From an uncultured Selenomonadales bacterium (GTDB lineage: Bacteria; Bacillota; Negativicutes; Selenomonadales; Selenomonadaceae), in the NCBI GenBank assembly GCA_947165145.1, contig CAMUZG010000008.1, positions 1 through 64,000 on the forward strand: 64,000 nucleotides of DNA. The letters are read 5' to 3'. Shown in pieces: positions 1-64,000 of the stretch (the first letter of the stretch is position 1; each line of letters opens with the position of its first letter). Below the pieces are notes generated by a model. That model ran no database searches, was not told the origin of the DNA, and saw only the letters and a program-made list of their open reading frames with translations. The translations under genes were made by a program, and so were the position numbers.

Positions 1-588
1 CTGTCAACACATTACTATTTGGACTTGTGAACGCGGTGATAACGTTTGACAGCTGAAACGTTGCGGCGCGACCGTTGGATGCAACGTCACGTTGCACTTG
101 TCGAGCTGTCAACGCATTATTATCTGGACTTGTGAACGCGGTGATAACGTTTGACAGCTGAAACGTTGAATCGCGACATCTGGATGCAACGTCACGTTGC
201 ACTTGTCGAACTGTCAACACATTACTATTTGGACTTGTGAACGCGGTGATAACGTTTGACAGCTGAAACGTTGCGGCGCGACCGTTGGATGCAACGTCAC
301 GTTGCACTTGTCGAACTGTCAACGCATTACTATTTAGATTTGTGAACGCGGTGATAACGTTTGACAGCTGAAACGTTGAATCGCGACATCTGGATGCAAC
401 GTCACGTTGCACTTGTCGAACTGTCAACACATTACTATTTGGACTTGTGAACGCGGTGATAACGTTTGACAGCTGAAACGTTGCGGCGCGACCGTTGGAT
501 GCAACGTCACGTTGCACTTGTCGAACTGTCAACGCATTACTATTTAGATTTGTGAACGCGGTGATAACGTTTAACAGCTGAAACGTTG
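1..588. repeat. 105-bp tandem repeat array (5 full copies plus a partial)
   Basis: Copies begin at 1, 106, 211, 316, 421 and 526 (the last truncated), each exactly 105 bp. Two sub-types alternate: copies 1, 3 and 5 carry GCGGCGCGACCGT and copies 2 and 4 carry GAATCGCGACATC, so the higher-order period is 210 bp. Each unit holds two dyads: GCAACGT-C-ACGTTGC, and AACGTTT-N8-AAACGTT around CAGCTG. A further inverted pair, CTGTCAA/TTGACAG, spans about 50 bp. A 21-bp piece of the unit (532-552) recurs at 590-610, directly before the purB ribosome site. All plus frames are stopped in every unit. One minus frame is open from 622 down to 1 with 35-codon periodicity, but no convincing start or ribosome site was seen. 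No other gene is visible in 1-624. Confidence 0.95.
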
Positions 589-624
589 CCGCATTACTAT
601 TTAGATTTGTTAGGAGTGATGGTT

Positions 625-1917
625 ATGATTGAACGCTACACCTTGCCGGAGATGGGAAAGCTCTGGTCGATTGAAAACGAGTGGCAGACGATTCTTGACG
701 TGGAACTTGCCGCGTGTGACGCAATGGCTGAACTCGGCGAAATTCCCGTCGAAGCCGCAAAAAATATCCGCGCCAAAGCAAATTTCAACCTTGAACGCAT
801 TCACGAAATTGAATCCGTCACGCACCACGACATAATCGCGTTCTTGACGTGCGTCGGCGAATACGTCGGCGAAGACTCAAAATATATTCACAAGGGCTTG
901 ACTTCCAGCGACGTTAAAGACACCGCGATTTGTCTTATGATGAAACGCAGTGCCGAAATTATCCTTGACGACCTGCAAAAGTTCCGCGAGGTTTTGAGAC
1001 GCCGCGCAGTTGAATTCAAACACACACCTTGCATTGGCAGGACGCACGGCATTCACGCGGAGCCCATGACGTTCGGTTTAAAATTGTTGCTGTGGAGCGC
1101 GGAAATTGAACGTGACATTGAACGCGTCGAACACGCCAAAAAGATTGTCAGCGTCGGCAAATTGTCTGGAGCAGTCGGCACATATTCCAACATCGACCCG
1201 CGCATTGAAGAGCTTGTTTGCAAGAAATTGGATTTGACGCCCGTCCGCTTGGCAACGCAGGTCATTCAACGCGACAGACACGCCGAATACATGACGACGC
1301 TTGCGATTGTGGCGAGCACCTTGGAAAAAATCGCGACGGAAATTCGCAACCTGCAACGCACCGACATTCGCGAGGCTGAAGAATATTTTTCGCCCGGTCA
1401 AAAAGGTTCGTCGGCAATGCCGCACAAACGCAATCCAATCAACTGCGAACGTGTCGCGGGCATGGCGCGTCTCGTCAGAGGAAATGCAATCGCCGCAATG
1501 GAGGACATCACCCTTTGGCACGAGCGCGACATTTCGCACAGTTCGGTTGAACGCGTCATTTTGCCCGACAGCACAATCAACGTCGACTACTGCACGCGCA
1601 AGCTTACGAATATCGTTGACAAGTTGCTTGTCTACCCCGAAGCAATGTTGCATAATATGAACCGCACGGGCGGCTTGATGTACAGTCAGCGGCTGATGTT
1701 GGAGATTGTCGGCAAAGGTGTGTTGCGCGAGGACGCTTATAAATGGGTGCAACGTAACGCAATGAAACGTTGGCTTGACGGCGAAGATTTTCAGACGAAC
1801 ATTGCCGCCGACCCCGACATCACGAAATATTTGACTGCGGAGGAAATTGCTGACTGCTTTGACTACAAATTTTTCCTGCGCAATGTTGATATGATCTTTG
1901 AACGCTTTGAACTGTAA
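625..1917 (+). CDS. purB: Adenylosuccinate lyase
   Basis: Cytosolic lyase of purine synthesis. It cleaves SAICAR to AICAR plus fumarate and adenylosuccinate to AMP plus fumarate. The protein is 430 aa, the usual length of the short bacterial form. It starts MIERYTLPEMGKLWS, typical of the family, and carries the fumarase/aspartase-superfamily signature loop GSSAMPHKRNP near residue 263. The ATG at 625 is chosen because AGGAG (612-616) lies 8 nt upstream; the in-frame ATG at 619 is only 2 nt from it. It is the first gene of a purine cluster (purB-purC-small gene-purM-purN::H), and the repeat array ends right at its leader, so that array may influence expression. Confidence 0.96.
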   Translation: MIERYTLPEMGKLWSIENEWQTILDVELAACDAMAELGEIPVEAAKNIRAKANFNLERIHEIESVTHHDIIAFLTCVGEYVGEDSKYIHKGLTSSDVKDTAICLMMKRSAEIILDDLQKFREVLRRRAVEFKHTPCIGRTHGIHAEPMTFGLKLLLWSAEIERDIERVEHAKKIVSVGKLSGAVGTYSNIDPRIEELVCKKLDLTPVRLATQVIQRDRHAEYMTTLAIVASTLEKIATEIRNLQRTDIREAEEYFSPGQKGSSAMPHKRNPINCERVAGMARLVRGNAIAAMEDITLWHERDISHSSVERVILPDSTINVDYCTRKLTNIVDKLLVYPEAMLHNMNRTGGLMYSQRLMLEIVGKGVLREDAYKWVQRNAMKRWLDGEDFQTNIAADPDITKYLTAEEIADCFDYKFFLRNVDMIFERFEL

Positions 1918-1955
1918 GGGACAATTCCTAAAAGCTTAAACTGGAGGTAAAAAAC

Positions 1956-2663
1956 ATGATTAAAGGCAATCTTCTCTACGAAGGCAAGGCAAAATGCGTC
2001 TACGAGACCGACAACCCTAACGAACTTCTTGTATACTTCAAAGACGACGCAACCGCCGGCAACGGAGCAAAACACGGCACCATTCAAGACAAAGGCATCA
2101 TCAACAACAAAATCAGCACGTACTTTTTCAAGCTACTCAAAGATCGCGGAATCAAAACGCATTTCCTCGAAACCGTCAGCAAACGCGAAATGCTCATCAG
2201 ACGGCTTGACATGATTAAGCTTGAAATTATCGTGCGCAACATCGTCGCGGGCAGTTTGGTCAAACGTCTCGGCTTGCCCGAAGGTACACCGCTTGCCGCG
2301 CCGATAATCGAGTACGACTATAAGAGCGACGAACTCGGCGACCCGATGCTCAATCGTTGGCACATCATGGCGTTAAAATTGGCGTCAATCGACGAGATTA
2401 ACGAAATCGAACACATTTCTCTTTCCGTCAACGCAATCATGCGCGAACTGCTCAAGGCTAAAAACGTTGAACTGGTTGACTTCAAACTGGAATTCGGGCG
2501 CGACAAAGACGGTACAATTTTCCTTGCCGACGAAATTTCCCCCGACAACTGCCGTTTCTGGGACGCTGACACTCACGAGAAACTCGACAAAGATCGTTTC
2601 CGTCAAGACCTCGGTGGCGTCGAAGAGGCTTATCAAGAAATGCTCAATCGTTTGACCATGTAA
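1956..2663 (+). CDS. purC: SAICAR synthetase
   Basis: Phosphoribosylaminoimidazole-succinocarboxamide synthase: ATP-dependent ligation of aspartate to CAIR, the step just before PurB. It is 235 aa, normal for a monofunctional bacterial PurC. Visible family features are the N-terminal LLYEGKAKCVYET, the central LEIIVRNIVAGSL, and VDFKLEFGRDKDG followed by LADEISPDNCRFWD in the C-terminal part. GGAGG lies at 1943-1947, 8 nt before the ATG. It is 38 bp downstream of purB on the same strand and almost certainly co-transcribed. Confidence 0.97.
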   Translation: MIKGNLLYEGKAKCVYETDNPNELLVYFKDDATAGNGAKHGTIQDKGIINNKISTYFFKLLKDRGIKTHFLETVSKREMLIRRLDMIKLEIIVRNIVAGSLVKRLGLPEGTPLAAPIIEYDYKSDELGDPMLNRWHIMALKLASIDEINEIEHISLSVNAIMRELLKAKNVELVDFKLEFGRDKDGTIFLADEISPDNCRFWDADTHEKLDKDRFRQDLGGVEEAYQEMLNRLTM

Positions 2664-2675
2664 GGAGAAATTCCC

Positions 2676-3026
2676 ATGCTGAAAAATTTTTTCGTCGCGT
2701 CGATTGTCAGTCTGATAATCTGCGCGGGTGTCGCGGCTGAGGCGGCGGAAATTTACGTTGGCAATTCGCCAGCCACGGGCTACGATTGCTACGTCTTGAC
2801 GAACACAATCCGCCACAAGAACGAACACCGCATGTTGATAAGTTTCGCGACGCTCAAAATGGTCGACAGCTACGGCGACGCGCAATATCTCGATTACACG
2901 TTCTACGATTTGGACGGCGATTTTGTCGACGTTGAGTTCAGCAATTCGCAAGGCTTCAAAGGTCGTGCGACGGCTCAAGGTACTCCGATTGAATGGGCGA
3001 TGTACTCGGTCATCAGAGACTATTAA
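2676..3026 (+). CDS. Small secreted protein of unknown function inside the purine operon
   Basis: A 116-aa protein. The first ~23 residues look like a Sec signal peptide: MLKNFF, a hydrophobic core VASIVSLIICAGVA, then a likely signal peptidase I site in AEA-AE. The mature part is about 90 residues, rich in Tyr, Asp and Phe, with no cysteine pairs and no motif I recognise. Start supported by AAGGAG 2662-2667, 8 nt upstream. Its position between purC and purM is odd for an exported protein; it may simply ride in the operon. Function unknown. The ~120 bp after it hold no other gene. Confidence 0.7.
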   Translation: MLKNFFVASIVSLIICAGVAAEAAEIYVGNSPATGYDCYVLTNTIRHKNEHRMLISFATLKMVDSYGDAQYLDYTFYDLDGDFVDVEFSNSQGFKGRATAQGTPIEWAMYSVIRDY

Positions 3027-3149
3027 AAAAATTTTTCGAGCGGCTTGCGGTCGGCGGACATGTCGATTGCCTGTCGCTTTAAATTTTTCACGAAGAATTA
3101 ATCAAATACAAAGCAAATCTCACGATTGAATATTTCAAGGAGAATTTTA

Positions 3150-4196
3150 ATGAAGCAACTGACGTATAAAGATGCGGGCGTGGACATCGACGCGGGCAAC
3201 GAGTCCGTGCGCCTGATAAAAAATTTTGTTCGCTCAACTTATCGCCCCGAAGTTTTAGGCGACATCGGCGGTTTCGGCGGACTGTTCGCGCTGAAAAATT
3301 ATGACGAGCCGATTTTGGTCAGCGGCACTGACGGCGTCGGCACAAAGCTCAAAATCGCGTTCATGCTCAACAAACACGACACAATCGGGCAGGACGCTGT
3401 TGCCATGTGCGTTAACGATATTCTCGTGCAAGGTGCCGAGCCGTTATTTTTCTTGGATTATCTCGCTGTCGGCAAGCTCAAACCTTCGCAGGTCGCCGAA
3501 ATCGTCGGTGGTGTCGCCAAAGCCTGCAAGGAGTCGGGTTGCGCGTTGATTGGCGGTGAAACTGCCGAGATGAGCGGATTTTATTCGGACGGTGAATACG
3601 ACATTGCGGGCTTCGCGGTCGGCGTCGTCGAACGGAAAAATTTGATAACTCCCGCGCGCGTCAAGATCGGTGACGTTTTAATCGGTCTGCCGTCAAGCGG
3701 TCTGCACTCCAACGGATTCAGTCTCGTGCGCAAAATTGTTTTCGAGCACATGAAGTTCACGGGCGACGAAAAATTTGACGGACTCTATAAAACTTTGGGC
3801 GAAGAACTTCTGACACCAACGCGCCTTTATCCCGCGACGTGTCTGCCGCTGATAAAAAATTTCGGCGAAAAAATTCACGGACTTGTTCACGTGACGGGCG
3901 GCGGATTTTACGACAACATTCCCCGCGCATTGCCCGACGGTCTCGGCGCGACGATTGACGCTGATTCTTGGTGCGTGCCGAAAATTTTCAAACTTCTGCA
4001 AGAGTGGGGCAACGTCACGAGCCGCGAGATGTTCCGAACGTTTAACTGCGGTATCGGCATGATTTTAATCGTCGACGAGGCGGCGTTGTCTTACATTGAC
4101 GCGCACCTGAACGAAAATTATGAGCCGTTCTACATAATCGGTCGCGTCGAAGAAGGTAGCGGCGTTGAAATTTCGGGAGGTGAATTCAATGATTAA
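3150..4196 (+). CDS. purM: Phosphoribosylformylglycinamidine cyclo-ligase (AIR synthetase)
   Basis: ATP-dependent ring closure of FGAM to AIR in the purine pathway. It is 348 aa, full length. It begins [18 protein letters not shown], the standard PurM N-terminus. Further family blocks are [17 protein letters not shown], the central [15 protein letters not shown] and the C-terminal [17 protein letters not shown]. The ATG at 3150 has AAGGAG at 3138-3143; an upstream TTG at 3126 adds eight residues that do not fit the family. Its last bases overlap the start of purN (ATGATTAA), so translation is probably coupled. Confidence 0.97.
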
Positions 4197-5376
4197 ACTG
4201 GCAGTCTTATGTTCGGGACGCGGCACGGATTTACAATCAATCGTCGACGCGATTGACAGCGGCTATCTCGCGGCGGAAATTTCTATCGTGCTCACCGACA
4301 AGCCGAACGTCGGAGCCTTGACTCGCGCGGAAAATGCCGGCATTAAAAATATTTGCGTCGACAGAAAAAATTTCGACTCTCGCGCAGATTTTGAGGCGGA
4401 ACTTCTCAAACATCTTGAAGGCGTCGATTTGGTGATATTGGCGGGCTTTATGCGGATTTTGAGCGCGGATTTCGTCAAACACTTCGAGGGTCGGCTCATG
4501 AATATTCACCCGTCGTTACTGCCGGCGTTCCCAGGCGCACACGCTCACCGCGACGTTTTGGCTTACGGCGCAAAAATTTCGGGTTGCACGGTTCATTTCG
4601 TCGACGAAGGCACCGACAGCGGTCCGATAATCCTGCAAGCGGCGGTTGAAGTTCGCGAAGACGATACCGAAGAAACTTTGGCGGCGCGTGTTCTTGAGCA
4701 GGAGCACATCATTTATCCGCAGGCGATTAAATTGTTCATTGACGGGCGGTTGAAAATCGTCGGTCGCAAAGTTGAGATTGGAGGCGGCAACATGAAAATC
4801 AAACGGGCTTTAATCAGTGTGTCGAACAAATTGGGCGTGGTCGAGCTTGCGAAGAGCTTGAGCAAATGCGGCGTCGAAATCATCAGCACGGGCGGCACAG
4901 GCAAAGCGATTCGCGCGGCGGGAATCCCCGTTACTTACGTCAGCGACTTGACCGGCTTCCCCGAAATCATGAACGGGCGCGTCAAAACTCTCAATCCGAA
5001 AATCCACGGCGGTATTCTTGCTGTGCGCGACAATCCCGAACACGTTCGCCAAATGGAGGAGAATGGCATTGAACCGATTGATCTTGTCGTCGTCAATCTG
5101 TATCCGTTCAAGAAGACGATTGCCAAGCCGAACGTCACGCTTGCGGACGCGATTGAAAATATCGACATTGGCGGTCCTGCGATGATTCGTGCGGCGGCGA
5201 AGAACTTTAACTTCGTGACGGTCGTGACAAATCCCGAACGCTACGACGAAATTGCCAAACTGGTCAAAGAGACGGGCGAAGTGCCGTTGGACGTGCGCAA
5301 GGCTTTGGCGACGGAGGCTTTCGCGCACACGGCGGACTATGACGCGGCAATCACCAAATATCTTGCGGCGGTCTGA
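4189..5376 (+). CDS. purN-purH: PurN - PurH(N) fusion: GAR transformylase fused to IMP cyclohydrolase, AICAR transformylase domain absent
   Basis: A 395-aa fusion. Residues 1 to ~200 are PurN, the formyl-THF-dependent GAR transformylase: [11 protein letters not shown] at the N-terminus, then [17 protein letters not shown] with the catalytic Asn/His, then [12 protein letters not shown]. Residues 202-395 match only the N-terminal MGS-like IMP cyclohydrolase half of Pur[49 protein letters not shown]. The protein stops at [19 protein letters not shown], where normal ~510-aa PurH continues into the AICAR transformylase domain, which is not found here. At the junction GGAGG (4780-4784) sits 7 nt before an in-frame ATG (4792), so a separate cyclohydrolase may also be made. 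Start at 4189 from GGGAGG (4175-4180). The missing transformylase must be encoded elsewhere or replaced. Confidence 0.93.
4780..4794 (+). promoter_or_regulatory. Internal ribosome binding site and ATG at the purN/purH junction
   Basis: GGAGG at 4780-4784, a 7-nt spacer and ATG at 4792-4794, in frame with the fusion. The residues after it ([13 protein letters not shown]) are a normal PurH N-terminus. This suggests that two adjacent genes lost the intervening stop codon, while the internal start may still be used. Confidence 0.6.
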
Positions 5377-5403
5377 TTCACATTCGCGCGGCGGAAACTT
5401 TCA

Positions 5404-7761
5404 ATGGAGATGATTAAAATTAAAAATACGGACATGAGGCGTCGGCTCTGCGCTGTTGCAATTCTTTTGAGCATGAGCACGACACCTGTTCACGCCGCCG
5501 AGCCTGAAACTGATTCTGATTTGCCCGCGCAGATTGTTGAAGTCGATGAGGAGGCGCAAACTGCCGAGCTAACTAAAATTCTTGAAGGCGACGACTTCAC
5601 CGACGAAGAACTTGCCGCGCTGAAAGACATCTTGCAAAGCTTGAACGACCAAAATTTTTTCGAGCGGACGATTGACGCAATCGGCGGCAAATTTATCAAC
5701 GCGATACCTTTCACGAGCGAGGAACCTTCTACAATTGGATTGAACCTGCGCGGCGAGAACAACATTTTCATTCAGCGCGACGACATTTTATTGACGGGCG
5801 ACAATTCCGTCGGCGTGAATATCGGCGGCGTGGAAAATCGATTCATCTTGACGAAGAACGCGACAATCACGGCGGACGGTCTCGGCGGCAAAGGAATTCT
5901 GATTTACGGCGGACGCGGGCACCTGCTCAACATCGGCGGAAAAATTTTCGCGGCGGGCAATGCGATTGAGTTCAATGCCGATTCACTCGACGAGGACGGC
6001 GAACCGCTTGTCAACGATTTAAATTTGTCGGGGCAAATTCACGGCAACGAACACGCAATTTTCATCGGCAAGAATTCTTTCGTGCGGAACATCAACCTCA
6101 ACGCGGGCGCGGAGATTATCGGCGACATCGAATCAATTTCCGACAGCACGACCGATTTCAACTTCAACGCCCCGATAACTTACGGCGGGAAAATTTTCGG
6201 CAATATCAATCTGCACATCAACGACACACTGAAATTTTCTGGCGCGGCTGAAGTTGTCGGTGTCGAAATCGTCAACGGAGCGGAACTTTTCGGCGGCACG
6301 TTCACCACGAAAAATTTCATCAACCACGGCACGATTGGCGCGTTGTCGCCCGAAGAAAATCTCGTTATCAACGGCAACTTAATCAGCGACGGCTTTTTGA
6401 AAAAAATCAGCGGCGGCTCGGCGGGATTGATTATCGTCCACGGCAACGCGAACATCGACGGCTCAACCGTCACGACCGACAGCTTGCTTCCAAACGAAAC
6501 TGCGATTGTCCTTGTCGCCGATTCGATTAGCGGTAAGATAAAAAATCCCACGGGCAACCCCGTCCCGATTTCCGCAATGCTCAACGCTACGGGCAGTGTT
6601 ATCGGCGGCAAATTGTTCGTCACGACAAGCGAGGCGGATAATCTCGGCAAAATGAATTCGCAGGAACAAAAGACCTTGACCGCAATGAAGGACATGTTCA
6701 GCACGCTCGACGACGATAAGCAAAATCAAATGCGCGACTTGTACAATCTCGAACCGCCCGCCGCAAAGGAGACGTTGACGCAGATAAGCTCGAATGATTC
6801 CGCGCAGGTGATGAGCGTCGCACAGCAAAATACCGTTGTCGACAAAATGATTGCCACGCGTGTCACGCAAGTTTTCGCGCCGAGTTACGTTGATTTGAAC
6901 GTCAACCCGATGAATTTCGCGGACGGTGATGACGGCGTTAATTTCAAAGTCAAAGTTCCGACGCGGCAGGAAAATAATTTCTGGCTCAACGGCATGAAGA
7001 ACTGGGGCAATCTGCGCGGCGGCACCGATTATCACGGCAGCGTCATCATCGGCGGCTACGACCGTTCTTTCGGCGACAAATGGCGTGCAGGAATTTTCGC
7101 GACGTACGGCACAATCGGTTACGGTGCAGACTCTTCGCGGGCAACTGTCTACGATACTCGGTTCGGAATTTACGGCGGCTACCACAATCGCGCGAGTGAT
7201 GTTTATCTTTACGTCAACGGCGGGCAACTGCGCAATTCTCTGCATCGCGGACTTTCATCGCTCGGCTTGACGACCAACGCCAATTACAAAAGTCGCATAA
7301 TCGAATTCGGCGGCGAATACAAGTACGACCTGCAACCGCGACGCAAATGGCATGTTAGCCCGTTCGTGAATGTGCAGACTTCGCACCTTCGACAGAACAG
7401 CTACAACGAACACGGAGCCGGCATTTACAATCAGCACGTCGACGCGCACAACAACACTTACTTTGCCGCACAGGTCGGGCTTGATTTGAAACGCTACTAT
7501 CGCGCGGGAATGTTCGGCTTGCGGCTCGGCGTTAAGTACGGCTTCACGGGCGTAGACCCCGATTTGAACATCAGCTACGAAGGCGATGGCGGGCGCAGTT
7601 ATCGTCTGCGGCAACAGCGCGACAAAACTCATTTCGTGTTCAGCGTGCGCGGTGAAAATGAATTTGCTCGCGGATGGTTTGCGGGCGGTGAAGCTGAAGT
7701 TCAACTCGGCGAAAACGACAAAGACATTACCGCGTCGCTCATGTTAAGACGAACTTGGTGA
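5404..7761 (+). CDS. Autotransporter with C-terminal outer-membrane beta-barrel
   Basis: A 785-aa secreted outer-membrane protein (type V secretion). The N-terminal ~32 residues contain a basic stretch (MRRR), a hydrophobic core and an AHA/AAE-like cleavage region. An acidic linker (about 33-75) follows. Residues ~100-400 are Gly/Asn/Ile-rich with repeated strand-turn patterns, typical of a beta-helical passenger. A helical linker with MKDMFSTLDDDKQNQM precedes residues ~520-785, an autotransporter barrel with alternating aromatic strands ending in LMLRRTW, a terminal aromatic expected for BAM recognition. The ATG at 5404 has only a weak upstream ribosome site; ATG at 5434 is an alternative. 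The ligand is unknown. It implies a diderm cell. It lies 27 bp after the purine genes and 17 bp before the response regulator. Confidence 0.9.
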   Translation: MEMIKIKNTDMRRRLCAVAILLSMSTTPVHAAEPETDSDLPAQIVEVDEEAQTAELTKILEGDDFTDEELAALKDILQSLNDQNFFERTIDAIGGKFINAIPFTSEEPSTIGLNLRGENNIFIQRDDILLTGDNSVGVNIGGVENRFILTKNATITADGLGGKGILIYGGRGHLLNIGGKIFAAGNAIEFNADSLDEDGEPLVNDLNLSGQIHGNEHAIFIGKNSFVRNINLNAGAEIIGDIESISDSTTDFNFNAPITYGGKIFGNINLHINDTLKFSGAAEVVGVEIVNGAELFGGTFTTKNFINHGTIGALSPEENLVINGNLISDGFLKKISGGSAGLIIVHGNANIDGSTVTTDSLLPNETAIVLVADSISGKIKNPTGNPVPISAMLNATGSVIGGKLFVTTSEADNLGKMNSQEQKTLTAMKDMFSTLDDDKQNQMRDLYNLEPPAAKETLTQISSNDSAQVMSVAQQNTVVDKMIATRVTQVFAPSYVDLNVNPMNFADGDDGVNFKVKVPTRQENNFWLNGMKNWGNLRGGTDYHGSVIIGGYDRSFGDKWRAGIFATYGTIGYGADSSRATVYDTRFGIYGGYHNRASDVYLYVNGGQLRNSLHRGLSSLGLTTNANYKSRIIEFGGEYKYDLQPRRKWHVSPFVNVQTSHLRQNSYNEHGAGIYNQHVDAHNNTYFAAQVGLDLKRYYRAGMFGLRLGVKYGFTGVDPDLNISYEGDGGRSYRLRQQRDKTHFVFSVRGENEFARGWFAGGEAEVQLGENDKDITASLMLRRTW

Positions 7762-7778
7762 CGAAGGGAGATTTTTCA

Positions 7779-8468
7779 ATGGCAGATTCCGCAAAAATTT
7801 TTATCGTGGAAGACGAACGCCCGATAGCGCGATTGCTCCAACTCACGCTCGAAAAGCAAGGCTTCAAGACCGCAATCGAACCGAATGGTCGCCGCGCTTA
7901 CGAACGAATTCTTCAGGAGAAATATGATTTGATTTTGCTCGACGTGATGTTGCCCGAAATGGACGGCATGGAAATTTGTCGACGTGTGCGAGAAGTCAGC
8001 GACGTCCCGATAATCATGCTCACCGCCCGCGACGAAGTGATTGATAAAGTCGAAGGGCTTGACCTCGGCGCGGACGATTACGTCACAAAACCTTACGACA
8101 TGGACGAGTTATTGGCGCGAATTCGTGGCGCAATTCGTCGACATTCCGAACGCGTTCGTGCCGCCGAGGAAACTCGTTACGTCGTCAAAAATATGATTGT
8201 CTACCCCGAACGCTACGAAGTCACCGTCAACGGGCAGCAGGTTGAATTGACGCACAAGGAATACGAACTGCTTAAATATCTCGTCGAGAACAAGCGCACC
8301 GTTCTGAGCCGCGACCAAATTCTCCAAACAGTTTGGGGCTACGATTACATCGGCGACACCAACGTTGTCGACGTGTACATCAGCTATCTGCGCTCCAAGA
8401 TTGATGACAAGTTCGGCGAAAAATATATTTACACGACCAGAGGCGTCGGCTATGCGATTAGGGATTAA
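7779..8468 (+). CDS. OmpR/PhoB-family response regulator
   Basis: A 229-aa DNA-binding response regulator. The receiver domain (1-~118) has the acidic pair ED near 11-12, the phosphoacceptor Asp55 in LILLDVMLPEMDG, the conserved Thr in IIMLTARDE and Lys in VTKPYD. The C-terminal winged helix (~130-229) ends with TTRGVGYAI, typical of Trans_reg_C. Start at 7779 from GGGAG (7766-7770); an earlier in-frame start at 7755 overlaps the autotransporter stop. Its last 17 bp overlap the histidine kinase start, so the two are translationally coupled. Confidence 0.95.
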   Translation: MADSAKIFIVEDERPIARLLQLTLEKQGFKTAIEPNGRRAYERILQEKYDLILLDVMLPEMDGMEICRRVREVSDVPIIMLTARDEVIDKVEGLDLGADDYVTKPYDMDELLARIRGAIRRHSERVRAAEETRYVVKNMIVYPERYEVTVNGQQVELTHKEYELLKYLVENKRTVLSRDQILQTVWGYDYIGDTNVVDVYISYLRSKIDDKFGEKYIYTTRGVGYAIRD

Positions 8469-9171
8469 CGCGGCGCGGGCAGTTAATTTATCGGAAAGTC
8501 TTCTTCGCCAACAACGTTTCGTTAACGACGTGTCGCACGAACTGAGAACGCCGCTAACAATCATTCGCGGCTACGTCGAAATTCTCGAACGCTACGGCAT
8601 GGAAGACCCAAGTTTATTTCAAGAGGCAGTCGCGTCAATCAAAACGTCCGCGCAGAACATGCAACGGCTTGTTGAAAGTCTGCTATTCTTGGCGCGTGCC
8701 GAACAAGGTCGTCAGCCGCTAAAAAAAATTCCCGTCAAATTGGACGACCTGCTGAAAAGTTTCGTTGAAGTGTATCCATCGCCGCGCGTGAAAATTTCAG
8801 AGCTCATGCCATGCAAAATTTCTGGCGACGCGGAATTTTTGAAGAAAATGTTCGCCGCATTCCTGGACAACGCAATCAGATACAGCCCGCCCGATACCGA
8901 CGTTGAAGTTTCGCTGACGACCTGCGACAATCACGCCGCGTTGAAATTCATCGACAAGGGCATCGGCATTTCGGAAGAGGATCGCGCCAAAATTTTCGAC
9001 CACTTCTACCGCACCGACAAATCCCGCACCAAACTCGACGACGGCGAGACTTCCGTTGGGCTCGGCTTGTCGATTGCGAAATGGATTGCTGACCGCCACG
9101 ACATCACGATTGACGTTGCAAGCACGCTCGGCGAAGGTACAACCTTTACGCTGACAATCCCGACGATTTAG
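8452..9171 (+). CDS. Truncated, sensor-less histidine kinase
   Basis: A 239-aa kinase core. The H-box FVNDVSHELRTPLT (His29) is almost at the N-terminus. It is followed by an N-box (DNAIRYSP), G1 (DKGIGISEED), F-box region (FDHFYRTDKSR) and G2 (GLGLSIAKW), so the catalytic parts look intact. Kinases paired with OmpR-type regulators normally carry ~200 more N-terminal residues with two membrane helices, a sensor and HAMP. None are present, and the upstream sequence is the intact 3' end of the regulator. The protein should therefore be cytosolic. The start ATG at 8452 lies inside the regulator gene. The C-terminus IPTI plus TAG coincides with the left end of a MITE-like repeat (9168-9236). Confidence 0.88.
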   Translation: MRLGINAARAVNLSESLLRQQRFVNDVSHELRTPLTIIRGYVEILERYGMEDPSLFQEAVASIKTSAQNMQRLVESLLFLARAEQGRQPLKKIPVKLDDLLKSFVEVYPSPRVKISELMPCKISGDAEFLKKMFAAFLDNAIRYSPPDTDVEVSLTTCDNHAALKFIDKGIGISEEDRAKIFDHFYRTDKSRTKLDDGETSVGLGLSIAKWIADRHDITIDVASTLGEGTTFTLTIPTI

Positions 9172-9236
9172 GGGCTGTTAGCAAACTCAGACAGTGACGG
9201 TTATCATCGTAATTCCAAGTTGCCAACACGCTCTAA
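9168..9236. repeat. MITE-like element, copy A (internally deleted)
   Basis: The left end TTAGGGGCTGTTAGCAA and the right end (read on the minus strand) TTAGAGCGTGTTGGCAA are imperfect terminal inverted repeats. The left end plus CAGTGACGGTT is shared with the copy at 50914-51030. This copy lacks the long central palindrome of the other. The element supplies the kinase's TAG stop codon. Confidence 0.75.
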
Positions 9237-9249
9237 GCAGACCGCAAGA

Positions 9250-9283
9250 AAGTTCGCTTCATGCACGTGAGGCGGACTTTTTT
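9250..9283 (+). terminator. Rho-independent terminator after the two-component operon
   Basis: Stem AAGTTCGCTTCA / TGAGGCGGACTT (12 pairs with two G-U) with a 6-nt loop, followed by TTTT. It lies ~80 bp after the kinase stop. Confidence 0.85.
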
Positions 9284-9359
9284 CGTGCGCGAATTCAACG
9301 TTGCCTTTCATGGGCGTTTGCGTTATCATTGAAAAAATTTTTTGCGCGGGAGTGATTTT

Positions 9360-11150
9360 ATGGACGAAAAAATTTTGGACTGGGTGACGTTGGCAGAAAA
9401 ATTTTCCGCTGACGGCGACCCGCTTTCCATGCGCACTGTCGCACGAGAAATTTTTGAGCTCGATAAAAATTCCGCTGAAGGTCTGGCGATTATGGCGGAG
9501 GCGGCACTCTATCAAGGCAACGTCGACGAGGCTGAATCCCTGGCACAATACGCGCTGTCCGTCGAACCGAATCATCTTCGCGGGCGACTGGTTACCGGCG
9601 GCGTCGCAATGAAGGAATTGCGTTTGCGGGAGCAGCTGAAAATTTTCGACAAGCTCATCAATGACGCGCACACCGAATTGAAATCGTTGCGGGCACAGAT
9701 TGACGAACATAATCGCCAATTTGTTTTCAATCGGCACAAACGCACTGAGGCGGATGACGACTTTCAAACACGGCTCGAAAAAATTTTAGCAATCACGCGG
9801 GCGATTTTGTTCAAGGCATTGTGTTGGAGCTCGAACGGCTTGTATTTGGCGGGCGAACCTGCGCGGGCATCGGCGGCACTGCTTGAGGCAAGTTCACTCA
9901 CCGACGACATTGAACAGGCGGCAGAACTCTACTCGAAACATTTATTCCTGCGCAATTATCGGGAAGTGTCGCCGACTCAAACAATGGAGCTCGCGAAGAA
10001 ATTCAACGCCTTCTTTGCAAAAGTCACGCCATTTCCGCACAAATCGAAACGTCACGACAAAAAAATTCATATCGGCTACATCTCGCCCGATTTCCGTGAA
10101 CACGCCGTTGCAAATTTCATCGCGCCGTTCGTCAGAGATTTTGACGCCGAAAATTTTTCCGTGACTTGTTACGCGACCGGCAAGAAAGATTTCGTCACCG
10201 ACAGGATTAAAACTTTCAACATCACTTTCCGCAGTTTGGCGGGCAAAGATCCTTTGACTGCCGCGCAGATTATCGACGGTGACGGCGTGGACATTCTCGT
10301 TGACTTGTCGGGTCATTCGCAGGACAGTTGCCTTCCGATTCTCGCGTACAAGCCGGCACCTGTTCAAATTTGCGCACTCGGCTATACTGCGACAACGGGG
10401 CTCAGCACGACGGATTATTTTTTGTCCGATAAAATTTGTTCGCCCGAAACGTCGCCGAACGTCTTCACGGAAAAAATTTTGCGGCTCAATCCGTGCAATT
10501 TGTGTTACGCGCCCGATTTGATTCGCGAAATGCCGCAAGTTGAAATTCGTCCGCCATTCATGAAAAATAATTTCGTGACGTTCGGTAGCTTTAACAACTT
10601 CGCCAAAGTCAGCGACGACGTGCTTTACATCTGGCGTGCGATTCTCGACAACGTGCCGCGTTCTCGGCTCGTCCTCAAAGGAAAAATTTTCAGCTTGGAC
10701 GAAGGCAAGGCGATTGTCCGCGAACGTTTCGGCAAGATAAGTTTTCCGATTGACCGCGTGGAATTCCGACCGTACAGCCCCGATTATCTCGAACAGTACC
10801 GCGACATTGACATCGCGCTTGACACGTTCCCATACACGGGCGGCACGACGACTTGCGAGGCTTTGTATATGGGCGTTCCTGTCATCACGTTGCGTGGCAA
10901 AACGCATGGTTCACGGCTCGGCGCATCGATTCTCGTTGCGGCGAATGTTGCGGAATTGGTTACCTCAAGCCCAATGGATTACATCAAGAAAGCGACGACT
11001 TTAAGCCGCCGAAAAGATTTGATTGCAGCGTATCATGTCGGCTTGCGTGAGAATTTGAAATCGTCCGCGCTTATGGACGCTCAACATTACATGCGCGAGC
11101 TTGAAAAAATTTATACAACGATTATCACCGACAAAGGAGACTTTAAATGA
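9360..11150 (+). CDS. TPR - SPINDLY/OGT-type glycosyltransferase (GT41)
   Basis: A 596-aa protein. The N-terminal ~120 residues form TPR-like helices (LAIMAEAALYQGNVDEAESL); after a helical linker the rest is a GT41 (O-GlcNAc-transferase/SPINDLY) catalytic region. Visible motifs are HIGYISPDFREHAVANF, VDILVDLSGHSQDSCLPIL, APVQICALGYTATTGLSTTD and DTFPYTGGTTTCEALYMGV. The family moves a sugar from a nucleotide donor onto Ser/Thr of proteins; in flagellated relatives flagellin is a frequent inferred target. The donor cannot be read from sequence. The ATG at 9360 follows GGGAG (9348-9352). The stop overlaps the next gene's ATG (ATGA), so it forms an operon with the U32 gene. A larger paralogue lies at 42775-46170. 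Confidence 0.9.
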   Translation: MDEKILDWVTLAEKFSADGDPLSMRTVAREIFELDKNSAEGLAIMAEAALYQGNVDEAESLAQYALSVEPNHLRGRLVTGGVAMKELRLREQLKIFDKLINDAHTELKSLRAQIDEHNRQFVFNRHKRTEADDDFQTRLEKILAITRAILFKALCWSSNGLYLAGEPARASAALLEASSLTDDIEQAAELYSKHLFLRNYREVSPTQTMELAKKFNAFFAKVTPFPHKSKRHDKKIHIGYISPDFREHAVANFIAPFVRDFDAENFSVTCYATGKKDFVTDRIKTFNITFRSLAGKDPLTAAQIIDGDGVDILVDLSGHSQDSCLPILAYKPAPVQICALGYTATTGLSTTDYFLSDKICSPETSPNVFTEKILRLNPCNLCYAPDLIREMPQVEIRPPFMKNNFVTFGSFNNFAKVSDDVLYIWRAILDNVPRSRLVLKGKIFSLDEGKAIVRERFGKISFPIDRVEFRPYSPDYLEQYRDIDIALDTFPYTGGTTTCEALYMGVPVITLRGKTHGSRLGASILVAANVAELVTSSPMDYIKKATTLSRRKDLIAAYHVGLRENLKSSALMDAQHYMRELEKIYTTIITDKGDFK

Positions 11151-13132
11151 CACTCGACAAAAAATCGGTTGAACTGCTTGCCCCCGCCGGCACATGGGAT
11201 GCACTCGTTGCGGCAATCGATGCCGGAGCAGACGCGGTTTATCTCGGCGGCAAAGCGTTCAATATGCGCGTGCACAACAGCAGTTTCAATTTCGACGACG
11301 AACAGCTCAAGGCGGCGATTGAATTCGCACACGCTCGCGGCGTCAACATTTATATCACGCTCAACAATTTAATCAGCGCGGAAGAACTTGAGCCGTTGGA
11401 AAAATATTTGCGTTACCTCGATACGATTCACCCCGACGCAATTCTCGTGCAGGATTTGGCGGTCATAAACCTCGTCCGCAAACTCAAGCTCAATATCCCG
11501 ATGCACGCGTCCGTTATGATGAACACGCACAACACTTCCGCCGTTGAACTGCTCAAAAAGTTCGGGATTGTTCGCGTCGTCGTCGGCAGAGAATTGACGC
11601 TCAACGAAGTCGCGCTGATTAAAGAACGTACCGGCATGGAAGTCGAATACTTCATGCACGGCGACATGTGTTTCGCGGAGTCGGGGCAATGCATTCATTC
11701 GGGCGTCGTCTTCGGTCAAAGCGGCAATCGCGGGCGTTGCATGAAACCTTGCCGTTGGACGTACAAACTTATCGACGCGGCGACGGGCGACACGCTCAAC
11801 GATTGGTCTTACAAGCTCGCGCTAAACGACATGTGCATGTTCCGCCACATTCCCGAATTGATTCAAGCCGGCGTCACGAGTTTCAAAATTGAAGGTCGCA
11901 TGAGACCGCCCGAATTTGTTCGCCGACTTGTCACGACTTATCGCCGCGAAATTGACGCTTACCTTGCCGACCCGACAGGTTACGCCGTGGACGAGACGCG
12001 TTGGCAAAATCTTTTCGACAATCGAGTTCGCGACTTCACGACGACATTTGCGTTCGGACAGCCGACGATTAAGGACATCGGCTTAAGCGGCGAACGTGAG
12101 CCCAGGATTTTCAGCCGTGCGATTGTTGAGCCGAATTTCGACGACGCGACCGTTAAAGAAAATTTTTCTGCTGAACGTGCTATTAAAGCTGTCGACAAGC
12201 CGAAACTTTCCGTCCGAGTTGCGACGGTTGAATCTGCGCGGGTTGCGATTGATTCGGGTGCAGATGTTGTTTACGTCGGCGGCGAAGTCTTCAAACCGCT
12301 CAAACCGTGGACAATCGCGGAACTTCAACGGGCAGTCGACATCGTTCATGCGGCGGGTAAAAAAATTATTTTGGCGACACCACGCACGTCGAAAGACAAA
12401 GATTTATCGGAGCTACAACTAGAAATTAGGAATTGGGAATTAGGAATTAGGAATGATGACGCGCCAAATAACTCCACATTCCAAATTCCACATTCCACAT
12501 TGCCTTTCGACGGCGTGATGGTCGGCAATCTCGGCGCATTGAATCTGGTTAAATCGTCGACGAACTTGCCGATTTATGCGGACGTGTCGTTCAGCGTGTT
12601 CAATCCGACGGCGGCAGAATTCTTGCAAAGTCTCGGCGTCGTGCAGGCAACAGCGTCGCTAGAATTGAGTTTCGCGCAAGTTCGCAGTGTCGTCGAAAAT
12701 TCCCCGTTGCCGATTGAAATAATCATGCACGGCGCGACGGAGTCAATGATTTGCGACCACGACTTCGCCAAGCTGTATCTGCCCGATTACGACGAATTCG
12801 CGACACCCGACAAGTTGAATCGACACTACGCGCTTGCCGACGAGGCGGGGGAAGTTCATGCGTTGCGCGTCGACCAATTCAAGCGTTGGCATATTTTCTT
12901 CGGCAAGGAGCTTTGTCTGCTACCTTACGCTGAAAAATTTTTCGGTGCGGCGGCGTGGCGTATCGAGGCACAAAATTATTCGCCCGAAGTTGTCGCGCAG
13001 GTTGTTCGGCTTTATCGTAAGGCTCTCGATGGTGACGACTTCAACGCGCTTTTCGACGATTACAAAAAAAATACGCCGAATCTCGGCGCGGGCGTCTATC
13101 GTTTCAAGCAAAGCAAAAATTCTATTCAATGA
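11147..13132 (+). CDS. Peptidase U32-family protein with an in-frame repeat insertion
   Basis: A 661-aa U32 protein. The N-terminal half has ELLAPAGTWDALVAAIDAGA and DAVYLGGKAFNMR. The U32 signature region is YFMHGDMCFAESGQC...GNRGRCMKPCRW, with the cysteine cluster seen in rRNA/tRNA hydroxylation U32 enzymes such as RlhA and TrhP. The second half repeats the fold (RVATVESARVAIDSGADVVY). Length and two-lobed layout resemble RlhA (23S rRNA C2501 hydroxylation), but an assignment within U32 is uncertain. Residues ~426-452 derive from a 7-bp tandem-repeat element (12422-12503) that interrupts the lobe just after KIILATPRTSKDKD and before FDGVMVGNLGALN. The start overlaps the upstream stop (ATGA). 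Confidence 0.9.
   Translation: MTLDKKSVELLAPAGTWDALVAAIDAGADAVYLGGKAFNMRVHNSSFNFDDEQLKAAIEFAHARGVNIYITLNNLISAEELEPLEKYLRYLDTIHPDAILVQDLAVINLVRKLKLNIPMHASVMMNTHNTSAVELLKKFGIVRVVVGRELTLNEVALIKERTGMEVEYFMHGDMCFAESGQCIHSGVVFGQSGNRGRCMKPCRWTYKLIDAATGDTLNDWSYKLALNDMCMFRHIPELIQAGVTSFKIEGRMRPPEFVRRLVTTYRREIDAYLADPTGYAVDETRWQNLFDNRVRDFTTTFAFGQPTIKDIGLSGEREPRIFSRAIVEPNFDDATVKENFSAERAIKAVDKPKLSVRVATVESARVAIDSGADVVYVGGEVFKPLKPWTIAELQRAVDIVHAAGKKIILATPRTSKDKDLSELQLEIRNWELGIRNDDAPNNSTFQIPHSTLPFDGVMVGNLGALNLVKSSTNLPIYADVSFSVFNPTAAEFLQSLGVVQATASLELSFAQVRSVVENSPLPIEIIMHGATESMICDHDFAKLYLPDYDEFATPDKLNRHYALADEAGEVHALRVDQFKRWHIFFGKELCLLPYAEKFFGAAAWRIEAQNYSPEVVAQVVRLYRKALDGDDFNALFDDYKKNTPNLGAGVYRFKQSKNSIQ
12422..12503 (+). 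repeat. In-frame 7-bp tandem-repeat hairpin inside the U32 gene
   Basis: The left arm consists of ATTAGGA/ATTGGGA units with 7-bp period. After a spacer with GATGAC, the right arm is ACATTCC/AAATTCC units. The arms are imperfectly complementary. It is translated through as [13 protein letters not shown]...NSTFQIPHS with no frame disruption. Nearly the same element, read in the same frame, lies in rpoB at 55243-55322. Confidence 0.88.
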
Positions 13133-13143
13133 AAACTTTCGAG

Positions 13144-13178
13144 ACCTCCATGAATTTTAACTGCGTGGAGGTTTTTTG
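13144..13178 (+). terminator. Rho-independent terminator after the U32 gene
   Basis: ACCTCCA / TGGAGGT stem around an A/T-rich loop, followed by six T. It lies 11 bp after the U32 stop and separates it from the convergent cbiL. Confidence 0.85.
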
Positions 13179-13197
13179 TTGCGCGTGAATCTTCAAT

Positions 13198-13902
13198 CTA
13201 ACTGCGGCGCGTCAATATCGTCGACAGATAATTCAGCGCGTCGTCCTTGTGTGCGGCGATGTCCGTGATAATTTTTTCGTCGTCCAATCCTGCGCGGCTG
13301 ACCAAGACAGCTTCATCAAGCAGCCCGTGAACTTGCAGAGCGTCGACAATTTCGGGAAAATTTTTGTAAACTTTCATGAGGACAGTTGCGTCGGCTTGTG
13401 CTAGGAATTTTTTTATCGCGTCAAGTTCTGCTGTTGCGGGAATTACCGTCAAGATGTCGTTGCCGAAAGCGAGCGGTCGACCAATCTGCGCGGCAATCGC
13501 CAAAAATGCTGGCACACCTGGTATCGTCACAATCGGGACGTTGTGCGGCTCAAGCAATCTGAAAATGTAAATGTAAGTGCTGTAAAACATTGGGTCGCCT
13601 AATGTCGCGAAACCGACGTTACGACCGCCGCGCAGTAGTTGCAAAATTTCCTGCGTGTTCGCCGCGAAAATTTCAGTTTCCTCGGCGAAGTCCTTGACCA
13701 TCGGGAACGTCTGATAAATTATCTCGATGCTCGGCTTAAGGTACGGTTGCGCAATGCTCAAGGCAACGCTGTCAGATTTTTTTTCTGTCTTCGGCGCGAT
13801 GAGCACGTCAATTTTTTTCAGCGCGTTGATAGCTTTGACCGTCAAAAGTTCGGGGTCGCCTGGTCCGACGCCGATACCGTAAAAAGTTCCAATCGAATTC
13901 AT
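13198..13902 (-). CDS. cbiL: Precorrin-2 / cobalt-factor II C20-methyltransferase
   Basis: A SAM-dependent methyltransferase of corrin ring synthesis (cobalamin pathway), 234 aa. It shows the tetrapyrrole-methylase blocks GTFYGIGVGPGDPELLTVKA, LLRGGRNVGFATLGDPMFYS and VTIPGVPAFLAIAAQIGRPL. The longer insert with STYIYIFRLL fits the CobI/CbiL subgroup. Start ATG 13902 with GAGGAG 8 nt upstream. It stands alone here, with no other cobalamin gene and no visible cobalamin riboswitch in the ~90 bp upstream. Whether it acts on cobalt-free or cobalt-bound precursor cannot be decided from sequence. Confidence 0.9.
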   Translation of the reverse strand: MNSIGTFYGIGVGPGDPELLTVKAINALKKIDVLIAPKTEKKSDSVALSIAQPYLKPSIEIIYQTFPMVKDFAEETEIFAANTQEILQLLRGGRNVGFATLGDPMFYSTYIYIFRLLEPHNVPIVTIPGVPAFLAIAAQIGRPLAFGNDILTVIPATAELDAIKKFLAQADATVLMKVYKNFPEIVDALQVHGLLDEAVLVSRAGLDDEKIITDIAAHKDDALNYLSTILTRRS

Positions 13903-13993
13903 TTCATTTACTCCTCAGCTGTGGTATTATGGGGACTGCTTCCCAGTCCTTACTTTAACACAAAAAATTTTTTTGAACAGCGGAGAAATTATC

Positions 13994-14383
13994 ATGAATA
14001 TTTTTTTGGACATCTTGATCGTCGCGCTGGTCGCCTACTTCGTCTTCGCGATACGCCGTACGCTGAAAATGTCGCGGACATCTGTCGGGCTCATTGAAAA
14101 GTACGAGAACGATAAGCTCAACCCGCAACTCATTGAAGAAATTTTTTCGGCGATTCAAGACGACGTGTTCTTGCGGAAAATTTTCAAGCGGCACAATGCA
14201 ACTAAGCGCGATATTTCCCGCCTGCACGCAAAGCTGATGAAGTGGGGCGACTTCCGCAAGTACAATCGCTACGTGCCGATAACGTCTTTCTTCAACGTGT
14301 CGACGCTCGAATATCTGCTTGAGCACAAAAACGACGACGCTAAGTCTTTGACCGAAAAAATGATGAATCACTTCCACTTCTGA
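13994..14383 (+). CDS. Small membrane-anchored protein of unknown function
   Basis: A 129-aa protein with one N-terminal membrane helix (IFLDILIVALVAYFVFAI, residues 2-20) followed by a basic cytosolic part of ~105 residues rich in Lys and Asn. No known domain recognised. ATG 13994 with GGAG (13982-13985). It lies 10 bp before a TrkH-type gene and is likely co-transcribed with both, so a role linked to potassium uptake is possible but only by position. Confidence 0.65.
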   Translation: MNIFLDILIVALVAYFVFAIRRTLKMSRTSVGLIEKYENDKLNPQLIEEIFSAIQDDVFLRKIFKRHNATKRDISRLHAKLMKWGDFRKYNRYVPITSFFNVSTLEYLLEHKNDDAKSLTEKMMNHFHF

Positions 14384-14393
14384 GGCGCGATTG

Positions 14394-15926
14394 ATGAACA
14401 TCAAGATGATTCTGCGTATCCAAAGCCAAGCGTTGCTGACGTTCGCGGTGACGCTCCTTTTGCCGATAGCTTACACGCTGATTGAATATGGTGCGCTCGA
14501 CACGACAATTTTTTTTGCGGCGATTGGCGGCTTCTCAATCGTCACGGGCTTACTCTTTCAAAAGTTCGGCGTAGGAAGGTTTCAACATGCACCATTGGCG
14601 GAGTCGGCGGCGGCAATTCTGTTGATGTATCCGTTGCTGGCGGTGTTCGGCTCGTTGCCGTTCATGTTGACAGGTTGGCTCATGCCGTTAGACGCGTTGC
14701 TCGAAACGGTCGGCGACTTGACATCGGCAGGCTTACCGATTTTGTCGCCGAACGCCCCGTATCTTTTGCACCTGTGGCAAGCCGCGTTGATGTGGTTGGG
14801 CTCGTTGCTGTTCTTGATTATGCTCGTGACCGTCTTGCCTGAAGTAAGCGGTTGCTTCGGAATATCGTTGAGCTTGCAGGGCGGACAGAGTTTCAGCGCG
14901 ATTATCGGGCAAATGAATTTGATGAGCGTCCGCGTTATAAAAGTTTATCTGACGTTGACGGCGGTGAGTTTCTTAGCGTTCAAGCTTGCCGGTCTCAACG
15001 TTTGGGACTCGTTGCAAATGGCGATGCGTTGTCTGTCGACGGGCGGCGGAAATTTTTTCCCTGCGAAAAGCAACATCTACGTCGAGTACGCGGCAATCTT
15101 CGTCATGTTGCTCGCCTGCGGAAATTTCCTGCTCTATCACCGAGTGATTTACACGCTCCTGCCGCCGAGAATTGAATTCGACGCAACCTACTTCACGCGG
15201 CTAAAACAGTATTTTCAACGGTTCAAGCGGACGCTAATCAACAACGCCAAACTCATCGCGGCAAATGAAGAAGTCATGGTTCTTTACGGCGCGATTTTCT
15301 TCACGCTGATTGCAATCATGCTCCACCTGTATTGCCAAGAAATTTTTTTCGACGGCAATGAAACTTTCCGACGCTCGCTATTTTCAATCGCCTCGTTCAT
15401 GAGCACAAGCGGCTTGGTGATTGACGGGCAAACGACTGGTGCGCTCGACTTCGACAAATTTTTTATTTTCCTAATGGCGGTGAGCGGCGGCTGTATCGGT
15501 TCGGTGACGGGCGGATTTAAAATCATTCGGCTGATTGTGCTGTTCAAAATCACGGCGGCGGAAGTTCGCAAGACGATTCACCCGAACATGATGACTGCAA
15601 TTAGTATCGGCGATATGCCCGTGCCCATGCGCACCGTCGGCAGAATTTTGGGCTTCTTCTTCTTGGTGATGGTCACGATGTTTATCTGCGCGGCGATTCT
15701 GAGTTTCACGGGACCAACATTTTCCGAGGCAGTCTCAATGTCAATCGCTTGCCTGTCGACTGTCGGGAATTTGCCTGGACTTTTAGACACCGCTGACTTC
15801 ACGACGCTTAAACCGTTCGGCAAAGTTTTCTGCATGATAATCTTAGTTATCGGGCGGCTTGAGATCTTCGCACTGTTGATTGCGATTGCGGGCATTAAAA
15901 TTCGTCGTCGCAAAAGCGATTGGTAA
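14394..15926 (+). CDS. TrkH-like potassium transporter subunit, divergent filter
   Basis: A 510-aa polytopic membrane protein of the TrkH/KtrB family, with about ten hydrophobic segments arranged as four membrane-pore-membrane repeats. The pore loops read LTSAGLPI, LSTGGGNFF, MSTSGLVI and LSTVGNLP. The conserved filter glycines can be placed, but loops 1 and 4 differ from the canonical SGxTTTG-like sequence kept by the neighbour. The conserved GGCIGSVTGGFKIIR before the last repeat is present. ATG 14394 with GAGG 14383-14386. It is followed by a canonical paralogue (16046), so the two may form a hetero-oligomer or serve different ions. No TrkA/KtrA is visible nearby. Confidence 0.88.
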   Translation: MNIKMILRIQSQALLTFAVTLLLPIAYTLIEYGALDTTIFFAAIGGFSIVTGLLFQKFGVGRFQHAPLAESAAAILLMYPLLAVFGSLPFMLTGWLMPLDALLETVGDLTSAGLPILSPNAPYLLHLWQAALMWLGSLLFLIMLVTVLPEVSGCFGISLSLQGGQSFSAIIGQMNLMSVRVIKVYLTLTAVSFLAFKLAGLNVWDSLQMAMRCLSTGGGNFFPAKSNIYVEYAAIFVMLLACGNFLLYHRVIYTLLPPRIEFDATYFTRLKQYFQRFKRTLINNAKLIAANEEVMVLYGAIFFTLIAIMLHLYCQEIFFDGNETFRRSLFSIASFMSTSGLVIDGQTTGALDFDKFFIFLMAVSGGCIGSVTGGFKIIRLIVLFKITAAEVRKTIHPNMMTAISIGDMPVPMRTVGRILGFFFLVMVTMFICAAILSFTGPTFSEAVSMSIACLSTVGNLPGLLDTADFTTLKPFGKVFCMIILVIGRLEIFALLIAIAGIKIRRRKSDW

Positions 15927-16014
15927 ACAAGCGTGACGCTTGACCCAGTTGTCGCGCCGTGACGTTGCGATAAATCGAAGTCATTCACCGCGAACTAACT
16001 TTTCATGCGTCGAA

Positions 16015-16032
16015 TTGTGCCAACAGTCCCTA
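16015..16032. repeat. MITE-like end fragment (copy E)
   Basis: Read on the minus strand, TTAGGGACTGTTGGCACAA matches the terminal inverted repeat of the elements at 9168 and 50914. The partner end is not recognisable in the ~90 bp after the first TrkH gene, so this is probably a decayed copy. Confidence 0.4.
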
Positions 16033-16045
16033 AGGAGTTTGAGCA

Positions 16046-17506
16046 ATGAACAAAAGAATTGTGGCTGGTTTGCTCGGCTACTTAACGTTATTCTGCGGCG
16101 CGGCAATGATTCCGCCGTTCATCTTAGCGATAATCGAAGGCGAATTCGGAGGCGCGGCGGCTTTTTTGTTGGCAATATTCCTGTGTTTGGCGGCGACATT
16201 TGAGCTGGAACGTTTCGGCGGTTTGAAAGGTAAAGACAACATCGGCACCCGCGAAGGCATTGCGATAACGGGTTTGGGCTGGCTTTTAATTTCGATTTTG
16301 GGACTCGTGCCGTACTTCGCGGGCGGCTATCTCAATTTGCTTGATAGTCTCGTCGAATCAGTATCGGGTTTCAGCGGCACGGGAGCCACCGTCATTGAAG
16401 ACGTTGAAATTTTGCCGCACAGCATTTTATTCTGGCGGAGCATGTCGAATTGGTTCGGCGGCTTGGGAATCGTCGTAATTTTTATGGCGATAATGCCACA
16501 ATTCGGGCGCGGCGGAATGTTCATCTTGAAAGCAGAAACGACTGGTCCAACGAAAGAACGCCAAATGCCTCGTATCCGCGACAACGCCAAAGCACTTTTC
16601 TCAATCTACGTGGTGTTAACGGCACTGTGCGCGGTTGGATATTTTTTGTGTGGACTTGAGCCGTTCGCGGCAGTCAATCACGCAATGACGACGATTGCAA
16701 CGGGCGGCTATGGAATTTACAATGGCACAGTCAGCGAATACGGCAACGCTCATTTGGAATATTGCATGGCGTTTTTTATGGTCATGTCGAGCGGCAGTTT
16801 CGCGATGTACGTTGTGGCGTTCAGGCGCGGTATCGGCGTAATTTTCCGCAACACGGAGTTCCGCACCTACCTAACGATAATCATTTTGGCGGCTGTGATT
16901 GTCGCTGGAAATTTGACGTGGGAAATGCACCTTGCACCCGAATTGGCGTTGCGGGCGGCAATTTTCCACGTGGCGAGCTTGTCATCAACGACGGGCTTTG
17001 TGTCGCACGATTTCGACACTTACCCACCGTTGAGCAAAGCTGTTCTGATGATGATGATGTTCCTTGGCGGATGTGCCGGTTCGACGGCGGGCGGCTTGAA
17101 AGTCGCGAGAATTATTTTGCTGTTCAAGTTCGTCGCGCTGATTGTCCGCCAAAAACTCCACCCGAACTTGATAAGCAAAGTGACGTTGAGCGGGCGACCG
17201 ATTGATGATGACGTTGTCTATAGCGCGGCGAAATTTTTCTTTGCGGTCGTCGTGATGGATATGATGTTCGCGGCGGTGATGATGTTCGACGGGATTAATT
17301 TCGTCAACGCAATCAGCGTGAGCGTCTCGACAATGGCGAGCGTCGGACCAGGATTCGGCATTGAAGGCGCAACGAGCACTTACGCGTTGTTGCCCGACTT
17401 CAGCAAATTTTGCGCGTGTATTTTCATGTTCTTGAGCCGATTAGAAATTTTCACGGTGCTAGCGTTGTTCAGTTCGAGTTTCTGGCACAGCTCAAAAAAT
17501 TGGTGA
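16046..17506 (+). CDS. trkH: TrkH-family potassium uptake protein
   Basis: A 486-aa inner-membrane K+ translocating subunit. The four pore loops are close to the family consensus: SGFSGTGATVI, TIATGGYGIYNG, SSTTGFVSHDF and MASVGPGFGIEG. GGCAGSTAGGLKVARIILL precedes the last repeat. Such subunits normally need a cytosolic TrkA/KtrA gating ring, not encoded here. AAGGAG at 16032-16037 supports the ATG. It ends 5 bp from the convergent ctpA stop. Confidence 0.93.
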   Translation: MNKRIVAGLLGYLTLFCGAAMIPPFILAIIEGEFGGAAAFLLAIFLCLAATFELERFGGLKGKDNIGTREGIAITGLGWLLISILGLVPYFAGGYLNLLDSLVESVSGFSGTGATVIEDVEILPHSILFWRSMSNWFGGLGIVVIFMAIMPQFGRGGMFILKAETTGPTKERQMPRIRDNAKALFSIYVVLTALCAVGYFLCGLEPFAAVNHAMTTIATGGYGIYNGTVSEYGNAHLEYCMAFFMVMSSGSFAMYVVAFRRGIGVIFRNTEFRTYLTIIILAAVIVAGNLTWEMHLAPELALRAAIFHVASLSSTTGFVSHDFDTYPPLSKAVLMMMMFLGGCAGSTAGGLKVARIILLFKFVALIVRQKLHPNLISKVTLSGRPIDDDVVYSAAKFFFAVVVMDMMFAAVMMFDGINFVNAISVSVSTMASVGPGFGIEGATSTYALLPDFSKFCACIFMFLSRLEIFTVLALFSSSFWHSSKNW

Positions 17507-17511
17507 CGACA

Positions 17512-18717
17512 TCATTTCAGCGCGTCGTCGTCGAATAAAATTTTCCCCGCGTCAATTTGTTGCGTTAAAAGGTCTTCTGCCTTCGCAAGCGGCGGATCGT
17601 TTGTCGCATCAAGTTCAATGTCGTACATCTTGAACGGCGGCGCGGGCGATTTTATTTCCACGTCGGGCACAATTCCCACGCCGTCAATACATTTGCCGCT
17701 TGGCGTGTAATATTTCGCAATCGTGAGTTTCAAGCCGTCGTTGTGAGCCATGGGAATCAGCGTTTGCACGGAACCTTTGCCGTAAGACGTTTCGCCGACG
17801 ACGAGAGCCGCTTTAGTGTCTTGCAATGCGCCGCTCAAAAGTTCCGAGGCACTCGCGCTGTTTTTGTCGATGAGGACGACGATTGGGAACCTTGCCGCCG
17901 CAAGCTCCGAAGTGAAAACTTCCGCTGAACCGTCGCGCTTGATGACGGAGACGATTTTTCCAGCGGGAACAATTTCACGGGCAATTTCAACGCAGCTGGT
18001 GATGACGCCGCCAGGATTTTGTCGCAGGTCAAGCACCAAACCTTTCATGCCAGCACGTTCGAGTTCAGCAAGCGTCGATTTGAATTCTTCGCCCGATTTC
18101 TCGCTGAAGTTGGAAATTCTGATATAGCCGAGCCGATCGTCAATCATCTTGCCTGCAACGGTCTGCACGTTGATATTTTCGCGCGTCAAAGTGTAAGTTT
18201 TGTCTTCCGCGCCGTCGCGATGAATGAGCAATTCAACGGGCGTGCCGATTTGTCCGCGAATTTTCAACGCGACTTCTCCAGGAGACATTTCGCTGACAGG
18301 TTGACCGTCCACAGCCAAAATTTCGTCGTCAGCTTGAAGTCCCGCTTGTTGACCGGGGCTGTCGGGTATGACGTTCATGATGTGAACGCCGCCGTCTTTG
18401 AAGTTCATGTAGACGCCGATACCGCCGAACGCGCCGCTAGTCTCCGCACGCAGTTGAGTATAAAATTGCGGGGCAAGGTAGATTGAATGCGGGTCACCAA
18501 GCGAATTAACCATGCCGCTTATCGCGCCGTCAATCAATTTGCCGCGTTCGACTTCCTGAACGTAATTGCCTTCGATAAATCTGAGCGCGACAAAAAATCT
18601 GCCGAGGTCGAGCACGTTGCTTGAGTTGAAACCAAGTAGCATACACAGGAGACACAGCGTCATTGCCGCGCTTATGAGTGCCGTTACGATTATTCCGCCG
18701 AAGATTTTTTTCTTCAT
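17512..18717 (-). CDS. ctpA: S41 family C-terminal processing peptidase
   Basis: A 401-aa serine protease (Ser/Lys dyad) acting outside the cytoplasmic membrane. The N-terminal segment IFGGIIVTALISAAMTLCLL (4-~30) is a signal anchor. A PDZ domain (~95-180) contains GIGVYMNFKDGGVHIMNV. The peptidase domain has LDLRQNPGG, the nucleophile region NSASASELLSGALQD and the Lys in GETSYGKGSVQ. Length is typical. The start at 18717 is preceded by AAGGAGATATCTCCTC, itself partly palindromic over the ribosome site. Substrates are unknown; family members trim envelope proteins or activate signalling proteases. Confidence 0.93.
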   Translation of the reverse strand: MKKKIFGGIIVTALISAAMTLCLLCMLLGFNSSNVLDLGRFFVALRFIEGNYVQEVERGKLIDGAISGMVNSLGDPHSIYLAPQFYTQLRAETSGAFGGIGVYMNFKDGGVHIMNVIPDSPGQQAGLQADDEILAVDGQPVSEMSPGEVALKIRGQIGTPVELLIHRDGAEDKTYTLTRENINVQTVAGKMIDDRLGYIRISNFSEKSGEEFKSTLAELERAGMKGLVLDLRQNPGGVITSCVEIAREIVPAGKIVSVIKRDGSAEVFTSELAAARFPIVVLIDKNSASASELLSGALQDTKAALVVGETSYGKGSVQTLIPMAHNDGLKLTIAKYYTPSGKCIDGVGIVPDVEIKSPAPPFKMYDIELDATNDPPLAKAEDLLTQQIDAGKILFDDDALK

Positions 18718-18814
18718 GAGGAGATATCTCCTTCCGCGAAAAGTTTTTGAAACTATAGCAGTTTTATCTGAAAAACTTCTTAAAAGCCTGTTACCCGCGC
18801 AGATTGTCGCGCCG

Positions 18815-18849
18815 AAAAAAATTCCCCCGAATCAATTGTTCGAGGGATT
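18815..18849 (-). terminator. Rho-independent terminator for ndh
   Basis: On the minus strand AATCCCTCGAA - 7-nt loop - TTCGGGGGAAT is followed by TTTTTT. It lies 31 bp after the NDH-2 stop. Confidence 0.85.
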
Positions 18850-18879
18850 TGTCTATGTATACCTTATTAGTAAATCTAA

Positions 18880-20151
18880 TCATTTTTCAGGGTCAAGGCT
18901 GATGTTCGTGATGATACGTCCGAGGCGTGCGCTCGTCAAGAAATTCAACGCCCATTTGAACGCAACGGTCATGTTCGTGTAAAAGCCCGCCAATCTGATG
19001 AGGTGAACGACCATCCACGCGCACCACGCAAAGAAACCCGTCATCTTCGGGCTGCCGACAACAGCTTCGCCGCGTCCGATTGTAGCCATTGCGCCCAAAT
19101 CTTTGTAGACGAATTTTTCGAGATTGCCTTCGCCTTTGATGAGCTTCATGATATTTTTGTAAGCAACTTTGGCTTGCTGAGTGGCAACGGGCGCGACAGT
19201 CGGCAGGGGACGTTTCATATCGCCGTGCATGAACGCCGCGCAGTCGCCGATTGCAAAGACATTTTCGTTGATGGCACCGCGAACCATCAAATTTTCTTCA
19301 ACCCAAATGCGACCGTCACGAGCACATTCGCCGCCGCAATTTTTCATCATGTCGACAGCACGAACGCCCGCCGCCCAAATGACCGTTGTCGTTGGAATTT
19401 TGACGCCGTTTTTGAGCGTGAGAATATCGCCGTCATAGTCGACAACCTGCGTGTTCAGCATGACTTCGACGCCTTTTCTCTGCAAAACTTTCACGGTATG
19501 TTCCTGCAAATCTTCGGGGAGCATGGGCAAAAGATGCCCCGTAGCCTCAATAAGTTTTATGCTAACGTCGTTGAAGTCAAGCAGGTGAAATTCTTTTTTC
19601 TGTATGGCAATGAGTTCTGCGATTGCGCCAGCTTCCTCGACACCTGTAGGTCCGCCGCCAACGATAACAAATGTCATACGTTTTCTACGGTCTTCCTGCG
19701 TGCGATAGGGCTTTTCAGCGCGCTCGAACTCGTGAATGACGTGGTTGCGAATGTGAACAGCTTCCTGCAATGTCTTCATGCCGAACGCGTGTTCCTCAAC
19801 GCTTTTCATGCCGAAAAAGTTCGTCGTTGCGCCCGCCGCCAAAACCAAATAATCGTAGGGAATTTCGCCGTGGTTTGTGATGACGACGTTGCGCTTTTGG
19901 TCGACGCCTCTGACTTTCGCCATGTACAGGTTGACGTTGCGGTTGTTGCGGAAGAACGAACGAATCGGATAGGCAATTTCGCCCGTCTCCAAAACCGAAG
20001 TCGACACTTGATAAAGTAGCGGCTGGAAAAGATGAAAGTTGTGCCGGTCAATCAAAGTCACTTCGACGTTTTCTTTAGCGAAGAGTTGACCGATTTTGAT
20101 GCCGCCGAAACCGCCGCCTACGATTACGATTCTGGGCTTGCCGTTAGACAT
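18880..20151 (-). CDS. ndh: Type II NADH:quinone oxidoreductase (NDH-2)
   Basis: A 423-aa FAD-dependent, peripheral-membrane NADH dehydrogenase that feeds quinone without pumping protons. It has two dinucleotide folds: FAD-binding IVIVGGGFGGIKIGQLFA at the N-terminus and NADH-binding FVIVGGGPTGVEEAGAIAEL near 165. The FAD-closing ENVFAIGDCAAF lies near 300. HLFQPLLYQVST is a family hallmark, and the C-terminus has aromatic/hydrophobic stretches for membrane attachment (FFAWCAWMVVHLIRLAGF). Start at 20151 with AGGAGG upstream. It is expressed divergently from secD across ~310 bp. An NDH-2 suggests some quinone-based electron transport. Confidence 0.93.
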   Translation of the reverse strand: MSNGKPRIVIVGGGFGGIKIGQLFAKENVEVTLIDRHNFHLFQPLLYQVSTSVLETGEIAYPIRSFFRNNRNVNLYMAKVRGVDQKRNVVITNHGEIPYDYLVLAAGATTNFFGMKSVEEHAFGMKTLQEAVHIRNHVIHEFERAEKPYRTQEDRRKRMTFVIVGGGPTGVEEAGAIAELIAIQKKEFHLLDFNDVSIKLIEATGHLLPMLPEDLQEHTVKVLQRKGVEVMLNTQVVDYDGDILTLKNGVKIPTTTVIWAAGVRAVDMMKNCGGECARDGRIWVEENLMVRGAINENVFAIGDCAAFMHGDMKRPLPTVAPVATQQAKVAYKNIMKLIKGEGNLEKFVYKDLGAMATIGRGEAVVGSPKMTGFFAWCAWMVVHLIRLAGFYTNMTVAFKWALNFLTSARLGRIITNISLDPEK

Positions 20152-20463
20152 AGTGGAAACCTCCTAAAAAGTTGTAGTGAAATTTTTAACTTAACGGGTC
20201 AAAAACTTATCGGGAAGATTTCCCGTCTCTCGTACTCTTTATGGCGTATTCTTACCAAAACCCCCTAACCCGTTGTCTTCGCGTATGATAGCATAAATCC
20301 GCCGAATTGCAATAGACATGCGCACAAAGATTTTCGACGGTGTCCGCCGCGACAACAGACAAATTTGAGCGCGCAGGTTGCTGACGGGATTTTTTATTGC
20401 GCATTCGTCAAGGTTGTAGTATATTGACGGGCGAATATGAAATTTGAAAGGAGAAAACTTTTT
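20152..20463. other. Divergent intergenic region between ndh and secD
   Basis: About 310 bp holding the leaders of both genes. A short perfect dyad, CGGGAA-GA-TTCCCG-like, lies near 20209-20223. A -10-like TAGTAT (20417-20422) lies before secD but without a convincing -35. No gene or larger repeat seen. Confidence 0.5.
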
Positions 20464-21711
20464 GTGAGGACGAACAGTTTAATCAAGCTACTGATTTGCC
20501 TCGGAGCAATCGTGGCATTGTTTGTAATTTTTATTCGACCGCTGGCGCACTCGATTAGGCAAGGTCTCGATTTGCAGGGCGGCACTCACGTCGTACTTCA
20601 AGCGGAGGACACCGACATCGCCAAAGTCGACGAAGACGCAATGCAACGCGTCGTATCGATCATGGAGAAACGCGTCAACGAACTCGGCTTGACCGAACCG
20701 ATTATTCAGCGCGAAGGTGAACGCCGCGTTATCATCGAATTGCCTGGCATTAAAGATCCCGATAAGGCGATTGAGACTATCGGCAAAACCGCAATGCTTG
20801 AGTTCAAAGACGACGCTGGCAACACGCTTTTGACGGGCTCCGACCTTAAAGACGCTCAAGCCGCAATGAATCAGCAGAACGGTCAATGTGTTGTCAATCT
20901 CGAATTCAACGACGAGGGCGCACAGAAATTCGCGGACGCCACACTTGAGAACGTCGGCAGACAAATTGCGATTCTGCTTGACGGCGAAGTTTTGACTAAT
21001 CCCGTTGTGCGTGAACCGATTCTCGGCGGACGTGCGGAAATTTCCGGTCAACGTGACTTGCAGGAAGCTCAACAGCTTGCAATTCTTTTGAGAAGCGGCG
21101 CATTGCCCGTAAAAGTCAACATCATCGAAACGCGCACGGTTGGTCCGTCGCTCGGTCAAGACTCCAAAGACAAATCGGAATTCGCATTCGTCATCGGCAT
21201 TGCGGCGGTTTTGGTCTTCATGTTGCTGTTCTATCGACTGCCCGGTTTTATCGCCGACATCAGCTTGATGGCTTATACGCTCATGCTTTTGGGTACGCTT
21301 AAAGGTCTCGACGCGACTTTGACGTTGCCCGGTGTTGCGGGAATTATTTTGTCAATCGGTATGGCTGTCGACGCGAACGTTCTCATATTTGAACATTTCA
21401 AAGAAGAATTCCGCATGGGCAAAACGATTCGTCTGGCAATGGACGCTGGCTTTAAACGCGCCTTCACGACGATTTTCGACTCGAACATCACGACGTTAAT
21501 TGCGGCGGGCGTCCTGTTCATGTTCGGCACAGGCACAATTCGCGGCTTCGCGATAACGTTGGGTCTCGGCGTGCTGTTGAGCATGTTGACTGCGATAACT
21601 TTGACGCAATTCATGCTGAAACTGCTTGTCAATTCCAGAGCCGTTGAAAGTCCGTCGGCTTACGGCGCGAACGGCTTTGTGTTGTTCGACGTTGCCAAGG
21701 AGGTGAAGTGA
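20464..21711 (+). CDS. secD: Protein translocase subunit SecD
   Basis: Membrane component of the SecDF complex that uses the proton gradient to help Sec-dependent export. About 415 aa with six predicted membrane helices: one N-terminal (LIKLLICLGAIVALFVIFI) and five in the C-terminal third. It has the periplasmic head with RQGLDLQGGTHVVL and the helix-4 region GVAGIILSIGMAVDANVLIFE containing the conserved Asp. GTG at 20464 is preferred because AAAGGAG (20447-20453) lies 10 nt upstream; the in-frame ATG at 20437 has no ribosome site. secF follows after 1 bp. Confidence 0.95.
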   Translation: MRTNSLIKLLICLGAIVALFVIFIRPLAHSIRQGLDLQGGTHVVLQAEDTDIAKVDEDAMQRVVSIMEKRVNELGLTEPIIQREGERRVIIELPGIKDPDKAIETIGKTAMLEFKDDAGNTLLTGSDLKDAQAAMNQQNGQCVVNLEFNDEGAQKFADATLENVGRQIAILLDGEVLTNPVVREPILGGRAEISGQRDLQEAQQLAILLRSGALPVKVNIIETRTVGPSLGQDSKDKSEFAFVIGIAAVLVFMLLFYRLPGFIADISLMAYTLMLLGTLKGLDATLTLPGVAGIILSIGMAVDANVLIFEHFKEEFRMGKTIRLAMDAGFKRAFTTIFDSNITTLIAAGVLFMFGTGTIRGFAITLGLGVLLSMLTAITLTQFMLKLLVNSRAVESPSAYGANGFVLFDVAKEVK

Positions 21712-21712
21712 T

Positions 21713-22603
21713 ATGCCGAGCTTTGACATTGCGGGGCGCGGGAAAACTTGGTTTGTTATCTCGCTACTCGTTATCGTCCCAGGTCTGATTTCAATGGTGA
21801 CACGCGGCTTTAACTTCGGCATTGACTTCACGGGCGGCACGATTATCGATTTGAAATTTGAACAGCCCGTCGCGATTGCTCAAGTCCGCGACAGTTTGAA
21901 ACCGTTCGGATTGGACGGCGCGACAATTCAGCTTTCGGGCGACAGTTCCGACGTTGCGACTTCGCGGGACGTGATGATTCGCACGATTGATTTGGAAGAA
22001 GTTCAGCGCAAAGAAGTTATGCAATCGATTCGCGAAAAAGTCGGCGGCTACGAAGTTCTTCGCGAAGAAAAAGTTGGCGCAGTCATCGGCGGCGAACTCA
22101 TCATGAACGCGGTGCTTGCACTGGTGATTTCGTGGGTGCTGATAATTTTGTACGTCGCTTACAGATTTGAATTCCGCTTCGGTATCGCGGCAGTCGCGGC
22201 GTTGGTGCACGACATTTTAATCGTCTTGGCGTTTTTCTCGTTCACACAGCGGCAAGTCGATTCGTCGTTCGTGGCGGCGCTGTTGACGATCGTCGGCTAC
22301 TCAATCAACGACACAATCGTTATCTTCGACAGAATCCGCGAGAATTTGAAATTGCACTTCAGACGCGGCGGCAACGTTGTCGAACTCGTCAACCGCTCAA
22401 TTTACCAGACGCTGACCCGTTCGCTGTACACGGTCTTCACGTGCCTGTTCACGACGTTCGCGCTGTTCTTCTTCGGCGGCGAGACGACTAAAGATTTTGC
22501 CTTCGCGCTGATTGTCGGCTTCATGAGCGGTTGCTATTCGTCAATCTTCATCGCGGGACCGCTTTGGTTGGAGCTTAGAAAATTCGGAGGTCGCGCCAAA
22601 TGA
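21713..22603 (+). CDS. secF: Protein translocase subunit SecF
   Basis: A 296-aa partner of SecD with six membrane helices. The N-terminal FNFGIDFTGGTIIDLKFEQP is the SecF counterpart of the SecD LDLQGG block. The core has VAALLTIVGYSINDTIVIFDR with conserved Asp, and RSLYTVFTCLFTTFALFFFGG. GAGGTGA lies just upstream. The last 4 bp overlap thyX (ATGA), indicating co-transcription of secD-secF-thyX-rpiB. Confidence 0.96.
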   Translation: MPSFDIAGRGKTWFVISLLVIVPGLISMVTRGFNFGIDFTGGTIIDLKFEQPVAIAQVRDSLKPFGLDGATIQLSGDSSDVATSRDVMIRTIDLEEVQRKEVMQSIREKVGGYEVLREEKVGAVIGGELIMNAVLALVISWVLIILYVAYRFEFRFGIAAVAALVHDILIVLAFFSFTQRQVDSSFVAALLTIVGYSINDTIVIFDRIRENLKLHFRRGGNVVELVNRSIYQTLTRSLYTVFTCLFTTFALFFFGGETTKDFAFALIVGFMSGCYSSIFIAGPLWLELRKFGGRAK

Positions 22604-23223
22604 AAATCATTGAGCCGAGCGTTGAACTGATTGACGATTTTGATGCTGCGGCGATTATGCGCAAGCTTGAGTTAGCTGGACGTGTCTGCTACAAATCCGA
22701 AGGCAACATCAAAGCCGACAGCGCGGAAAAATTCATTCGTGCGATTATCAAGCGCGGTCACGAATCCGTCATTGAGCACGCGACGATTTCTTTTAAAATT
22801 GTCTGCGACCGTGGCGTCACTCACGAACTTGTCCGTCACAGAATTGCGAGCTTTTCTCAAGAAAGTACGAGGTTCTGCGATTACAGCGCGGGGAAATTCG
22901 GCGGCGAACTGACTTTTATCAAGCCGTGCTTTTGGTCGGCGGACGATGAAAATTTTCAGCTGTGGTCGGCGACAATGGCGGCAATCGAGAAAAATTATTT
23001 GGCAATGCGTGCGAACGGTGCCAAGCCTGAAGAGGCGCGCTCAATCTTGCCGAACTCGCTCAAGACGGAAATTTTCGTGACGATGAATCTTCGCGAGCTC
23101 CGTCACTTCTTGAAATTGCGGACGGCGGCGGCGGCTCACCCACAAATGCGGCAAGTCGCGCTGATGATTTACAACCTTCTCGTCGAAAAGTTGCCCGCGC
23201 TCTTCGACGACATCAACCCATAA
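22600..23223 (+). CDS. thyX: FAD-dependent thymidylate synthase
   Basis: Flavin-dependent conversion of dUMP to dTMP using methylene-THF and NADPH; 207 aa. The ThyX signature RHRxxSxxxxSxR is present as RHRIASFSQESTR near residue 79. HESVIEHATISFKI and NLRELRHFLKLRT are further family blocks. The start overlaps the secF stop. Because ThyX releases THF instead of DHF, it fits an organism that may lack classical ThyA/FolA, though that cannot be tested here. Confidence 0.96.
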   Translation: MKIIEPSVELIDDFDAAAIMRKLELAGRVCYKSEGNIKADSAEKFIRAIIKRGHESVIEHATISFKIVCDRGVTHELVRHRIASFSQESTRFCDYSAGKFGGELTFIKPCFWSADDENFQLWSATMAAIEKNYLAMRANGAKPEEARSILPNSLKTEIFVTMNLRELRHFLKLRTAAAAHPQMRQVALMIYNLLVEKLPALFDDINP

Positions 23224-23237
23224 AAGGAGCGGTTAAC

Positions 23238-23678
23238 ATGAAAATCACAATCGGCAGCGACCACGGCGCAGTTGAGCTTAAAGACGAGGTCAAAAAAGTT
23301 TTGGCGGAGTTTGACGACGTCGAGGTCAAGGACGTTGGAACCTTCGACACGACGAGCGTTGATTATCCCGACATTGCCGAGAAAGTCTGCGCGGACGTTG
23401 TGAGCGGCGAATCTGAACGCGGCATTGTTCTTTGCGGCACGGGTATCGGCATTTCAATCGCGGCGAACAAAATTCACGGCATACGCTGTGCGCTCTGCAA
23501 CGACGTTTATTCCGCACGAATGAGCCGCGAACACAATGACGCTAACGTTTTGGCGATGGGCGGTCGAGTTATCGGCTTCGGTCCCGCAGGCGAAATTGTT
23601 CGTGTGTGGATAACAACTGACTTTGTTGGCGAACGTCACGAACGGCGCGTCAATAAAATTATGGCTCTCGAGAAATAA
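23238..23678 (+). CDS. rpiB: Ribose 5-phosphate isomerase B
   Basis: Interconverts ribose 5-phosphate and ribulose 5-phosphate in the pentose phosphate pathway; 146 aa, full length. Recognisable blocks are IGSDHGAVELK, VDYPDIAEKVCADV, the active-site GIVLCGTGIGISIAANK (Cys base), RCALCNDVYSARMSREHNDAN and LAMGGRVIG. AAGGAG upstream. It is the last gene of the secDF-thyX-rpiB run and supplies the precursor pathway for prs, found ~3 kb downstream. Confidence 0.96.
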   Translation: MKITIGSDHGAVELKDEVKKVLAEFDDVEVKDVGTFDTTSVDYPDIAEKVCADVVSGESERGIVLCGTGIGISIAANKIHGIRCALCNDVYSARMSREHNDANVLAMGGRVIGFGPAGEIVRVWITTDFVGERHERRVNKIMALEK

Positions 23679-23697
23679 TCTGCGTAGAAAAAATTTC

Positions 23698-23724
23698 GGC
23701 GTCGCTCAATGCGGCGTTTTTTTA
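23698..23724 (+). terminator. Probable terminator after rpiB
   Basis: CGGCGTCGC-TCAAT-GCGGCG is followed by a run of seven T. The stem is imperfect but placed ~20 bp after the stop. Confidence 0.6.
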
Positions 23725-23784
23725 ATTTGGGATTATTGTTTCATTAAACCTTCCTAATTGAACCGCCGCTCATTTACAGTAAGC

Positions 23785-23813
23785 TTGCCAAGTAGATAAA
23801 AGCGTGGTAAAAT
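23785..23813 (+). promoter_or_regulatory. Sigma-A type promoter for ispE
   Basis: TTGCCA (23785-23790), 17-bp spacer, TAAAAT (23808-23813), 31 bp before the ispE start. Likely drives ispE-gntR-glmU-prs. Confidence 0.7.
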
Positions 23814-23844
23814 CGCGCAGAATATCTGAAGGCGTGGTGATCGG

Positions 23845-24708
23845 ATGCTGAGGGAGCTTGCAAATGCTAAAATCAATTTGACACTCGACATCATCGGCAC
23901 AAGGCGTGACGGCTATCACGAAGTTTCAATGCTCATGCAGTCGGTTGAGTTAGCGGACGAATTGACATTGCAAAAAAAATCGAGCGGCATCGAATTACGC
24001 ATGGACGCAGTCGGAATTGCGGGAGGCGAAAACATTCCGATTGACCAGAGAAATTTGGCGTGGCGTGCTGCCGAAGAGTTCCAAAAATTTTGCGGACGCG
24101 ATCTCGGTGTGTCGATTGCGATCGTGAAAAAAATTCCTTCTGCGGCGGGATTAGCGGGCGGTTCGGCTGACGCAGCGGCTGTAATTCGCGGCATGAATCG
24201 CTTGTACGATACCCGCTTGACGGAGGCTGACCTCTGCGAAATTGGCGCGCATGTCGGCTCGGACGTGCCTTTCTGCATAATTGGCGGCACATGTCTTGCG
24301 GAAGGTCGCGGCGAAATTCTGACTCGTCTTGCTCCCACAAAAAAGTTTATCGTCATCTTGGCTAAGCCCGACGGTGAAATCTCGACGGCTTGGGCTTACA
24401 AAACTTACGACGAAAAAATTTCTATCATTCACCCGCCGAATCTTGAAATCATCGAACAGCTTGAGCGCGGAAATTACGACGCGGCGTTCAAAAATTTTTA
24501 CAATGTCTTGGAGAATGTCGCCGTCCAAAAAATCCCCGCCATTGCCGACTGCAAACGCAAAATGCTAGCCGCCGGTGCACATGTCGCATTGATGAGCGGT
24601 TCGGGACCAACCGTCTTTGCTTTGACTGACGACGACTCGACCGCAAAAAAAATCGCCGCCGCTGTCAAAAATTCGGGCACAAAAATTTTTATAACGAAGT
24701 CTAACTGA
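23845..24708 (+). CDS. ispE: 4-diphosphocytidyl-2-C-methyl-D-erythritol kinase
   Basis: A GHMP kinase of the MEP isoprenoid pathway, phosphorylating CDP-ME; 287 aa. The N-terminus is ANAKINLTLDIIGTRRDGYH with catalytic Lys and the substrate-binding HE. The ATP-binding loop is PSAAGLAGGSADAAA. A GSDVPFCIIGG block and the C-terminal ALMSGSGPTVFAL complete the family pattern. The ribosome site is weak (GGTGAT). It is first in a cluster with gntR, glmU and prs that feeds envelope and nucleotide precursors. Confidence 0.96.
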   Translation: MLRELANAKINLTLDIIGTRRDGYHEVSMLMQSVELADELTLQKKSSGIELRMDAVGIAGGENIPIDQRNLAWRAAEEFQKFCGRDLGVSIAIVKKIPSAAGLAGGSADAAAVIRGMNRLYDTRLTEADLCEIGAHVGSDVPFCIIGGTCLAEGRGEILTRLAPTKKFIVILAKPDGEISTAWAYKTYDEKISIIHPPNLEIIEQLERGNYDAAFKNFYNVLENVAVQKIPAIADCKRKMLAAGAHVALMSGSGPTVFALTDDDSTAKKIAAAVKNSGTKIFITKSN

Positions 24709-24720
24709 ACAGGATGGTTT

Positions 24721-25401
24721 ATGATGACCAAAAGACTGGAACCGATAACTATAAACAGCTACCAGCCGCTACGCGAAACCGTTTGTGAGGCTCTGCGCGA
24801 CGCAATCAGACGTGGAATTTTGGAGCCAGGCGAACGATTAATGGAAGTGCAACTTGCCGAAGAACTCGGAATCAGCCGCACACCTGTCCGCGAGGCCATT
24901 CGCAAACTTGAGCAAGAAGGCTACGTTATCATGATGCCGCGCAGAGGAACTTACGTTGCAAGCATGTCTGTGCACGACGTTAAGGAAATTTTCGAGATAC
25001 GTTCGGCACTTGAATCGCTGTCGACGAGTTTGGCGGCAATGCGCATTGAGCCCGACGAATTACAAAAACTACGCGCCCTGCTCACCGAAATTGAAGGGCA
25101 TATCGAACGCAAGGACATCGATAAAATCGTAGCGACAGACATCGAATTTCACGGACTGCTTTACCAAGTCAGCCGCAACGAACGTCTCGTCGCAATTATC
25201 AGCAACCTCAAAGAACAACTCGCGCGTTTCCGTACGCTCAGCATGTCCTATCCTGGTCGTCTGCAAGAAACGCTTGAAGAACATCGCGCTATGGTCGAAG
25301 CGATTGCTGCGGGCGACGTGGACGCTGCCAGAGATGCCGCTGAAAGACACATGGCTCAAGCGGAAGAGACGTTGCTTAAGGCAATGCGGAATGCTATGTA
25401 G
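24721..25401 (+). CDS. GntR-family regulator, FCD (FadR) subfamily
   Basis: A 226-aa transcription factor. The N-terminal winged helix (~10-75) shows RDAIRRGILEPGERLMEVQL and ISRTPVREAIRKLEQEGYV, the recognition helix. The all-helical FCD ligand domain (~85-220) has the metal/ligand pattern D-x3-H in DIEFHGLLYQVS and later EEHRAMVEAI and AAERHMAQAEE. The effector is unknown. The gene ends in TAG at 25399, where a decayed 7-bp repeat array begins. The operon position suggests it may regulate neighbouring glmU/prs or itself; there is no direct evidence. Confidence 0.92.
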   Translation: MMTKRLEPITINSYQPLRETVCEALRDAIRRGILEPGERLMEVQLAEELGISRTPVREAIRKLEQEGYVIMMPRRGTYVASMSVHDVKEIFEIRSALESLSTSLAAMRIEPDELQKLRALLTEIEGHIERKDIDKIVATDIEFHGLLYQVSRNERLVAIISNLKEQLARFRTLSMSYPGRLQETLEEHRAMVEAIAAGDVDAARDAAERHMAQAEETLLKAMRNAM

Positions 25402-25427
25402 CTTATAGCTGTTAGGTTGCTAATTTC
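25399..25427. repeat. Decayed 7-bp tandem repeat at the gntR stop codon
   Basis: AGCTTAT-AGCTGTT-AGGTTGC follows a 7-bp period and begins within the TAG stop codon of gntR. No clear complementary right arm. It resembles the better-preserved arrays after glmU, the J-like gene and rpoB. Confidence 0.4.
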
Positions 25428-25446
25428 TTACCAAGGAGGGCTGAAC

Positions 25447-26805
25447 ATGTCTTTTTATACAATTACACTAGCTGCCGGCAAAGGTACTCGGATGAAGAGC
25501 AAACTTCCTAAAGTTTTGCATAAAGTCTGCGGCAAGCCAATGCTCCAACTCGTGATAGACTCGGCAAAAAAAGCTGGTTCAGTGCGCATAATAGCAATCA
25601 TCGGCGAAGGCGCAGAACAAGTCCAGCAAGAAATCTCCGACGTTGAATTCGTCATACAAAAAGAACAGCTCGGCACGGGTCATGCGGTTCTTTCGGCAAA
25701 AGATAAATTTGCTGAGTCGGAAGGTACCGTTTTAATTTTATGCGGCGATACCCCACTTCTGACCGACGAACTGCTTAAAAACTTCGTCGACGCTCACAAA
25801 AACTCAACCTGCGCGGCAACCGTGATGACTGCAAAAATGACTGAGCCGACAGGTTACGGGCGCGTCGTTCGTGAAGATGACGGCACCTTCAAAAAAATCG
25901 TCGAGGAAAAAGACGCTGACGACGAAACTAAAAAAATCAACGAGATTAACGCAGGTGTCTACTGCTTCGACGTGCAAAAGCTGTTCGGCGCGTTGCCGCA
26001 AGTCAAGAACGATAACGCTCAAGGCGAATACTACCTGCCCGACGTGTTGCCGATTCTCAAAGCTGCGGGCGAAACTATCGGTGTGTTCGAGGCTCCATAC
26101 GCAGAAGAAATTGTCGGCATAAACAACCGCGAACAACTCGCCGCCGCTAATAAATCAATGCGTATGCGCAAAGAACGCGAACTCATGGCGAACGGCGTCA
26201 CAATCGAAGACCCCAACATGACGTTCATTGATATTGACGTTGAAATCGGGCAGGACACAATCATCAAGCCGAATACGTACCTTGAAGGCAAAACCAAAAT
26301 CGGCTCGAATTGCGTAATCGGTCCCGACGTGCGAATGGTCAACATGATCGTAGGCGACCGAGTGGAAGTTCAGTACAGTTACTGTCATGATGCGGAAATC
26401 AGCAACAACGTGACTGTCGGTCCGTATGTACACATCCGCCCTGGTACCAAGATACAAGAGAAAGTCAAAGTCGGCAACTTCGTCGAGATCAAAAACTCCA
26501 ACATCGGCAAAGGCACGAAGCTCCCGCACCTGCAATACATCGGTGACAGCGACGTCGGCGAGAATGTCAATATCGGTTGCGGAACAGTCACCTGCAACTA
26601 CGACGGCAAGAACAAGCATCGCACGAAAATCGAGGACAACGCCTTCATCGGCTGCAACACGAATCTCGTTGCGCCGGTCACTGTCGGCGAAGGTGCTTAC
26701 ACTGCCGCAGGCTCAACGATAACAAAGGACGTGCCGAAAAACAATCTGGCAATCGCGCGCGCACGTCAGACCAACATCGACAACTGGAACGACAAACGCA
26801 AATAG
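25447..26805 (+). CDS. glmU: Bifunctional GlmU: GlcNAc-1-P uridyltransferase / GlcN-1-P acetyltransferase
   Basis: Makes UDP-GlcNAc for peptidoglycan and outer-membrane glycolipids, and possibly for the GT41 enzymes of this window. It is 452 aa. The uridyltransferase half (1-~228) has LAAGKGTRMKSKLPKVLHK, QLGTGHAVLSA and CGDTPLL. The C-terminal left-handed beta-helix has hexapeptide repeats and the acetyltransferase motifs HLQYIGDSDVGENVNIGCGT and NYDGKNKHRT. The start at 25447 follows AAGGAGG (25433-25439). It ends in TAG at 26803, which is also the first base triplet of an 8-bp tandem repeat. Confidence 0.97.
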   Translation: MSFYTITLAAGKGTRMKSKLPKVLHKVCGKPMLQLVIDSAKKAGSVRIIAIIGEGAEQVQQEISDVEFVIQKEQLGTGHAVLSAKDKFAESEGTVLILCGDTPLLTDELLKNFVDAHKNSTCAATVMTAKMTEPTGYGRVVREDDGTFKKIVEEKDADDETKKINEINAGVYCFDVQKLFGALPQVKNDNAQGEYYLPDVLPILKAAGETIGVFEAPYAEEIVGINNREQLAAANKSMRMRKERELMANGVTIEDPNMTFIDIDVEIGQDTIIKPNTYLEGKTKIGSNCVIGPDVRMVNMIVGDRVEVQYSYCHDAEISNNVTVGPYVHIRPGTKIQEKVKVGNFVEIKNSNIGKGTKLPHLQYIGDSDVGENVNIGCGTVTCNYDGKNKHRTKIEDNAFIGCNTNLVAPVTVGEGAYTAAGSTITKDVPKNNLAIARARQTNIDNWNDKRK

Positions 26806-26868
26806 GTTAGTAGGTTATTAGGTTAATAGGTTAGTAGAAAAGTATTCCACTATTAACCTATTAACCTA
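26803..26868. repeat. 8-bp tandem-repeat hairpin between glmU and prs
   Basis: The left arm is TAGGTTAG-TAGGTTAT-TAGGTTAA-TAGGTTAG (period 8). After GAAAAGTATTCC the right arm is TATTAACC units complementary to it. The first TAG is the glmU stop codon. It ends just before the prs ribosome site, so it could form a hairpin in the glmU-prs mRNA. Confidence 0.85.
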
Positions 26869-26884
26869 AAAAGGAGCTGTTAAC

Positions 26885-27847
26885 GTGAGCAATCAAAGTA
26901 TCAACAAGCTTGGCAGTCTGTGTCTGATGAGCGGCAACGCCAATCCCGATTTGGCACAACGAATCGCCAAACATATCGGCGTCGAAGTCTTTGACACGTT
27001 CGTCGGCAAGTTCAACAACGGCGAAACTCAAGTCATGATAAGCGACAGCATTCGCGGCAAAGATATTTTTATCATTCAGCCAACATCGCAACCCGTCAAC
27101 GACAACTTGATGGAACTGCTCGTTATGGCGGACGCTTGCAAACGCGCTTCTGCACACTCGATAACGGCGGTTGTGCCTTATTATGCCTACGCTCGACAAG
27201 ACCGCAAGACCCGTGGTCGTGAACCGATCAGCGCGAAACTCGTTGCCAATCTCATGGTCGCGGCGGGCATGACACGCGTCATCACTGTCGATTTGCACGC
27301 GGGACAAATTCAAGGCTTCTTCGATATTCCCGTTGACCATTTGAAGGCGGCGGCTGTTCTAGCTGATTATTTCCGTGGACGCGATTTCGGCGACGAATTG
27401 GTTGTTGTATCGCCAGATTTAGGCGGCGTCACTCGTGCCAGAGAATTGGCTGACTACCTTAAAGCTCCGATTGCCATAATCGAAAAGCGGCGTCCTCGTC
27501 CAGGCGAAGCTGAAGTTATGAGCATAATCGGCGACGTTCGCGAAAAAGTTGCGTTAATGGTTGACGACATTGTCGACACGGCGGGCAGTCTCTGCGAAGG
27601 TGCCAAAGCTCTCAAAAAGCTCGGTGCCAAAAGCGTTATCGCCGCATGTACTCATGCCGTACTCAGCAAAAACGCAGTCGAGAAAATCGACAACTCCGTT
27701 ATTGAACAGCTCGTTATCACCGACACGATTGCCTTGCCGAATGAAAAGCAGTCGCCGAAAATTACTGTGCTCAGCATGGCGGAAGCTATCGGCGACGTTA
27801 TCTTGAATATACAGTCTCATCGGTCGGTTAGCTTATTGTTCAAATGA
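26885..27847 (+). CDS. prs: Ribose-phosphate pyrophosphokinase (PRPP synthetase)
   Basis: Converts ribose 5-phosphate and ATP to PRPP, used by the purine enzymes earlier in the window. It is 320 aa. Hallmarks: NGETQVMISDSIRGKDIFII, YYAYARQDRKTRGREPISAK, the metal/PRPP motif ALMVDDIVDTAGSLC and VTRARELADYL. The start is GTG at 26885 with AAGGAG 8 nt upstream. Downstream, a strong hairpin (27880-27910) may end the transcript. Confidence 0.97.
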   Translation: MSNQSINKLGSLCLMSGNANPDLAQRIAKHIGVEVFDTFVGKFNNGETQVMISDSIRGKDIFIIQPTSQPVNDNLMELLVMADACKRASAHSITAVVPYYAYARQDRKTRGREPISAKLVANLMVAAGMTRVITVDLHAGQIQGFFDIPVDHLKAAAVLADYFRGRDFGDELVVVSPDLGGVTRARELADYLKAPIAIIEKRRPRPGEAEVMSIIGDVREKVALMVDDIVDTAGSLCEGAKALKKLGAKSVIAACTHAVLSKNAVEKIDNSVIEQLVITDTIALPNEKQSPKITVLSMAEAIGDVILNIQSHRSVSLLFK

Positions 27848-27848
27848 C

Positions 27849-27877
27849 TTGACATTATCGTTGCAAAATGCTACTTT
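27849..27877 (+). promoter_or_regulatory. Possible promoter immediately after prs
   Basis: TTGACA (27849-27854), 17 bp, TACTTT (27872-27877). It points into a hairpin region and then the 3' end of the convergent MutS-like gene, so it would make only a short RNA or an antisense transcript. It may be fortuitous. Confidence 0.35.
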
Positions 27878-27879
27878 GC

Positions 27880-27910
27880 CCCTACAGGTGGCTGTTGCCA
27901 TGCTGGGGGA
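27880..27910. terminator. Strong hairpin between prs and the MutS-like gene
   Basis: CCCC-TACAGG-TGGC-TGTT-GCCA-TGCT-GGGG forms a stable stem-loop 32 bp after the prs stop. There is no T-run after it on the plus strand, so it is either an atypical terminator or part of a small RNA from the TTGACA promoter just upstream. Confidence 0.45.
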
Positions 27911-27913
27911 TTG

Positions 27914-27943
27914 AAATAAATAAAATAAAATAAAATAAAATAA
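27914..27943. repeat. TAAAA pentanucleotide microsatellite
   Basis: Four perfect TAAAA units (27921-27940) preceded by AAATAAA, ending at the stop codon of the minus-strand MutS-like gene. Confidence 0.9.
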
Positions 27944-27944
27944 T

Positions 27945-29723
27945 TTAGTCTCTAATGATTCCTGCTAATCGCAAAAGATATTTGGCGTTCGTGGTATGCG
28001 TGCGCCCCTCGCGAAGTTTGAAGTCAAATTTAATTTCGTCGCCCTCGTAATATTCTTCAAAGTGCGCGTTGGAAATGTTCTCGTTCTCGTCAACCATATC
28101 GCACAACTGAAAATCGTGCGTCGTGACAAGCGTAATGCTGTGTTCGTTGGTCAGGCGGCGAATCGCTTCCTTCGCGCCGATAACTCGATCGTTAACATTC
28201 GTGCCCTTGAAAATCTCGTCAATGCAGGCGAGCATGGGCAATTTTTTTTCGCTGTATTCAATCATCGACTTGATACGCAGAAGTTCGGCGTAAAAGGTCG
28301 AGACGCCTTGGCTGATGTCGTCGTTTACGCGGATTGAAGTCAGTACGGCAAGATGGCTCACGGCAAAGCTTTTCGCACAGACGGGCGCGCCAGAATACGC
28401 GACAATCACTGCGGCGGCTAACGTCCTAATCCACGTCGTTTTACCGCTCATGTTCGCGCCAGTGATAATCGTCGTGCCCGCCTTCAGCTCAACGTCATTC
28501 GGTACGCCTTTGCTGTCAGCAACCAGCAAACTCGTCAAACCTTCAACCTTCAAATGCGGCTCATCTTCCTCGTAAAATGTCGGAAAACAATACGTCGTGC
28601 GCGTCTGCCCGATTGATGCCAGTGATATTAAAACTTCCACTTCGGCAAATGCGTCAAGCCATGTGCGCAGGTGATTTGCCGCGTCGATTCTCCAACGCAT
28701 GAACACTGTGACCAGATAAAAATCAGCCAGGAAAAGACTGTTGCCCAAAACGAAGAACAGCGGATTGTGTCGGGCGTTCGCGACGTCGACGAGCAAGGCT
28801 AATTCCTGCAACTTCTGCGAGGCGGAGACTTCATCGGTTAAAATGTCGCGGATTGCCGTCAATCGTTTCGAGCTGAAATTTGTTGATTCCAACCGTTCAA
28901 ATATCGCGCGGTAAAGTCGCAGTTCTTTCGAGATGATTTTGAGCGGCGCGAGTAATTCGTTGATAGCGGGGATTGCGACGATTGCGATTGCCAGATTGAA
29001 CAGCATGATGAACGGCGGGATGAATTCGTTGATGAGCCCGTGCCAAGCAAGCATGACCGTCAAGACAAGCACAATCGGCATTGCGAATCGTAGCAGGTAA
29101 ATTTTTCCGAGCGGCGGCAATTCTTCTTCCACACTGACGATTAATTCGCTCGTGTCGTGATGATTCGGCATTAATCGCGCGTATGCTTCCAAGTCGAGTG
29201 ATAATCTTGGACGTTGCAGAAGTTCAGCGACGCCGCGTTGACGATTGCGAACTTCGTTGAAGTCGGGCGGTTCGGGATTGAACGACGCCGCCAGTAAATC
29301 ACGTCCGCGTTTGGTGCGTGCCGCGCAGATGTATTGGAAGATTGAGCCTTCGCCGAAAATGTGCAGGTCGACATCTTGCGGGCGATTGTTCTTGAGATAA
29401 GAACTGCCGTCGTTGGAACGTTTTCGCCACGTGCCGCGGGCGCGGGCAATGTACGAATTCAACACGGTCAGCCGGCTTTTGAGGAAATGTTTGCGCCTTT
29501 TGAGGTCGTCGTGATAATTCATCAGCCGAATAAAAATCATCGCCAGCAACGCCGCAATGATGTAGCAATAATGTATGCCGTTATCCCAGCCGATAGCGAA
29601 ACTCACTGCCGCCGCCGTGAAGGTCACTGTTCGCGCGGCGATTATTTTTTTCTCGCGCTTGTGGAGCATTTTCTGTTCCGCCAAGTCAATTTCGCGTTCG
29701 TTGTCGTAAAATTGTCGATTCAA
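27945..29723 (-). CDS. Membrane-anchored MutS-family ATPase
   Basis: A 592-aa protein with the MutS ABC-type ATPase at the C-terminus: Walker A GANMSGKTTWIRT (~410), a signature region with NDDISQGVSTFYAEL, Walker B MLACIDEIFKGTN and a conserved His switch TLVTTHDFQL. It lacks the N-terminal mismatch-binding domains of MutS1 and the Smr domain of MutS2. Instead it has hydrophobic segments near 33-65 and 225-265, probably membrane helices. Related membrane-bound MutS homologues occur in Firmicutes and Bacteroidetes without a settled function. Start TTG at 29723 with GAGGA upstream. No mutL nearby. A role in mismatch repair should not be assumed. Confidence 0.85.
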   Translation of the reverse strand: MNRQFYDNEREIDLAEQKMLHKREKKIIAARTVTFTAAAVSFAIGWDNGIHYCYIIAALLAMIFIRLMNYHDDLKRRKHFLKSRLTVLNSYIARARGTWRKRSNDGSSYLKNNRPQDVDLHIFGEGSIFQYICAARTKRGRDLLAASFNPEPPDFNEVRNRQRGVAELLQRPRLSLDLEAYARLMPNHHDTSELIVSVEEELPPLGKIYLLRFAMPIVLVLTVMLAWHGLINEFIPPFIMLFNLAIAIVAIPAINELLAPLKIISKELRLYRAIFERLESTNFSSKRLTAIRDILTDEVSASQKLQELALLVDVANARHNPLFFVLGNSLFLADFYLVTVFMRWRIDAANHLRTWLDAFAEVEVLISLASIGQTRTTYCFPTFYEEDEPHLKVEGLTSLLVADSKGVPNDVELKAGTTIITGANMSGKTTWIRTLAAAVIVAYSGAPVCAKSFAVSHLAVLTSIRVNDDISQGVSTFYAELLRIKSMIEYSEKKLPMLACIDEIFKGTNVNDRVIGAKEAIRRLTNEHSITLVTTHDFQLCDMVDENENISNAHFEEYYEGDEIKFDFKLREGRTHTTNAKYLLRLAGIIRD

Positions 29724-30107
29724 GTTATCAATTCCTCTTGCGTTGCATTAGCAAGGCGTCTTCAATGAGCGGTAAATCGGTTCTACATCGTTTGAAGCGT
29801 CCGTCCGATATATAATTTTCGGTTTAATCGATTTGTCATTTTGTACATGTTTATCATACTTTTTACCGTCGACATTTTAACATTAACCGAACAAAAATTG
29901 CAAGCCGTTGCCGATGAGCTCAAACAATTGCTTCCCTGCTTTGAGAATTTTGTTTTGCTCGCTATGATTCAACTTTAACGTTTACCAACATGCTCTAGGA
30001 AAGGTTGTGACCATCCAAGTCAGTGACTCTTTCCGAACTCTTTGATAAAAAAATATTTTCGGTTATAATGGCGGCGAAATTTTTGTGGAGAAATTGGAGT
30101 GATTGAT
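29724..30107. other. Intergenic region upstream of mnmA
   Basis: About 380 bp. It holds an unsupported 43-codon frame (29847-29978: MFIILFTVDILTLTEQKL..., no ribosome site), possibly a gene remnant. A MITE-like right end follows (TTTACCAACATGCTCTAG, 29981-29998), then the mnmA promoter. No RNA gene recognised. Confidence 0.5.
30042..30069 (+). promoter_or_regulatory. Promoter of mnmA
   Basis: TTGATA (30042-30047), 16-bp spacer, TATAAT (30064-30069). The whole ~50-bp block, including GGCGAAATTTTTGTGGAGA after the -10, is shared with the vanW promoter at 37682-37747. Confidence 0.8.
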
Positions 30108-31133
30108 TTGAATCGAAAAGTTGCCGTGGCGATGAGCGGCGGCGTTGACAGCTCGTTGACTGCGGCTCTTTTGCTTGAACAAGGCTTTGACGTTTGCGGC
30201 GTGACAATGCTTCTTGACGACGACAAAAATTTTCTCGACGCGCAAAAAGTTTGTAAGCACCTTGGAATTAGTCATCACGTCGTCGATTTGCGCGAAGACT
30301 TCCGCAAAAGTGTCGTAAATTATTTCGTCGCGGAATATCTGCGCGGACACACGCCAAATCCCTGCGTTCGTTGCAATCGCGAAATAAAATTCGACAAGCT
30401 GTTCGACTTCGCAATCAAGCTCGGCGCGAATTTTTTGTCGACGGGACATTATGCGCGAATTATTTTTGAGGACGGACGTTTCAAGCTCAAACGTGCTGTT
30501 GACGCGCGCAAAGATCAATCGTATGTGCTGTACAGTCTGACGCCCGCCAAGCTTGCGAAAATTATTTTGCCGTTGGGAGAGTTCGATAAAGCAACGACGC
30601 GACAACTTGCCGCCGAAAAAAATTTACCCGTCGCCGAAAAGCCAGACAGTCAAGAAATTTGTTTCGTGCCCGACGACGACTACAAAAATTTCATTGCCGA
30701 ACGTGCGCCCGAAGCTCAAGCGTTGCAGACGGGGAATATCGTCGACTTGGACGGAAAAATTTTGGGCACACATCACGGCGTCGCGAACTACACAATCGGT
30801 CAGCGCAAAGGCATGGGAATTGCCGCGCCGCAGCCGCTGTACGTCACACGTCTCGACGTTGCGAAGCGTCAAGTGATTGTCGGCACGAGCGATAAACTTT
30901 TCACCGCGACATTGACGGCGGGCGATGTTCATTGGATTTACAAGCCGACTTTGCCGCAGAGTTTGCACGCGAAAATTCGTTACGGTTCACGCGTCGCGAA
31001 GTGCACAGTTGTCGAGGACGGAAATTTTCTACACGTGACCTTCGACGACCCGCAACGAGCCGTTACGCCGGGGCAATCGATTGTTTTCTACGACGGCGAT
31101 GAAGTTTTGGGCGGCGCGATTATCCTTGAGTAA
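30108..31133 (+). CDS. mnmA: tRNA-specific 2-thiouridylase MnmA
   Basis: Sulfurates U34 of tRNA-Glu/Gln/Lys using ATP; 341 aa. The PP-loop is VAVAMSGGVDSSLTAALL, the first catalytic Cys is in HTPNPCVRCNREIKF and the second in PDSQEICFVPDD. The GHYARI and KDQSYVLYSL blocks are present, and a C-terminal beta-barrel ends in PGQSIVFYDGDEVLGGAII. TTG at 30108 is preferred: GGAG (30096-30099) lies 8 nt upstream. A GTG at 30099 overlaps the ribosome site. It is monocistronic with its own promoter and terminator. Confidence 0.96.
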   Translation: MNRKVAVAMSGGVDSSLTAALLLEQGFDVCGVTMLLDDDKNFLDAQKVCKHLGISHHVVDLREDFRKSVVNYFVAEYLRGHTPNPCVRCNREIKFDKLFDFAIKLGANFLSTGHYARIIFEDGRFKLKRAVDARKDQSYVLYSLTPAKLAKIILPLGEFDKATTRQLAAEKNLPVAEKPDSQEICFVPDDDYKNFIAERAPEAQALQTGNIVDLDGKILGTHHGVANYTIGQRKGMGIAAPQPLYVTRLDVAKRQVIVGTSDKLFTATLTAGDVHWIYKPTLPQSLHAKIRYGSRVAKCTVVEDGNFLHVTFDDPQRAVTPGQSIVFYDGDEVLGGAIILE

Positions 31134-31140
31134 AAAAATA

Positions 31141-31168
31141 TCCGCAGAGTCACGGCGACTCATGCGGA
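31141..31168. terminator. Bidirectional terminator between mnmA and the SGNH-type gene
   Basis: TCCGCA-GAGTC-ACGGC-GACTC-A-TGCGGA with T7 after it on the plus strand and an A-run before it that serves the minus strand. Confidence 0.9.
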
Positions 31169-31174
31169 ATTTTT

Positions 31175-31813
31175 TTATCTCTTGCCGTCAAGCTGTTCAA
31201 TGCAATGGTTCAGGAACGCGCTGAATTTTGCCGCGCCTTGAATGTTCATATGTGAAGCATCATAGAAATCCGCGTCCGTCGAGCCCTGCAATTTCCAGCC
31301 GTCGATGAAGACCGCACTCGGATGTTTTCGGCACGCCTGTCCGACAAGGTAATAGAATTCGTCGATTATGCGCTTGTTGAAATGTTTTTTGTAACCTTCG
31401 GTCGTAGGCGGCAAAAATATTATCGGGCGAATATTATTCTCTTCGCACAACGTCAGGTAATCGTCTAGGATTTTAACGTTCTCGTCGCGCGTGTCTGGAT
31501 AATATTTTTTTGCCCAACTGTTAATCGCCTCACGAGCTCCGAGACGCTCCTTGTGCCCCATGAAAGTTAAAGGCTTTTTTACGCCAAAAGGATTGTTGAG
31601 ATCAAATGGCTCAATCGGCAACCTCTGCGAGTAATATTCTTTGCGAAGAAGCGTTCCGTAGACATCAGCGGGCATGTGGAAATTGTGCACATCACCGAAC
31701 GCGATTAAATAATGTAACATCAAAAAATTAAGATTGATTGCCTTTGATAAATCATAATTGAACGTGAAGGGAGCCAGCCCGATTAATGCATAACGAAGTA
31801 TGCCCCCCCCCAT
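31175..31813 (-). CDS. SGNH/DltD-like protein, 3' part of a gene split at a G9 tract
   Basis: The C-terminal ~210 residues of a protein whose first part lies at 31783-32307 in another frame. It contains RPIIFLPPTTEGYKKHF and FYDASHMNIQGAAKFSAFLN; the D-x-x-H in DASH resembles the terminal catalytic pair of SGNH hydrolases and DltD-like proteins. No ribosome site precedes the local ATG (ATGGGGGGG), so this half is probably made only when the frames are joined. Adding one G (or removing two) in the tract makes a continuous ~385-aa reading frame. Last gene of the vanW-ftsW-DUF2971-gatB run. A cell-surface acyl or esterase role is only a guess from the motif. Confidence 0.65.
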   Translation of the reverse strand: MGGGILRYALIGLAPFTFNYDLSKAINLNFLMLHYLIAFGDVHNFHMPADVYGTLLRKEYYSQRLPIEPFDLNNPFGVKKPLTFMGHKERLGAREAINSWAKKYYPDTRDENVKILDDYLTLCEENNIRPIIFLPPTTEGYKKHFNKRIIDEFYYLVGQACRKHPSAVFIDGWKLQGSTDADFYDASHMNIQGAAKFSAFLNHCIEQLDGKR

Positions 31814-32307
31814 ATTATGGCGGACTTTGCGACTTGAAAGTTATAGTACAAATCTTGACTTGAACGCGCGAAGTTGAAAAGTTTTTTCTTGAAACGCGAG
31901 ACATCCAAGCCGACTTCGGTATAGCTCAGACCCGTGGCGAACATCTCGAATTCCGTAGCGTGTTCTTTGAAATATCTCAGCGAACGTTCGACTCGGAAAT
32001 TATCTTCACCGAGAAAATTTAAGCCGAGCAATTTATTTTTCGGAACGCCGTATTCTTGAACGACCTTAAGAAAATCTCTGCCCCAACCGCCTTCCACGCA
32101 CATAACATAATCGTAATAAAAATCACAGACACATTCTTTGAGGTCGTAGAGCGGATAAATCATGTTCGTCGGATAGCCGATGTGATTCAACATTTTTTTT
32201 GCCGGTTCGACTTCATCAACGACAATGGCGCAATATTCAAGTTGCGGATTCAAAATCTGTAACTTTTGCAAAAGTTGCTCCGTCCACGTCACGAGTAAGA
32301 CACGCAT
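31783..32307 (-). CDS. 5' part of the phase-split SGNH/DltD-like gene
   Basis: Starts MRVLLVTWTEQLLQKLQ at 32307, with GGAGG 6 nt upstream and 1 bp after the gatB stop, so translation is coupled to gatB. The ~160 residues before the G tract (ending AKSAIIWGG) have an alternating alpha/beta pattern with ALIGNED-type hydrophobics such as YDYVMCVEGGWGRDF. In the sequenced G9 state the frame runs into a stop after 12 more codons. I do not recognise this N-terminal domain. It is either an OFF-phase allele or a homopolymer sequencing error. Confidence 0.65.
   Translation of the reverse strand: MRVLLVTWTEQLLQKLQILNPQLEYCAIVVDEVEPAKKMLNHIGYPTNMIYPLYDLKECVCDFYYDYVMCVEGGWGRDFLKVVQEYGVPKNKLLGLNFLGEDNFRVERSLRYFKEHATEFEMFATGLSYTEVGLDVSRFKKKLFNFARSSQDLYYNFQVAKSAIIWGGAYFVMH
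31803..31811 (-). repeat. Poly-G (G9) homopolymer, candidate slipped-strand switch
   Basis: Nine consecutive C on the plus strand (G on the coding strand) at the exact point where two halves of one gene change frame. The only such long G/C homopolymer noticed in the window. G10 or G7 would restore the frame. Confidence 0.85.
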
Positions 32308-32308
32308 G

Positions 32309-33751
32309 TTAAGCCTCCAACTTCTTTGCGAGCAACTGATTGACAAGCTGAGGATTAGCCTTACCGCGCGTGAGCTTCATGACCTGCCCGACGAGTGCGC
32401 CGATAGCTTTTTTCTTGCCGCCGCGATATTCTTCGACAGCTTTGGGATTTTTGGCGATAACTTCGTCGACGGCAGATTCAATCGCGCCGGTGTCAGTGAT
32501 TTGCACGAGACCTTTGTTCTTAACAATCTGCGCGGGCGAATCGGGCGACTTCCACATCTCGGCAAAGACAGTCTTAGCAATTTTTCCGCTGATGGTTCCT
32601 TTCGCGATAAGCAAAATCATTTCGGCAAGACGTTTGGCATCGACAGGAGAATTTTCAATCGTCAAGCCGTCCGCGTTGAGATTTTTGGACAAGTCTCCCA
32701 TAATCCAATTCGCGGCAATTTTGGCGTCGGCTCCAGCGTCAACAACGGCGTCGAAGTACTCAGCCATTGCGCGTGAACTCGTGATGATTCCTGCGTCGTA
32801 TTCGCTCAAGCCAAAATTTTTTATCAAGCGTGCGCGGCGAGCATCGGGCAATTCGGGCAAAGATTTTCTGAACGCCTCAATCTCCTCGTCGGTCGTGACA
32901 ATCGGCGGCAAATCGGGTTCGGGCATGTATCTGTAGTCGTGAGCGTCCTCTTTTGAACGCATTGATTGCGTAATTCCGCGTTCAGGATTCCAAGTGCGCG
33001 TCTCTTGAATAATCGTGCCGCCGTCGTCGAGAACTTCAGCCTGCCGCTCAATCTCGTAGTTAATCGCGTCTTCGAGAGCCTTGAACGAATTGATATTTTT
33101 CATTTCAGTACGCGTGCCGAGCTTATCACTTCCGACGGGGCGCAACGAAACATTGATGTCGGCGCGAAGGTTGCCTTCTTCCATGCGGCAATTCGACACG
33201 TCGATATATTCGAGAATCGATTTGATTTTCTCCATGTAAGCGCGAGCTTCGGCGGCGGAATGCATGTCGGGTTCGCTGACGATTTCAATCAGCGGGACGC
33301 CCGTGCGGTTGTAGTCGACGTTGGAGCTTGACGAGTCTTTAATTGTCGTGCCGCTGTGAACGAGTTTGCCCGCATCTTCTTCCATGTGAATTCGCGTCAA
33401 ACGGACAGTCTTGCGTTCGCCGTCAACATCAATTTCAACGTGACCTTCGTAAGCAATCGGCAGGTCGTACTGCGACGTTTGCCAATTCTTCGGCAGGTCG
33501 GGATAATAATAATTTTTGCGGTCGAACTTGCTGTACTTGTTGATTTTACAATTCGTGGCGAGTCCGGCTTTTATAGCGAACTCGACGACGCGACGATTGA
33601 TCGTCGGCAAAACGCCCGGCAATCCCAAACACACAGGGCAAACGTGCGTATTTTGTTCCGCGCCGAAAGTCGTAGCACAGCCGCAGAAAATTTTCGTGGC
33701 AGTCTTCAATTCGCTGTGAATCTCCAGACCGATAACAGCTTCGTAATTCAA
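32309..33751 (-). CDS. gatB: Asp-tRNA(Asn)/Glu-tRNA(Gln) amidotransferase subunit B
   Basis: The subunit of GatCAB that binds and phosphorylates the mischarged aminoacyl-tRNA; 480 aa. Family blocks: [37 protein letters not shown] with zinc-type cysteines, [35 protein letters not shown]. The C-terminal YqeY-like tail ends [23 protein letters not shown] at 33751 follows GAGG by 8 nt; the GTG at 33760 overlaps the ribosome site. The 15 bp TGATTGATTTGAAT around the start is the same as at mnmA. gatA and gatC are not adjacent, which is less common. Confidence 0.96.
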
Positions 33752-33819
33752 ATCAATCACCTCGCGGCAAGGATAATTCGCTTTGCGGTCGTTGTCAACA
33801 AAAAATCACCTGCGGCAAT

Positions 33820-35157
33820 TCAACTAAATTTTGTCAGCAAAATTTTTTCGCGTATGGAAATTAATTGCGTTTCGTCATCATATTCCGCCTGAAAAAATTT
33901 AAAATCAGAAATATCTTTCTTCAAGCGCACCAATTTCTGCAAGATTTTCAATTTATCGTCAAAATCAGTCCGAATTCCGAAAATAATTCCGGTAAGCGCA
34001 TTCAAATTGTATCTTAAACGTCTGGAAAAATTATCTTTATAACGATAAAACTTATCCGACAAAAAAACTCGATATTCTTGCTCATAACGCCAATCCGGCA
34101 TCTTTCGATAAAATTTTTCTTGATAATCGTCATCATAACGGGAAAAATCTTTCGTCGCGGTTAATTTTTTACTTTTTTGACCGTCAAGACCCGTTAACCA
34201 ATCTTCCGCGCTGATAAAGTTGAGATTTTGCAAAGTATCAAAAAAATTTCGCTCAATAACTTCGTCGCTGTACTTTACCGGCTTAACTTCCAAAGGTTTT
34301 GCAGAAAAATTTACAAATTCGCGCCCGTCGTGGTGTTCAGTCTCATAAACGAAGCAAATTCCGCTGTGATTGTCAGCGTAATTTCCCCACATGGAAGAAT
34401 TCGTAGGATTTTTGGAAAAACACACGACATAGCCGTTAGGATACATAATTTCTTTTAGATTTTCGACAAAAATGCGCGGAAAAATGAATCTTAGCCACAA
34501 CATATGTTGCTTAAAAAGAAATTGCAAGTCATTTGTCGATTTCATGTTCAATTTCAAGCCGATTAAACAAGATTCGATCATATCGCAATTCAAATTTTCG
34601 AGTTCATCAATTTTTTTCTTGCGAGTAGCACAATCGACACTTTTCAGCTCCTCAAAAGAGAGTTCATACTCAACATCAAAGAATTTTTCGTCAAAATCGT
34701 CACGAATTAGACCGAGAACTTTGCATTTTTCTACACAAATCGTACAAGCAATGTCAATTACCGTGCGAAAAATAAATTCCATTTCTCGGCTGTAACATTT
34801 GGTTTCATCATCTCCGTATAATTCAATAACATCGCGAATTCTGCCTTCCGACAAGAATTTTTCGCCAAGTTCAGCGAAAATTTGACTCATGGGAGAATTT
34901 TTAAACTTATTTGTATCTAAAATTATGTTTTGGGGCGGAAAATGTCCAGCAGTGATTAAATACGTTTGCAAATTGTAGAAGAGACTGCAGATATATTTTT
35001 TCAACAAGCCCTGCCACGCGAATTTATCGCCTTGCCAAAAAATTTTCAAGTAACCTTCGAGCGGATCGTTTAATTCTTTGGGTTCTGCGAAATAAACCGT
35101 GCCGCTGTCCAATTCCGCCACGGCATTTTTAATATTTCTGTATCTGTAGAGCAACAA
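33820..35157 (-). CDS. DUF2971-domain protein
   Basis: A 445-aa protein. The N-terminus LYRYRNIKNAVAELDSGTVYFAEPKELNDPLEG and the later CFSKNPTNSSMWGNYADNHSGICF match the DUF2971 pattern. The conserved C-terminal DWRYEQEYRVF follows. Function unknown; the domain turns up in accessory and defence-associated loci as well as alone. TTG at 35157 is chosen because AGGAGG lies 8 nt upstream; the longer frame to 35187 would place the ribosome site inside the gene. Its base composition is visibly more A/T-rich than both neighbours, suggesting later acquisition. It separates ftsW from gatB. Confidence 0.75.
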   Translation of the reverse strand: MLLYRYRNIKNAVAELDSGTVYFAEPKELNDPLEGYLKIFWQGDKFAWQGLLKKYICSLFYNLQTYLITAGHFPPQNIILDTNKFKNSPMSQIFAELGEKFLSEGRIRDVIELYGDDETKCYSREMEFIFRTVIDIACTICVEKCKVLGLIRDDFDEKFFDVEYELSFEELKSVDCATRKKKIDELENLNCDMIESCLIGLKLNMKSTNDLQFLFKQHMLWLRFIFPRIFVENLKEIMYPNGYVVCFSKNPTNSSMWGNYADNHSGICFVYETEHHDGREFVNFSAKPLEVKPVKYSDEVIERNFFDTLQNLNFISAEDWLTGLDGQKSKKLTATKDFSRYDDDYQEKFYRKMPDWRYEQEYRVFLSDKFYRYKDNFSRRLRYNLNALTGIIFGIRTDFDDKLKILQKLVRLKKDISDFKFFQAEYDDETQLISIREKILLTKFS

Positions 35158-35253
35158 TAGCAAAACCTCCTGCGGCGCAAAAAGCAACGTGACGTTTCAG
35201 CTGTCTAAGTCATGCGCCGCGCTCACACGCGACATTGGCAAAACGTCAGTAAG

Positions 35254-36390
35254 TCAACCGCTCTTTTCGCCTTGTCTGCCGACGTTGACGAGAATTCCAA
35301 TCGCCGCCATTGTGATGATTAGCGACGTGCCGCCGTAACTGATGAACGGTAGCGGGACGCCGACGACGGGCGTCATGCCGCCGACCATGAGCATGTTGGC
35401 AATCGCTTGCCCGACGACCAAAAGCATTATTCCCATCGCGAGAACTTGACCGTATTCGTCTTTGGCTTTGTTGGCGATTCGTGCCGCGTAGACAGCAAAC
35501 GCCGCGAACAGTAGGAATACAAAGATTGCGCCCAAAAATCCGTTCTCTTGGCAGAAAATGGCAAAGGCAAAGTCCGTGTGCGCTTCGGGCAGGTAATCGT
35601 ACTTGCTCACGCCGACGCCGAGACCCATGCCAGTCAATTCACCTGAACCGATTGCCGACAACGATTGCACCGTCTGATAGCCGTAGTTTTGCGCGTCTGA
35701 CCAAGGGTCGTAGGTTATCTTCAAACGTTCGAGACGATACGGTTCGCGGATAATCATGCCGACGATAGCAACGAGTACCGCGCCCGCGAGTCTTAAAACT
35801 TTTTTCTTGTCGAGACCGGAGACAACGAGCATTATCAGCGGTATGCCCAAAATTATCGACGCTGTGCCCAAATCCGGCTCAAGTTCCGTTAAGCCCGCGA
35901 TTACAATGATGATTCCCATTTGAATCGTCGCGAGCTCCAATTCCAATTCAAGCTTGATTCGGATTGAGATGTACGCCGCCGCAATCATGATCGCAACGAG
36001 CTTTGCCATTTCCGCAGGCTGAAATTGGAAGAAAATTACTGGCAACCATCTTCGTGCGCCGTTGACGACGGGACCGACGATAAGCACGGCAATCAGCGCG
36101 GCGAACGTCAACATCAGAATGCCGACTATCCATTTACGCCAAACGTGATAATCGAAACGAAAACACACAATGAACGCAATCAGCCCGACGAAGATGTTAA
36201 AGACGTGGCGTTTCAAAAAAAAGTAAGGCGTGTCGAACTCCGCCTCCGCAAAGATAAAACTTGAACTGAAAACGTTGATCGTGCCGAGAATCAACAGCAC
36301 GACCATTATCGCGATAATCGCTTCCATGTCGCTTGTCCAAAAGCGTTTCCTGTCGGTGGGACCGAGTTCGCGTTTCTGAACTTCAGGCAA
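35254..36390 (-). CDS. ftsW: FtsW/RodA/SpoVE-family peptidoglycan glycosyltransferase
   Basis: A SEDS polymerase of 378 aa with about ten membrane helices that polymerises lipid II in division or elongation. Visible: GARRWLPVIFFQFQPAEMAK, ELEPDLGTASII, the extracytoplasmic GSGELTGMGLGVGVSKYDYL, PEAHTDFAFAIFCQENGFLG and the C-terminal GVPLPFISYGGTSL. Sequence alone does not separate FtsW from RodA with certainty, though the pattern favours FtsW. Start TTG at 36390 with GAGG upstream. It is 19 bp after vanW. Confidence 0.9.
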   Translation of the reverse strand: MPEVQKRELGPTDRKRFWTSDMEAIIAIMVVLLILGTINVFSSSFIFAEAEFDTPYFFLKRHVFNIFVGLIAFIVCFRFDYHVWRKWIVGILMLTFAALIAVLIVGPVVNGARRWLPVIFFQFQPAEMAKLVAIMIAAAYISIRIKLELELELATIQMGIIIVIAGLTELEPDLGTASIILGIPLIMLVVSGLDKKKVLRLAGAVLVAIVGMIIREPYRLERLKITYDPWSDAQNYGYQTVQSLSAIGSGELTGMGLGVGVSKYDYLPEAHTDFAFAIFCQENGFLGAIFVFLLFAAFAVYAARIANKAKDEYGQVLAMGIMLLVVGQAIANMLMVGGMTPVVGVPLPFISYGGTSLIITMAAIGILVNVGRQGEKSG

Positions 36391-36409
36391 TCAAATCACC
36401 TCGTTTAAG

Positions 36410-37687
36410 CTAATCTTGTCGGGGTTTAGGTTTCTCGTAAACGTCGGTGTGCAGGAATTCACTGCGGATAACGTCGTTGCCGCTGTACCACACGCGATAA
36501 ATTGACGGCGTCATATCGGAGCCTTCGCGTTCAATGGCAATATCCGCGCCACCCAAATCGGCTTTCGTGCCCAAAACGTAGACGCTCAACGTGGAGCCGT
36601 ACGCCTCGGCGATAAGGTAGACATTGTGCGGAAAATCGTTGCGGAATTTGAAATCAAGATAACCGTCAGCAACAGTGGCATCGCGTCCTGGCGCAACGTA
36701 AGTCGATTGATAAAAATGCGGAGTGCGTTCGGTCGGCGTGAGACCCGCAAGCAAAATCGCGTTGTAAAGCGTGGAGCTTACTTGGCAGACGCCGCCGCCG
36801 TAATCTTCCGCAGGTCGCCCGTTGATTATGACGCCCGCAACTTTGTAGCCGTTATCCCACGTGCGTTCGCCGACAGTATCATTGAAAGAAAAAGTCCAAC
36901 TGCTTTTCACGAGCTTGTTGCTGATTGCGTTTGCGGCAATCCAAATGTTGTCACCGCGGTCGCCGGGATTGTAATAGGTGCTGTACGTGCCGAGTACCGA
37001 ATCGATTGCGGAAATGTCTTCGGTCGTGATGAACGGCGGAATTTCTTCAGGCTTGAGGTCAATCGCGCCTTTTGGCAGGTTTAGCGTCGTTAACGGTTCG
37101 GTCAGCGACAAGGCGAGTTCTTCGACGTTGAGCCGTTTGCCGATAACGCCAGGGATTTTTTCAATCGCACCGCCCGATGAAAATCTGCACAACGCGTTAA
37201 CAGGATCGCAATCAATCTTCGCGGCAATGTCGGCAAGTTTTTCGTTGAGCTTTGTAGCGTCGAATTCGGCGGAAAGTTTGACGTTGCGTCCGTTGAGCGC
37301 ACATTTGATTTGGTCGTTGAAGTTGCTAACAGTCGAGCCGCCGCGTCCGTAGCTGAATGCCTCTTGCGTCGCCTTGTCAACGAGCGGTTTAAGATCAATT
37401 TCTTCGGGCATGACGACGAATTCTTCCGTGCCGTATCTGAAAGTGAGCTTGTGAATTTTTTGGTTAGCAACGTTCGTGAAAAATTTTTCTGCGCCACGTT
37501 TGTCGAGTCCGTTGATAGGTTGACCTTCCGAACGCACGCCGAGAACAATTTTGTTGCCGTCCGCGATTGAATTTGAGAAGGCTAAAGTTCCCGCGCCGAC
37601 GACAGCTACTCCCGCCGCCACGATTGCCGCGGCCTTCGTCGAGAGAAAATTTTTTAGGTTAAACTTTTGAGCTTCCGAAGTCTCCAC
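36410..37687 (-). CDS. VanW-family protein
   Basis: A 425-aa exported protein. N-terminal membrane helix AAAIVAAGVAVVGAGTLAFS (~18-38). A region resembling the putative peptidoglycan-binding domain seen in such proteins (~60-200) precedes the VanW core: WIAANAISNKLVKSSWTFSFNDTVGERT and the YGGGVCQVSSTLYNAILLAGL hallmark. The reaction is unknown; the link to vancomycin resistance is by name only. The start is GTG 37687 with GGAGG 10 nt upstream. It is first in a minus-strand run with ftsW, fitting a cell-wall role. Its promoter is a near-duplicate of the mnmA promoter. Confidence 0.9.
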   Translation of the reverse strand: METSEAQKFNLKNFLSTKAAAIVAAGVAVVGAGTLAFSNSIADGNKIVLGVRSEGQPINGLDKRGAEKFFTNVANQKIHKLTFRYGTEEFVVMPEEIDLKPLVDKATQEAFSYGRGGSTVSNFNDQIKCALNGRNVKLSAEFDATKLNEKLADIAAKIDCDPVNALCRFSSGGAIEKIPGVIGKRLNVEELALSLTEPLTTLNLPKGAIDLKPEEIPPFITTEDISAIDSVLGTYSTYYNPGDRGDNIWIAANAISNKLVKSSWTFSFNDTVGERTWDNGYKVAGVIINGRPAEDYGGGVCQVSSTLYNAILLAGLTPTERTPHFYQSTYVAPGRDATVADGYLDFKFRNDFPHNVYLIAEAYGSTLSVYVLGTKADLGGADIAIEREGSDMTPSIYRVWYSGNDVIRSEFLHTDVYEKPKPRQD

Positions 37688-37718
37688 AAAAATTTCGCCT
37701 CCATATTTTATTCACGTC

Positions 37719-37746
37719 ATTATAGCCGAAAATACTTTTTTATCAA
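37719..37746 (-). promoter_or_regulatory. Promoter of vanW
   Basis: Minus strand TTGATA (37741-37746), 16-bp spacer, TATAAT (37719-37724). The same spacer length and nearly the same flanks as the mnmA promoter. Confidence 0.8.
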
Positions 37747-37859
37747 ACAGTTGCGGGAAAAAATATGCCTCGGTGAACATAGGCGCAAAAAAAAACACGC
37801 AGTCAAGGTCGGCATTGAAGTTGACGTGAAAAAATCCTTGACGCGTGAAATTTTTTTTA

Positions 37860-40800
37860 TCATTTCAGATATTTTGTTAAGGTCTCCAAAAGTTTCGGGA
37901 TGTCGAGCGGTTTGGCAAGGTGATCGTTCATGCCAGCATTGATTGCGTTGGCTTTGTCCTCGTCGAAAGCGTTGGCAGTCATCGCGACAATCGGCACGGT
38001 CTTGGCGTCGGGGCGGTCGAGTGCGCGAATTGCACGTGTCGCTTCGTAGCCGTTCATAATCGGCATTTGCACGTCCATTAAAATCAAGTCGAAGTGATTC
38101 TGCGGCGACTCCTCGAATTTTTTCACAGCAACAGTTCCGTCGTTAGCGTCCACAACGTCAAGCCCAATCTCCGTCAAAATCGCTTTGGCAATCTCGCGGT
38201 TGACCTCAATATCTTCAACAAGCAGGACGCGTTTGCCGCTGAAATTCGTCGAAGAAAGGTCGTCGTGGTTATTCTCTTTTTCCTCTTTACCGCTAATCGC
38301 CCGTGACAACGCATTTTTCAAGTCGCTCATGAATAGCGGCTTCGTGCAGAAAGTCGTGACGCCCGCAGCTTTGGCTTCCTGCTCAATGTCGGAATAATCG
38401 TAGGCAGTCAAAATTATCACGGGTGCACTATCGCCCACGACGCGGCGAATTTGTCGGACGGTCTCAATGCCGTTTTGGTCGGGCATGAGCCAATCAACAA
38501 TGTACGCGTCAAAAGGATCGTCATCGAGCGCACGACCTGCGCGAAAGACGGCTTCACGAGGCGACGTTGTCCACTCTGAACGCATACCTATCTGTCGCAA
38601 AATGGCGGTGACGGATTCGCACGTGTTGAACTCGTCGTCGACAACGAGCACGCGCAAATTTTTCAGCTCTTGAATCGGAATCGGCTTGACGTTCTGCTGA
38701 AGTTTGAAATCAAGGTTGACTATGAATTCGCTACCTTTATCCTTTTCGCTCTCGACGGAAATATCGCCGCCCATCAACTCAACCATCTTTTTGGTAATCG
38801 ACATGCCGAGACCAGTGCCTTGAATGCCGCTTTTCGTCGAAGTCTCTTCGCGTTCAAAGGCGTCGAACACGTGCTTGAGAAATTCTTTGCTCATACCGAG
38901 ACCGTTGTCCTTAACGCGGAATTCGTATCTGGCGCAACCTGGAATGTCCGAATTGTGTTGCGAAATGCGGAAGAAGATTGAGCCGGTTGACGGCGTATAT
39001 TTAACGGCGTTGCTCAAAATATTTATCAGCACTTGATTAACTTTGAGCTGGTCGGCGTAAATGTCCTCGTTCTTGACTTTGAAGGCGTCGATGTGGAATT
39101 TCTGTTGCTTGGCGGTGATTTGCGGCTGAATGATGTGAATCAAATTGTGAATCAAATCGGAGAGATTGCAAGGTTGTTCGGCAACTTCGACGCGCCCGCT
39201 TTCAATGCGACTCATGTCGAGAATATCGTTAATCAAGCCGAGCAGATGATTGCTTGACGACAAAACTTTTTTCAACGAGTCTTTGACCTGCGTGCGATTA
39301 TCAAAGTGTCGCAAAGCCATCGTCGTGAAGCCGATAATTGCATTCATGGGCGTGCGAATATCGTGGCTCATGTTCGACAAGAACGTTGTCTTTGACGCGT
39401 TGGCATGTTGAGCTTGAGCGAGAGCTTCGGCGAGTTCCTGGTTGCGGGCAAGTGATTCGCGGGTTTGTTCGTCGACGTTCGCGAAGCCGACGCCCACTGC
39501 GTGCAGACCTTCATCCATGCGGACAATGCGCAACATCATGAAATGTTCTTCGCCGTTGCGCAACATGACGTATCGATGAGAAATGATTTCTTCTTCGGCA
39601 AGCCGCGCACGCAAATTTTCGGGCTGAATGAAATTAAACAAGTCGTCGCGGTCGTTCGGCACGACAAAATCCCGAATGTAATTGTACATCGCCGTTTGGA
39701 ACTTGATAACGTCACTTTGCTTGCGATTGAGCTGCTCCGCAAATTCGGGCGCGACCCGATAACAAACCGCCTCGTCCGAATCGAGATTCCAATGGTAGAC
39801 GAGCCGATAATCAACCGTGAACGCTTGAATCATATCGCTTTGCCGACGGCGACGACGTTCCTCGGACAGCAATTTTGTCTGCAGACGAAGTTTTTCTTCC
39901 ATTTCCTCACGTTTAACGCGGTTTTCGGCATCGGTAATATTTTTCAAGTGGAGGAGCGCGGTATTCTTGCGTGCCTGCATGATTATCAGCGCGAAGACGA
40001 TAAACATTGCCGTGACGGTCAGCAGGACTTGAATTATTGAGCGGTTGCGCATGGCGGTGCTTACGGCGGAAATTTCTTCTTCAATCTTGCCTTCGCGAAT
40101 CAGATAGGTTAACAGCCAGCCTGTGTGTTGCACGGGGCGATAGTAAAGCATTTCTTGCACGCCGCGATAATTGAACGACGCCATACCGCCGCGGCTGTTG
40201 GCAAAGTCGAAATTGATTTGATCCTTTGAAAAGCCGGGCTCAAAGTTCGCTTCGCCGAGCGCGTCCAAAAGATTTGAGCCGCTGTCCAAACTGCCAAGCA
40301 CCGCGTCCGTCAGTGATTCGCCGCTGGTGTGGTAAAGGTTAAAGAACGTCATTTCGCCCGCCGTTGTGTGCACGAGGATGCCCGATAAAAATTTCGACAT
40401 GCTCAATCGGATAAAGCAATTTTTAATCGGCACGCCTTGAAATGCGACGCCCGACACCGGCACGACGACTGCAACGGTCTTGTCAGCCGCGTCAAGGTTG
40501 TAGGTAAAAATTTTCGGCTCAACAATCATTTCATCGGCGAAAAAATATTCGTCACTGTGCGCCAGGGCACCTTCGGGCGTGAAGACAACGCCGTTGACAT
40601 TGGACATTGCGAACTGGTCAACGCCGCAGAAAGTTTTCATTTTGCCGAGAAATGCGCTCAAAGTTTCGACGCTTTGTAAATCGTTCGGCGACAGGATTTT
40701 CAGCGCGGATTCAATGTTGCCGATTCGCACGTTGATTCGAGCTGTGATGACTTGTTCGCGGCGGTCAGTCAGTTCGCGCAGATAAATTTCGCTAACCGAG

Positions 40801-40949
40801 TGCACTGCCTCGTTGATTCCATTTTGTGAAATGTGATTTATCCACAGCGTCGAAAAAATTAGCAACGCCGCAATCATCGCGCCGCCGATTATCGCAACGG
40901 AGGCTGTGCTTCTGTCCTTATTAACCGCAGTAGATTTTTTTTCATCCAT
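37860..40949 (-). CDS. Hybrid histidine kinase with two receiver domains
   Basis: A ~1029-aa membrane sensor. TM1 (IIGGAMIAALLIFSTLWI, ~20-38) and TM2 (IIQVLLTVTAMFIVFALII, ~330) flank an extracytoplasmic region of ~285 residues, probably Cache-like. A coiled coil and a PAS-like region (~400-510) lead to the H-box FLSNMSHDIRTPMNAI (His near 527). The ATPase has an N-box (LINILSNAVKYTP), G1 (KDNGLGMS) and G2 (GTGLGMSITKKM). REC1 (Asp in AYIVDWLMPDQNG) and REC2 (Asp in LILMDVQMPIMNG) follow; no HPt domain or output domain is visible, so a separate phosphotransfer partner is expected. The ATG at 40949 has GAGG 9 nt upstream; a longer frame to 41021 lacks support. Confidence 0.93.
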   Translation of the reverse strand: MDEKKSTAVNKDRSTASVAIIGGAMIAALLIFSTLWINHISQNGINEAVHSVSEIYLRELTDRREQVITARINVRIGNIESALKILSPNDLQSVETLSAFLGKMKTFCGVDQFAMSNVNGVVFTPEGALAHSDEYFFADEMIVEPKIFTYNLDAADKTVAVVVPVSGVAFQGVPIKNCFIRLSMSKFLSGILVHTTAGEMTFFNLYHTSGESLTDAVLGSLDSGSNLLDALGEANFEPGFSKDQINFDFANSRGGMASFNYRGVQEMLYYRPVQHTGWLLTYLIREGKIEEEISAVSTAMRNRSIIQVLLTVTAMFIVFALIIMQARKNTALLHLKNITDAENRVKREEMEEKLRLQTKLLSEERRRRRQSDMIQAFTVDYRLVYHWNLDSDEAVCYRVAPEFAEQLNRKQSDVIKFQTAMYNYIRDFVVPNDRDDLFNFIQPENLRARLAEEEIISHRYVMLRNGEEHFMMLRIVRMDEGLHAVGVGFANVDEQTRESLARNQELAEALAQAQHANASKTTFLSNMSHDIRTPMNAIIGFTTMALRHFDNRTQVKDSLKKVLSSSNHLLGLINDILDMSRIESGRVEVAEQPCNLSDLIHNLIHIIQPQITAKQQKFHIDAFKVKNEDIYADQLKVNQVLINILSNAVKYTPSTGSIFFRISQHNSDIPGCARYEFRVKDNGLGMSKEFLKHVFDAFEREETSTKSGIQGTGLGMSITKKMVELMGGDISVESEKDKGSEFIVNLDFKLQQNVKPIPIQELKNLRVLVVDDEFNTCESVTAILRQIGMRSEWTTSPREAVFRAGRALDDDPFDAYIVDWLMPDQNGIETVRQIRRVVGDSAPVIILTAYDYSDIEQEAKAAGVTTFCTKPLFMSDLKNALSRAISGKEEKENNHDDLSSTNFSGKRVLLVEDIEVNREIAKAILTEIGLDVVDANDGTVAVKKFEESPQNHFDLILMDVQMPIMNGYEATRAIRALDRPDAKTVPIVAMTANAFDEDKANAINAGMNDHLAKPLDIPKLLETLTKYLK

Positions 40950-40992
40950 GGCGTGGAACCTCGCTTGTAAACTTTCAACTTTGACTGCACCG

Positions 40993-41021
40993 ATTTTATT
41001 AGAATTGACTAAAGATAGCAA
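40993..41021 (-). promoter_or_regulatory. Promoter for the hybrid kinase gene
   Basis: Minus strand TTGCTA (41016-41021), 17 bp, TAAAAT (40993-40998), 44 bp before the chosen ATG. This also argues against the longer start at 41021. Confidence 0.6.
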
Positions 41022-41086
41022 GCCTTATTTTGCGGCAGGGATTGTTTTGCGCGAGTTGAATAGATTTTGAAAAGGAGATGATTTAA

Positions 41087-41689
41087 TTGAGCAGTGTGCA
41101 AGACGAATTGAAAAAAATTTTGGCGGCGATTGATGAACGTGACCAGAAAAATTTTGCGGCTCGTGTCGACTTGAAAAATTTGATGGACATCGGCTACGAC
41201 GAGGCTACCGACGTTCTAGCCAACAACTGCGCGAAATTCCACGAGCTTTATCCTAAGGATTTGTTCTTCAAGTTCGGCGCAAGAATTCTGCGTTTCTACA
41301 ACGACAGATTCCGCAGCGTGCATCTCGGCTTGATTAACAAGGTCATTGCCGCTTACTTCGACGGAACTTTCAAGGACGCGAAAAATTTCCATGAGACGCC
41401 TATAAAATTTCTTGCCGCAGAGCTCAACCGATTGCTTGCCGCGTTGCATGCCGAGTTCGGCGAAGAAAAAATTTTCGGCGACAAAGCTACGCTTGCGGTC
41501 AAGATGATTGGCGACGATTCGAGTTACGGGCAGATGATTGGCACGCTGAATTTTGTTTTGGAGTTCGACAGGCGCGGCGACGAGTGGCGGCTTTTCAAAA
41601 TAAAAAATGTCGAAGAACTGGTTCCGCCAATTCTCGACATAGCAGAAAGATTTTGGCCTGCTTCTTGGGATTTGGGAATTAAGCTGTGA
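41087..41689 (+). CDS. Hypothetical protein, 200 aa
   Basis: A soluble, mixed alpha/beta protein with no signal peptide and no recognised domain. The N-terminal 30 residues form a charged helix (VQDELKKILAAIDERDQKN). The central part has RILRFYNDRFRSVHLGLINKVIAAYF. It starts with TTG at 41087, AAGGAG 10 nt upstream, divergent from the hybrid kinase. The 3' end (TGGGATTTGGGAATTAAG) is followed at once by a palindromic repeat element. Confidence 0.6.
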   Translation: MSSVQDELKKILAAIDERDQKNFAARVDLKNLMDIGYDEATDVLANNCAKFHELYPKDLFFKFGARILRFYNDRFRSVHLGLINKVIAAYFDGTFKDAKNFHETPIKFLAAELNRLLAALHAEFGEEKIFGDKATLAVKMIGDDSSYGQMIGTLNFVLEFDRRGDEWRLFKIKNVEELVPPILDIAERFWPASWDLGIKL

Positions 41690-41754
41690 CAGTGACGGTT
41701 ATTTTTCCGCCTGACAGCGTTGTTAGATTGTCAGTCGAAAAAATTCCGCGTCAC
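41690..41754. repeat. Palindromic repeat element, copy C (core only)
   Basis: CAGTGACGGTTATTTTTCCG...CTGACA pairs imperfectly with TGTCAGTCGAAAAAATTCCGCGTCAC. The same core lies in the element at 50914-51030. Terminal inverted repeats are missing here. It fills the gap between two convergent genes, where it could act as a terminator. Confidence 0.75.
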
Positions 41755-42252
41755 TCACGTTTGACCATTACGAACGAGTTCACGAGCCGCTTTGCCCGAC
41801 AAATGCTCAATCGTCATCACGGGCACCGACACCGCATTGACGCGGGCAACTTCCTTGGCACGCAGTTCAATTTCCGCCGTTGAAGAATATTTATCCGCCA
41901 AAAGTTCGAGGGCACGACGTTTTTCGGGATCGTTGTCGTCCTCGATAATTTTTATTCGCCCGAAAGCAATCGCGCTTGTAAAGTACGTGGTAAACTCTTC
42001 GGCAATGACATCGTGGCGACCGACGACGCAGAAAGAAACTTTGTCGTTGTTGCGCATGGCGTCGAGCTTGTGACCGGTCTTCGCGCTGTGGAAGTAAATT
42101 TTTCCGTCGGCAAAGGCGTAATTCATCGGCACGGCGTAACAATAACCGTCGTCGCCCGAAAGTGCCAGCACACCGTAATCACCGTCGCAAAGAATTTTTT
42201 CAGCCGTCTCCGTCGACAAGACGCATTTCTTGCGGCGCATATCTCTGAACAT
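41755..42252 (-). CDS. Pyridoxamine 5'-phosphate oxidase-family (NimA-like) flavoprotein
   Basis: A 165-aa split-barrel flavin-binding protein. MRRKKCVLSTETAEKIL, GDYGVLALSGDDGYCYAVPM, NYAFADGKIYFHSAKTGHKL and NNDKVSFCVVG follow the common pattern of this group (COG3467-like), which includes nitroimidazole-reductase-like proteins. The physiological substrate is unknown. ATG 42252 with GAGG upstream. It lies 10 bp after the small gene 42262-42642 on the same strand. Confidence 0.85.
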   Translation of the reverse strand: MFRDMRRKKCVLSTETAEKILCDGDYGVLALSGDDGYCYAVPMNYAFADGKIYFHSAKTGHKLDAMRNNDKVSFCVVGRHDVIAEEFTTYFTSAIAFGRIKIIEDDNDPEKRRALELLADKYSSTAEIELRAKEVARVNAVSVPVMTIEHLSGKAARELVRNGQT

Positions 42253-42261
42253 GACAAAACC

Positions 42262-42642
42262 TCAGCGACCAGCAGACACGCCGTCTTGAATCAATTCAAA
42301 AAGTTTTTCGCTTTCACGATTCGCGCCGTCGATTTTGGCGAGTTCGCAACGAAAGTCCATGAGCTTTTTGATTGCCGTGTCGATTTTCTGAAGAGAAATG
42401 TTTTCGTCATCAGCGAGTTTCTTGAGAGCTTGACTGCAACTTTTAATCAAGTCTTCTTTTAATTTTGCGCGATAGCTTCGGTGAGTTTCAAACTCTTCCG
42501 CCAAAGTGTTGAGCTGTTCCATCGTGTGAATCGCCGCGAGGTAATCGTACTTCATCTGCGCGGACAAGGGAGCCGCTGCGCCGCCGCCGACCGAAATAAG
42601 TCCTTTTTCCACAGCCTCTTTGAATCTGTCAATCGTTGCCAA
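42262..42642 (-). CDS. Hypothetical helical protein, 126 aa
   Basis: A small soluble protein that appears wholly helical, with Lys/Glu-rich amphipathic stretches. One Gly/Ala turn (VGGGAAAPLSAQ) lies near residue 20. No domain recognised. TTG at 42642 fits AAGGAGG 7 nt upstream; the longer frame to 42672 would include that ribosome site as coding. Confidence 0.55.
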   Translation of the reverse strand: MATIDRFKEAVEKGLISVGGGAAAPLSAQMKYDYLAAIHTMEQLNTLAEEFETHRSYRAKLKEDLIKSCSQALKKLADDENISLQKIDTAIKKLMDFRCELAKIDGANRESEKLFELIQDGVSAGR

Positions 42643-42736
42643 ATGAAACGCCTCCTTATGGTTTTCGCTCATTGTATCACATTTCGCGACGCGTGCTTAA
42701 TTTTCTGCGGCTGTGGAAAAAATTTTTTCCCTGCGG

Positions 42737-42742
42737 TAGAAT
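42737..42742 (+). promoter_or_regulatory. Possible -10 element for the double GT41 gene
   Basis: TAGAAT (42737-42742) with a poor -35, TGGAAA, 17 bp upstream at 42714-42719. It lies 32 bp before the start. Confidence 0.4.
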
Positions 42743-42774
42743 GAACCAAAAATTTAGCAAAGGACGTGAGCGAC

Positions 42775-45700
42775 TTGGAAGACGATAAAAAATTTTGCGG
42801 CGATGATTGTAGCGATAAGCGGCAGGAAATTTCGCGGCTACGTGATGAACTTGTTCAAGCGCGGGAATTTTTCCACGACAAAGAAAAAATTTTACAGCTC
42901 GCCAAAAAAATTTTCGCACTCAAACCCGACGAGCCCGAACCTGTCGAACGCGTCTCAATGATTTATATCGATTACAACATGGCGGACGAGGCGGAAGCAG
43001 TCGTAACCTACCTTGAAAAAAATTTCCCGCAAACGTCGCGGCGATTGATGTTGCGTGCTCACGTCGCTTGGGTCAAAAACGATTTTTCCGCTTGCATAAA
43101 ATTTGCCGAGCAGGCGTTGGCGATTGACGACGACTTTTTGACGACAATGCAGCTTAACAATCTTTTGGGACAAGTTTATCGGGCTGTCGGCGAAGTCAGC
43201 AAGGCAATCGACCATTACAAACGCAACGCCGAGTTTGACTTGTCCACCGTGGAAAATTCGCCACAATACGCGCAAGCCGAAAATATCAGCCGCAACGATT
43301 ACAGCAACTGGCTTTTCAATCTGCACAATCTCAATGTCACCCGCGAAGAACTTTTCAAGACGGCGGGCGGTTTCGGCAAATTCTTCGAGAAAATTCCGCG
43401 CTACAATCACAATCGCAAACGTCACGCTCGCCACAAAAAAATTCGCGTCGGATACATTTCGGGCGACATTCGCTTTCACGTCGTCGCGTTCTTCAGCGCA
43501 AATTTTTTCACGGCGTACGACAAGACGCGCTTTGAAGTTTTCATTTACGCCAATAACACTGCGGATCACATCACGGAACAATTCTCGGCGAACGTCGACG
43601 GCTTCCGCGACATCTTGGACAAGTCCGCGCAGGACGTTGCCAATCAGATTGTCGACGACGAAATTGATATTCTCGTTGACTTGGCGGGACACACGGCGAA
43701 CAATTCCCTTGAAGTTATGGCGTACAAGCCCGCGCCGATTCAAATCAGCGGCATTGGTTATTTCGACACGACGGGGCTTGATACGATTGATTATTTCCTT
43801 GCCGACAAGTTCACCGACCCCGAAGGTCTCAACGAAAAATTTTTCACGGAAAAAATCTTGCGTCTGCAGCACAGTCACTTTTGCTACGTATGGCACGATT
43901 TGGCGCATTACGTCACGCCCGCGCCTTGCACTAAAGCCGGTTACGTCACGTTCGCGAGCTTTAATCATTTTGCAAAGGTGACTGACGACATGCTCAAGCT
44001 TTGGGCGGAGATTTTGAACGCCGTGCCGAATTCTCGACTGTATCTCAAAGCCTCGGTCTTCGGAGAAAATTACGGTCGGGAACTCGTTCGCGAACGCATG
44101 AAGTCTGCAGGCATTGATCTTGACCGCGTGGACTGCGAGCCGATTGAAAGTGATTACGTTCGCTGTTATGAGCGCGTTGACATTGCGCTTGATACGTTTC
44201 CATACCCCGGCGGCGGCACGACTTGCGATGCGTTGTATATGGGCGTTCCCGTCATCACGTTGGTCGGTGAGCGGCACAATTCCCGTTTCGGCTATTCGTT
44301 GCTGATGAACATCGGGCTTTATGAGCTTTGTGCCTTCAGCGCGGAAGATTATGTTCGCAAGGCGATTGAGCTTGCCGAAGATCGTGAGCGTTTGCGCGAT
44401 TATCATTTGACAATTCGGCGGCGTATGGAAGAATCGCCCGTCATGAACGATACGATTTACATGGGCGAGCTTGAATTGTCTTACGAAAAAATTTTCAGCG
44501 CGTGGCTTAATCGCAAACCGTTGCCAGACTTCCCGCAAGAACCTGAGCCAATCACCAAAGCTCAAGCCAAGGAATATTATCGGCGGGCAATGAGTTACAT
44601 CCCACTTGCTGACGCGAACGACAACAGTAAACTCAATCGCGTCGACTTCAAGCGCACGGTTTATTTCGGCGAGCTTGCCGCGCAGGTTGAATCGGTGTGC
44701 GACGCGAAACTTCTCGTGACGATTGCCGACAGACTTTTTAACTCGAACGACAATGTTGGTTCATATGAATTCATGCGTGCGGCAATGGAGTACATTTATT
44801 CGCCGAAAGGTGTTGCGCAAAATTATCCGAGAAATTTTATCATGGAGTGTCACAGCAGGTTTGCGAAGTTCGCGCACAACAATTTGAATTACGTCGAGGC
44901 GATTGAGCATTATGAACGGGCGTTTGAACTTGCCGATAATCCTGTGCGTCGTTTTGAGTTCTATGACGCGATTCTTTTGACCTTGCATTTTTTGGACATC
45001 ACGAGCGAAGAACTTGCCGCGCCGCATTTCGATTATCAAAAGTTGTTCGCGGACATCAAGCCCTACACGACTTATCACGCGCCACACGATAGAATTCGAG
45101 TTGGCTACATTTCGGGCGATTTCCGCAAGCACGCGGTGTTCATGGTGGTTTTCGGCTTTATGAGCTGTCACGACCGTTCAAAATTTGAAATCACTTGCTA
45201 CAGCCGCAACAAGGAAGATGATTCTTACACCGATTTATATCGGCGCGGCGTGGAACATTTCGTTGACGTGCGCGGTTTGAGCGACGAGGCGATTGCCAAA
45301 AAAATTCACGACGACGAAATTGATATTGCCTTCGATTTGGCGGGACACACCGGCTACAACGGATTGCCCGCGTTGGCGTATCGTCCTGCGCCCGTGCAGA
45401 TTTGCGGTATTGGCTACATGTCGACGACGGGGCTTGACGCAATCGACTACTTCTTGACCGACGAGGTGCTTGACCCGCCGAATCAGAATCGTGAAAAATA
45501 TTTCAGCGAAAAATTTTTGTACATGCCCGCGCAGTTCAGTTATGCTCGCCGCGAAGATTTGCCCGTGCCTGACACCGCGCCCTGCGTCAAAAATGGTTAC
45601 GTGACTTTCGGGACGATTTGCCGCTATTCTAAGATGAACGACGACATGTTCGCCATTTGGACTGAAATTTTAAATCGTGCGCCCAACGCTAAACTTCTCA

Positions 45701-46170
45701 TGCGTGCGCAAGAATTTATCAGCAACAGAACGGTCGACGAGCTTTACGGAAAGTTGAAGGCTTTGGGTTGCGATATGGAACGCGTCTTGATTCGTCCCGC
45801 CGTGAAAGATTATTTCGGCGTGATAAGCCAGGTCGACATCATTTTGGACGCATATCCTTACGTCGGCGGCGCGACAACTCTCGACGCGCTGTATATGGGC
45901 GTACCCGTCGTCAGCTTGTACGGCGAACGTCACAGCACCCGCTTTGCGAAAAGCATTCTGGCGAGCATTGGACTTGAAGATTTGGCGGCGGACAACGCGG
46001 CGGCTTACGTCAACACAGCCGTTGCTCTTGCCAAAGACATTGAGACCCTTGAACTTCTACATAAAAATTTGCGGAAAATGTTCCTGCAAAGCGACGCGCT
46101 CAACCCGAAGAAATATTGTCGGCTGCTTGAAGAAAAATTTACGGAACTCGTTCGCGACAGGCTCCGATAA
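42775..46170 (+). CDS. Double-module SPINDLY/OGT-type glycosyltransferase (two GT41 regions)
   Basis: A ~1131-aa cytosolic protein. A TPR-like region (~40-160) is followed by the first GT41 region (~215-570: IRVGYISGDIRFHVVAFF, DILVDLAGHTANN, DTFPYPGGGTTCDALYMGV). A second TPR-like linker (~590-760) and a second GT41 region (~765-1125: IRVGYISGDFRKHAVFMVV, DIAFDLAGHTGYNG, LDAYPYVGGATTLDALYMGV) follow. The second module replaces the T/C of the GGTTTCEA-type loop by ATTLDA, so it may differ in donor or be structural. TTG at 42775 is 10 nt after AAAGGA; GTG at 42766 is only 1 nt from it. A single-module paralogue lies at 9360. Targets could be flagellin or other surface proteins; no direct evidence. 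Confidence 0.9.
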   Translation: MEDDKKFCGDDCSDKRQEISRLRDELVQAREFFHDKEKILQLAKKIFALKPDEPEPVERVSMIYIDYNMADEAEAVVTYLEKNFPQTSRRLMLRAHVAWVKNDFSACIKFAEQALAIDDDFLTTMQLNNLLGQVYRAVGEVSKAIDHYKRNAEFDLSTVENSPQYAQAENISRNDYSNWLFNLHNLNVTREELFKTAGGFGKFFEKIPRYNHNRKRHARHKKIRVGYISGDIRFHVVAFFSANFFTAYDKTRFEVFIYANNTADHITEQFSANVDGFRDILDKSAQDVANQIVDDEIDILVDLAGHTANNSLEVMAYKPAPIQISGIGYFDTTGLDTIDYFLADKFTDPEGLNEKFFTEKILRLQHSHFCYVWHDLAHYVTPAPCTKAGYVTFASFNHFAKVTDDMLKLWAEILNAVPNSRLYLKASVFGENYGRELVRERMKSAGIDLDRVDCEPIESDYVRCYERVDIALDTFPYPGGGTTCDALYMGVPVITLVGERHNSRFGYSLLMNIGLYELCAFSAEDYVRKAIELAEDRERLRDYHLTIRRRMEESPVMNDTIYMGELELSYEKIFSAWLNRKPLPDFPQEPEPITKAQAKEYYRRAMSYIPLADANDNSKLNRVDFKRTVYFGELAAQVESVCDAKLLVTIADRLFNSNDNVGSYEFMRAAMEYIYSPKGVAQNYPRNFIMECHSRFAKFAHNNLNYVEAIEHYERAFELADNPVRRFEFYDAILLTLHFLDITSEELAAPHFDYQKLFADIKPYTTYHAPHDRIRVGYISGDFRKHAVFMVVFGFMSCHDRSKFEITCYSRNKEDDSYTDLYRRGVEHFVDVRGLSDEAIAKKIHDDEIDIAFDLAGHTGYNGLPALAYRPAPVQICGIGYMSTTGLDAIDYFLTDEVLDPPNQNREKYFSEKFLYMPAQFSYARREDLPVPDTAPCVKNGYVTFGTICRYSKMNDDMFAIWTEILNRAPNAKLLMRAQEFISNRTVDELYGKLKALGCDMERVLIRPAVKDYFGVISQVDIILDAYPYVGGATTLDALYMGVPVVSLYGERHSTRFAKSILASIGLEDLAADNAAAYVNTAVALAKDIETLELLHKNLRKMFLQSDALNPKKYCRLLEEKFTELVRDRLR

Positions 46171-46453
46171 ACTTGCGGCTCGAGTCTTGTTTATCTGAAG
46201 AATTTCTGATAATATCTTCGACAATGAACATTACGGTGAATTGAGGCCGCCAAGGACGGCGGCCGACCCGTCGCCCAGAAAACGTGATGTTTTCGAAGGC
46301 GACAACCACGAGCCACGGCTAGTTTCAACGTTGGAACAGTTTGTACTGAACGCCCCTGCGAGGTGTCTTTTCTTTTGCAACTTTTCTTTGGACAAGCAAA
46401 GAAAAGTTGATCATCAAAATTAAACTCGAAATTAATTTTTGGGAGGATTGACT
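46171..46453. other. Hairpin-rich intergenic region before the J-like gene
   Basis: Four inverted repeats in ~165 bp: GGCCGCC-AAGGAC-GGCGGCC (46245-46264); GTCGCC...GGCGAC (46270-46303) enclosing GAAAAC-GTGAT-GTTTTC; GTTTCAACGTTGGAAC (46322-46337); and a perfect 12-bp stem AACTTTTCTTTG / CAAAGAAAAGTT (46379-46408). A weak TTGTTT-N17-TAATAT lies at 46187-46215. It looks like a mobile palindromic element or a structured leader. Confidence 0.6.
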
Positions 46454-49400
46454 TTGGCTAAACGAAATATCTTTGAGATGCTCGGCTTGGAATTTGATCC
46501 TCCCGACAACATAAAGAAAATCCGTGCCGCTTATGACGCTTGGAAAAAACGCTTGACCGCCGAACAAAATACGACCGTCGACCAAACGCGCCTGGCGGAA
46601 ATTCGTGACGAATTGCAAATGGACAGATATATCGCCGTCACGATTGACAATCCGCGTTTTCGGCAACAGGAAGCTGAATCGCTCAAACGTCAACGCGTGG
46701 AAGAATTGCGGCTGTATATCGACATTCAGCGCGGCGACACCAGCGGCACGTTGCAAGTCAATCAGACACAAATTCGGCGTGTGCGCGAAAAACTCAAGCT
46801 CAGTCCAGCGACAATCGAGGCAACTTATCGCGAACAGGGCTTTGAAATCAAACCTGCGCGGACGGCTCAAAAAATTTTGACGTCACTGAACAGTTTCTTC
46901 ATGAACGATTCGGTGATGGCGGAGCTAGCAAAAAATTTTGAGATGTTCCGTCAAGTGCCCGACGAAAAAAATTTCCCGTGGTCTGCGAACGTCCACGATC
47001 TTTACGAATTGGCGCATTACATTGAAGGACAGATTGAACCTTCCGCCGATTTTTATCACCGCCGTTCAACCGACGACTTGCGCGACATTTTCCGTGACGC
47101 CGCAAAAAAATTCTCCGCACCGATTCCGCAGTGGCAGGCAATTAAAGCTTTGCTCAATCTCGCACAGACGCAGATTTTCAGCACGGACGAAAACCGTTTC
47201 AAGTACGACCATTCGCTGAAGATTGAGACTCTCGCGGAATTTTTCGGCAAGATAAAAGCCGCGCCCGAACTCTTCAAACGCGACAGCTACTTTGCCGACA
47301 ACTGCATTAATCGAATCCGCCGAACCTTCCCGAACATTTTGACTTACGAACTTAGCGCGGCACTTTACAACAAGGCGGCAGGTTTGCTCAAAAATCCGTA
47401 TGAGGCGACCAACGACGTCGGCGAAAATTCTTTTTGTGTGACGTGCGCGAACTGCGGTGCCTTTGAAAATTTCCGAACGCATGAAGAAGCTGAAGCAGGA
47501 CGTTGCAAAATCTGCGGCGAAAATTTTTTTGTCGAGTGTCCGAAATGCGGCAAGAAAACTCCCGCGACTGCCGATCACTGCACGAATTGCGACTTCTCTT
47601 TTAGCGAGCTGAATAAATTTTCAAGCTACGTCACCGAAATGAATTCGATGCTTGATCTCGTCGAACAGGCGCGAAATTCTGATGAATCCGTTAACATCGT
47701 CACGGCGGAAATTATCAAGCTCCTTTCACGCGCACGATTGCTCAAGCCCGAATCTAACGACCTCAAGAAAGTTGAATGGCGAATCAATAAAATCGCCGCC
47801 GAACTTAAACGCCGTGAACTTTATGCTTGGGCTGAAAAAAGTTTGCCGAGTTTGTCAATCGCACCCGCCAAAGCCGTCAGCGACTGCATGGAAATTTTGC
47901 GCAAGATTAAAGACTACAAGCCCGCGCAGGAACGTTTGAAATTGATTCCGCCGAAATCTCCGCCGACTGTCAGCGCAACAATTCGCGAAAATTATTCGTC
48001 TGCGCCCGCGTCACCAATCAGCAAAATTTCCGTCAAAGCCAAGTCGACCAGCGCGATTATCGGTTCCGATTTAGTCTGTCATGTTGCTTGGCAAGCTCCC
48101 GACGACCTCGGCTTGACGTTCACGGTTATTCGCAAAGTTGGCGGCGAGCCGAAGACGTTGCGCGACGGCGATATGTTGATTGAGAATACCGACCGCCTTG
48201 AATTTGTCGACAGCACCGTTAAACCTGGCGTTCTTTACGGCTACGCGGTTTTCTCGACGCGATTAGGCACAACTTCCACGCCGACAACGACGACCGCGCT
48301 ACATTACAGCGACCTCGACGAGAAGAAATTAATTGCCCGAACCGAGAACGGCGCGTGCAAATTCATTTGGCGACTTCCATCCGATAATTGCTTAGGCGTG
48401 CGGATTTTGCGAAGTGACAGTGCGGGCAAAAGCGTCATCGTGGCGGATTGCGTTCAATCGGCGTCCTTCGTCGACAAAGCTGTCAAAAATCGCGAGACCT
48501 ACCAATATCGTCTGCAATGCGTCTACAATTCGGCGGAGGACGTGCTCAATAACAACGAGAAATTTTATTCGCGGCAATCAAGCGACGCGGCGTTGAGCGG
48601 TATCTGGAAGATTGACAAAACTTACAAATACAGCCACGGCTTGACGGTCACTTTGACGCCTGAACAGCCTCCGAAACTTTTGGATAGTCTTACGTGCAGT
48701 GTCAGCGGCGGACGTGTGCATTTCAAGTGGCGTGCGACTGGTGACTTTGCCATTTGGTTTAAGGAAGTCACTAAGGAGCCCGCGCAGATTGACAAGAAAA
48801 TTTTTGAGCTCGACAAAATTGACGAACTGTTCGGTAGCGGCATTGTCCTCAAACGTGCGGAATGTCTCGACGAAGCCTGCGACTTTTCTCTCGGCGGCGA
48901 CAACGTCCGAATCGCCGTCATCAGCGCAACAAAAGAATTCGGCTTGCTCAACGAGATTGTCACCTGCGCGAACGTCGACCCCTGCGAAATTGACGCTGAT
49001 AAAACGCAAATCGACGCGGGCGGCTTGAAACTTGTGCTGAAATCCGTGCCCGACAATCTTTATCTGATTCATTACAAAATCAACACGAACGACGCCGACG
49101 ATCTTTACGCGACGATTGACATGGCGAAGGCGCGGCAGATGAATCGCATTTACGCTGCAAAATACGCGCAGGACACCTTCATCACGCAAACGCATTTGCC
49201 GCCGAAAGAAATTTACATCACGGTTATCGGCGAATACAAATTCAGTGACGGGTCAGCGGCTTATTCCGAGCCAAGCACGTTGATTTTGAGCAATCGCCCG
49301 AAAGAAATCATTTCGTATCGGCTGGAGTGGGGCACGACAGGTTTTATAAACAAAACTCTACACGCGAAAGATTGTCGACTGATTATCGAGAGCACTGCCC

Positions 49401-49669
49401 GCCCGACGCCGAAAATGTCGTTGGTTTGTCGACGTGACGGACGCATGAATATTGAGCCTGGCGATTCGTCGACGCGCACGCTCGGTGATGTCAAAGCTTT
49501 TGCGAACGGCTACGTGAATGGGCGACTGGAAGTTTCTTTGCCGAACGACACGTGGAAAGATGTTGCGCAAGGCACGGTTGTCAAGCTCATCACCGCCGAT
49601 AAAGACGATGAGCGGCGTTTCGAGTTGAAGGCGTCGCGTCCCGACAGTTTAGTTGTCCCGAAGAAGTAG
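46454..49669 (+). CDS. Large J-like / zinc-ribbon / FN3-like protein of unknown function
   Basis: A ~1071-aa protein without signal peptide. Residues 1-~60 (KRNIFEMLGLEFDPPDN, AAYDAWKKRL) resemble a J-type helical domain but lack the HPD motif. A helical region runs to ~320. Residues ~327-380 hold four Cys pairs (CVTCANC, CKIC, CPKC, CTNC), i.e. two zinc ribbons. A helical segment (~385-500) follows. The remainder (~520-1070) is beta-rich with repeated units like VCHVAWQAP, CKFIWRLPSD, VHFKWRATG, which look like tandem fibronectin III-type domains. TTG at 46454 has GGGAGG 8 nt upstream. It is followed by a zinc-ribbon GTPase and a vWA protein. Probably a scaffold in a GTPase-driven system; function not known. 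Confidence 0.7.
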   Translation: MAKRNIFEMLGLEFDPPDNIKKIRAAYDAWKKRLTAEQNTTVDQTRLAEIRDELQMDRYIAVTIDNPRFRQQEAESLKRQRVEELRLYIDIQRGDTSGTLQVNQTQIRRVREKLKLSPATIEATYREQGFEIKPARTAQKILTSLNSFFMNDSVMAELAKNFEMFRQVPDEKNFPWSANVHDLYELAHYIEGQIEPSADFYHRRSTDDLRDIFRDAAKKFSAPIPQWQAIKALLNLAQTQIFSTDENRFKYDHSLKIETLAEFFGKIKAAPELFKRDSYFADNCINRIRRTFPNILTYELSAALYNKAAGLLKNPYEATNDVGENSFCVTCANCGAFENFRTHEEAEAGRCKICGENFFVECPKCGKKTPATADHCTNCDFSFSELNKFSSYVTEMNSMLDLVEQARNSDESVNIVTAEIIKLLSRARLLKPESNDLKKVEWRINKIAAELKRRELYAWAEKSLPSLSIAPAKAVSDCMEILRKIKDYKPAQERLKLIPPKSPPTVSATIRENYSSAPASPISKISVKAKSTSAIIGSDLVCHVAWQAPDDLGLTFTVIRKVGGEPKTLRDGDMLIENTDRLEFVDSTVKPGVLYGYAVFSTRLGTTSTPTTTTALHYSDLDEKKLIARTENGACKFIWRLPSDNCLGVRILRSDSAGKSVIVADCVQSASFVDKAVKNRETYQYRLQCVYNSAEDVLNNNEKFYSRQSSDAALSGIWKIDKTYKYSHGLTVTLTPEQPPKLLDSLTCSVSGGRVHFKWRATGDFAIWFKEVTKEPAQIDKKIFELDKIDELFGSGIVLKRAECLDEACDFSLGGDNVRIAVISATKEFGLLNEIVTCANVDPCEIDADKTQIDAGGLKLVLKSVPDNLYLIHYKINTNDADDLYATIDMAKARQMNRIYAAKYAQDTFITQTHLPPKEIYITVIGEYKFSDGSAAYSEPSTLILSNRPKEIISYRLEWGTTGFINKTLHAKDCRLIIESTARPTPKMSLVCRRDGRMNIEPGDSSTRTLGDVKAFANGYVNGRLEVSLPNDTWKDVAQGTVVKLITADKDDERRFELKASRPDSLVVPKK

Positions 49670-49742
49670 GTTAGTAGGTTAGTAGGTTAATAGTGAAAGA
49701 CTTTTCTAATAACCTATTAACCTAATTCCATAATAACCTATC
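49667..49742. repeat. 8-bp tandem-repeat hairpin between the J-like and GTPase genes
   Basis: Left arm GTTAGTAG-GTTAGTAG-GTTAATAG; right arm TAATAACC-TATTAACC-TAATTCCA-TAATAACC. The first TAG of the array is the stop codon of the J-like gene. It ends ~10 bp before the GTPase ribosome site. Confidence 0.85.
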
Positions 49743-49762
49743 AACTCACCGGAGGTTCACGA

Positions 49763-50917
49763 ATGTCTATGTTCAGCAAGTCGGAGGCAGTTTGCCCGCA
49801 CTGTCTGCGGAAAATCAAGCTCAGCGACATGAAATTTTTTTGCGTGCCCGACGAAGACAATCGTCACGAAGTCAAACTGTCGTTCGTCGACAAGCTCAAA
49901 GGGCGACTCCCCGTTTGCAGACGAAAATTTTGCCGCGACCACGGCTTGACCGTCCGCGAGGCTGCTTGCCGTCATTGCGGAGAAAATTTACCACCACAAA
50001 TTCTTTTCCACGACAAATTCTTGAGCTTTTGTGCAGTCGGCGTGGCAGGCGCAGGAAAATCCAGCTACATGACGACGCTTTTGCACGAGCTGAAATATTC
50101 GGGCTTGCCGTGGGTTTTGCAGGCGATGGACGTTGAAACGACTCAACGCGCACAATTCAACGAGCAACACGTCTACGAAGAACGGCACTGTTTGCAGGGA
50201 ACGACGGCGGGCGTGTCACCTAAACCGCAGCTGTGGACGATACTCGACAATTCAAAGCAAAACGACCGCGTACCGACTTACGCGCTGACGATTTACGACG
50301 GAGCAGGCGAAGATTGCGAACACATTGATTACACGCCGCTGGACGCAAAAGTCAGCAACTATCTTTCTGGCGCGAAAATGTTGCTGATTATGTTCGACCC
50401 GCTGTTATTGCCGAGCGTTCGCGGAGAAATTTCGCACGAAACTTTGAACGCGTCAATGGCGACTGAACGTCAAACTTCCGCGCCTGCGAATATGGTCAGC
50501 ATGGTGAATTCGTTGGCAAATTACATTCGACGAGCCTGCAACATTCCGCCCGGTAGACGCATTGACCGCCGCGCAGCTGTCGTCCTGACGAAAATCGACG
50601 CTTTAACGGAAATGTTGAACGGATTTGCTTCCGGCGCAACGATTCTCAAGCAAAGTCCGCACATTCTGAACCGCGCGTTCGTCGAATCAGACAGCGAAAT
50701 GGTTGACCTTGAAATTCGCGATTGGCTTACTCGTCAGGGCGAAACGGCTTTTCTCGGCGCAATCGACGCAAATTTCAGGGACGTGAGAGTTTTTGGCGTG
50801 TCGAGTTTCGGCAGACCGCCCGATGCTTACAAACGGCTTGCGAAAGTTTGTCCGCACAGAGTTCTTGACCCGTTGATGTGGATGCTTGCCCGCGAAGGCA
50901 TTATCCCGACTATCTAG
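49763..50917 (+). CDS. Zinc-ribbon TRAFAC-type P-loop GTPase
   Basis: A 384-aa protein. The N-terminal ~80 residues hold Cys/His pairs (CPHC, CRRKFCRDHG, CRHCG), i.e. zinc-ribbon modules. The P-loop is FCAVGVAGAGKSSYMT (~92), the switch II/Walker B-like motif is LTIYDGAGEDCEHI (~178) and the base-specificity motif is VVLTKIDAL (TKxD, ~276), an arrangement of TRAFAC GTPases. No membrane helices. GGAGG 8 nt upstream of the ATG. Proteins of this sort occur in predicted multi-gene GTPase systems next to vWA and J-like partners, as here. Ends in IPTI-TAG within a MITE-like repeat. Confidence 0.8.
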   Translation: MSMFSKSEAVCPHCLRKIKLSDMKFFCVPDEDNRHEVKLSFVDKLKGRLPVCRRKFCRDHGLTVREAACRHCGENLPPQILFHDKFLSFCAVGVAGAGKSSYMTTLLHELKYSGLPWVLQAMDVETTQRAQFNEQHVYEERHCLQGTTAGVSPKPQLWTILDNSKQNDRVPTYALTIYDGAGEDCEHIDYTPLDAKVSNYLSGAKMLLIMFDPLLLPSVRGEISHETLNASMATERQTSAPANMVSMVNSLANYIRRACNIPPGRRIDRRAAVVLTKIDALTEMLNGFASGATILKQSPHILNRAFVESDSEMVDLEIRDWLTRQGETAFLGAIDANFRDVRVFGVSSFGRPPDAYKRLAKVCPHRVLDPLMWMLAREGIIPTI

Positions 50918-51030
50918 GGGCTGTTAGCAAGCTCTGGCAGTGACGGTTCTTTTTCCGTCTGACGTTAAGTCTTGTCAGCCGAAAAAATTCCTCGTCACAT
51001 CATGTTTCTGACTTTACCAACACGCTCTAA
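50914..51030. repeat. MITE-like element, copy B (full)
   Basis: Left end TAGGGGCTGTTAGCAA and right end (minus strand) TTAGAGCGTGTTGGTAAA form imperfect terminal inverted repeats. Inside, GTGACGGTTCTTTTTCCG...CTGAC pairs with GTCAGCCGAAAAAATTCCTCGTCAC. About 117 bp, no coding capacity. The GTPase TAG stop codon lies in its left end. Confidence 0.8.
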
Positions 51031-51046
51031 ACGTCAATAAAAAATT

Positions 51047-51058
51047 CTTAAATTTAAG
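51047..51058. promoter_or_regulatory. Palindrome upstream of the vWA promoter
   Basis: CTTAAATTTAAG is a perfect 12-bp palindrome, 20 bp before the -35 hexamer. It could be an operator, or simply an A/T-rich UP-like region. Confidence 0.35.
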
Positions 51059-51077
51059 TTAAGACAAGCAAAACTGG

Positions 51078-51106
51078 TTGAAAAATTTTTCTCGTTTGAG
51101 TATAAT
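51078..51106 (+). promoter_or_regulatory. Promoter of the vWA gene
   Basis: TTGAAA (51078-51083), 17 bp, TATAAT (51101-51106), 50 bp before the start codon. Confidence 0.8.
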
Positions 51107-51156
51107 CCCGCCATGTCCGCGAATGATATTTTGATTTTAAAGGAGGCTGAACCCTA

Positions 51157-51810
51157 ATGAGTGACCTTACCGAAATCGTATTCATTCTCGACCGCTCCGG
51201 TTCAATGCACGGGCTTGAGCGCGACACAATCGGCGGCTTTAACTCGATGATTGAGAAACAGCAATCCGAAGTTGAAGGCGATGCGTTCGTTTCAACGGTG
51301 CTTTTCAACGAAAGATCTTTCGTCCTGCACGACCGCATTCCGCTCACTGACATCAAGCCGCTCACCGAAGAAGATTATCAAGTCGGCGGAATGACTGCCC
51401 TGCTTGACGCCGTGGGTGACGCAATCAAACATATCAAGAACATTCACAAATACGCCCGCGAAGAGGATCGTCCGCTGAAAACCATGTTCGTCATCACAAC
51501 CGACGGATTCGAAAACGCCAGCCGCCATTTTAACTACAGCGACATCAAACACCTAATCGAACAGCAAAAGGAAGTTGGTTGGGAATTCGTTTTCCTGGGC
51601 GCGAACATCGACGCCGAGCAAGTTGCAGGCAGTATCGGCATCGACAGAGACAGTTCCGCCAATTATCACGCCGACGAAATGGGTATGGCACACATTTTCG
51701 GCGCAATGAGCAAACGCCTTTCCGTTGCACGCAGAAATCCGCGAACTTCTTCCGCCAGCGACAGATCTTGGCGCGAAGAACTTGACATCGACTTCATCAG
51801 ACGCAAATAA
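51157..51810 (+). CDS. vWA-domain (TerY-like) protein
   Basis: A 217-aa soluble protein consisting mainly of one von Willebrand factor A domain. A complete MIDAS metal site is visible: D-x-S-x-S in FILDRSGSMHG (11-15), the Thr in GGMTALLDAV and the Asp in VITTDGFEN. The C-terminal ~35 residues are basic and Ser/Arg-rich. Cytosolic, like TerY-type vWA proteins found with GTPases, kinases or MoxR ATPases in stress and predicted conflict systems. It has its own promoter but follows the GTPase gene directly on the same strand. AAGGAGG upstream of the ATG. Confidence 0.85.
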   Translation: MSDLTEIVFILDRSGSMHGLERDTIGGFNSMIEKQQSEVEGDAFVSTVLFNERSFVLHDRIPLTDIKPLTEEDYQVGGMTALLDAVGDAIKHIKNIHKYAREEDRPLKTMFVITTDGFENASRHFNYSDIKHLIEQQKEVGWEFVFLGANIDAEQVAGSIGIDRDSSANYHADEMGMAHIFGAMSKRLSVARRNPRTSSASDRSWREELDIDFIRRK

Positions 51811-51836
51811 CTTTGTAACATATCCACAAAAAACAC

Positions 51837-51865
51837 GCCGTCTCGCAATGAGGCGGTTTTTTTTT
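51837..51865 (+). terminator. Rho-independent terminator after the vWA gene
   Basis: CGCCGTCTC-GCAAT-GAGGCGG followed by nine T, 26 bp after the stop. Confidence 0.9.
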
Positions 51866-51897
51866 ATGACAGGCAGCACAATCGTTAACAAAAAAAC

Positions 51898-51926
51898 TTG
51901 ACAGGATTTTTTTTACGGTATAGAAT
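51898..51926 (+). promoter_or_regulatory. rpoBC promoter
   Basis: TTGACA (51898-51903), exact 17-bp spacer, TAGAAT (51921-51926). It implies a ~135-nt leader containing a repeat hairpin. Confidence 0.85.
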
Positions 51927-51981
51927 TCAAAGCTACTGATTGACAGTAATATGGAGAAAGTATGCGCGAAAGGCAATGTAT

Positions 51982-52036
51982 AATGCGGAGTGCGTAATGC
52001 GTAATCGAAGTCATTGCGCGTTACGCATTTCGCGTT
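51982..52036. repeat. 7-bp tandem-repeat hairpin in the rpoB leader
   Basis: Left arm AATGCGG-AGTGCGT-AATGCGT-AAT, loop CGAAGT, right arm CATTGCG-CGTTACG-CATTTCG-CGTT. It ends 14 nt before the rpoB ribosome site, so it should fold in the mRNA leader. Confidence 0.85.
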
Positions 52037-52064
52037 CATAAATGCTTTTAAGAGGAGTGACGAT

Positions 52065-55000
52065 ATGTTTAATCCTGTTCAAGTCGGCAAACGAACACGC
52101 TACAGCTATGCAAGGATAAAAGAAGTCATGGAGATGCCGCACCTCCTTGACATTCAACGCAACTCCTACGATTGGTTCAAACGGGAAGGTCTGCAAGAGA
52201 TTTTCAAAGACATCTCGCCGATAGCGGACTTTTCCGGCAATCTCGAATTGTTCTTTGAAGGTTTCACGTTCGGCGAATGTAAATACACGCTCGAAGAATG
52301 TAAGAAACGTGATGGTACTTACGCCGCGCCCGTTCGCGTGAAAGTCAAACTCCTCAACAAAGCAAAGGGCGACGTTAAAGAGCAGGAAGTTTTCATGGGC
52401 GATTTCCCCATAATGACTGAAACCGGCACGTTCATCATCAACGGTGCGGAGCGCGTCATAGTTAGTCAGCTCGTTCGTTCGCCTGGTGCTTACTACGAAA
52501 AGTCAATCGACCAAGGCGGCAAAAATATTTTCACTTCGACCGTCATTCCGAACCGCGGCGCGTGGATTGAGCTTGAAACTGATTCGGCGGCGTCAATCAG
52601 CGTCCGCATTGACCGTACGCGTAAAATGCCTGTTACTTATTTCATTCGCGCCCTTGACTTCGAGACTAACGACCAAATCCTCGACCTCTTCGACGTGAAC
52701 TTTTTTATTGCAAGCATGATTCACGACGAGAAGATTGCCGCGCAGTTCGCCGAATTCTTGACAGCTGATGCAATGGGCGGTATCGATTCACGCAACTCAT
52801 TGACGGCGGGTTATCTTCGTCGCACGGGCGAAAAGTCAGAAGAAACTTTTGCCGCGCTACTCGACGCTTACACTCAAATCGACGCTAAAAATGACCGTCT
52901 GTCAAATTACAAATATCTGCTCGACAATCTCGCCGCGTTCGACGACAAGAACACTTTGACTGCGGGTTATAAAGCTCTCGTTGACCTGCTCGACGCTGAC
53001 CGCCGCAACTCCGAAGACAACAAGGAAAAGGCTTTAATCGGCATTTACAATCGTCTGCGCCCAGGTGAGCCGCCTTCCGCCGATAATGCCGCGTCACTTT
53101 TACATTCGCAATTTTTTGACCCGCGCCGCTATGATTTGGCGTCTGTCGGTCGCTACAAGATTACAAAAAAACTCGGTTGGAAACGCCGCCTGTTGGGCAG
53201 AATTCTTGCCGAAGACATTGTTGACGCGGAGACAGGTGAAATCCTTCTTGAAGCCGACGATAAGCCCGTCACGCAAGAACAACTTGATAAAATCCCCGAC
53301 GAACGCGAAGCTGCAATTTTCGGGCTTGAGGAAGATGAACTTCGTCGCGGCTACAAAACGCCGATTCCGGTTCGCATAAAGACGGAGAGCGGTGCGTATA
53401 CAATGTTGTGCTCGCCGACGCTGTCAATCAAGGACAACCGCACGATTTGCATTGCCGACATCATCAGCGCGATTAACTACGTCTTCAGCTTGATGAGCAA
53501 TTCGGGTAACATCGACGACATTGACCACTTGGGCAATCGACGCGTGCGTTCAGTGGGCGAACTCTTGTTGAATCAATTCCGCATTGGTATGTCGCGCATG
53601 GAACGTGTTGTTCGCGAACGCATGACGACGCAGGACGCGGAAATTGTTACTCCGCAAAATTTGATTAATATCCGTCCCGTTGTCGCGGCGATTAAAGAGT
53701 TCTTCGGGTCATCGCAATTAAGCCAGTTCATGGACCAACATAATCCGCTCTCCGAATTGACGCATAAACGTAGACTTTCTGCTCTCGGACCCGGCGGTCT
53801 CTCTCGTGAACGCGCTGGCTTTGAAGTCCGTGACGTCCATAACTCTCACTACGGTCGCATGTGCCCCATCGAAACGCCTGAAGGTCCTAACATCGGTCTC
53901 ATCGGCTCCCTATCCAATTACGCCCGCGTCAATCAATATGGCTTCATGGAAACTCCTTACCGTCGCGTCGACAAAATCAATCACCGCGTCACCAACGACG
54001 TCCAATACCTCACTGCTGACGAAGAAGAATCCCTTGTCATCGCTCAAGCTAACGAGCCGCTCGACGATAACGATTGGTTCATCAATGAACGTGTCACCGC
54101 ACGCGTCAACGAAGAAACTACCAAAGTCCGCCGTGAACGTGTCGACTTCATGGACGTTTCACCTAAACAAGTCGTCTCCATTGCCACTGCTTTAATACCG
54201 TTCCTTGAAAATGATGATGCTAACCGCGCGCTCATGGGTGCCAATATGCAACGTCAAGCCGTTCCACTTCTCAAAACTCAAGCTCCTTTCGTCGGCACCG
54301 GCATGGAATTCAAAGCTGCTTGCGATTCGGGCGTCATGGTTCTCGCTAAACATTCCGGCACCGTCGTCAACGTCGATTCCTCTACCATATCTATCAAAGT
54401 CGATAATTCCGATAAATTCGATACCTATCACCTGCAAAAATTCACTCGCTCCAATCAAGGCACTTGCATTAATCAGCAACCTATCGTTGACCCAGGCGAT
54501 CACATCACTGCTGGCCAACCTATCGCTGACGGTCCCGCTACTTCCAACGGTGAACTCGCTCTTGGCTACAACATTATCGTCGCTTATATGCCTTGGGAAG
54601 GTTACAACTACGAAGACGCTATCTTACTTTCCGAAAACCTCATCAAGCAAGATATTTTCACTTCCATTCACATCGAGGAATATCAATGCGACGCCCGCGA
54701 TACTAAACTTGGTCCCGAAGAAGTTACTCGCGATATTCCCAACGTATCCGAAGACTCTCTTACTCATCTCGATTCCGACGGCATTATTCGTATCGGCGCT
54801 GACGTTCGCACCGGCGATATTCTCGTCGGCAAAGTCACTCCTAAAGGTGAAACTGAACTCACTGCTGAAGAACGTTTACTTCGGGCCATTTTCGGCGAAA
54901 AAGCTCGGGAAGTTCGTGATACTTCTCTTCGCGTTCCTCACGGTGAATCCGGCAAGGTCGTCGCCGTCAATATCTTCACTCGCGATAAAAATGACGATAT

Positions 55001-56120
55001 GGCTCCTGGCGTCAATAAGCAAGTTCGCGTTTACATCGCTCAGAAACGCAAAATTTCCGTCGGCGATAAAATGTCTGGTCGTCACGGTAATAAAGGCGTC
55101 GTTTCTGAAATTCGTCGTCAAGAAGATATGCCTTTCTTACCTGACGGCACTCCCGTTGACATCGTTCTAAATCCGCTCGGCGTTCCTTCTCGCATGAATA
55201 TCGGGCAAGTTCTTGAAACTCATCTCGGCATGGCGGTCAGGCGAATTAGGAATTTGGAATTGGGAATTAGGAATGATGACAACGCTATCAATTCCACATT
55301 CCACATTCCTAATTCCTCATTGTTAAAAGATTTCACCGTTGCCACTCCTGTTTTTGACGGCGCACGTGAAGACGATATTTTCAACACTATCAAACTTGCG
55401 GGGCTTGACGACGACGGCAAAACTATTCTCTACGACGGCAGAACCGGCGAACCTTTTGAAAATCGCGTTACTGTCGGTTGCGTTTATATGCTCAAACTTC
55501 ATCATCTCGTTGACGATAAAATCCACGCTCGTTCCACCGGGCCTTATTCTCTCGTCACTCAGCAACCTCTCGGCGGCAAAGCTCAATTCGGCGGTCAACG
55601 TTTCGGCGAAATGGAAGTTTGGGCTCTCGAAGCTTACGGCGCGTCCTTCACTCTTCAAGAAATTCTCACCGTCAAATCCGATGACGTTGTCGGCAGGGTC
55701 AAAGCTTACGAAGCTATCGTTAAAGGGCAGAACATTCCTGAACCGGGCGTTCCTGAATCTTTCAAAGTTCTCATCAAAGAATTGCAATCTATCGGTCTCG
55801 ATATTCGCGTCATTTCTCGCGACAACAAAGAAGTTTTCATTCGCGACGATGACGACGACGATGACCGCTCCATTCTCAAAAAGGCTAACGATTTGGGAGT
55901 TGATGTCGGTAACTTCGCTGATCACAACGTTAAACCGCCCGAACCCGATTCGCCGCCCGCTGATGACGACCTCATTGCCGAAGACGTTGAGCCCGAATTC
56001 TCCGACGAAGAAATTGATTCACAACTCGATTCTCTCGGCGATTTGCCTGATTCTACGCCCGACGACTTGAACATTGACGGCATCGACCCCAACGCAACTT
56101 TCAATCGCGACGACGAGTAG
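52065..56120 (+). CDS. rpoB: RNA polymerase beta subunit with in-frame repeat insertion
   Basis: A 1351-aa beta subunit of RNA polymerase. Conserved regions include the rifampicin pocket ([19 protein letters not shown], ~546-578, with wild-type-like Asp, His and Ser), [29 protein letters not shown] and the C-terminal [21 protein letters not shown]. Two insertions stand out against the Bacillus protein. One of roughly 80-110 residues (~212-322) contains an internal repeat (NSLTAGY.../NTLTAGY...). The other is ~27 residues (1060-1086) encoded by a 7-bp tandem-repeat element, between HLGMA and VATPVFDGA. The acidic C-terminal tail is long. ATG 52065 with AGAGGAG 7 nt upstream; an earlier frame start lies in repeat sequence. 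Codon choice shifts visibly from ~53.8 kb onward. Confidence 0.97.
55243..55322 (+). repeat. In-frame 7-bp tandem-repeat hairpin inside rpoB
   Basis: Left arm AATTAGG-AATTTGG-AATTGGG-AATTAGG, then AATGATGAC, right arm AATTCCA-CATTCCA-CATTCCT-AATTCCT. The arms are complementary over ~30 bp with mismatches. Translated as [13 protein letters not shown]...NSTFHIPNS, nearly the same peptide as the U32 insertion at 12422-12503. Confidence 0.92.
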
Positions 56121-56204
56121 GTTATTAGATGGAAAGATGGTTAGGTGGAACGATCGTTAGTAGTAAGTACTTTCAATCTTTCCATCTTTCAATTTTTCCA
56201 TCTA
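56118..56204. repeat. 8-bp tandem-repeat hairpin between rpoB and rpoC
   Basis: Left arm AGATGGAA-AGATGGTT-AGGTGGAA; right arm TTTCAATC-TTTCCATC-TTTCAATT-TTTCCATC, partly complementary. The array region starts at the TAG stop codon of rpoB and ends directly before the AAAGGAGG of rpoC. Confidence 0.85.
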
Positions 56205-56220
56205 CAAAAGGAGGACAATC

Positions 56221-59200
56221 ATGCTTGACGTAAATATTTTTGACTCCATGCGAATCGGATTGGCGTCGCCCGAAAAAATTCGCGAATGGTCTCACGGCGA
56301 AGTCAAGAAGCCCGAAACGATTAACTACCGTACACTCAAGCCCGAACGCGACGGTTTGTTCTGCGAACGTATTTTCGGACCAACGCGCGATTGGGAATGT
56401 CATTGCGGCAAATATAAACGCGTCCGCTACAAAGGCACAGTCTGCGACCGTTGCGGCGTCGAAGTCACTCGCGCTAAAGTTCGTCGTGAACGCATGGGGC
56501 ATATTGAACTTGCCGCGCCCGTCAGTCATATCTGGTACTTCAAAGGCATTCCGAGCCGTATGGGCTTGTTGCTTGATATGTCACCGCGCGCTTTGGAACG
56601 TGTGCTTTACTTTGCGTCGTACATCGTGCTTGACCCTGGCAACACCGATTTAAAGCAAAAAGACCTGTTGACGGAAGGTCAATACCGCGCGTATCGCGAG
56701 AACTACGGTCGCGACGCATTAAAAGTCGGTATGGGTGCAGAGGCAATACAAGAACTGCTGAAGAATATCGACCTTGAGGCTTTGAGTGTGGAATTGCGCG
56801 AAGAATTGCATTCGACTAACGGTCAAAAACGAGTACGAGCAATTCGGCGTTTGGAAGTCGTGGAAGCGTTCCGTAAAAGCGGCAATAAGCCCGAGTGGAT
56901 GATCTTGAGCGTGATACCTGTTATTCCGCCCGAATTGCGCCCGATGGTTCAGCTTGACGGCGGACGTTTCGCAACTTCCGATTTGAACGACCTTTATCGG
57001 CGCGTCATCAATCGCAACAACCGACTTAATCGCCTGCTGAAATTGCGTGCGCCCGACATTATCGTAAGAAACGAAAAGAGAATGTTGCAGGAAGCAGTAG
57101 ACGCGTTGATTGATAACGGACGGCGCGGACGACCCGTTACTGGGCCAGGCAATAGGCCGCTCAAATCGCTGTCGGATCTGCTTAAAGGCAAGCAGGGACG
57201 ATTCCGCCAAAATCTCCTCGGCAAACGCGTTGACTATTCCGGTCGTTCCGTCATCGTCGTCGGTCCCGAACTCAAACTTCACCAATGCGGCTTGCCGAAA
57301 GAAATGGCGTTGGAATTGTTCAAGCCTTTCGTCATGAAAAAGCTATCGAACGAAGCGGGCTTGACTATCAAAGCTGCGAAAAAGAAAGTTGACCGTGCAA
57401 CTCCAGAGGTTTGGGGCGTTCTTGAAGAAGTCATCAAAGAACATCCCGTGCTACTCAATCGTGCTCCGACTTTGCACCGTTTAGGCATTCAAGCCTTTGA
57501 GCCCGTTTTGACTGAAGGGCGCGCTTTGAAATTGCACCCGTTGGCTTGCACAGCTTACAATGCTGACTTCGACGGCGACCAAATGGCTATTCACCTGCCG
57601 TTGAGTGCCGAAGCTCAAGCTGAAGCGCGTGTCTTGATGTTGGCTGCTAATCACATCTTAGCTCCAAAAGACGGTAAGCCGATCATCGTGCCGACTCAAG
57701 ACATGGTGCTTGGAACGTACTACCTTACCAAAATCCGCACGCAATCTTTAGGCGAGGGCAATTTCTTTTCGTCCTATGAAGAAGCCTTACTTGCTTATGA
57801 GACTGGGCATTTGGCTTTACAGGCTGAAATCAACGTCCGCATCACCATCGACCGATTGCCCGATTTCGTCATCGACCAACTTGACGACGACGACGAATTC
57901 ATCATCACGAAAACCTCCGTTGGACGCATGATTTTCAATGAAAAACTACCTCATGAATTGCGCTACTATAACCACGAAAAAGACTCGTGGACTTTGGGAG
58001 AAGTTATGGACAAAAAGGCTCTCGGCAAACTCGTTGCCAAATGCTTTAACACCTTCGGCGCGACGAAAACCGCAGAAGTTATCGACAGCGTGAAACGGCT
58101 AGGGTACCACTTTGCCTGTATCGCCGGCATGACCGTCGCTATCAGTGATGTTATCGTACCTCCCGCAAAGAAAGATATTTTAGCTGAGACATCGGCAGAG
58201 GTGAAGAAAGTGGAAGCTTACTTCGCACGCGGCATTTTGACCGAAAAAGAGCGATACGACAAGGTTTGTTCGTTATGGAATGCGGCTACCGACCGAGTAG
58301 CACAAGCTATGATGGACAACATGGACGAATTCAATCCGATATACATGATGAGCAAGAGCGGCGCACGTGGCAACCCGAAACAAATGCGTCAGTTAGCGGG
58401 CATGCGGGGATTAATGGCTGATCCTTCCGGCAAAATCATCGACCTACCGATAACTGCGAATTTCCGCGAAGGTTTAAGCGTTTCTGATTACTTTATATCT
58501 AGTCATGGCGCGCGAAAAGGCTTAGCAGATACTGCTTTGCGCACTGCTGACAGTGGCTATTTGACTCGACGATTGGTAGACGTAGCGCAAGACGTGATAG
58601 TTCGGCAAGACGATTGTTCGGTGACGACTATCAATTTATTGCTGATACGGGCGCGATTAGCAGAAGACACTTTCGACGCCTTGGAGATATTGAGCGACCT
58701 TTTGATTGGCAAGACTATGGTTCCTCAAGACGTTGTGCTCGACGAAGAGACACTTATTAAATTAGGCGAGCAAGGCGTGACTGAGATTGAACTTCGCGGC
58801 AATTCGATTACTGAGCCGATGTCGGCTAATCACACCAGCGTTACGGAAATCATCAAATTGGGGACGCGGGACGAATCGCAACGTCAACTAATCCGCAACG
58901 CTTTCATCGCGGAGTTAGTTGGCAAAGAACTGATAGTAGATGGAAAGAGTACTCATCTAACCAAAGACATGATAAATGACCTTCTCGACGACGACAGCGT
59001 AACCGAAATCCACGTTCGACTTCAGAAAATTCGCGGCATCGAAGTTGAAGCCATACGCGAAGACACTCGAAGCCACGACAAGGACAAAGGGGTCATCGAG
59101 TCTTTGGCTGACAGGATCACGGGACGTGTTTTGGCTGAAGACATTGTTGACGTTGACGGCACCGTGATAGCGCGTGTGAACGAGACCATTAACGACGATT

Positions 59201-60177
59201 TGGCTGATAAAATTGCGTCGATACGCGACAAAGTTTTGATTCGCAGTGTTTTGACTTGTCAATCACCTCAGGGCGTATGCAGGAAGTGTTATGGACAAGA
59301 CTTGGCTAATAAAACTGACGTTGAAATTGGCGAGGCAGTGGGGATAATCGCGGCTCAATCGATAGGTGAACCGGGGACTCAGTTGACGATGCGGACATTT
59401 CACACCGGCGGCGTTGCTGGCGGCGACATCACTCAAGGTTTACCGCGTGTCGAGGAATTATTTGAAGCGCGCAAACCGAAAATGTGTGCGATAATCGCGG
59501 AAATCGACGGCACGATTAGTTATGGTGAGCCGGACAAAAATGGCTTACGCACAATCATCATCACGCCCGACGACTTGGAAAACCAGTTGCCCCGCGAATA
59601 CAGCATACCTTTTGGCGTGACGCCAAAAGTTAAGGAAGGCGACAGAATTACTGCGGGCTCACTCATCACTGATGGTCCGAAAAATCCGCACGACATTCTC
59701 CGAATTTCCGGTCTAAAAGAAACTCACCGTTATCTCGTCAAAGAAGTGCAGAAAGTCTACAAATCGCAGGGCGTCGAAATCAACGACAAGCATATCGAAG
59801 TTATGGTTCGTCAAATGTTGCACAGAGTAAAAATCGAGGACAGCGGCTCAACCGAGTTCCTGCCCGGCGAATTCGTCGATATGAACGTTTTCGAGGCGGC
59901 GAACACCAAAGCTATCGAAGAAGATCGCGCTCCCGCCGTCGCTAAACCGATTCTGCTTGGTATAACGAAGGCGTCACTTGCAACCGATTCCTTCTTGAGT
60001 GCGGCGAGTTTCCAAGAAACTACACGCGTTTTGACTGACGCGGCGATTAAAGGCAAAATTGACCCGCTCATCGGCTTGAAAGAAAACGTCATCATCGGCA
60101 AGCTGATTCCCGCAGGTACGGGCATGGCACGTTATCGCGAACTGACCGTCGTCGACAACGACGCCACCGCAGAATAA
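56221..60177 (+). CDS. rpoC: RNA polymerase beta' subunit
   Basis: The 1318-aa beta' subunit. The N-terminal zinc finger is CHCG...CDRCG (~61-80). The catalytic Mg-binding loop is [16 protein letters not shown] (~447). The bridge helix/trigger loop region has [19 protein letters not shown] and [20 protein letters not shown]. The second Cys cluster is [18 protein letters not shown], then [19 protein letters not shown]. Length is close to that of other Firmicute beta' subunits without the long proteobacterial insertions. AAAGGAGG lies 6 nt before the ATG. It is co-transcribed with rpoB across a repeat hairpin. A/T-ended and rare-looking codons (CTA, TTA, AGG) cluster in the 58.0-59.4 kb part. 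Confidence 0.98.
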
Positions 60178-60197
60178 ATCATCAGCTCACAAAAAAA

Positions 60198-60225
60198 GCC
60201 CTCGACAAACCGTCGGGGGTTTTCG
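60198..60225 (+). terminator. rpoBC terminator
   Basis: GCCCTCGAC-AAACC-GTCGGGGG followed by TTTTCGTTT, 21 bp after the rpoC stop, with an A7 run upstream. Confidence 0.85.
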
Positions 60226-60255
60226 TTTGCAATGATTCATTTCGGCTGATAAAAT
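60226..60255 (+). promoter_or_regulatory. Possible promoter of the MTHFR-family gene
   Basis: TTTGCA (60226-60231), 18 bp, TAAAAT (60250-60255), 31 bp before the start codon. The -35 is a moderate match only. Confidence 0.45.
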
Positions 60256-60285
60256 GGCGTCAATAATTCTTGAGGAGGAATTTTT

Positions 60286-61023
60286 ATGGGAAGAATCGCC
60301 GTTGAAATTATTCCGCGTGACGAGGCAGGTCTCCGTGCCGACATCGCCGCGATTAAAAAATATCCGCAAGTCGACTGCGTAAACATACCCGACTTGATGA
60401 GTTTCGAGCTGCGTCCGTGGCAAGCCGCCGAATTCACGCAACCAGCACTGCCGACAATTCCGCACGTCCGCGCAATGGACATTGACCTTTCAAAGCCGTT
60501 GCCTATGCGCGACGACTTTATCAAGTTCAACATCAAAGAAGTTCTCATCATCGCGGGCGACCCGCCGAAAGATTTAACGCGCACTGTTTATCCGACTGAG
60601 ACGATTGACGTGATTCGCAAATTCCGCGACGAACTGCCCGATGTGAAAGTTTATGCGGGTATCGACCAATATCGAAGTGGCATTCGCGACGAACTTTATC
60701 GCGTCGAACGCAAGGCTCAAGCTGGTGCGGCGGGATTTTTCACGCAACCTTTCTTCGACATGCGCTATCTTGAAATGTTCGCCGATTTGCTTGACGGTCA
60801 CGAAATTTATTGGGGCGTGTCACCCGTTTTGAGTTCTCGCAGTCGCGGCTACTGGGAACGCAAAGACAAAGCCGTTTTCCCGAAAGATTTTGTGCCGACG
60901 ATGGATTGGAACATCGCGCTTGCCAAAAAAGTTATCGAGTTCATCAAGACGTCACGCGGCGGGCTGTACTTCATGCCGATTACGATTGACATTGCCGATT
61001 TGTTGCCGCAGGTTTTCGATTGA
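60286..61023 (+). CDS. Methylenetetrahydrofolate reductase-family protein (MetF-like)
   Basis: A 245-aa TIM-barrel protein. VEIIPRDEAGLRADIAAI matches the N-terminal strand/helix of MetF, NIKEVLIIAGDPPKD the central dinucleotide-flavin region, and QAGAAGFFTQPFFDMRYLEMF the family GA-x3-TQ-x-FD motif. It is shorter than typical MetF (~290 aa) and ends soon after the last barrel helix. Family role: reduction of methylene-THF to methyl-THF. Short versions may need partner subunits, so the activity is inferred. GAGGAGG lies 6 nt before the ATG. It is monocistronic after the rpoBC terminator. Confidence 0.75.
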   Translation: MGRIAVEIIPRDEAGLRADIAAIKKYPQVDCVNIPDLMSFELRPWQAAEFTQPALPTIPHVRAMDIDLSKPLPMRDDFIKFNIKEVLIIAGDPPKDLTRTVYPTETIDVIRKFRDELPDVKVYAGIDQYRSGIRDELYRVERKAQAGAAGFFTQPFFDMRYLEMFADLLDGHEIYWGVSPVLSSRSRGYWERKDKAVFPKDFVPTMDWNIALAKKVIEFIKTSRGGLYFMPITIDIADLLPQVFD

Positions 61024-61028
61024 CCGTT

Positions 61029-61379
61029 TCAGCCGAGCAGAATATCTTTGTTCGCGAGAATTTCTACGGCAGGGGCACACGCTCCGCAATCGCAATACTT
61101 CGCGCCGCTTGCTTTGAGTTCATCAGCGTGAGCGGCGAATTTTTTTGCACCTTCCGCACCGAAAATTTGAACGGCAATTTCCGAGTGAGCGAACGGAACC
61201 AAATCGTCAACCGTGGTGATGTCTTCTTCGATTTCGGCGATAAGATTCTGCGCGGCGACTTTTTCATCAGCAGTGCCGAGCGCGTCAAGGTACGCTTGAA
61301 CAGCCGCTTTGAGTTCCGCACAACAGCTCGGAGCCGAAGCCATTGCCTGAAGTTTTTCGATTAAAGTTTGTTTGTCCAT
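61029..61379 (-). CDS. Small cysteine-containing protein of unknown function
   Basis: A 116-aa, Ala-rich helical protein with a CC pair near the N-terminus (APSCCAELKAAVQAYLDAL) and CDCGAC near the C-terminus (SGAKYCDCGACAPAVEIL). The cysteines could bind metal. I have seen similar small proteins in Clostridia-type genomes labelled as chaperone-like, but no function is supported here. ATG 61379 with GGGAGG 7 nt upstream. It lies 23 bp downstream of the gene 61403-62290 on the same strand. Confidence 0.65.
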   Translation of the reverse strand: MDKQTLIEKLQAMASAPSCCAELKAAVQAYLDALGTADEKVAAQNLIAEIEEDITTVDDLVPFAHSEIAVQIFGAEGAKKFAAHADELKASGAKYCDCGACAPAVEILANKDILLG

Positions 61380-61402
61380 GATAGAACCTCCCAAAAATTT
61401 GT

Positions 61403-62290
61403 TCAGATGTGATAAATTTCGGCGTACTTCTTGCGCAAGGCGACCATTGCCGCCGACAGTTGCGCTTGAAAGTCCATGAGCCGCGGGTTGTCGAATTCTT
61501 TGTTGGCGAAGCTTATCAGCAGTTCGATACGCTTAAGCAGGATTTCTTTCATAAAAGTTTCGCTCCGCTTTGCGAACGGCGATAAAAATTTTTTGCTCGT
61601 GAGTTTGCTCTCGTCTTTGATGTCGAGCATGTCGTTGAGCGCGTCCTCGAAAAGCATTTCCGTGCGGATTGCGTCGACTATTGCGGTTAATTTCTCCATC
61701 ATTGCCATCAACGCCAAAATTTCGGAAGGATTTTTATTTTCGCTCTGGCGGAATTCGTCGCTGATTTGCGCGCCGAGTTTGAAGAACGACATCACGGTAT
61801 CGACTCTGTCCGTCGACGTGTCCAACTTAATTTCTACAGGTTTACCGGCGTTGTCGTCGTCGCCGTCAATGAAATAAAGCTCGCGGTATTTGTCGGTGAG
61901 TTCGCCAATTTTTTTCTCGGCGTTGCGGTGAAAGCGTTTGCCAATCGCCGTCTTGTAGTGCCAATTCTTCAACGCGTCTTTCGTTTGTCGGAGCATGTCG
62001 AACAAAATCGACTCGACGTAATAATTCAGCGCGTTGTTTGCGATACTGGTGAGAATTTTTTTTTCGGCGGCGTCGCTGGGAAAATTTTCCATTTCGTCAA
62101 GCATGTAGATAAAAATTTGTTCGCCGCGCATCGTTCTTTCCAACGAAATTAATTCCGTCAAGATCTGAATATTCGCGTTCCAATCGTCGTAATTTTCATC
62201 GTCGGGCAGGAACAGTTTGTCGAGCTCAAAAGATTTGTTTATCAAGTTCTCGACGATTTTTTTGCGGCGTTCGATTGTCTCAAGTTTCAT
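61403..62290 (-). CDS. Hypothetical helical protein, 295 aa
   Basis: An all-helical, strongly charged cytosolic protein without cysteine clusters or membrane segments. Visible stretches are TIERRKKIVENLINKSFELD at the N-terminus and FMKEILLKRIELLISFANKE near the C-terminus; coiled-coil potential is high. No domain recognised. AAGGAGG lies just before the ATG. Placed between the methyltransferase/flagellar genes and a small Cys protein, all on the minus strand; a motility link is possible only by position. Confidence 0.65.
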   Translation of the reverse strand: MKLETIERRKKIVENLINKSFELDKLFLPDDENYDDWNANIQILTELISLERTMRGEQIFIYMLDEMENFPSDAAEKKILTSIANNALNYYVESILFDMLRQTKDALKNWHYKTAIGKRFHRNAEKKIGELTDKYRELYFIDGDDDNAGKPVEIKLDTSTDRVDTVMSFFKLGAQISDEFRQSENKNPSEILALMAMMEKLTAIVDAIRTEMLFEDALNDMLDIKDESKLTSKKFLSPFAKRSETFMKEILLKRIELLISFANKEFDNPRLMDFQAQLSAAMVALRKKYAEIYHI

Positions 62291-62351
62291 GGTAAGACCT
62301 CCTTGAAAAAAATTTTATCATGTGTCGCGCGTTCAAGCAATACAAGACGCG

Positions 62352-63158
62352 TCAGGGTTGTCGGTACGGTTTGATTTTCCAATAGTCAACGAACTCTTCA
62401 GCACAGACGAAATCCCGCGCAGATTTTTTCAGCCGCGAAAATTTTTCGAGACTGCGGAACATGAGCCACAAACGGCTTTCGACGTGATAGGCGCACGCTT
62501 TGAAGTTGTATTGGTGGAAAATTTTTTTCATGGCGGCATTCGTCCAAAAAGTCGCGTGAACAGGCTGCAGATAAAACCAATTCGGGTCGCGCGGAACTTC
62601 TTCGCAAATCAGCGTATGCAACGCCGCAGTGCCGTCCGACTTCAGCAACGAGAAAATTTTTTCAACGTCGTTCGCGCCGAGTAAATGTTCAAACACCGAA
62701 CACGTTATCACGAAGTCGAAACTTGCGGGCAACAAATCTTCCGCCGACAAATAATTTTCGTTCGGATTCGCCATGTACGCGTCGAACTTCATCAGCGGCG
62801 GAGAATCAATTTTCGCGGCGAAGTAGTCGGATAATTTCCCGTCACCTGCACCGTAATCGACAGCACGAGAATTTTCGTCGAGCACGCCGATTTTGACCAG
62901 TTCAGCCAAAATTTCCGCTTGAGCCTGCAGACGTTCCAACCAGCGCGGGTCGACGGCAAGTGCGTCGGTGTGCTGATAGGCGGCGTGACATTCGCGGTTG
63001 AGCGACTCCCAATCACTGCGCGGCATATCGTACAACGTCTTCGCGACGACGAGCCCGCAATCACCGCAACGAACGTATTCGCACGCGGCAAGGTACTTCA
63101 TGCCGAAATTTTTTTCCATGAACGGCGACATTTCTCCGCCGCAAACAAAACATTTCAC
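62352..63158 (-). CDS. SAM-dependent methyltransferase with N-terminal zinc-binding cysteines
   Basis: A 268-aa class I methyltransferase. The N-terminus has CFVCGG...CGDCG, a four-Cys zinc site. The SAM-binding motif I is SRAVDYGAGDGKLSDYF (~95-110), with post-motifs FDFVITCSVFEHLLG and GTAALHTLIC. This layout (zinc site plus Methyltransf_23-like core) is common near polysaccharide or flagellar glycan genes, but the acceptor is unknown. Start is GTG 63158 with AAGGAG 8 nt upstream. A terminator (63218-63252) separates it from flgD. Confidence 0.85.
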   Translation of the reverse strand: MKCFVCGGEMSPFMEKNFGMKYLAACEYVRCGDCGLVVAKTLYDMPRSDWESLNRECHAAYQHTDALAVDPRWLERLQAQAEILAELVKIGVLDENSRAVDYGAGDGKLSDYFAAKIDSPPLMKFDAYMANPNENYLSAEDLLPASFDFVITCSVFEHLLGANDVEKIFSLLKSDGTAALHTLICEEVPRDPNWFYLQPVHATFWTNAAMKKIFHQYNFKACAYHVESRLWLMFRSLEKFSRLKKSARDFVCAEEFVDYWKIKPYRQP

Positions 63159-63217
63159 GAACTCATCTCCTTGGAATTTTCGTCGAGTATATCAGAAAAA
63201 TTTTTGTCGCGTCAACG

Positions 63218-63252
63218 AAAAAGACCGCTCCCGCGTGTGGAACGGTCTTTTT
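63218..63252. terminator. Bidirectional-looking terminator after flgD
   Basis: AAAAAGACCG...CGGTCTTTTT with inner TCC/GGA pairing. On the minus strand it follows the flgD stop by ~18 bp. Confidence 0.85.
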
Positions 63253-63270
63253 GATTTGCACCGATGAAAA

Positions 63271-63789
63271 TTATTCGGTAGCAGGTTGTTCGTAGACGTG
63301 AGCGATGTCGCCAATTTCGACCATGTGACTTTCGCCAGCGGCTTCGATGACAATTTTCGGATCGCCTTCGACAATTGTCACACCAGTCACAACGCCCGTC
63401 AAAGTTTCCTTGCGAGTGATGGGGTTCCCTTCAGCGTCGGCTTCGTTAATCGTGTTGACCCAATCTACGTTCTTGCCAATCATGCTTGACAGTTGCCCGA
63501 CAAGGACGGACGTGTCGATATTGTTGACAACTTTGCCGAGGTCTTCGAGACTCGTGACGACGTTTGTCATTTGCTCAAGCGAACTGAATTGCGCAAGCTC
63601 CGCGATGTAGCTGCTGTTGTCCTGCGGGTTGAGCGGATCTTGATTCTTGAGCTGAGTGACAAGCAGTTGAAGGAACGCATCTTTGCCGAGTTCGTCATTC
63701 TTTTTAGTCTCTTTGGGGTGCGCGGCTTCGTAAGCGGCGGCATTGTAAGTTACGCCGCCGACGGTGATTGTGTTGAGTGAATTTGCCAT
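63271..63789 (-). CDS. flgD: Flagellar hook-capping protein FlgD
   Basis: Scaffold that caps the growing hook rod during flagellar hook assembly; exported by the flagellar type III system. It is 172 aa, the short Firmicute form. The hallmark GKDAFLQLLVTQLKNQDPLNP lies at ~35-55 and is followed by SYIAELAQFSSLEQMTNV; the C-terminal beta part has TGVVTGVTIVEGDPKI. AAAGGAGGAG precedes the ATG. It follows fliK on the minus strand as in many flagellar operons. Confidence 0.95.
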   Translation of the reverse strand: MANSLNTITVGGVTYNAAAYEAAHPKETKKNDELGKDAFLQLLVTQLKNQDPLNPQDNSSYIAELAQFSSLEQMTNVVTSLEDLGKVVNNIDTSVLVGQLSSMIGKNVDWVNTINEADAEGNPITRKETLTGVVTGVTIVEGDPKIVIEAAGESHMVEIGDIAHVYEQPATE

Positions 63790-63840
63790 GGTATTCTCCT
63801 CCTTTAGTAGGTTTTAGATTTTAGCTGACAGCTGACAGCT
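63790..63840. repeat. Short 7-bp repeat in the fliK-flgD gap
   Basis: AGCTGAC-AGCTGAC-AGCT (about 63822-63839) with a TAGTAGG / TTTTAG stretch beside it, in the ~50-bp gap between fliK and flgD. Probably another degenerate member of the 7/8-bp array class. Confidence 0.5.
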
Positions 63841-64000
63841 TTAAACAGAATAGTCGATGCCGTCCGTGGCAGAATTTTCGTTGACAGGAACCGCGTTGTC
63901 AAGATCGCGTTCGAGCGTGTCGAAATTGACGCGGCGATTGCCCTGGCGTTGCTGACGATTTTGTTGCCAAGCTTGACCGCCTTGACCGTTCATCAAACCG
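63841..64000 (-). CDS. fliK: Flagellar hook-length control protein FliK, C-terminal end (partial)
   Basis: Only the last 52 codons are in the window; the frame runs off the right edge. It ends WQQNRQQRQGNRRVNFDTLERD...GIDYSV. A Gln/Arg-rich stretch followed by a short acidic tail at the very end is the usual pattern for FliK C-termini, and the position immediately before flgD is the standard flagellar order. Identification therefore rests on context plus a short tail. Confidence 0.6.
   Translation of the reverse strand, partial: GLMNGQGGQAWQQNRQQRQGNRRVNFDTLERDLDNAVPVNENSATDGIDYSV

Follow-up and report, generated by a model that had tools for sequence, protein, structure and literature searches.

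Do three consecutive plus-strand genes, encoding a J-like protein, a zinc-ribbon GTPase and a vWA protein, belong to one undescribed system, as a preliminary description of this locus proposed? The genes lie in a 64,000-nucleotide stretch of DNA (the window) from an assembly of 1.94 Mb in 43 contigs that is 82.8% complete. Among named kin, those nearest to this genome are Quinella, together with other metagenome assemblies of rumen Selenomonadaceae, and the source organism is a Quinella-type rumen selenomonad. All three open reading frames were confirmed as real; they are flanked upstream by a double GT41 (OGT/SPINDLY-like) gene and downstream by rpoB, whose product we take from its sequence to be RpoB. 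The features of the locus, in window positions, are:

46230..46426, no strand assigned: dispersed repeat of ~190 bp, with ~35 other copies in the genome.
46454..49669, plus strand: gene 1, encoding a 1071-aa J-like/helical/double zinc-ribbon/FN3-array protein (the J/FNIII component), recognised from its reading frame, its AlphaFold2 model and its occurrence in the genus.
46454..46696, plus strand: the J-like N-terminal domain of gene 1, residues 1-81, without HPD, recognised by a weak structural match.
47444..47590, plus strand: the pair of zinc ribbons in gene 1 (residues ~331-379), recognised from invariant cysteines and a weak DZR match.
47948..49666, plus strand: the FN3 array in gene 1, spanning residues 499-1071, with the fold examined as far as ~950; recognised by structural match.
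49667..49740, no strand assigned: dispersed palindromic repeat of ~74 bp between genes 1 and 2, found in about 15-20 places in the genome.
49763..50917, plus strand: gene 2, encoding a 384-aa zinc-ribbon, DO-GTPase-like TRAFAC GTPase, recognised from weak DO-GTPase1/2 matches, its motifs and its occurrence in the genus.
51078..51106, plus strand: promoter ahead of the vWA gene, in the gap between genes 2 and 3, sigma-70-like (TTGAAA-17-TATAAT) and matching at 11 of 12 positions.
51157..51810, plus strand: gene 3, encoding a stand-alone vWA protein of 217 aa, with a VWA match above cut-off; placed outside the system by a co-location test.
51837..51857, plus strand: terminator-like hairpin with a T-run after the vWA gene, read from the sequence.

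The repeat hairpins and MITE-like DNA that had been noted around the genes are present but are not specific to the locus; both repeats are ordinary dispersed families of this genome, and are therefore uninformative about the system.

The reading frame of gene 1 can start at 46439 or 46454; the TTG at 46454 has GGAGG before it and yields the protein start MAKRNIF, which is conserved among relatives. The AlphaFold2 model of the whole protein has a mean pLDDT of 81.8, and the N-terminal 329 residues modelled alone reach 89.3. In the N-terminal model, the top structural match, at residues 1-81, is the J-domain of Escherichia coli CbpA (3ucs_C; Z 7.6, rmsd 3.1, 72 of 74 residues), a score that is just below the safe level for such matches, making this a weak but whole-domain match; the second-ranked match has a Z of 6.3. 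No sequence-level match of gene 1 to DnaJ was detected, and Foldseek gave no match at E<0.001 for the N-terminal part, a result with which a J family is compatible. These data are suggestive of a J-like fold at the N-terminus. The protein resembles CbpA/DnaJ J-domain proteins in its putative J-like helical arrangement and in its pairing with an Hsp70; unlike them, its family lacks both a sequence-level match and the HPD motif, which is absent from all 16 relatives in which the N-terminus is present. The two ribbons have the form CxxC...CxxC, with cysteines invariant in the alignment, and DZR weakly matches 15 of 17 family members. Pfam detected no FN3 and no useful match in gene 1; residues 499-839 nonetheless match fibronectin FN3 tandems (Z 14.5, rmsd 4.0, 256 residues; Foldseek E 1e-11), and longer fibronectin fragments carry the match on to ~950. 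The architecture first read from gene 1, with an HPD-less J-like domain, a pair of zinc ribbons and FN3 repeats, is supported by these structural matches and invariant cysteines, weakly so in the case of the J fold.

Gene 2 has a complete set of GTPase motifs: G1 GVAGAGKSS (residues 93-101), DGAGED (179-184) and TKID (276-279). E183, the conserved glutamate in the Walker B motif DGAGED, is invariant, as are cysteines 11/14, 27, 57 and 69/72, which form two zinc-ribbon-like sets; the motifs and cysteine sets do not vary among 15 relatives, with identities as low as 25%, in agreement with the original reading of a TRAFAC-type GTPase with its own zinc ribbons. The best family matches, for gene 2 and most of its relatives, are DO-GTPase2 (PF19993) and DO-GTPase1 (PF19975), yet these are weak, with 18.5 and 16.2 bits for gene 2 against a cut-off of 27. 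A paralogue in a homologous clostridial locus, L061, exceeds the DO-GTPase1 cut-off, with a score of 29.4. Gene 2 is nearer to clostridial copies (46-48% identity) than to other selenomonad copies (25-26%), a pattern suggesting that it was transferred laterally between rumen Clostridia and the ancestor of Quinella.

Neither gene 1 nor gene 2 had a match in NCBIfam or PADLOC, and searching the PDB with single sequences gave nothing useful. In two homologous loci from rumen Clostridia, L061 and L065, the gene order is membrane DO-GTPase, GrpE-like, HSP70, gene 1 homologue, gene 2 homologue, GAP1; only L065 also has an HSP70-vWA gene, between HSP70 and the gene 1 homologue. The gene 1 homologues are 34-37% identical to gene 1 (37% for L065), and a profile of selenomonad gene 1 proteins recovers the L065 protein at 7e-10, such that the gene 1 proteins form a homology chain. 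L061 exceeds the Pfam cut-offs for DO-GTPase1 (29.4 against 27) and for GAP1-M (PF20014; 28.9 against 24). Two Selenomonadaceae genomes (G043 and G066) have the same gene order, with GrpE above cut-off, an HSP70-vWA fusion and, adjoining the complete system, a regulator that is WYL-like by eye. This set of genes corresponds to one of the GAP1-N2 "GTPase-centric" conflict systems predicted in silico (Kaur, Burroughs, Iyer and Aravind, 2020; PMC7159879), whose second theme comprises HSP70, GrpE, an FNIII protein fused to DnaJ, a GTPase that carries two zinc ribbons at its N-terminus, and GAP1, which is proposed to be the constant hub (PMC7159879). In the literature searched, DO-GTPase/GAP1-N2 systems are known from genome comparison only, and we found no experimental work on them. 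Quinella shares with the Hsp70 theme the J/FNIII protein, a dedicated Hsp70 and a GrpE-like gene, and gene 2 shares with the GAP1-N2 GTPase the two N-terminal zinc ribbons and a conserved glutamate that follows the aspartate of Walker B. Judging from these sequence relationships, a GAP1-N2-type DO-GTPase system belonging to the Hsp70/GrpE theme is very probably the ancestor of genes 1 and 2. Their identification is strong; their function we infer.

The Quinella form differs from the GAP1-N2 system in lacking GAP1, a second, membrane-anchored GTPase and Hsp70-vWA, in a J-like domain without HPD, in having parts that are often scattered, and in being near-core in the genus. Our genus sample consisted of 66 genomes, and since these are draft MAGs, single absences are weak evidence. 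Gene 1 was found in 62 genomes, the dedicated Hsp70, at high identity, in 60, and gene 2 in 50. No more than 1 kb separates genes 1 and 2 in 37 of 49 genomes, and no more than 3.5 kb separates gene 1 from Hsp70 in 21 of 58. Dedicated Hsp70 and GrpE-like genes adjoin gene 1 in many relatives; in the source genome (G000) they are on another contig (C5:2018-4291), not adjacent to genes 1 and 2, and the GrpE-like protein is below the Pfam cut-off (17.7 against 25.8). GAP1 was detected in none of the 66 genomes, either with PF20014 or with our own five-sequence profile, and owing to this uniformity it is the firmest of the absences. As a control, a clostridia-only GAP1 profile recovered held-out selenomonad GAP1 at 2.5e-16 and 2e-10, and so could have seen a Quinella GAP1; it detected nothing in the Quinella loci examined. 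A profile search of the 66 genomes for the membrane DO-GTPase matched gene 2 only, with the membrane GTPase found in none. Given the absence of GAP1 throughout the genus, we describe genes 1 and 2 as a derivative, rather than a member, of the GAP1-N2 systems.

In other species, two genes that lie downstream of gene 2 were weighed as candidates for a GAP1 replacement. One, c5, a helical gene of ~210 aa, is at most an optional partner, since it occurs in 26 of 66 genomes, is absent from the source genome, and is present in G040, a complete genome that lacks gene 1, gene 2 and Hsp70 all together. The other, c2, encodes a signal-peptide protein of ~198 aa. Across the incomplete genomes, co-absence of gene 1 and Hsp70 is weakly significant (Fisher p 0.04). 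Gene 2 is missing from one well-supported seven-genome clade of the gene 1 tree and from one lone genome, and in these gene 1 and Hsp70 remain. Genes 1 and 2 are under purifying selection; compared with near kin, they have dN/dS values of 0.07-0.12, and the value for Hsp70 is about 0.05.

That the genes are almost universal in the genus and have a low dN/dS suggests domestication to a household role, in the assembly or the quality control of proteins, rather than that of an arms-race sensor; we favour the former because GAP1 is lost, the genes are core and selection on them is purifying. Our preferred reading, which we hold to be rather likely, is that genes 1 and 2 are a reduced Hsp70 module without GAP1, descended from a GAP1-N2 system and retained in Quinella. 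They are probably a domesticated derivative, and a GTP-regulated household role for their Hsp70 is a reasonable, if tentative, proposal. We propose that the HPD-less J-like domain of gene 1 would dock the dedicated Hsp70 and not drive the ATPase cycle of that chaperone in the usual manner, while the FN3 array and zinc ribbons would hold a client or a scaffold site. The zinc-ribbon GTPase may bind the complex of gene 1, with its GTP form switching client loading or assembly, and the GrpE-like protein would reset Hsp70. Since one clade has lost the GTPase and kept gene 1 and Hsp70, the latter two may form the core that does the work, with the GTPase as a regulator. The GTP-switched assembly or quality-control complex envisaged in the preliminary description is a sensible idea for genes 1 and 2, but not with the vWA protein as a part. 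A bolder version, which we regard as speculative, is that a conflict system became a near-core chaperone complex of this giant rumen bacterium, with the HPD-less J/FN3 protein and the zinc-ribbon GTPase replacing DnaJ control to give a GTP-gated Hsp70 machine.

An alternative possibility is that genes 1 and 2 still act as an anti-phage conflict system, in which the FN3 array would sense an invader, the GTPase would set a threshold, and Hsp70 assemblies would be the effector. Such a function is the family-level proposal of Kaur et al. (PMC7159879), and the full relatives retain GAP1, the membrane GTPase and the adjoining WYL-like regulator. We consider it unlikely for the Quinella form, however, since the proposed constant hub was not found in 66 genomes, and since the genes are near-core, under purifying selection and, in many species, dispersed over the chromosome. 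Moreover, the FN3 part evolves just mildly faster and is not hypervariable, and we detected no kin in a phage collection and only one distant match (24%) in a plasmid collection. Loss of GAP1 and the membrane GTPase, loss of gene 2 in one clade, and scattering of the operon could also indicate a decaying remnant with little function left, but the reading frames are open over their full length in most of the 62 genomes, and dN/dS is about 0.05-0.12, which makes decay very unlikely.

There remains the vWA gene. Its product scores 25.9 against a Pfam cut-off of 23.8 and, by eye, has the MIDAS residues DRSGS/T/D, consistent with the complete MIDAS originally described. It is like TerF/TerY-type vWA proteins (PF10138, PF00092) in its MIDAS and in a weak TerF-like match; it is unlike them in that no kinase, phosphatase or ter genes adjoin it and that it is usually partnered by a different small protein. 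Indeed, the PP2C phosphatase and zinc-ribbon kinase of the TerY-P triad are absent from the three genes and the flanking genes. We regard a PADLOC match to PDC-S05, at E 0.001 over 54 residues, as generic for vWA domains. Homologues occur in 49 of the 66 genomes, often several per genome. Among 45 genomes with both gene 1 and vWA, only the source genome has them within 3.5 kb, and one further genome has vWA 6-7 kb from genes 1 and 2 (within 15 kb); gene 2 and vWA are within 3.5 kb in none of 35 other genomes with both. In most of 20 other loci inspected, vWA instead follows a ~180-aa protein that is helical, HTH-like by eye and without a Pfam match, and in L184 it is fused to it. The neighbourhood analysis called for in the preliminary description links genes 1 and 2 to each other and leaves vWA apart. 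That description had also named, as evidence against a single undescribed system, homologues that never co-occur or a match of all three genes to a named system: vWA homologues do not adjoin genes 1 and 2 elsewhere, and genes 1 and 2, though not all three, match predicted GAP1-N2 components. The claim of one undescribed three-gene system is not sustained, and the vWA gene is a separate module, a chance neighbour of genes 1 and 2. Although it is adjacent on the same strand, and vWA domains are fused to Hsp70 in complete relatives, its own promoter and terminator, its rarity near gene 1 and its usual pairing elsewhere make it highly improbable that it is a third working part.

The GAP1-N2 Hsp70 theme was already known as a prediction; what is new is a reduced, long-conserved form without GAP1 in a rumen bacterium. 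A genus that has Hsp70, the J/FN3 protein and the GTPase but lacks GAP1, with one clade also lacking the GTPase, amounts to a natural dissection of the system. The Quinella form indicates which parts function by themselves and provides a minimal set for in vitro reconstitution, and it suggests that "conflict" parts can turn into household machinery.

The 3' end of gene 2, which encodes the zinc-ribbon GTPase, is partially duplicated in several relatives, with the duplicates lying either immediately behind gene 2 or at the start of a contig, ahead of a gene (c5) for a helical protein of ~210 aa with the C-terminal sequence KKSFLDRFF. This end of gene 2 looks as if it were a hot spot for recombination or insertion. 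The ~210-aa protein, found in 26 of the 66 genomes, is encoded after gene 2 in many species, and follows gene 1, the gene for the J-like protein, where gene 2 has been lost (L133).

L029:2273-2447, L034:4621-4677, L022:2854-3097, L063:2-286: partial copies of the gene 2 3' end
L036:11252-11896 and similar: ~210-aa protein
Window 42766-46170: gene immediately preceding gene 1, encoding a 1134-aa protein whose two halves are both TPR/GT41 (OGT/SPINDLY-like)

In the complete systems, an Hsp70 carries a fused C-terminal vWA domain. The sections of Kaur et al. (2020; PMC7159879) considered here describe a second Hsp70 without a peptide-binding domain, and do not mention an Hsp70-vWA fusion. On contig C5 of G000, the source genome, the dedicated Hsp70 gene lies ~4 kb from another Hsp70-like gene.

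L065:4436-6721, L150:8443-10536: Hsp70-vWA fusions
L130:8409-11321, minus strand: encodes an Hsp70-like protein (970 aa) bearing a long extension at its C-terminus (contig C5)

The vWA family to which gene 3 belongs has a partner of its own, an uncharacterised helical protein of ~180 aa (including the stretch ETFSEMLxRLIxESGEKNSxxYxRANIDRRHFSKI...), and the two possibly constitute a separate two-gene module.

L184:5647-6882 and L170-L187: vWA and ~180-aa proteins, paired or fused
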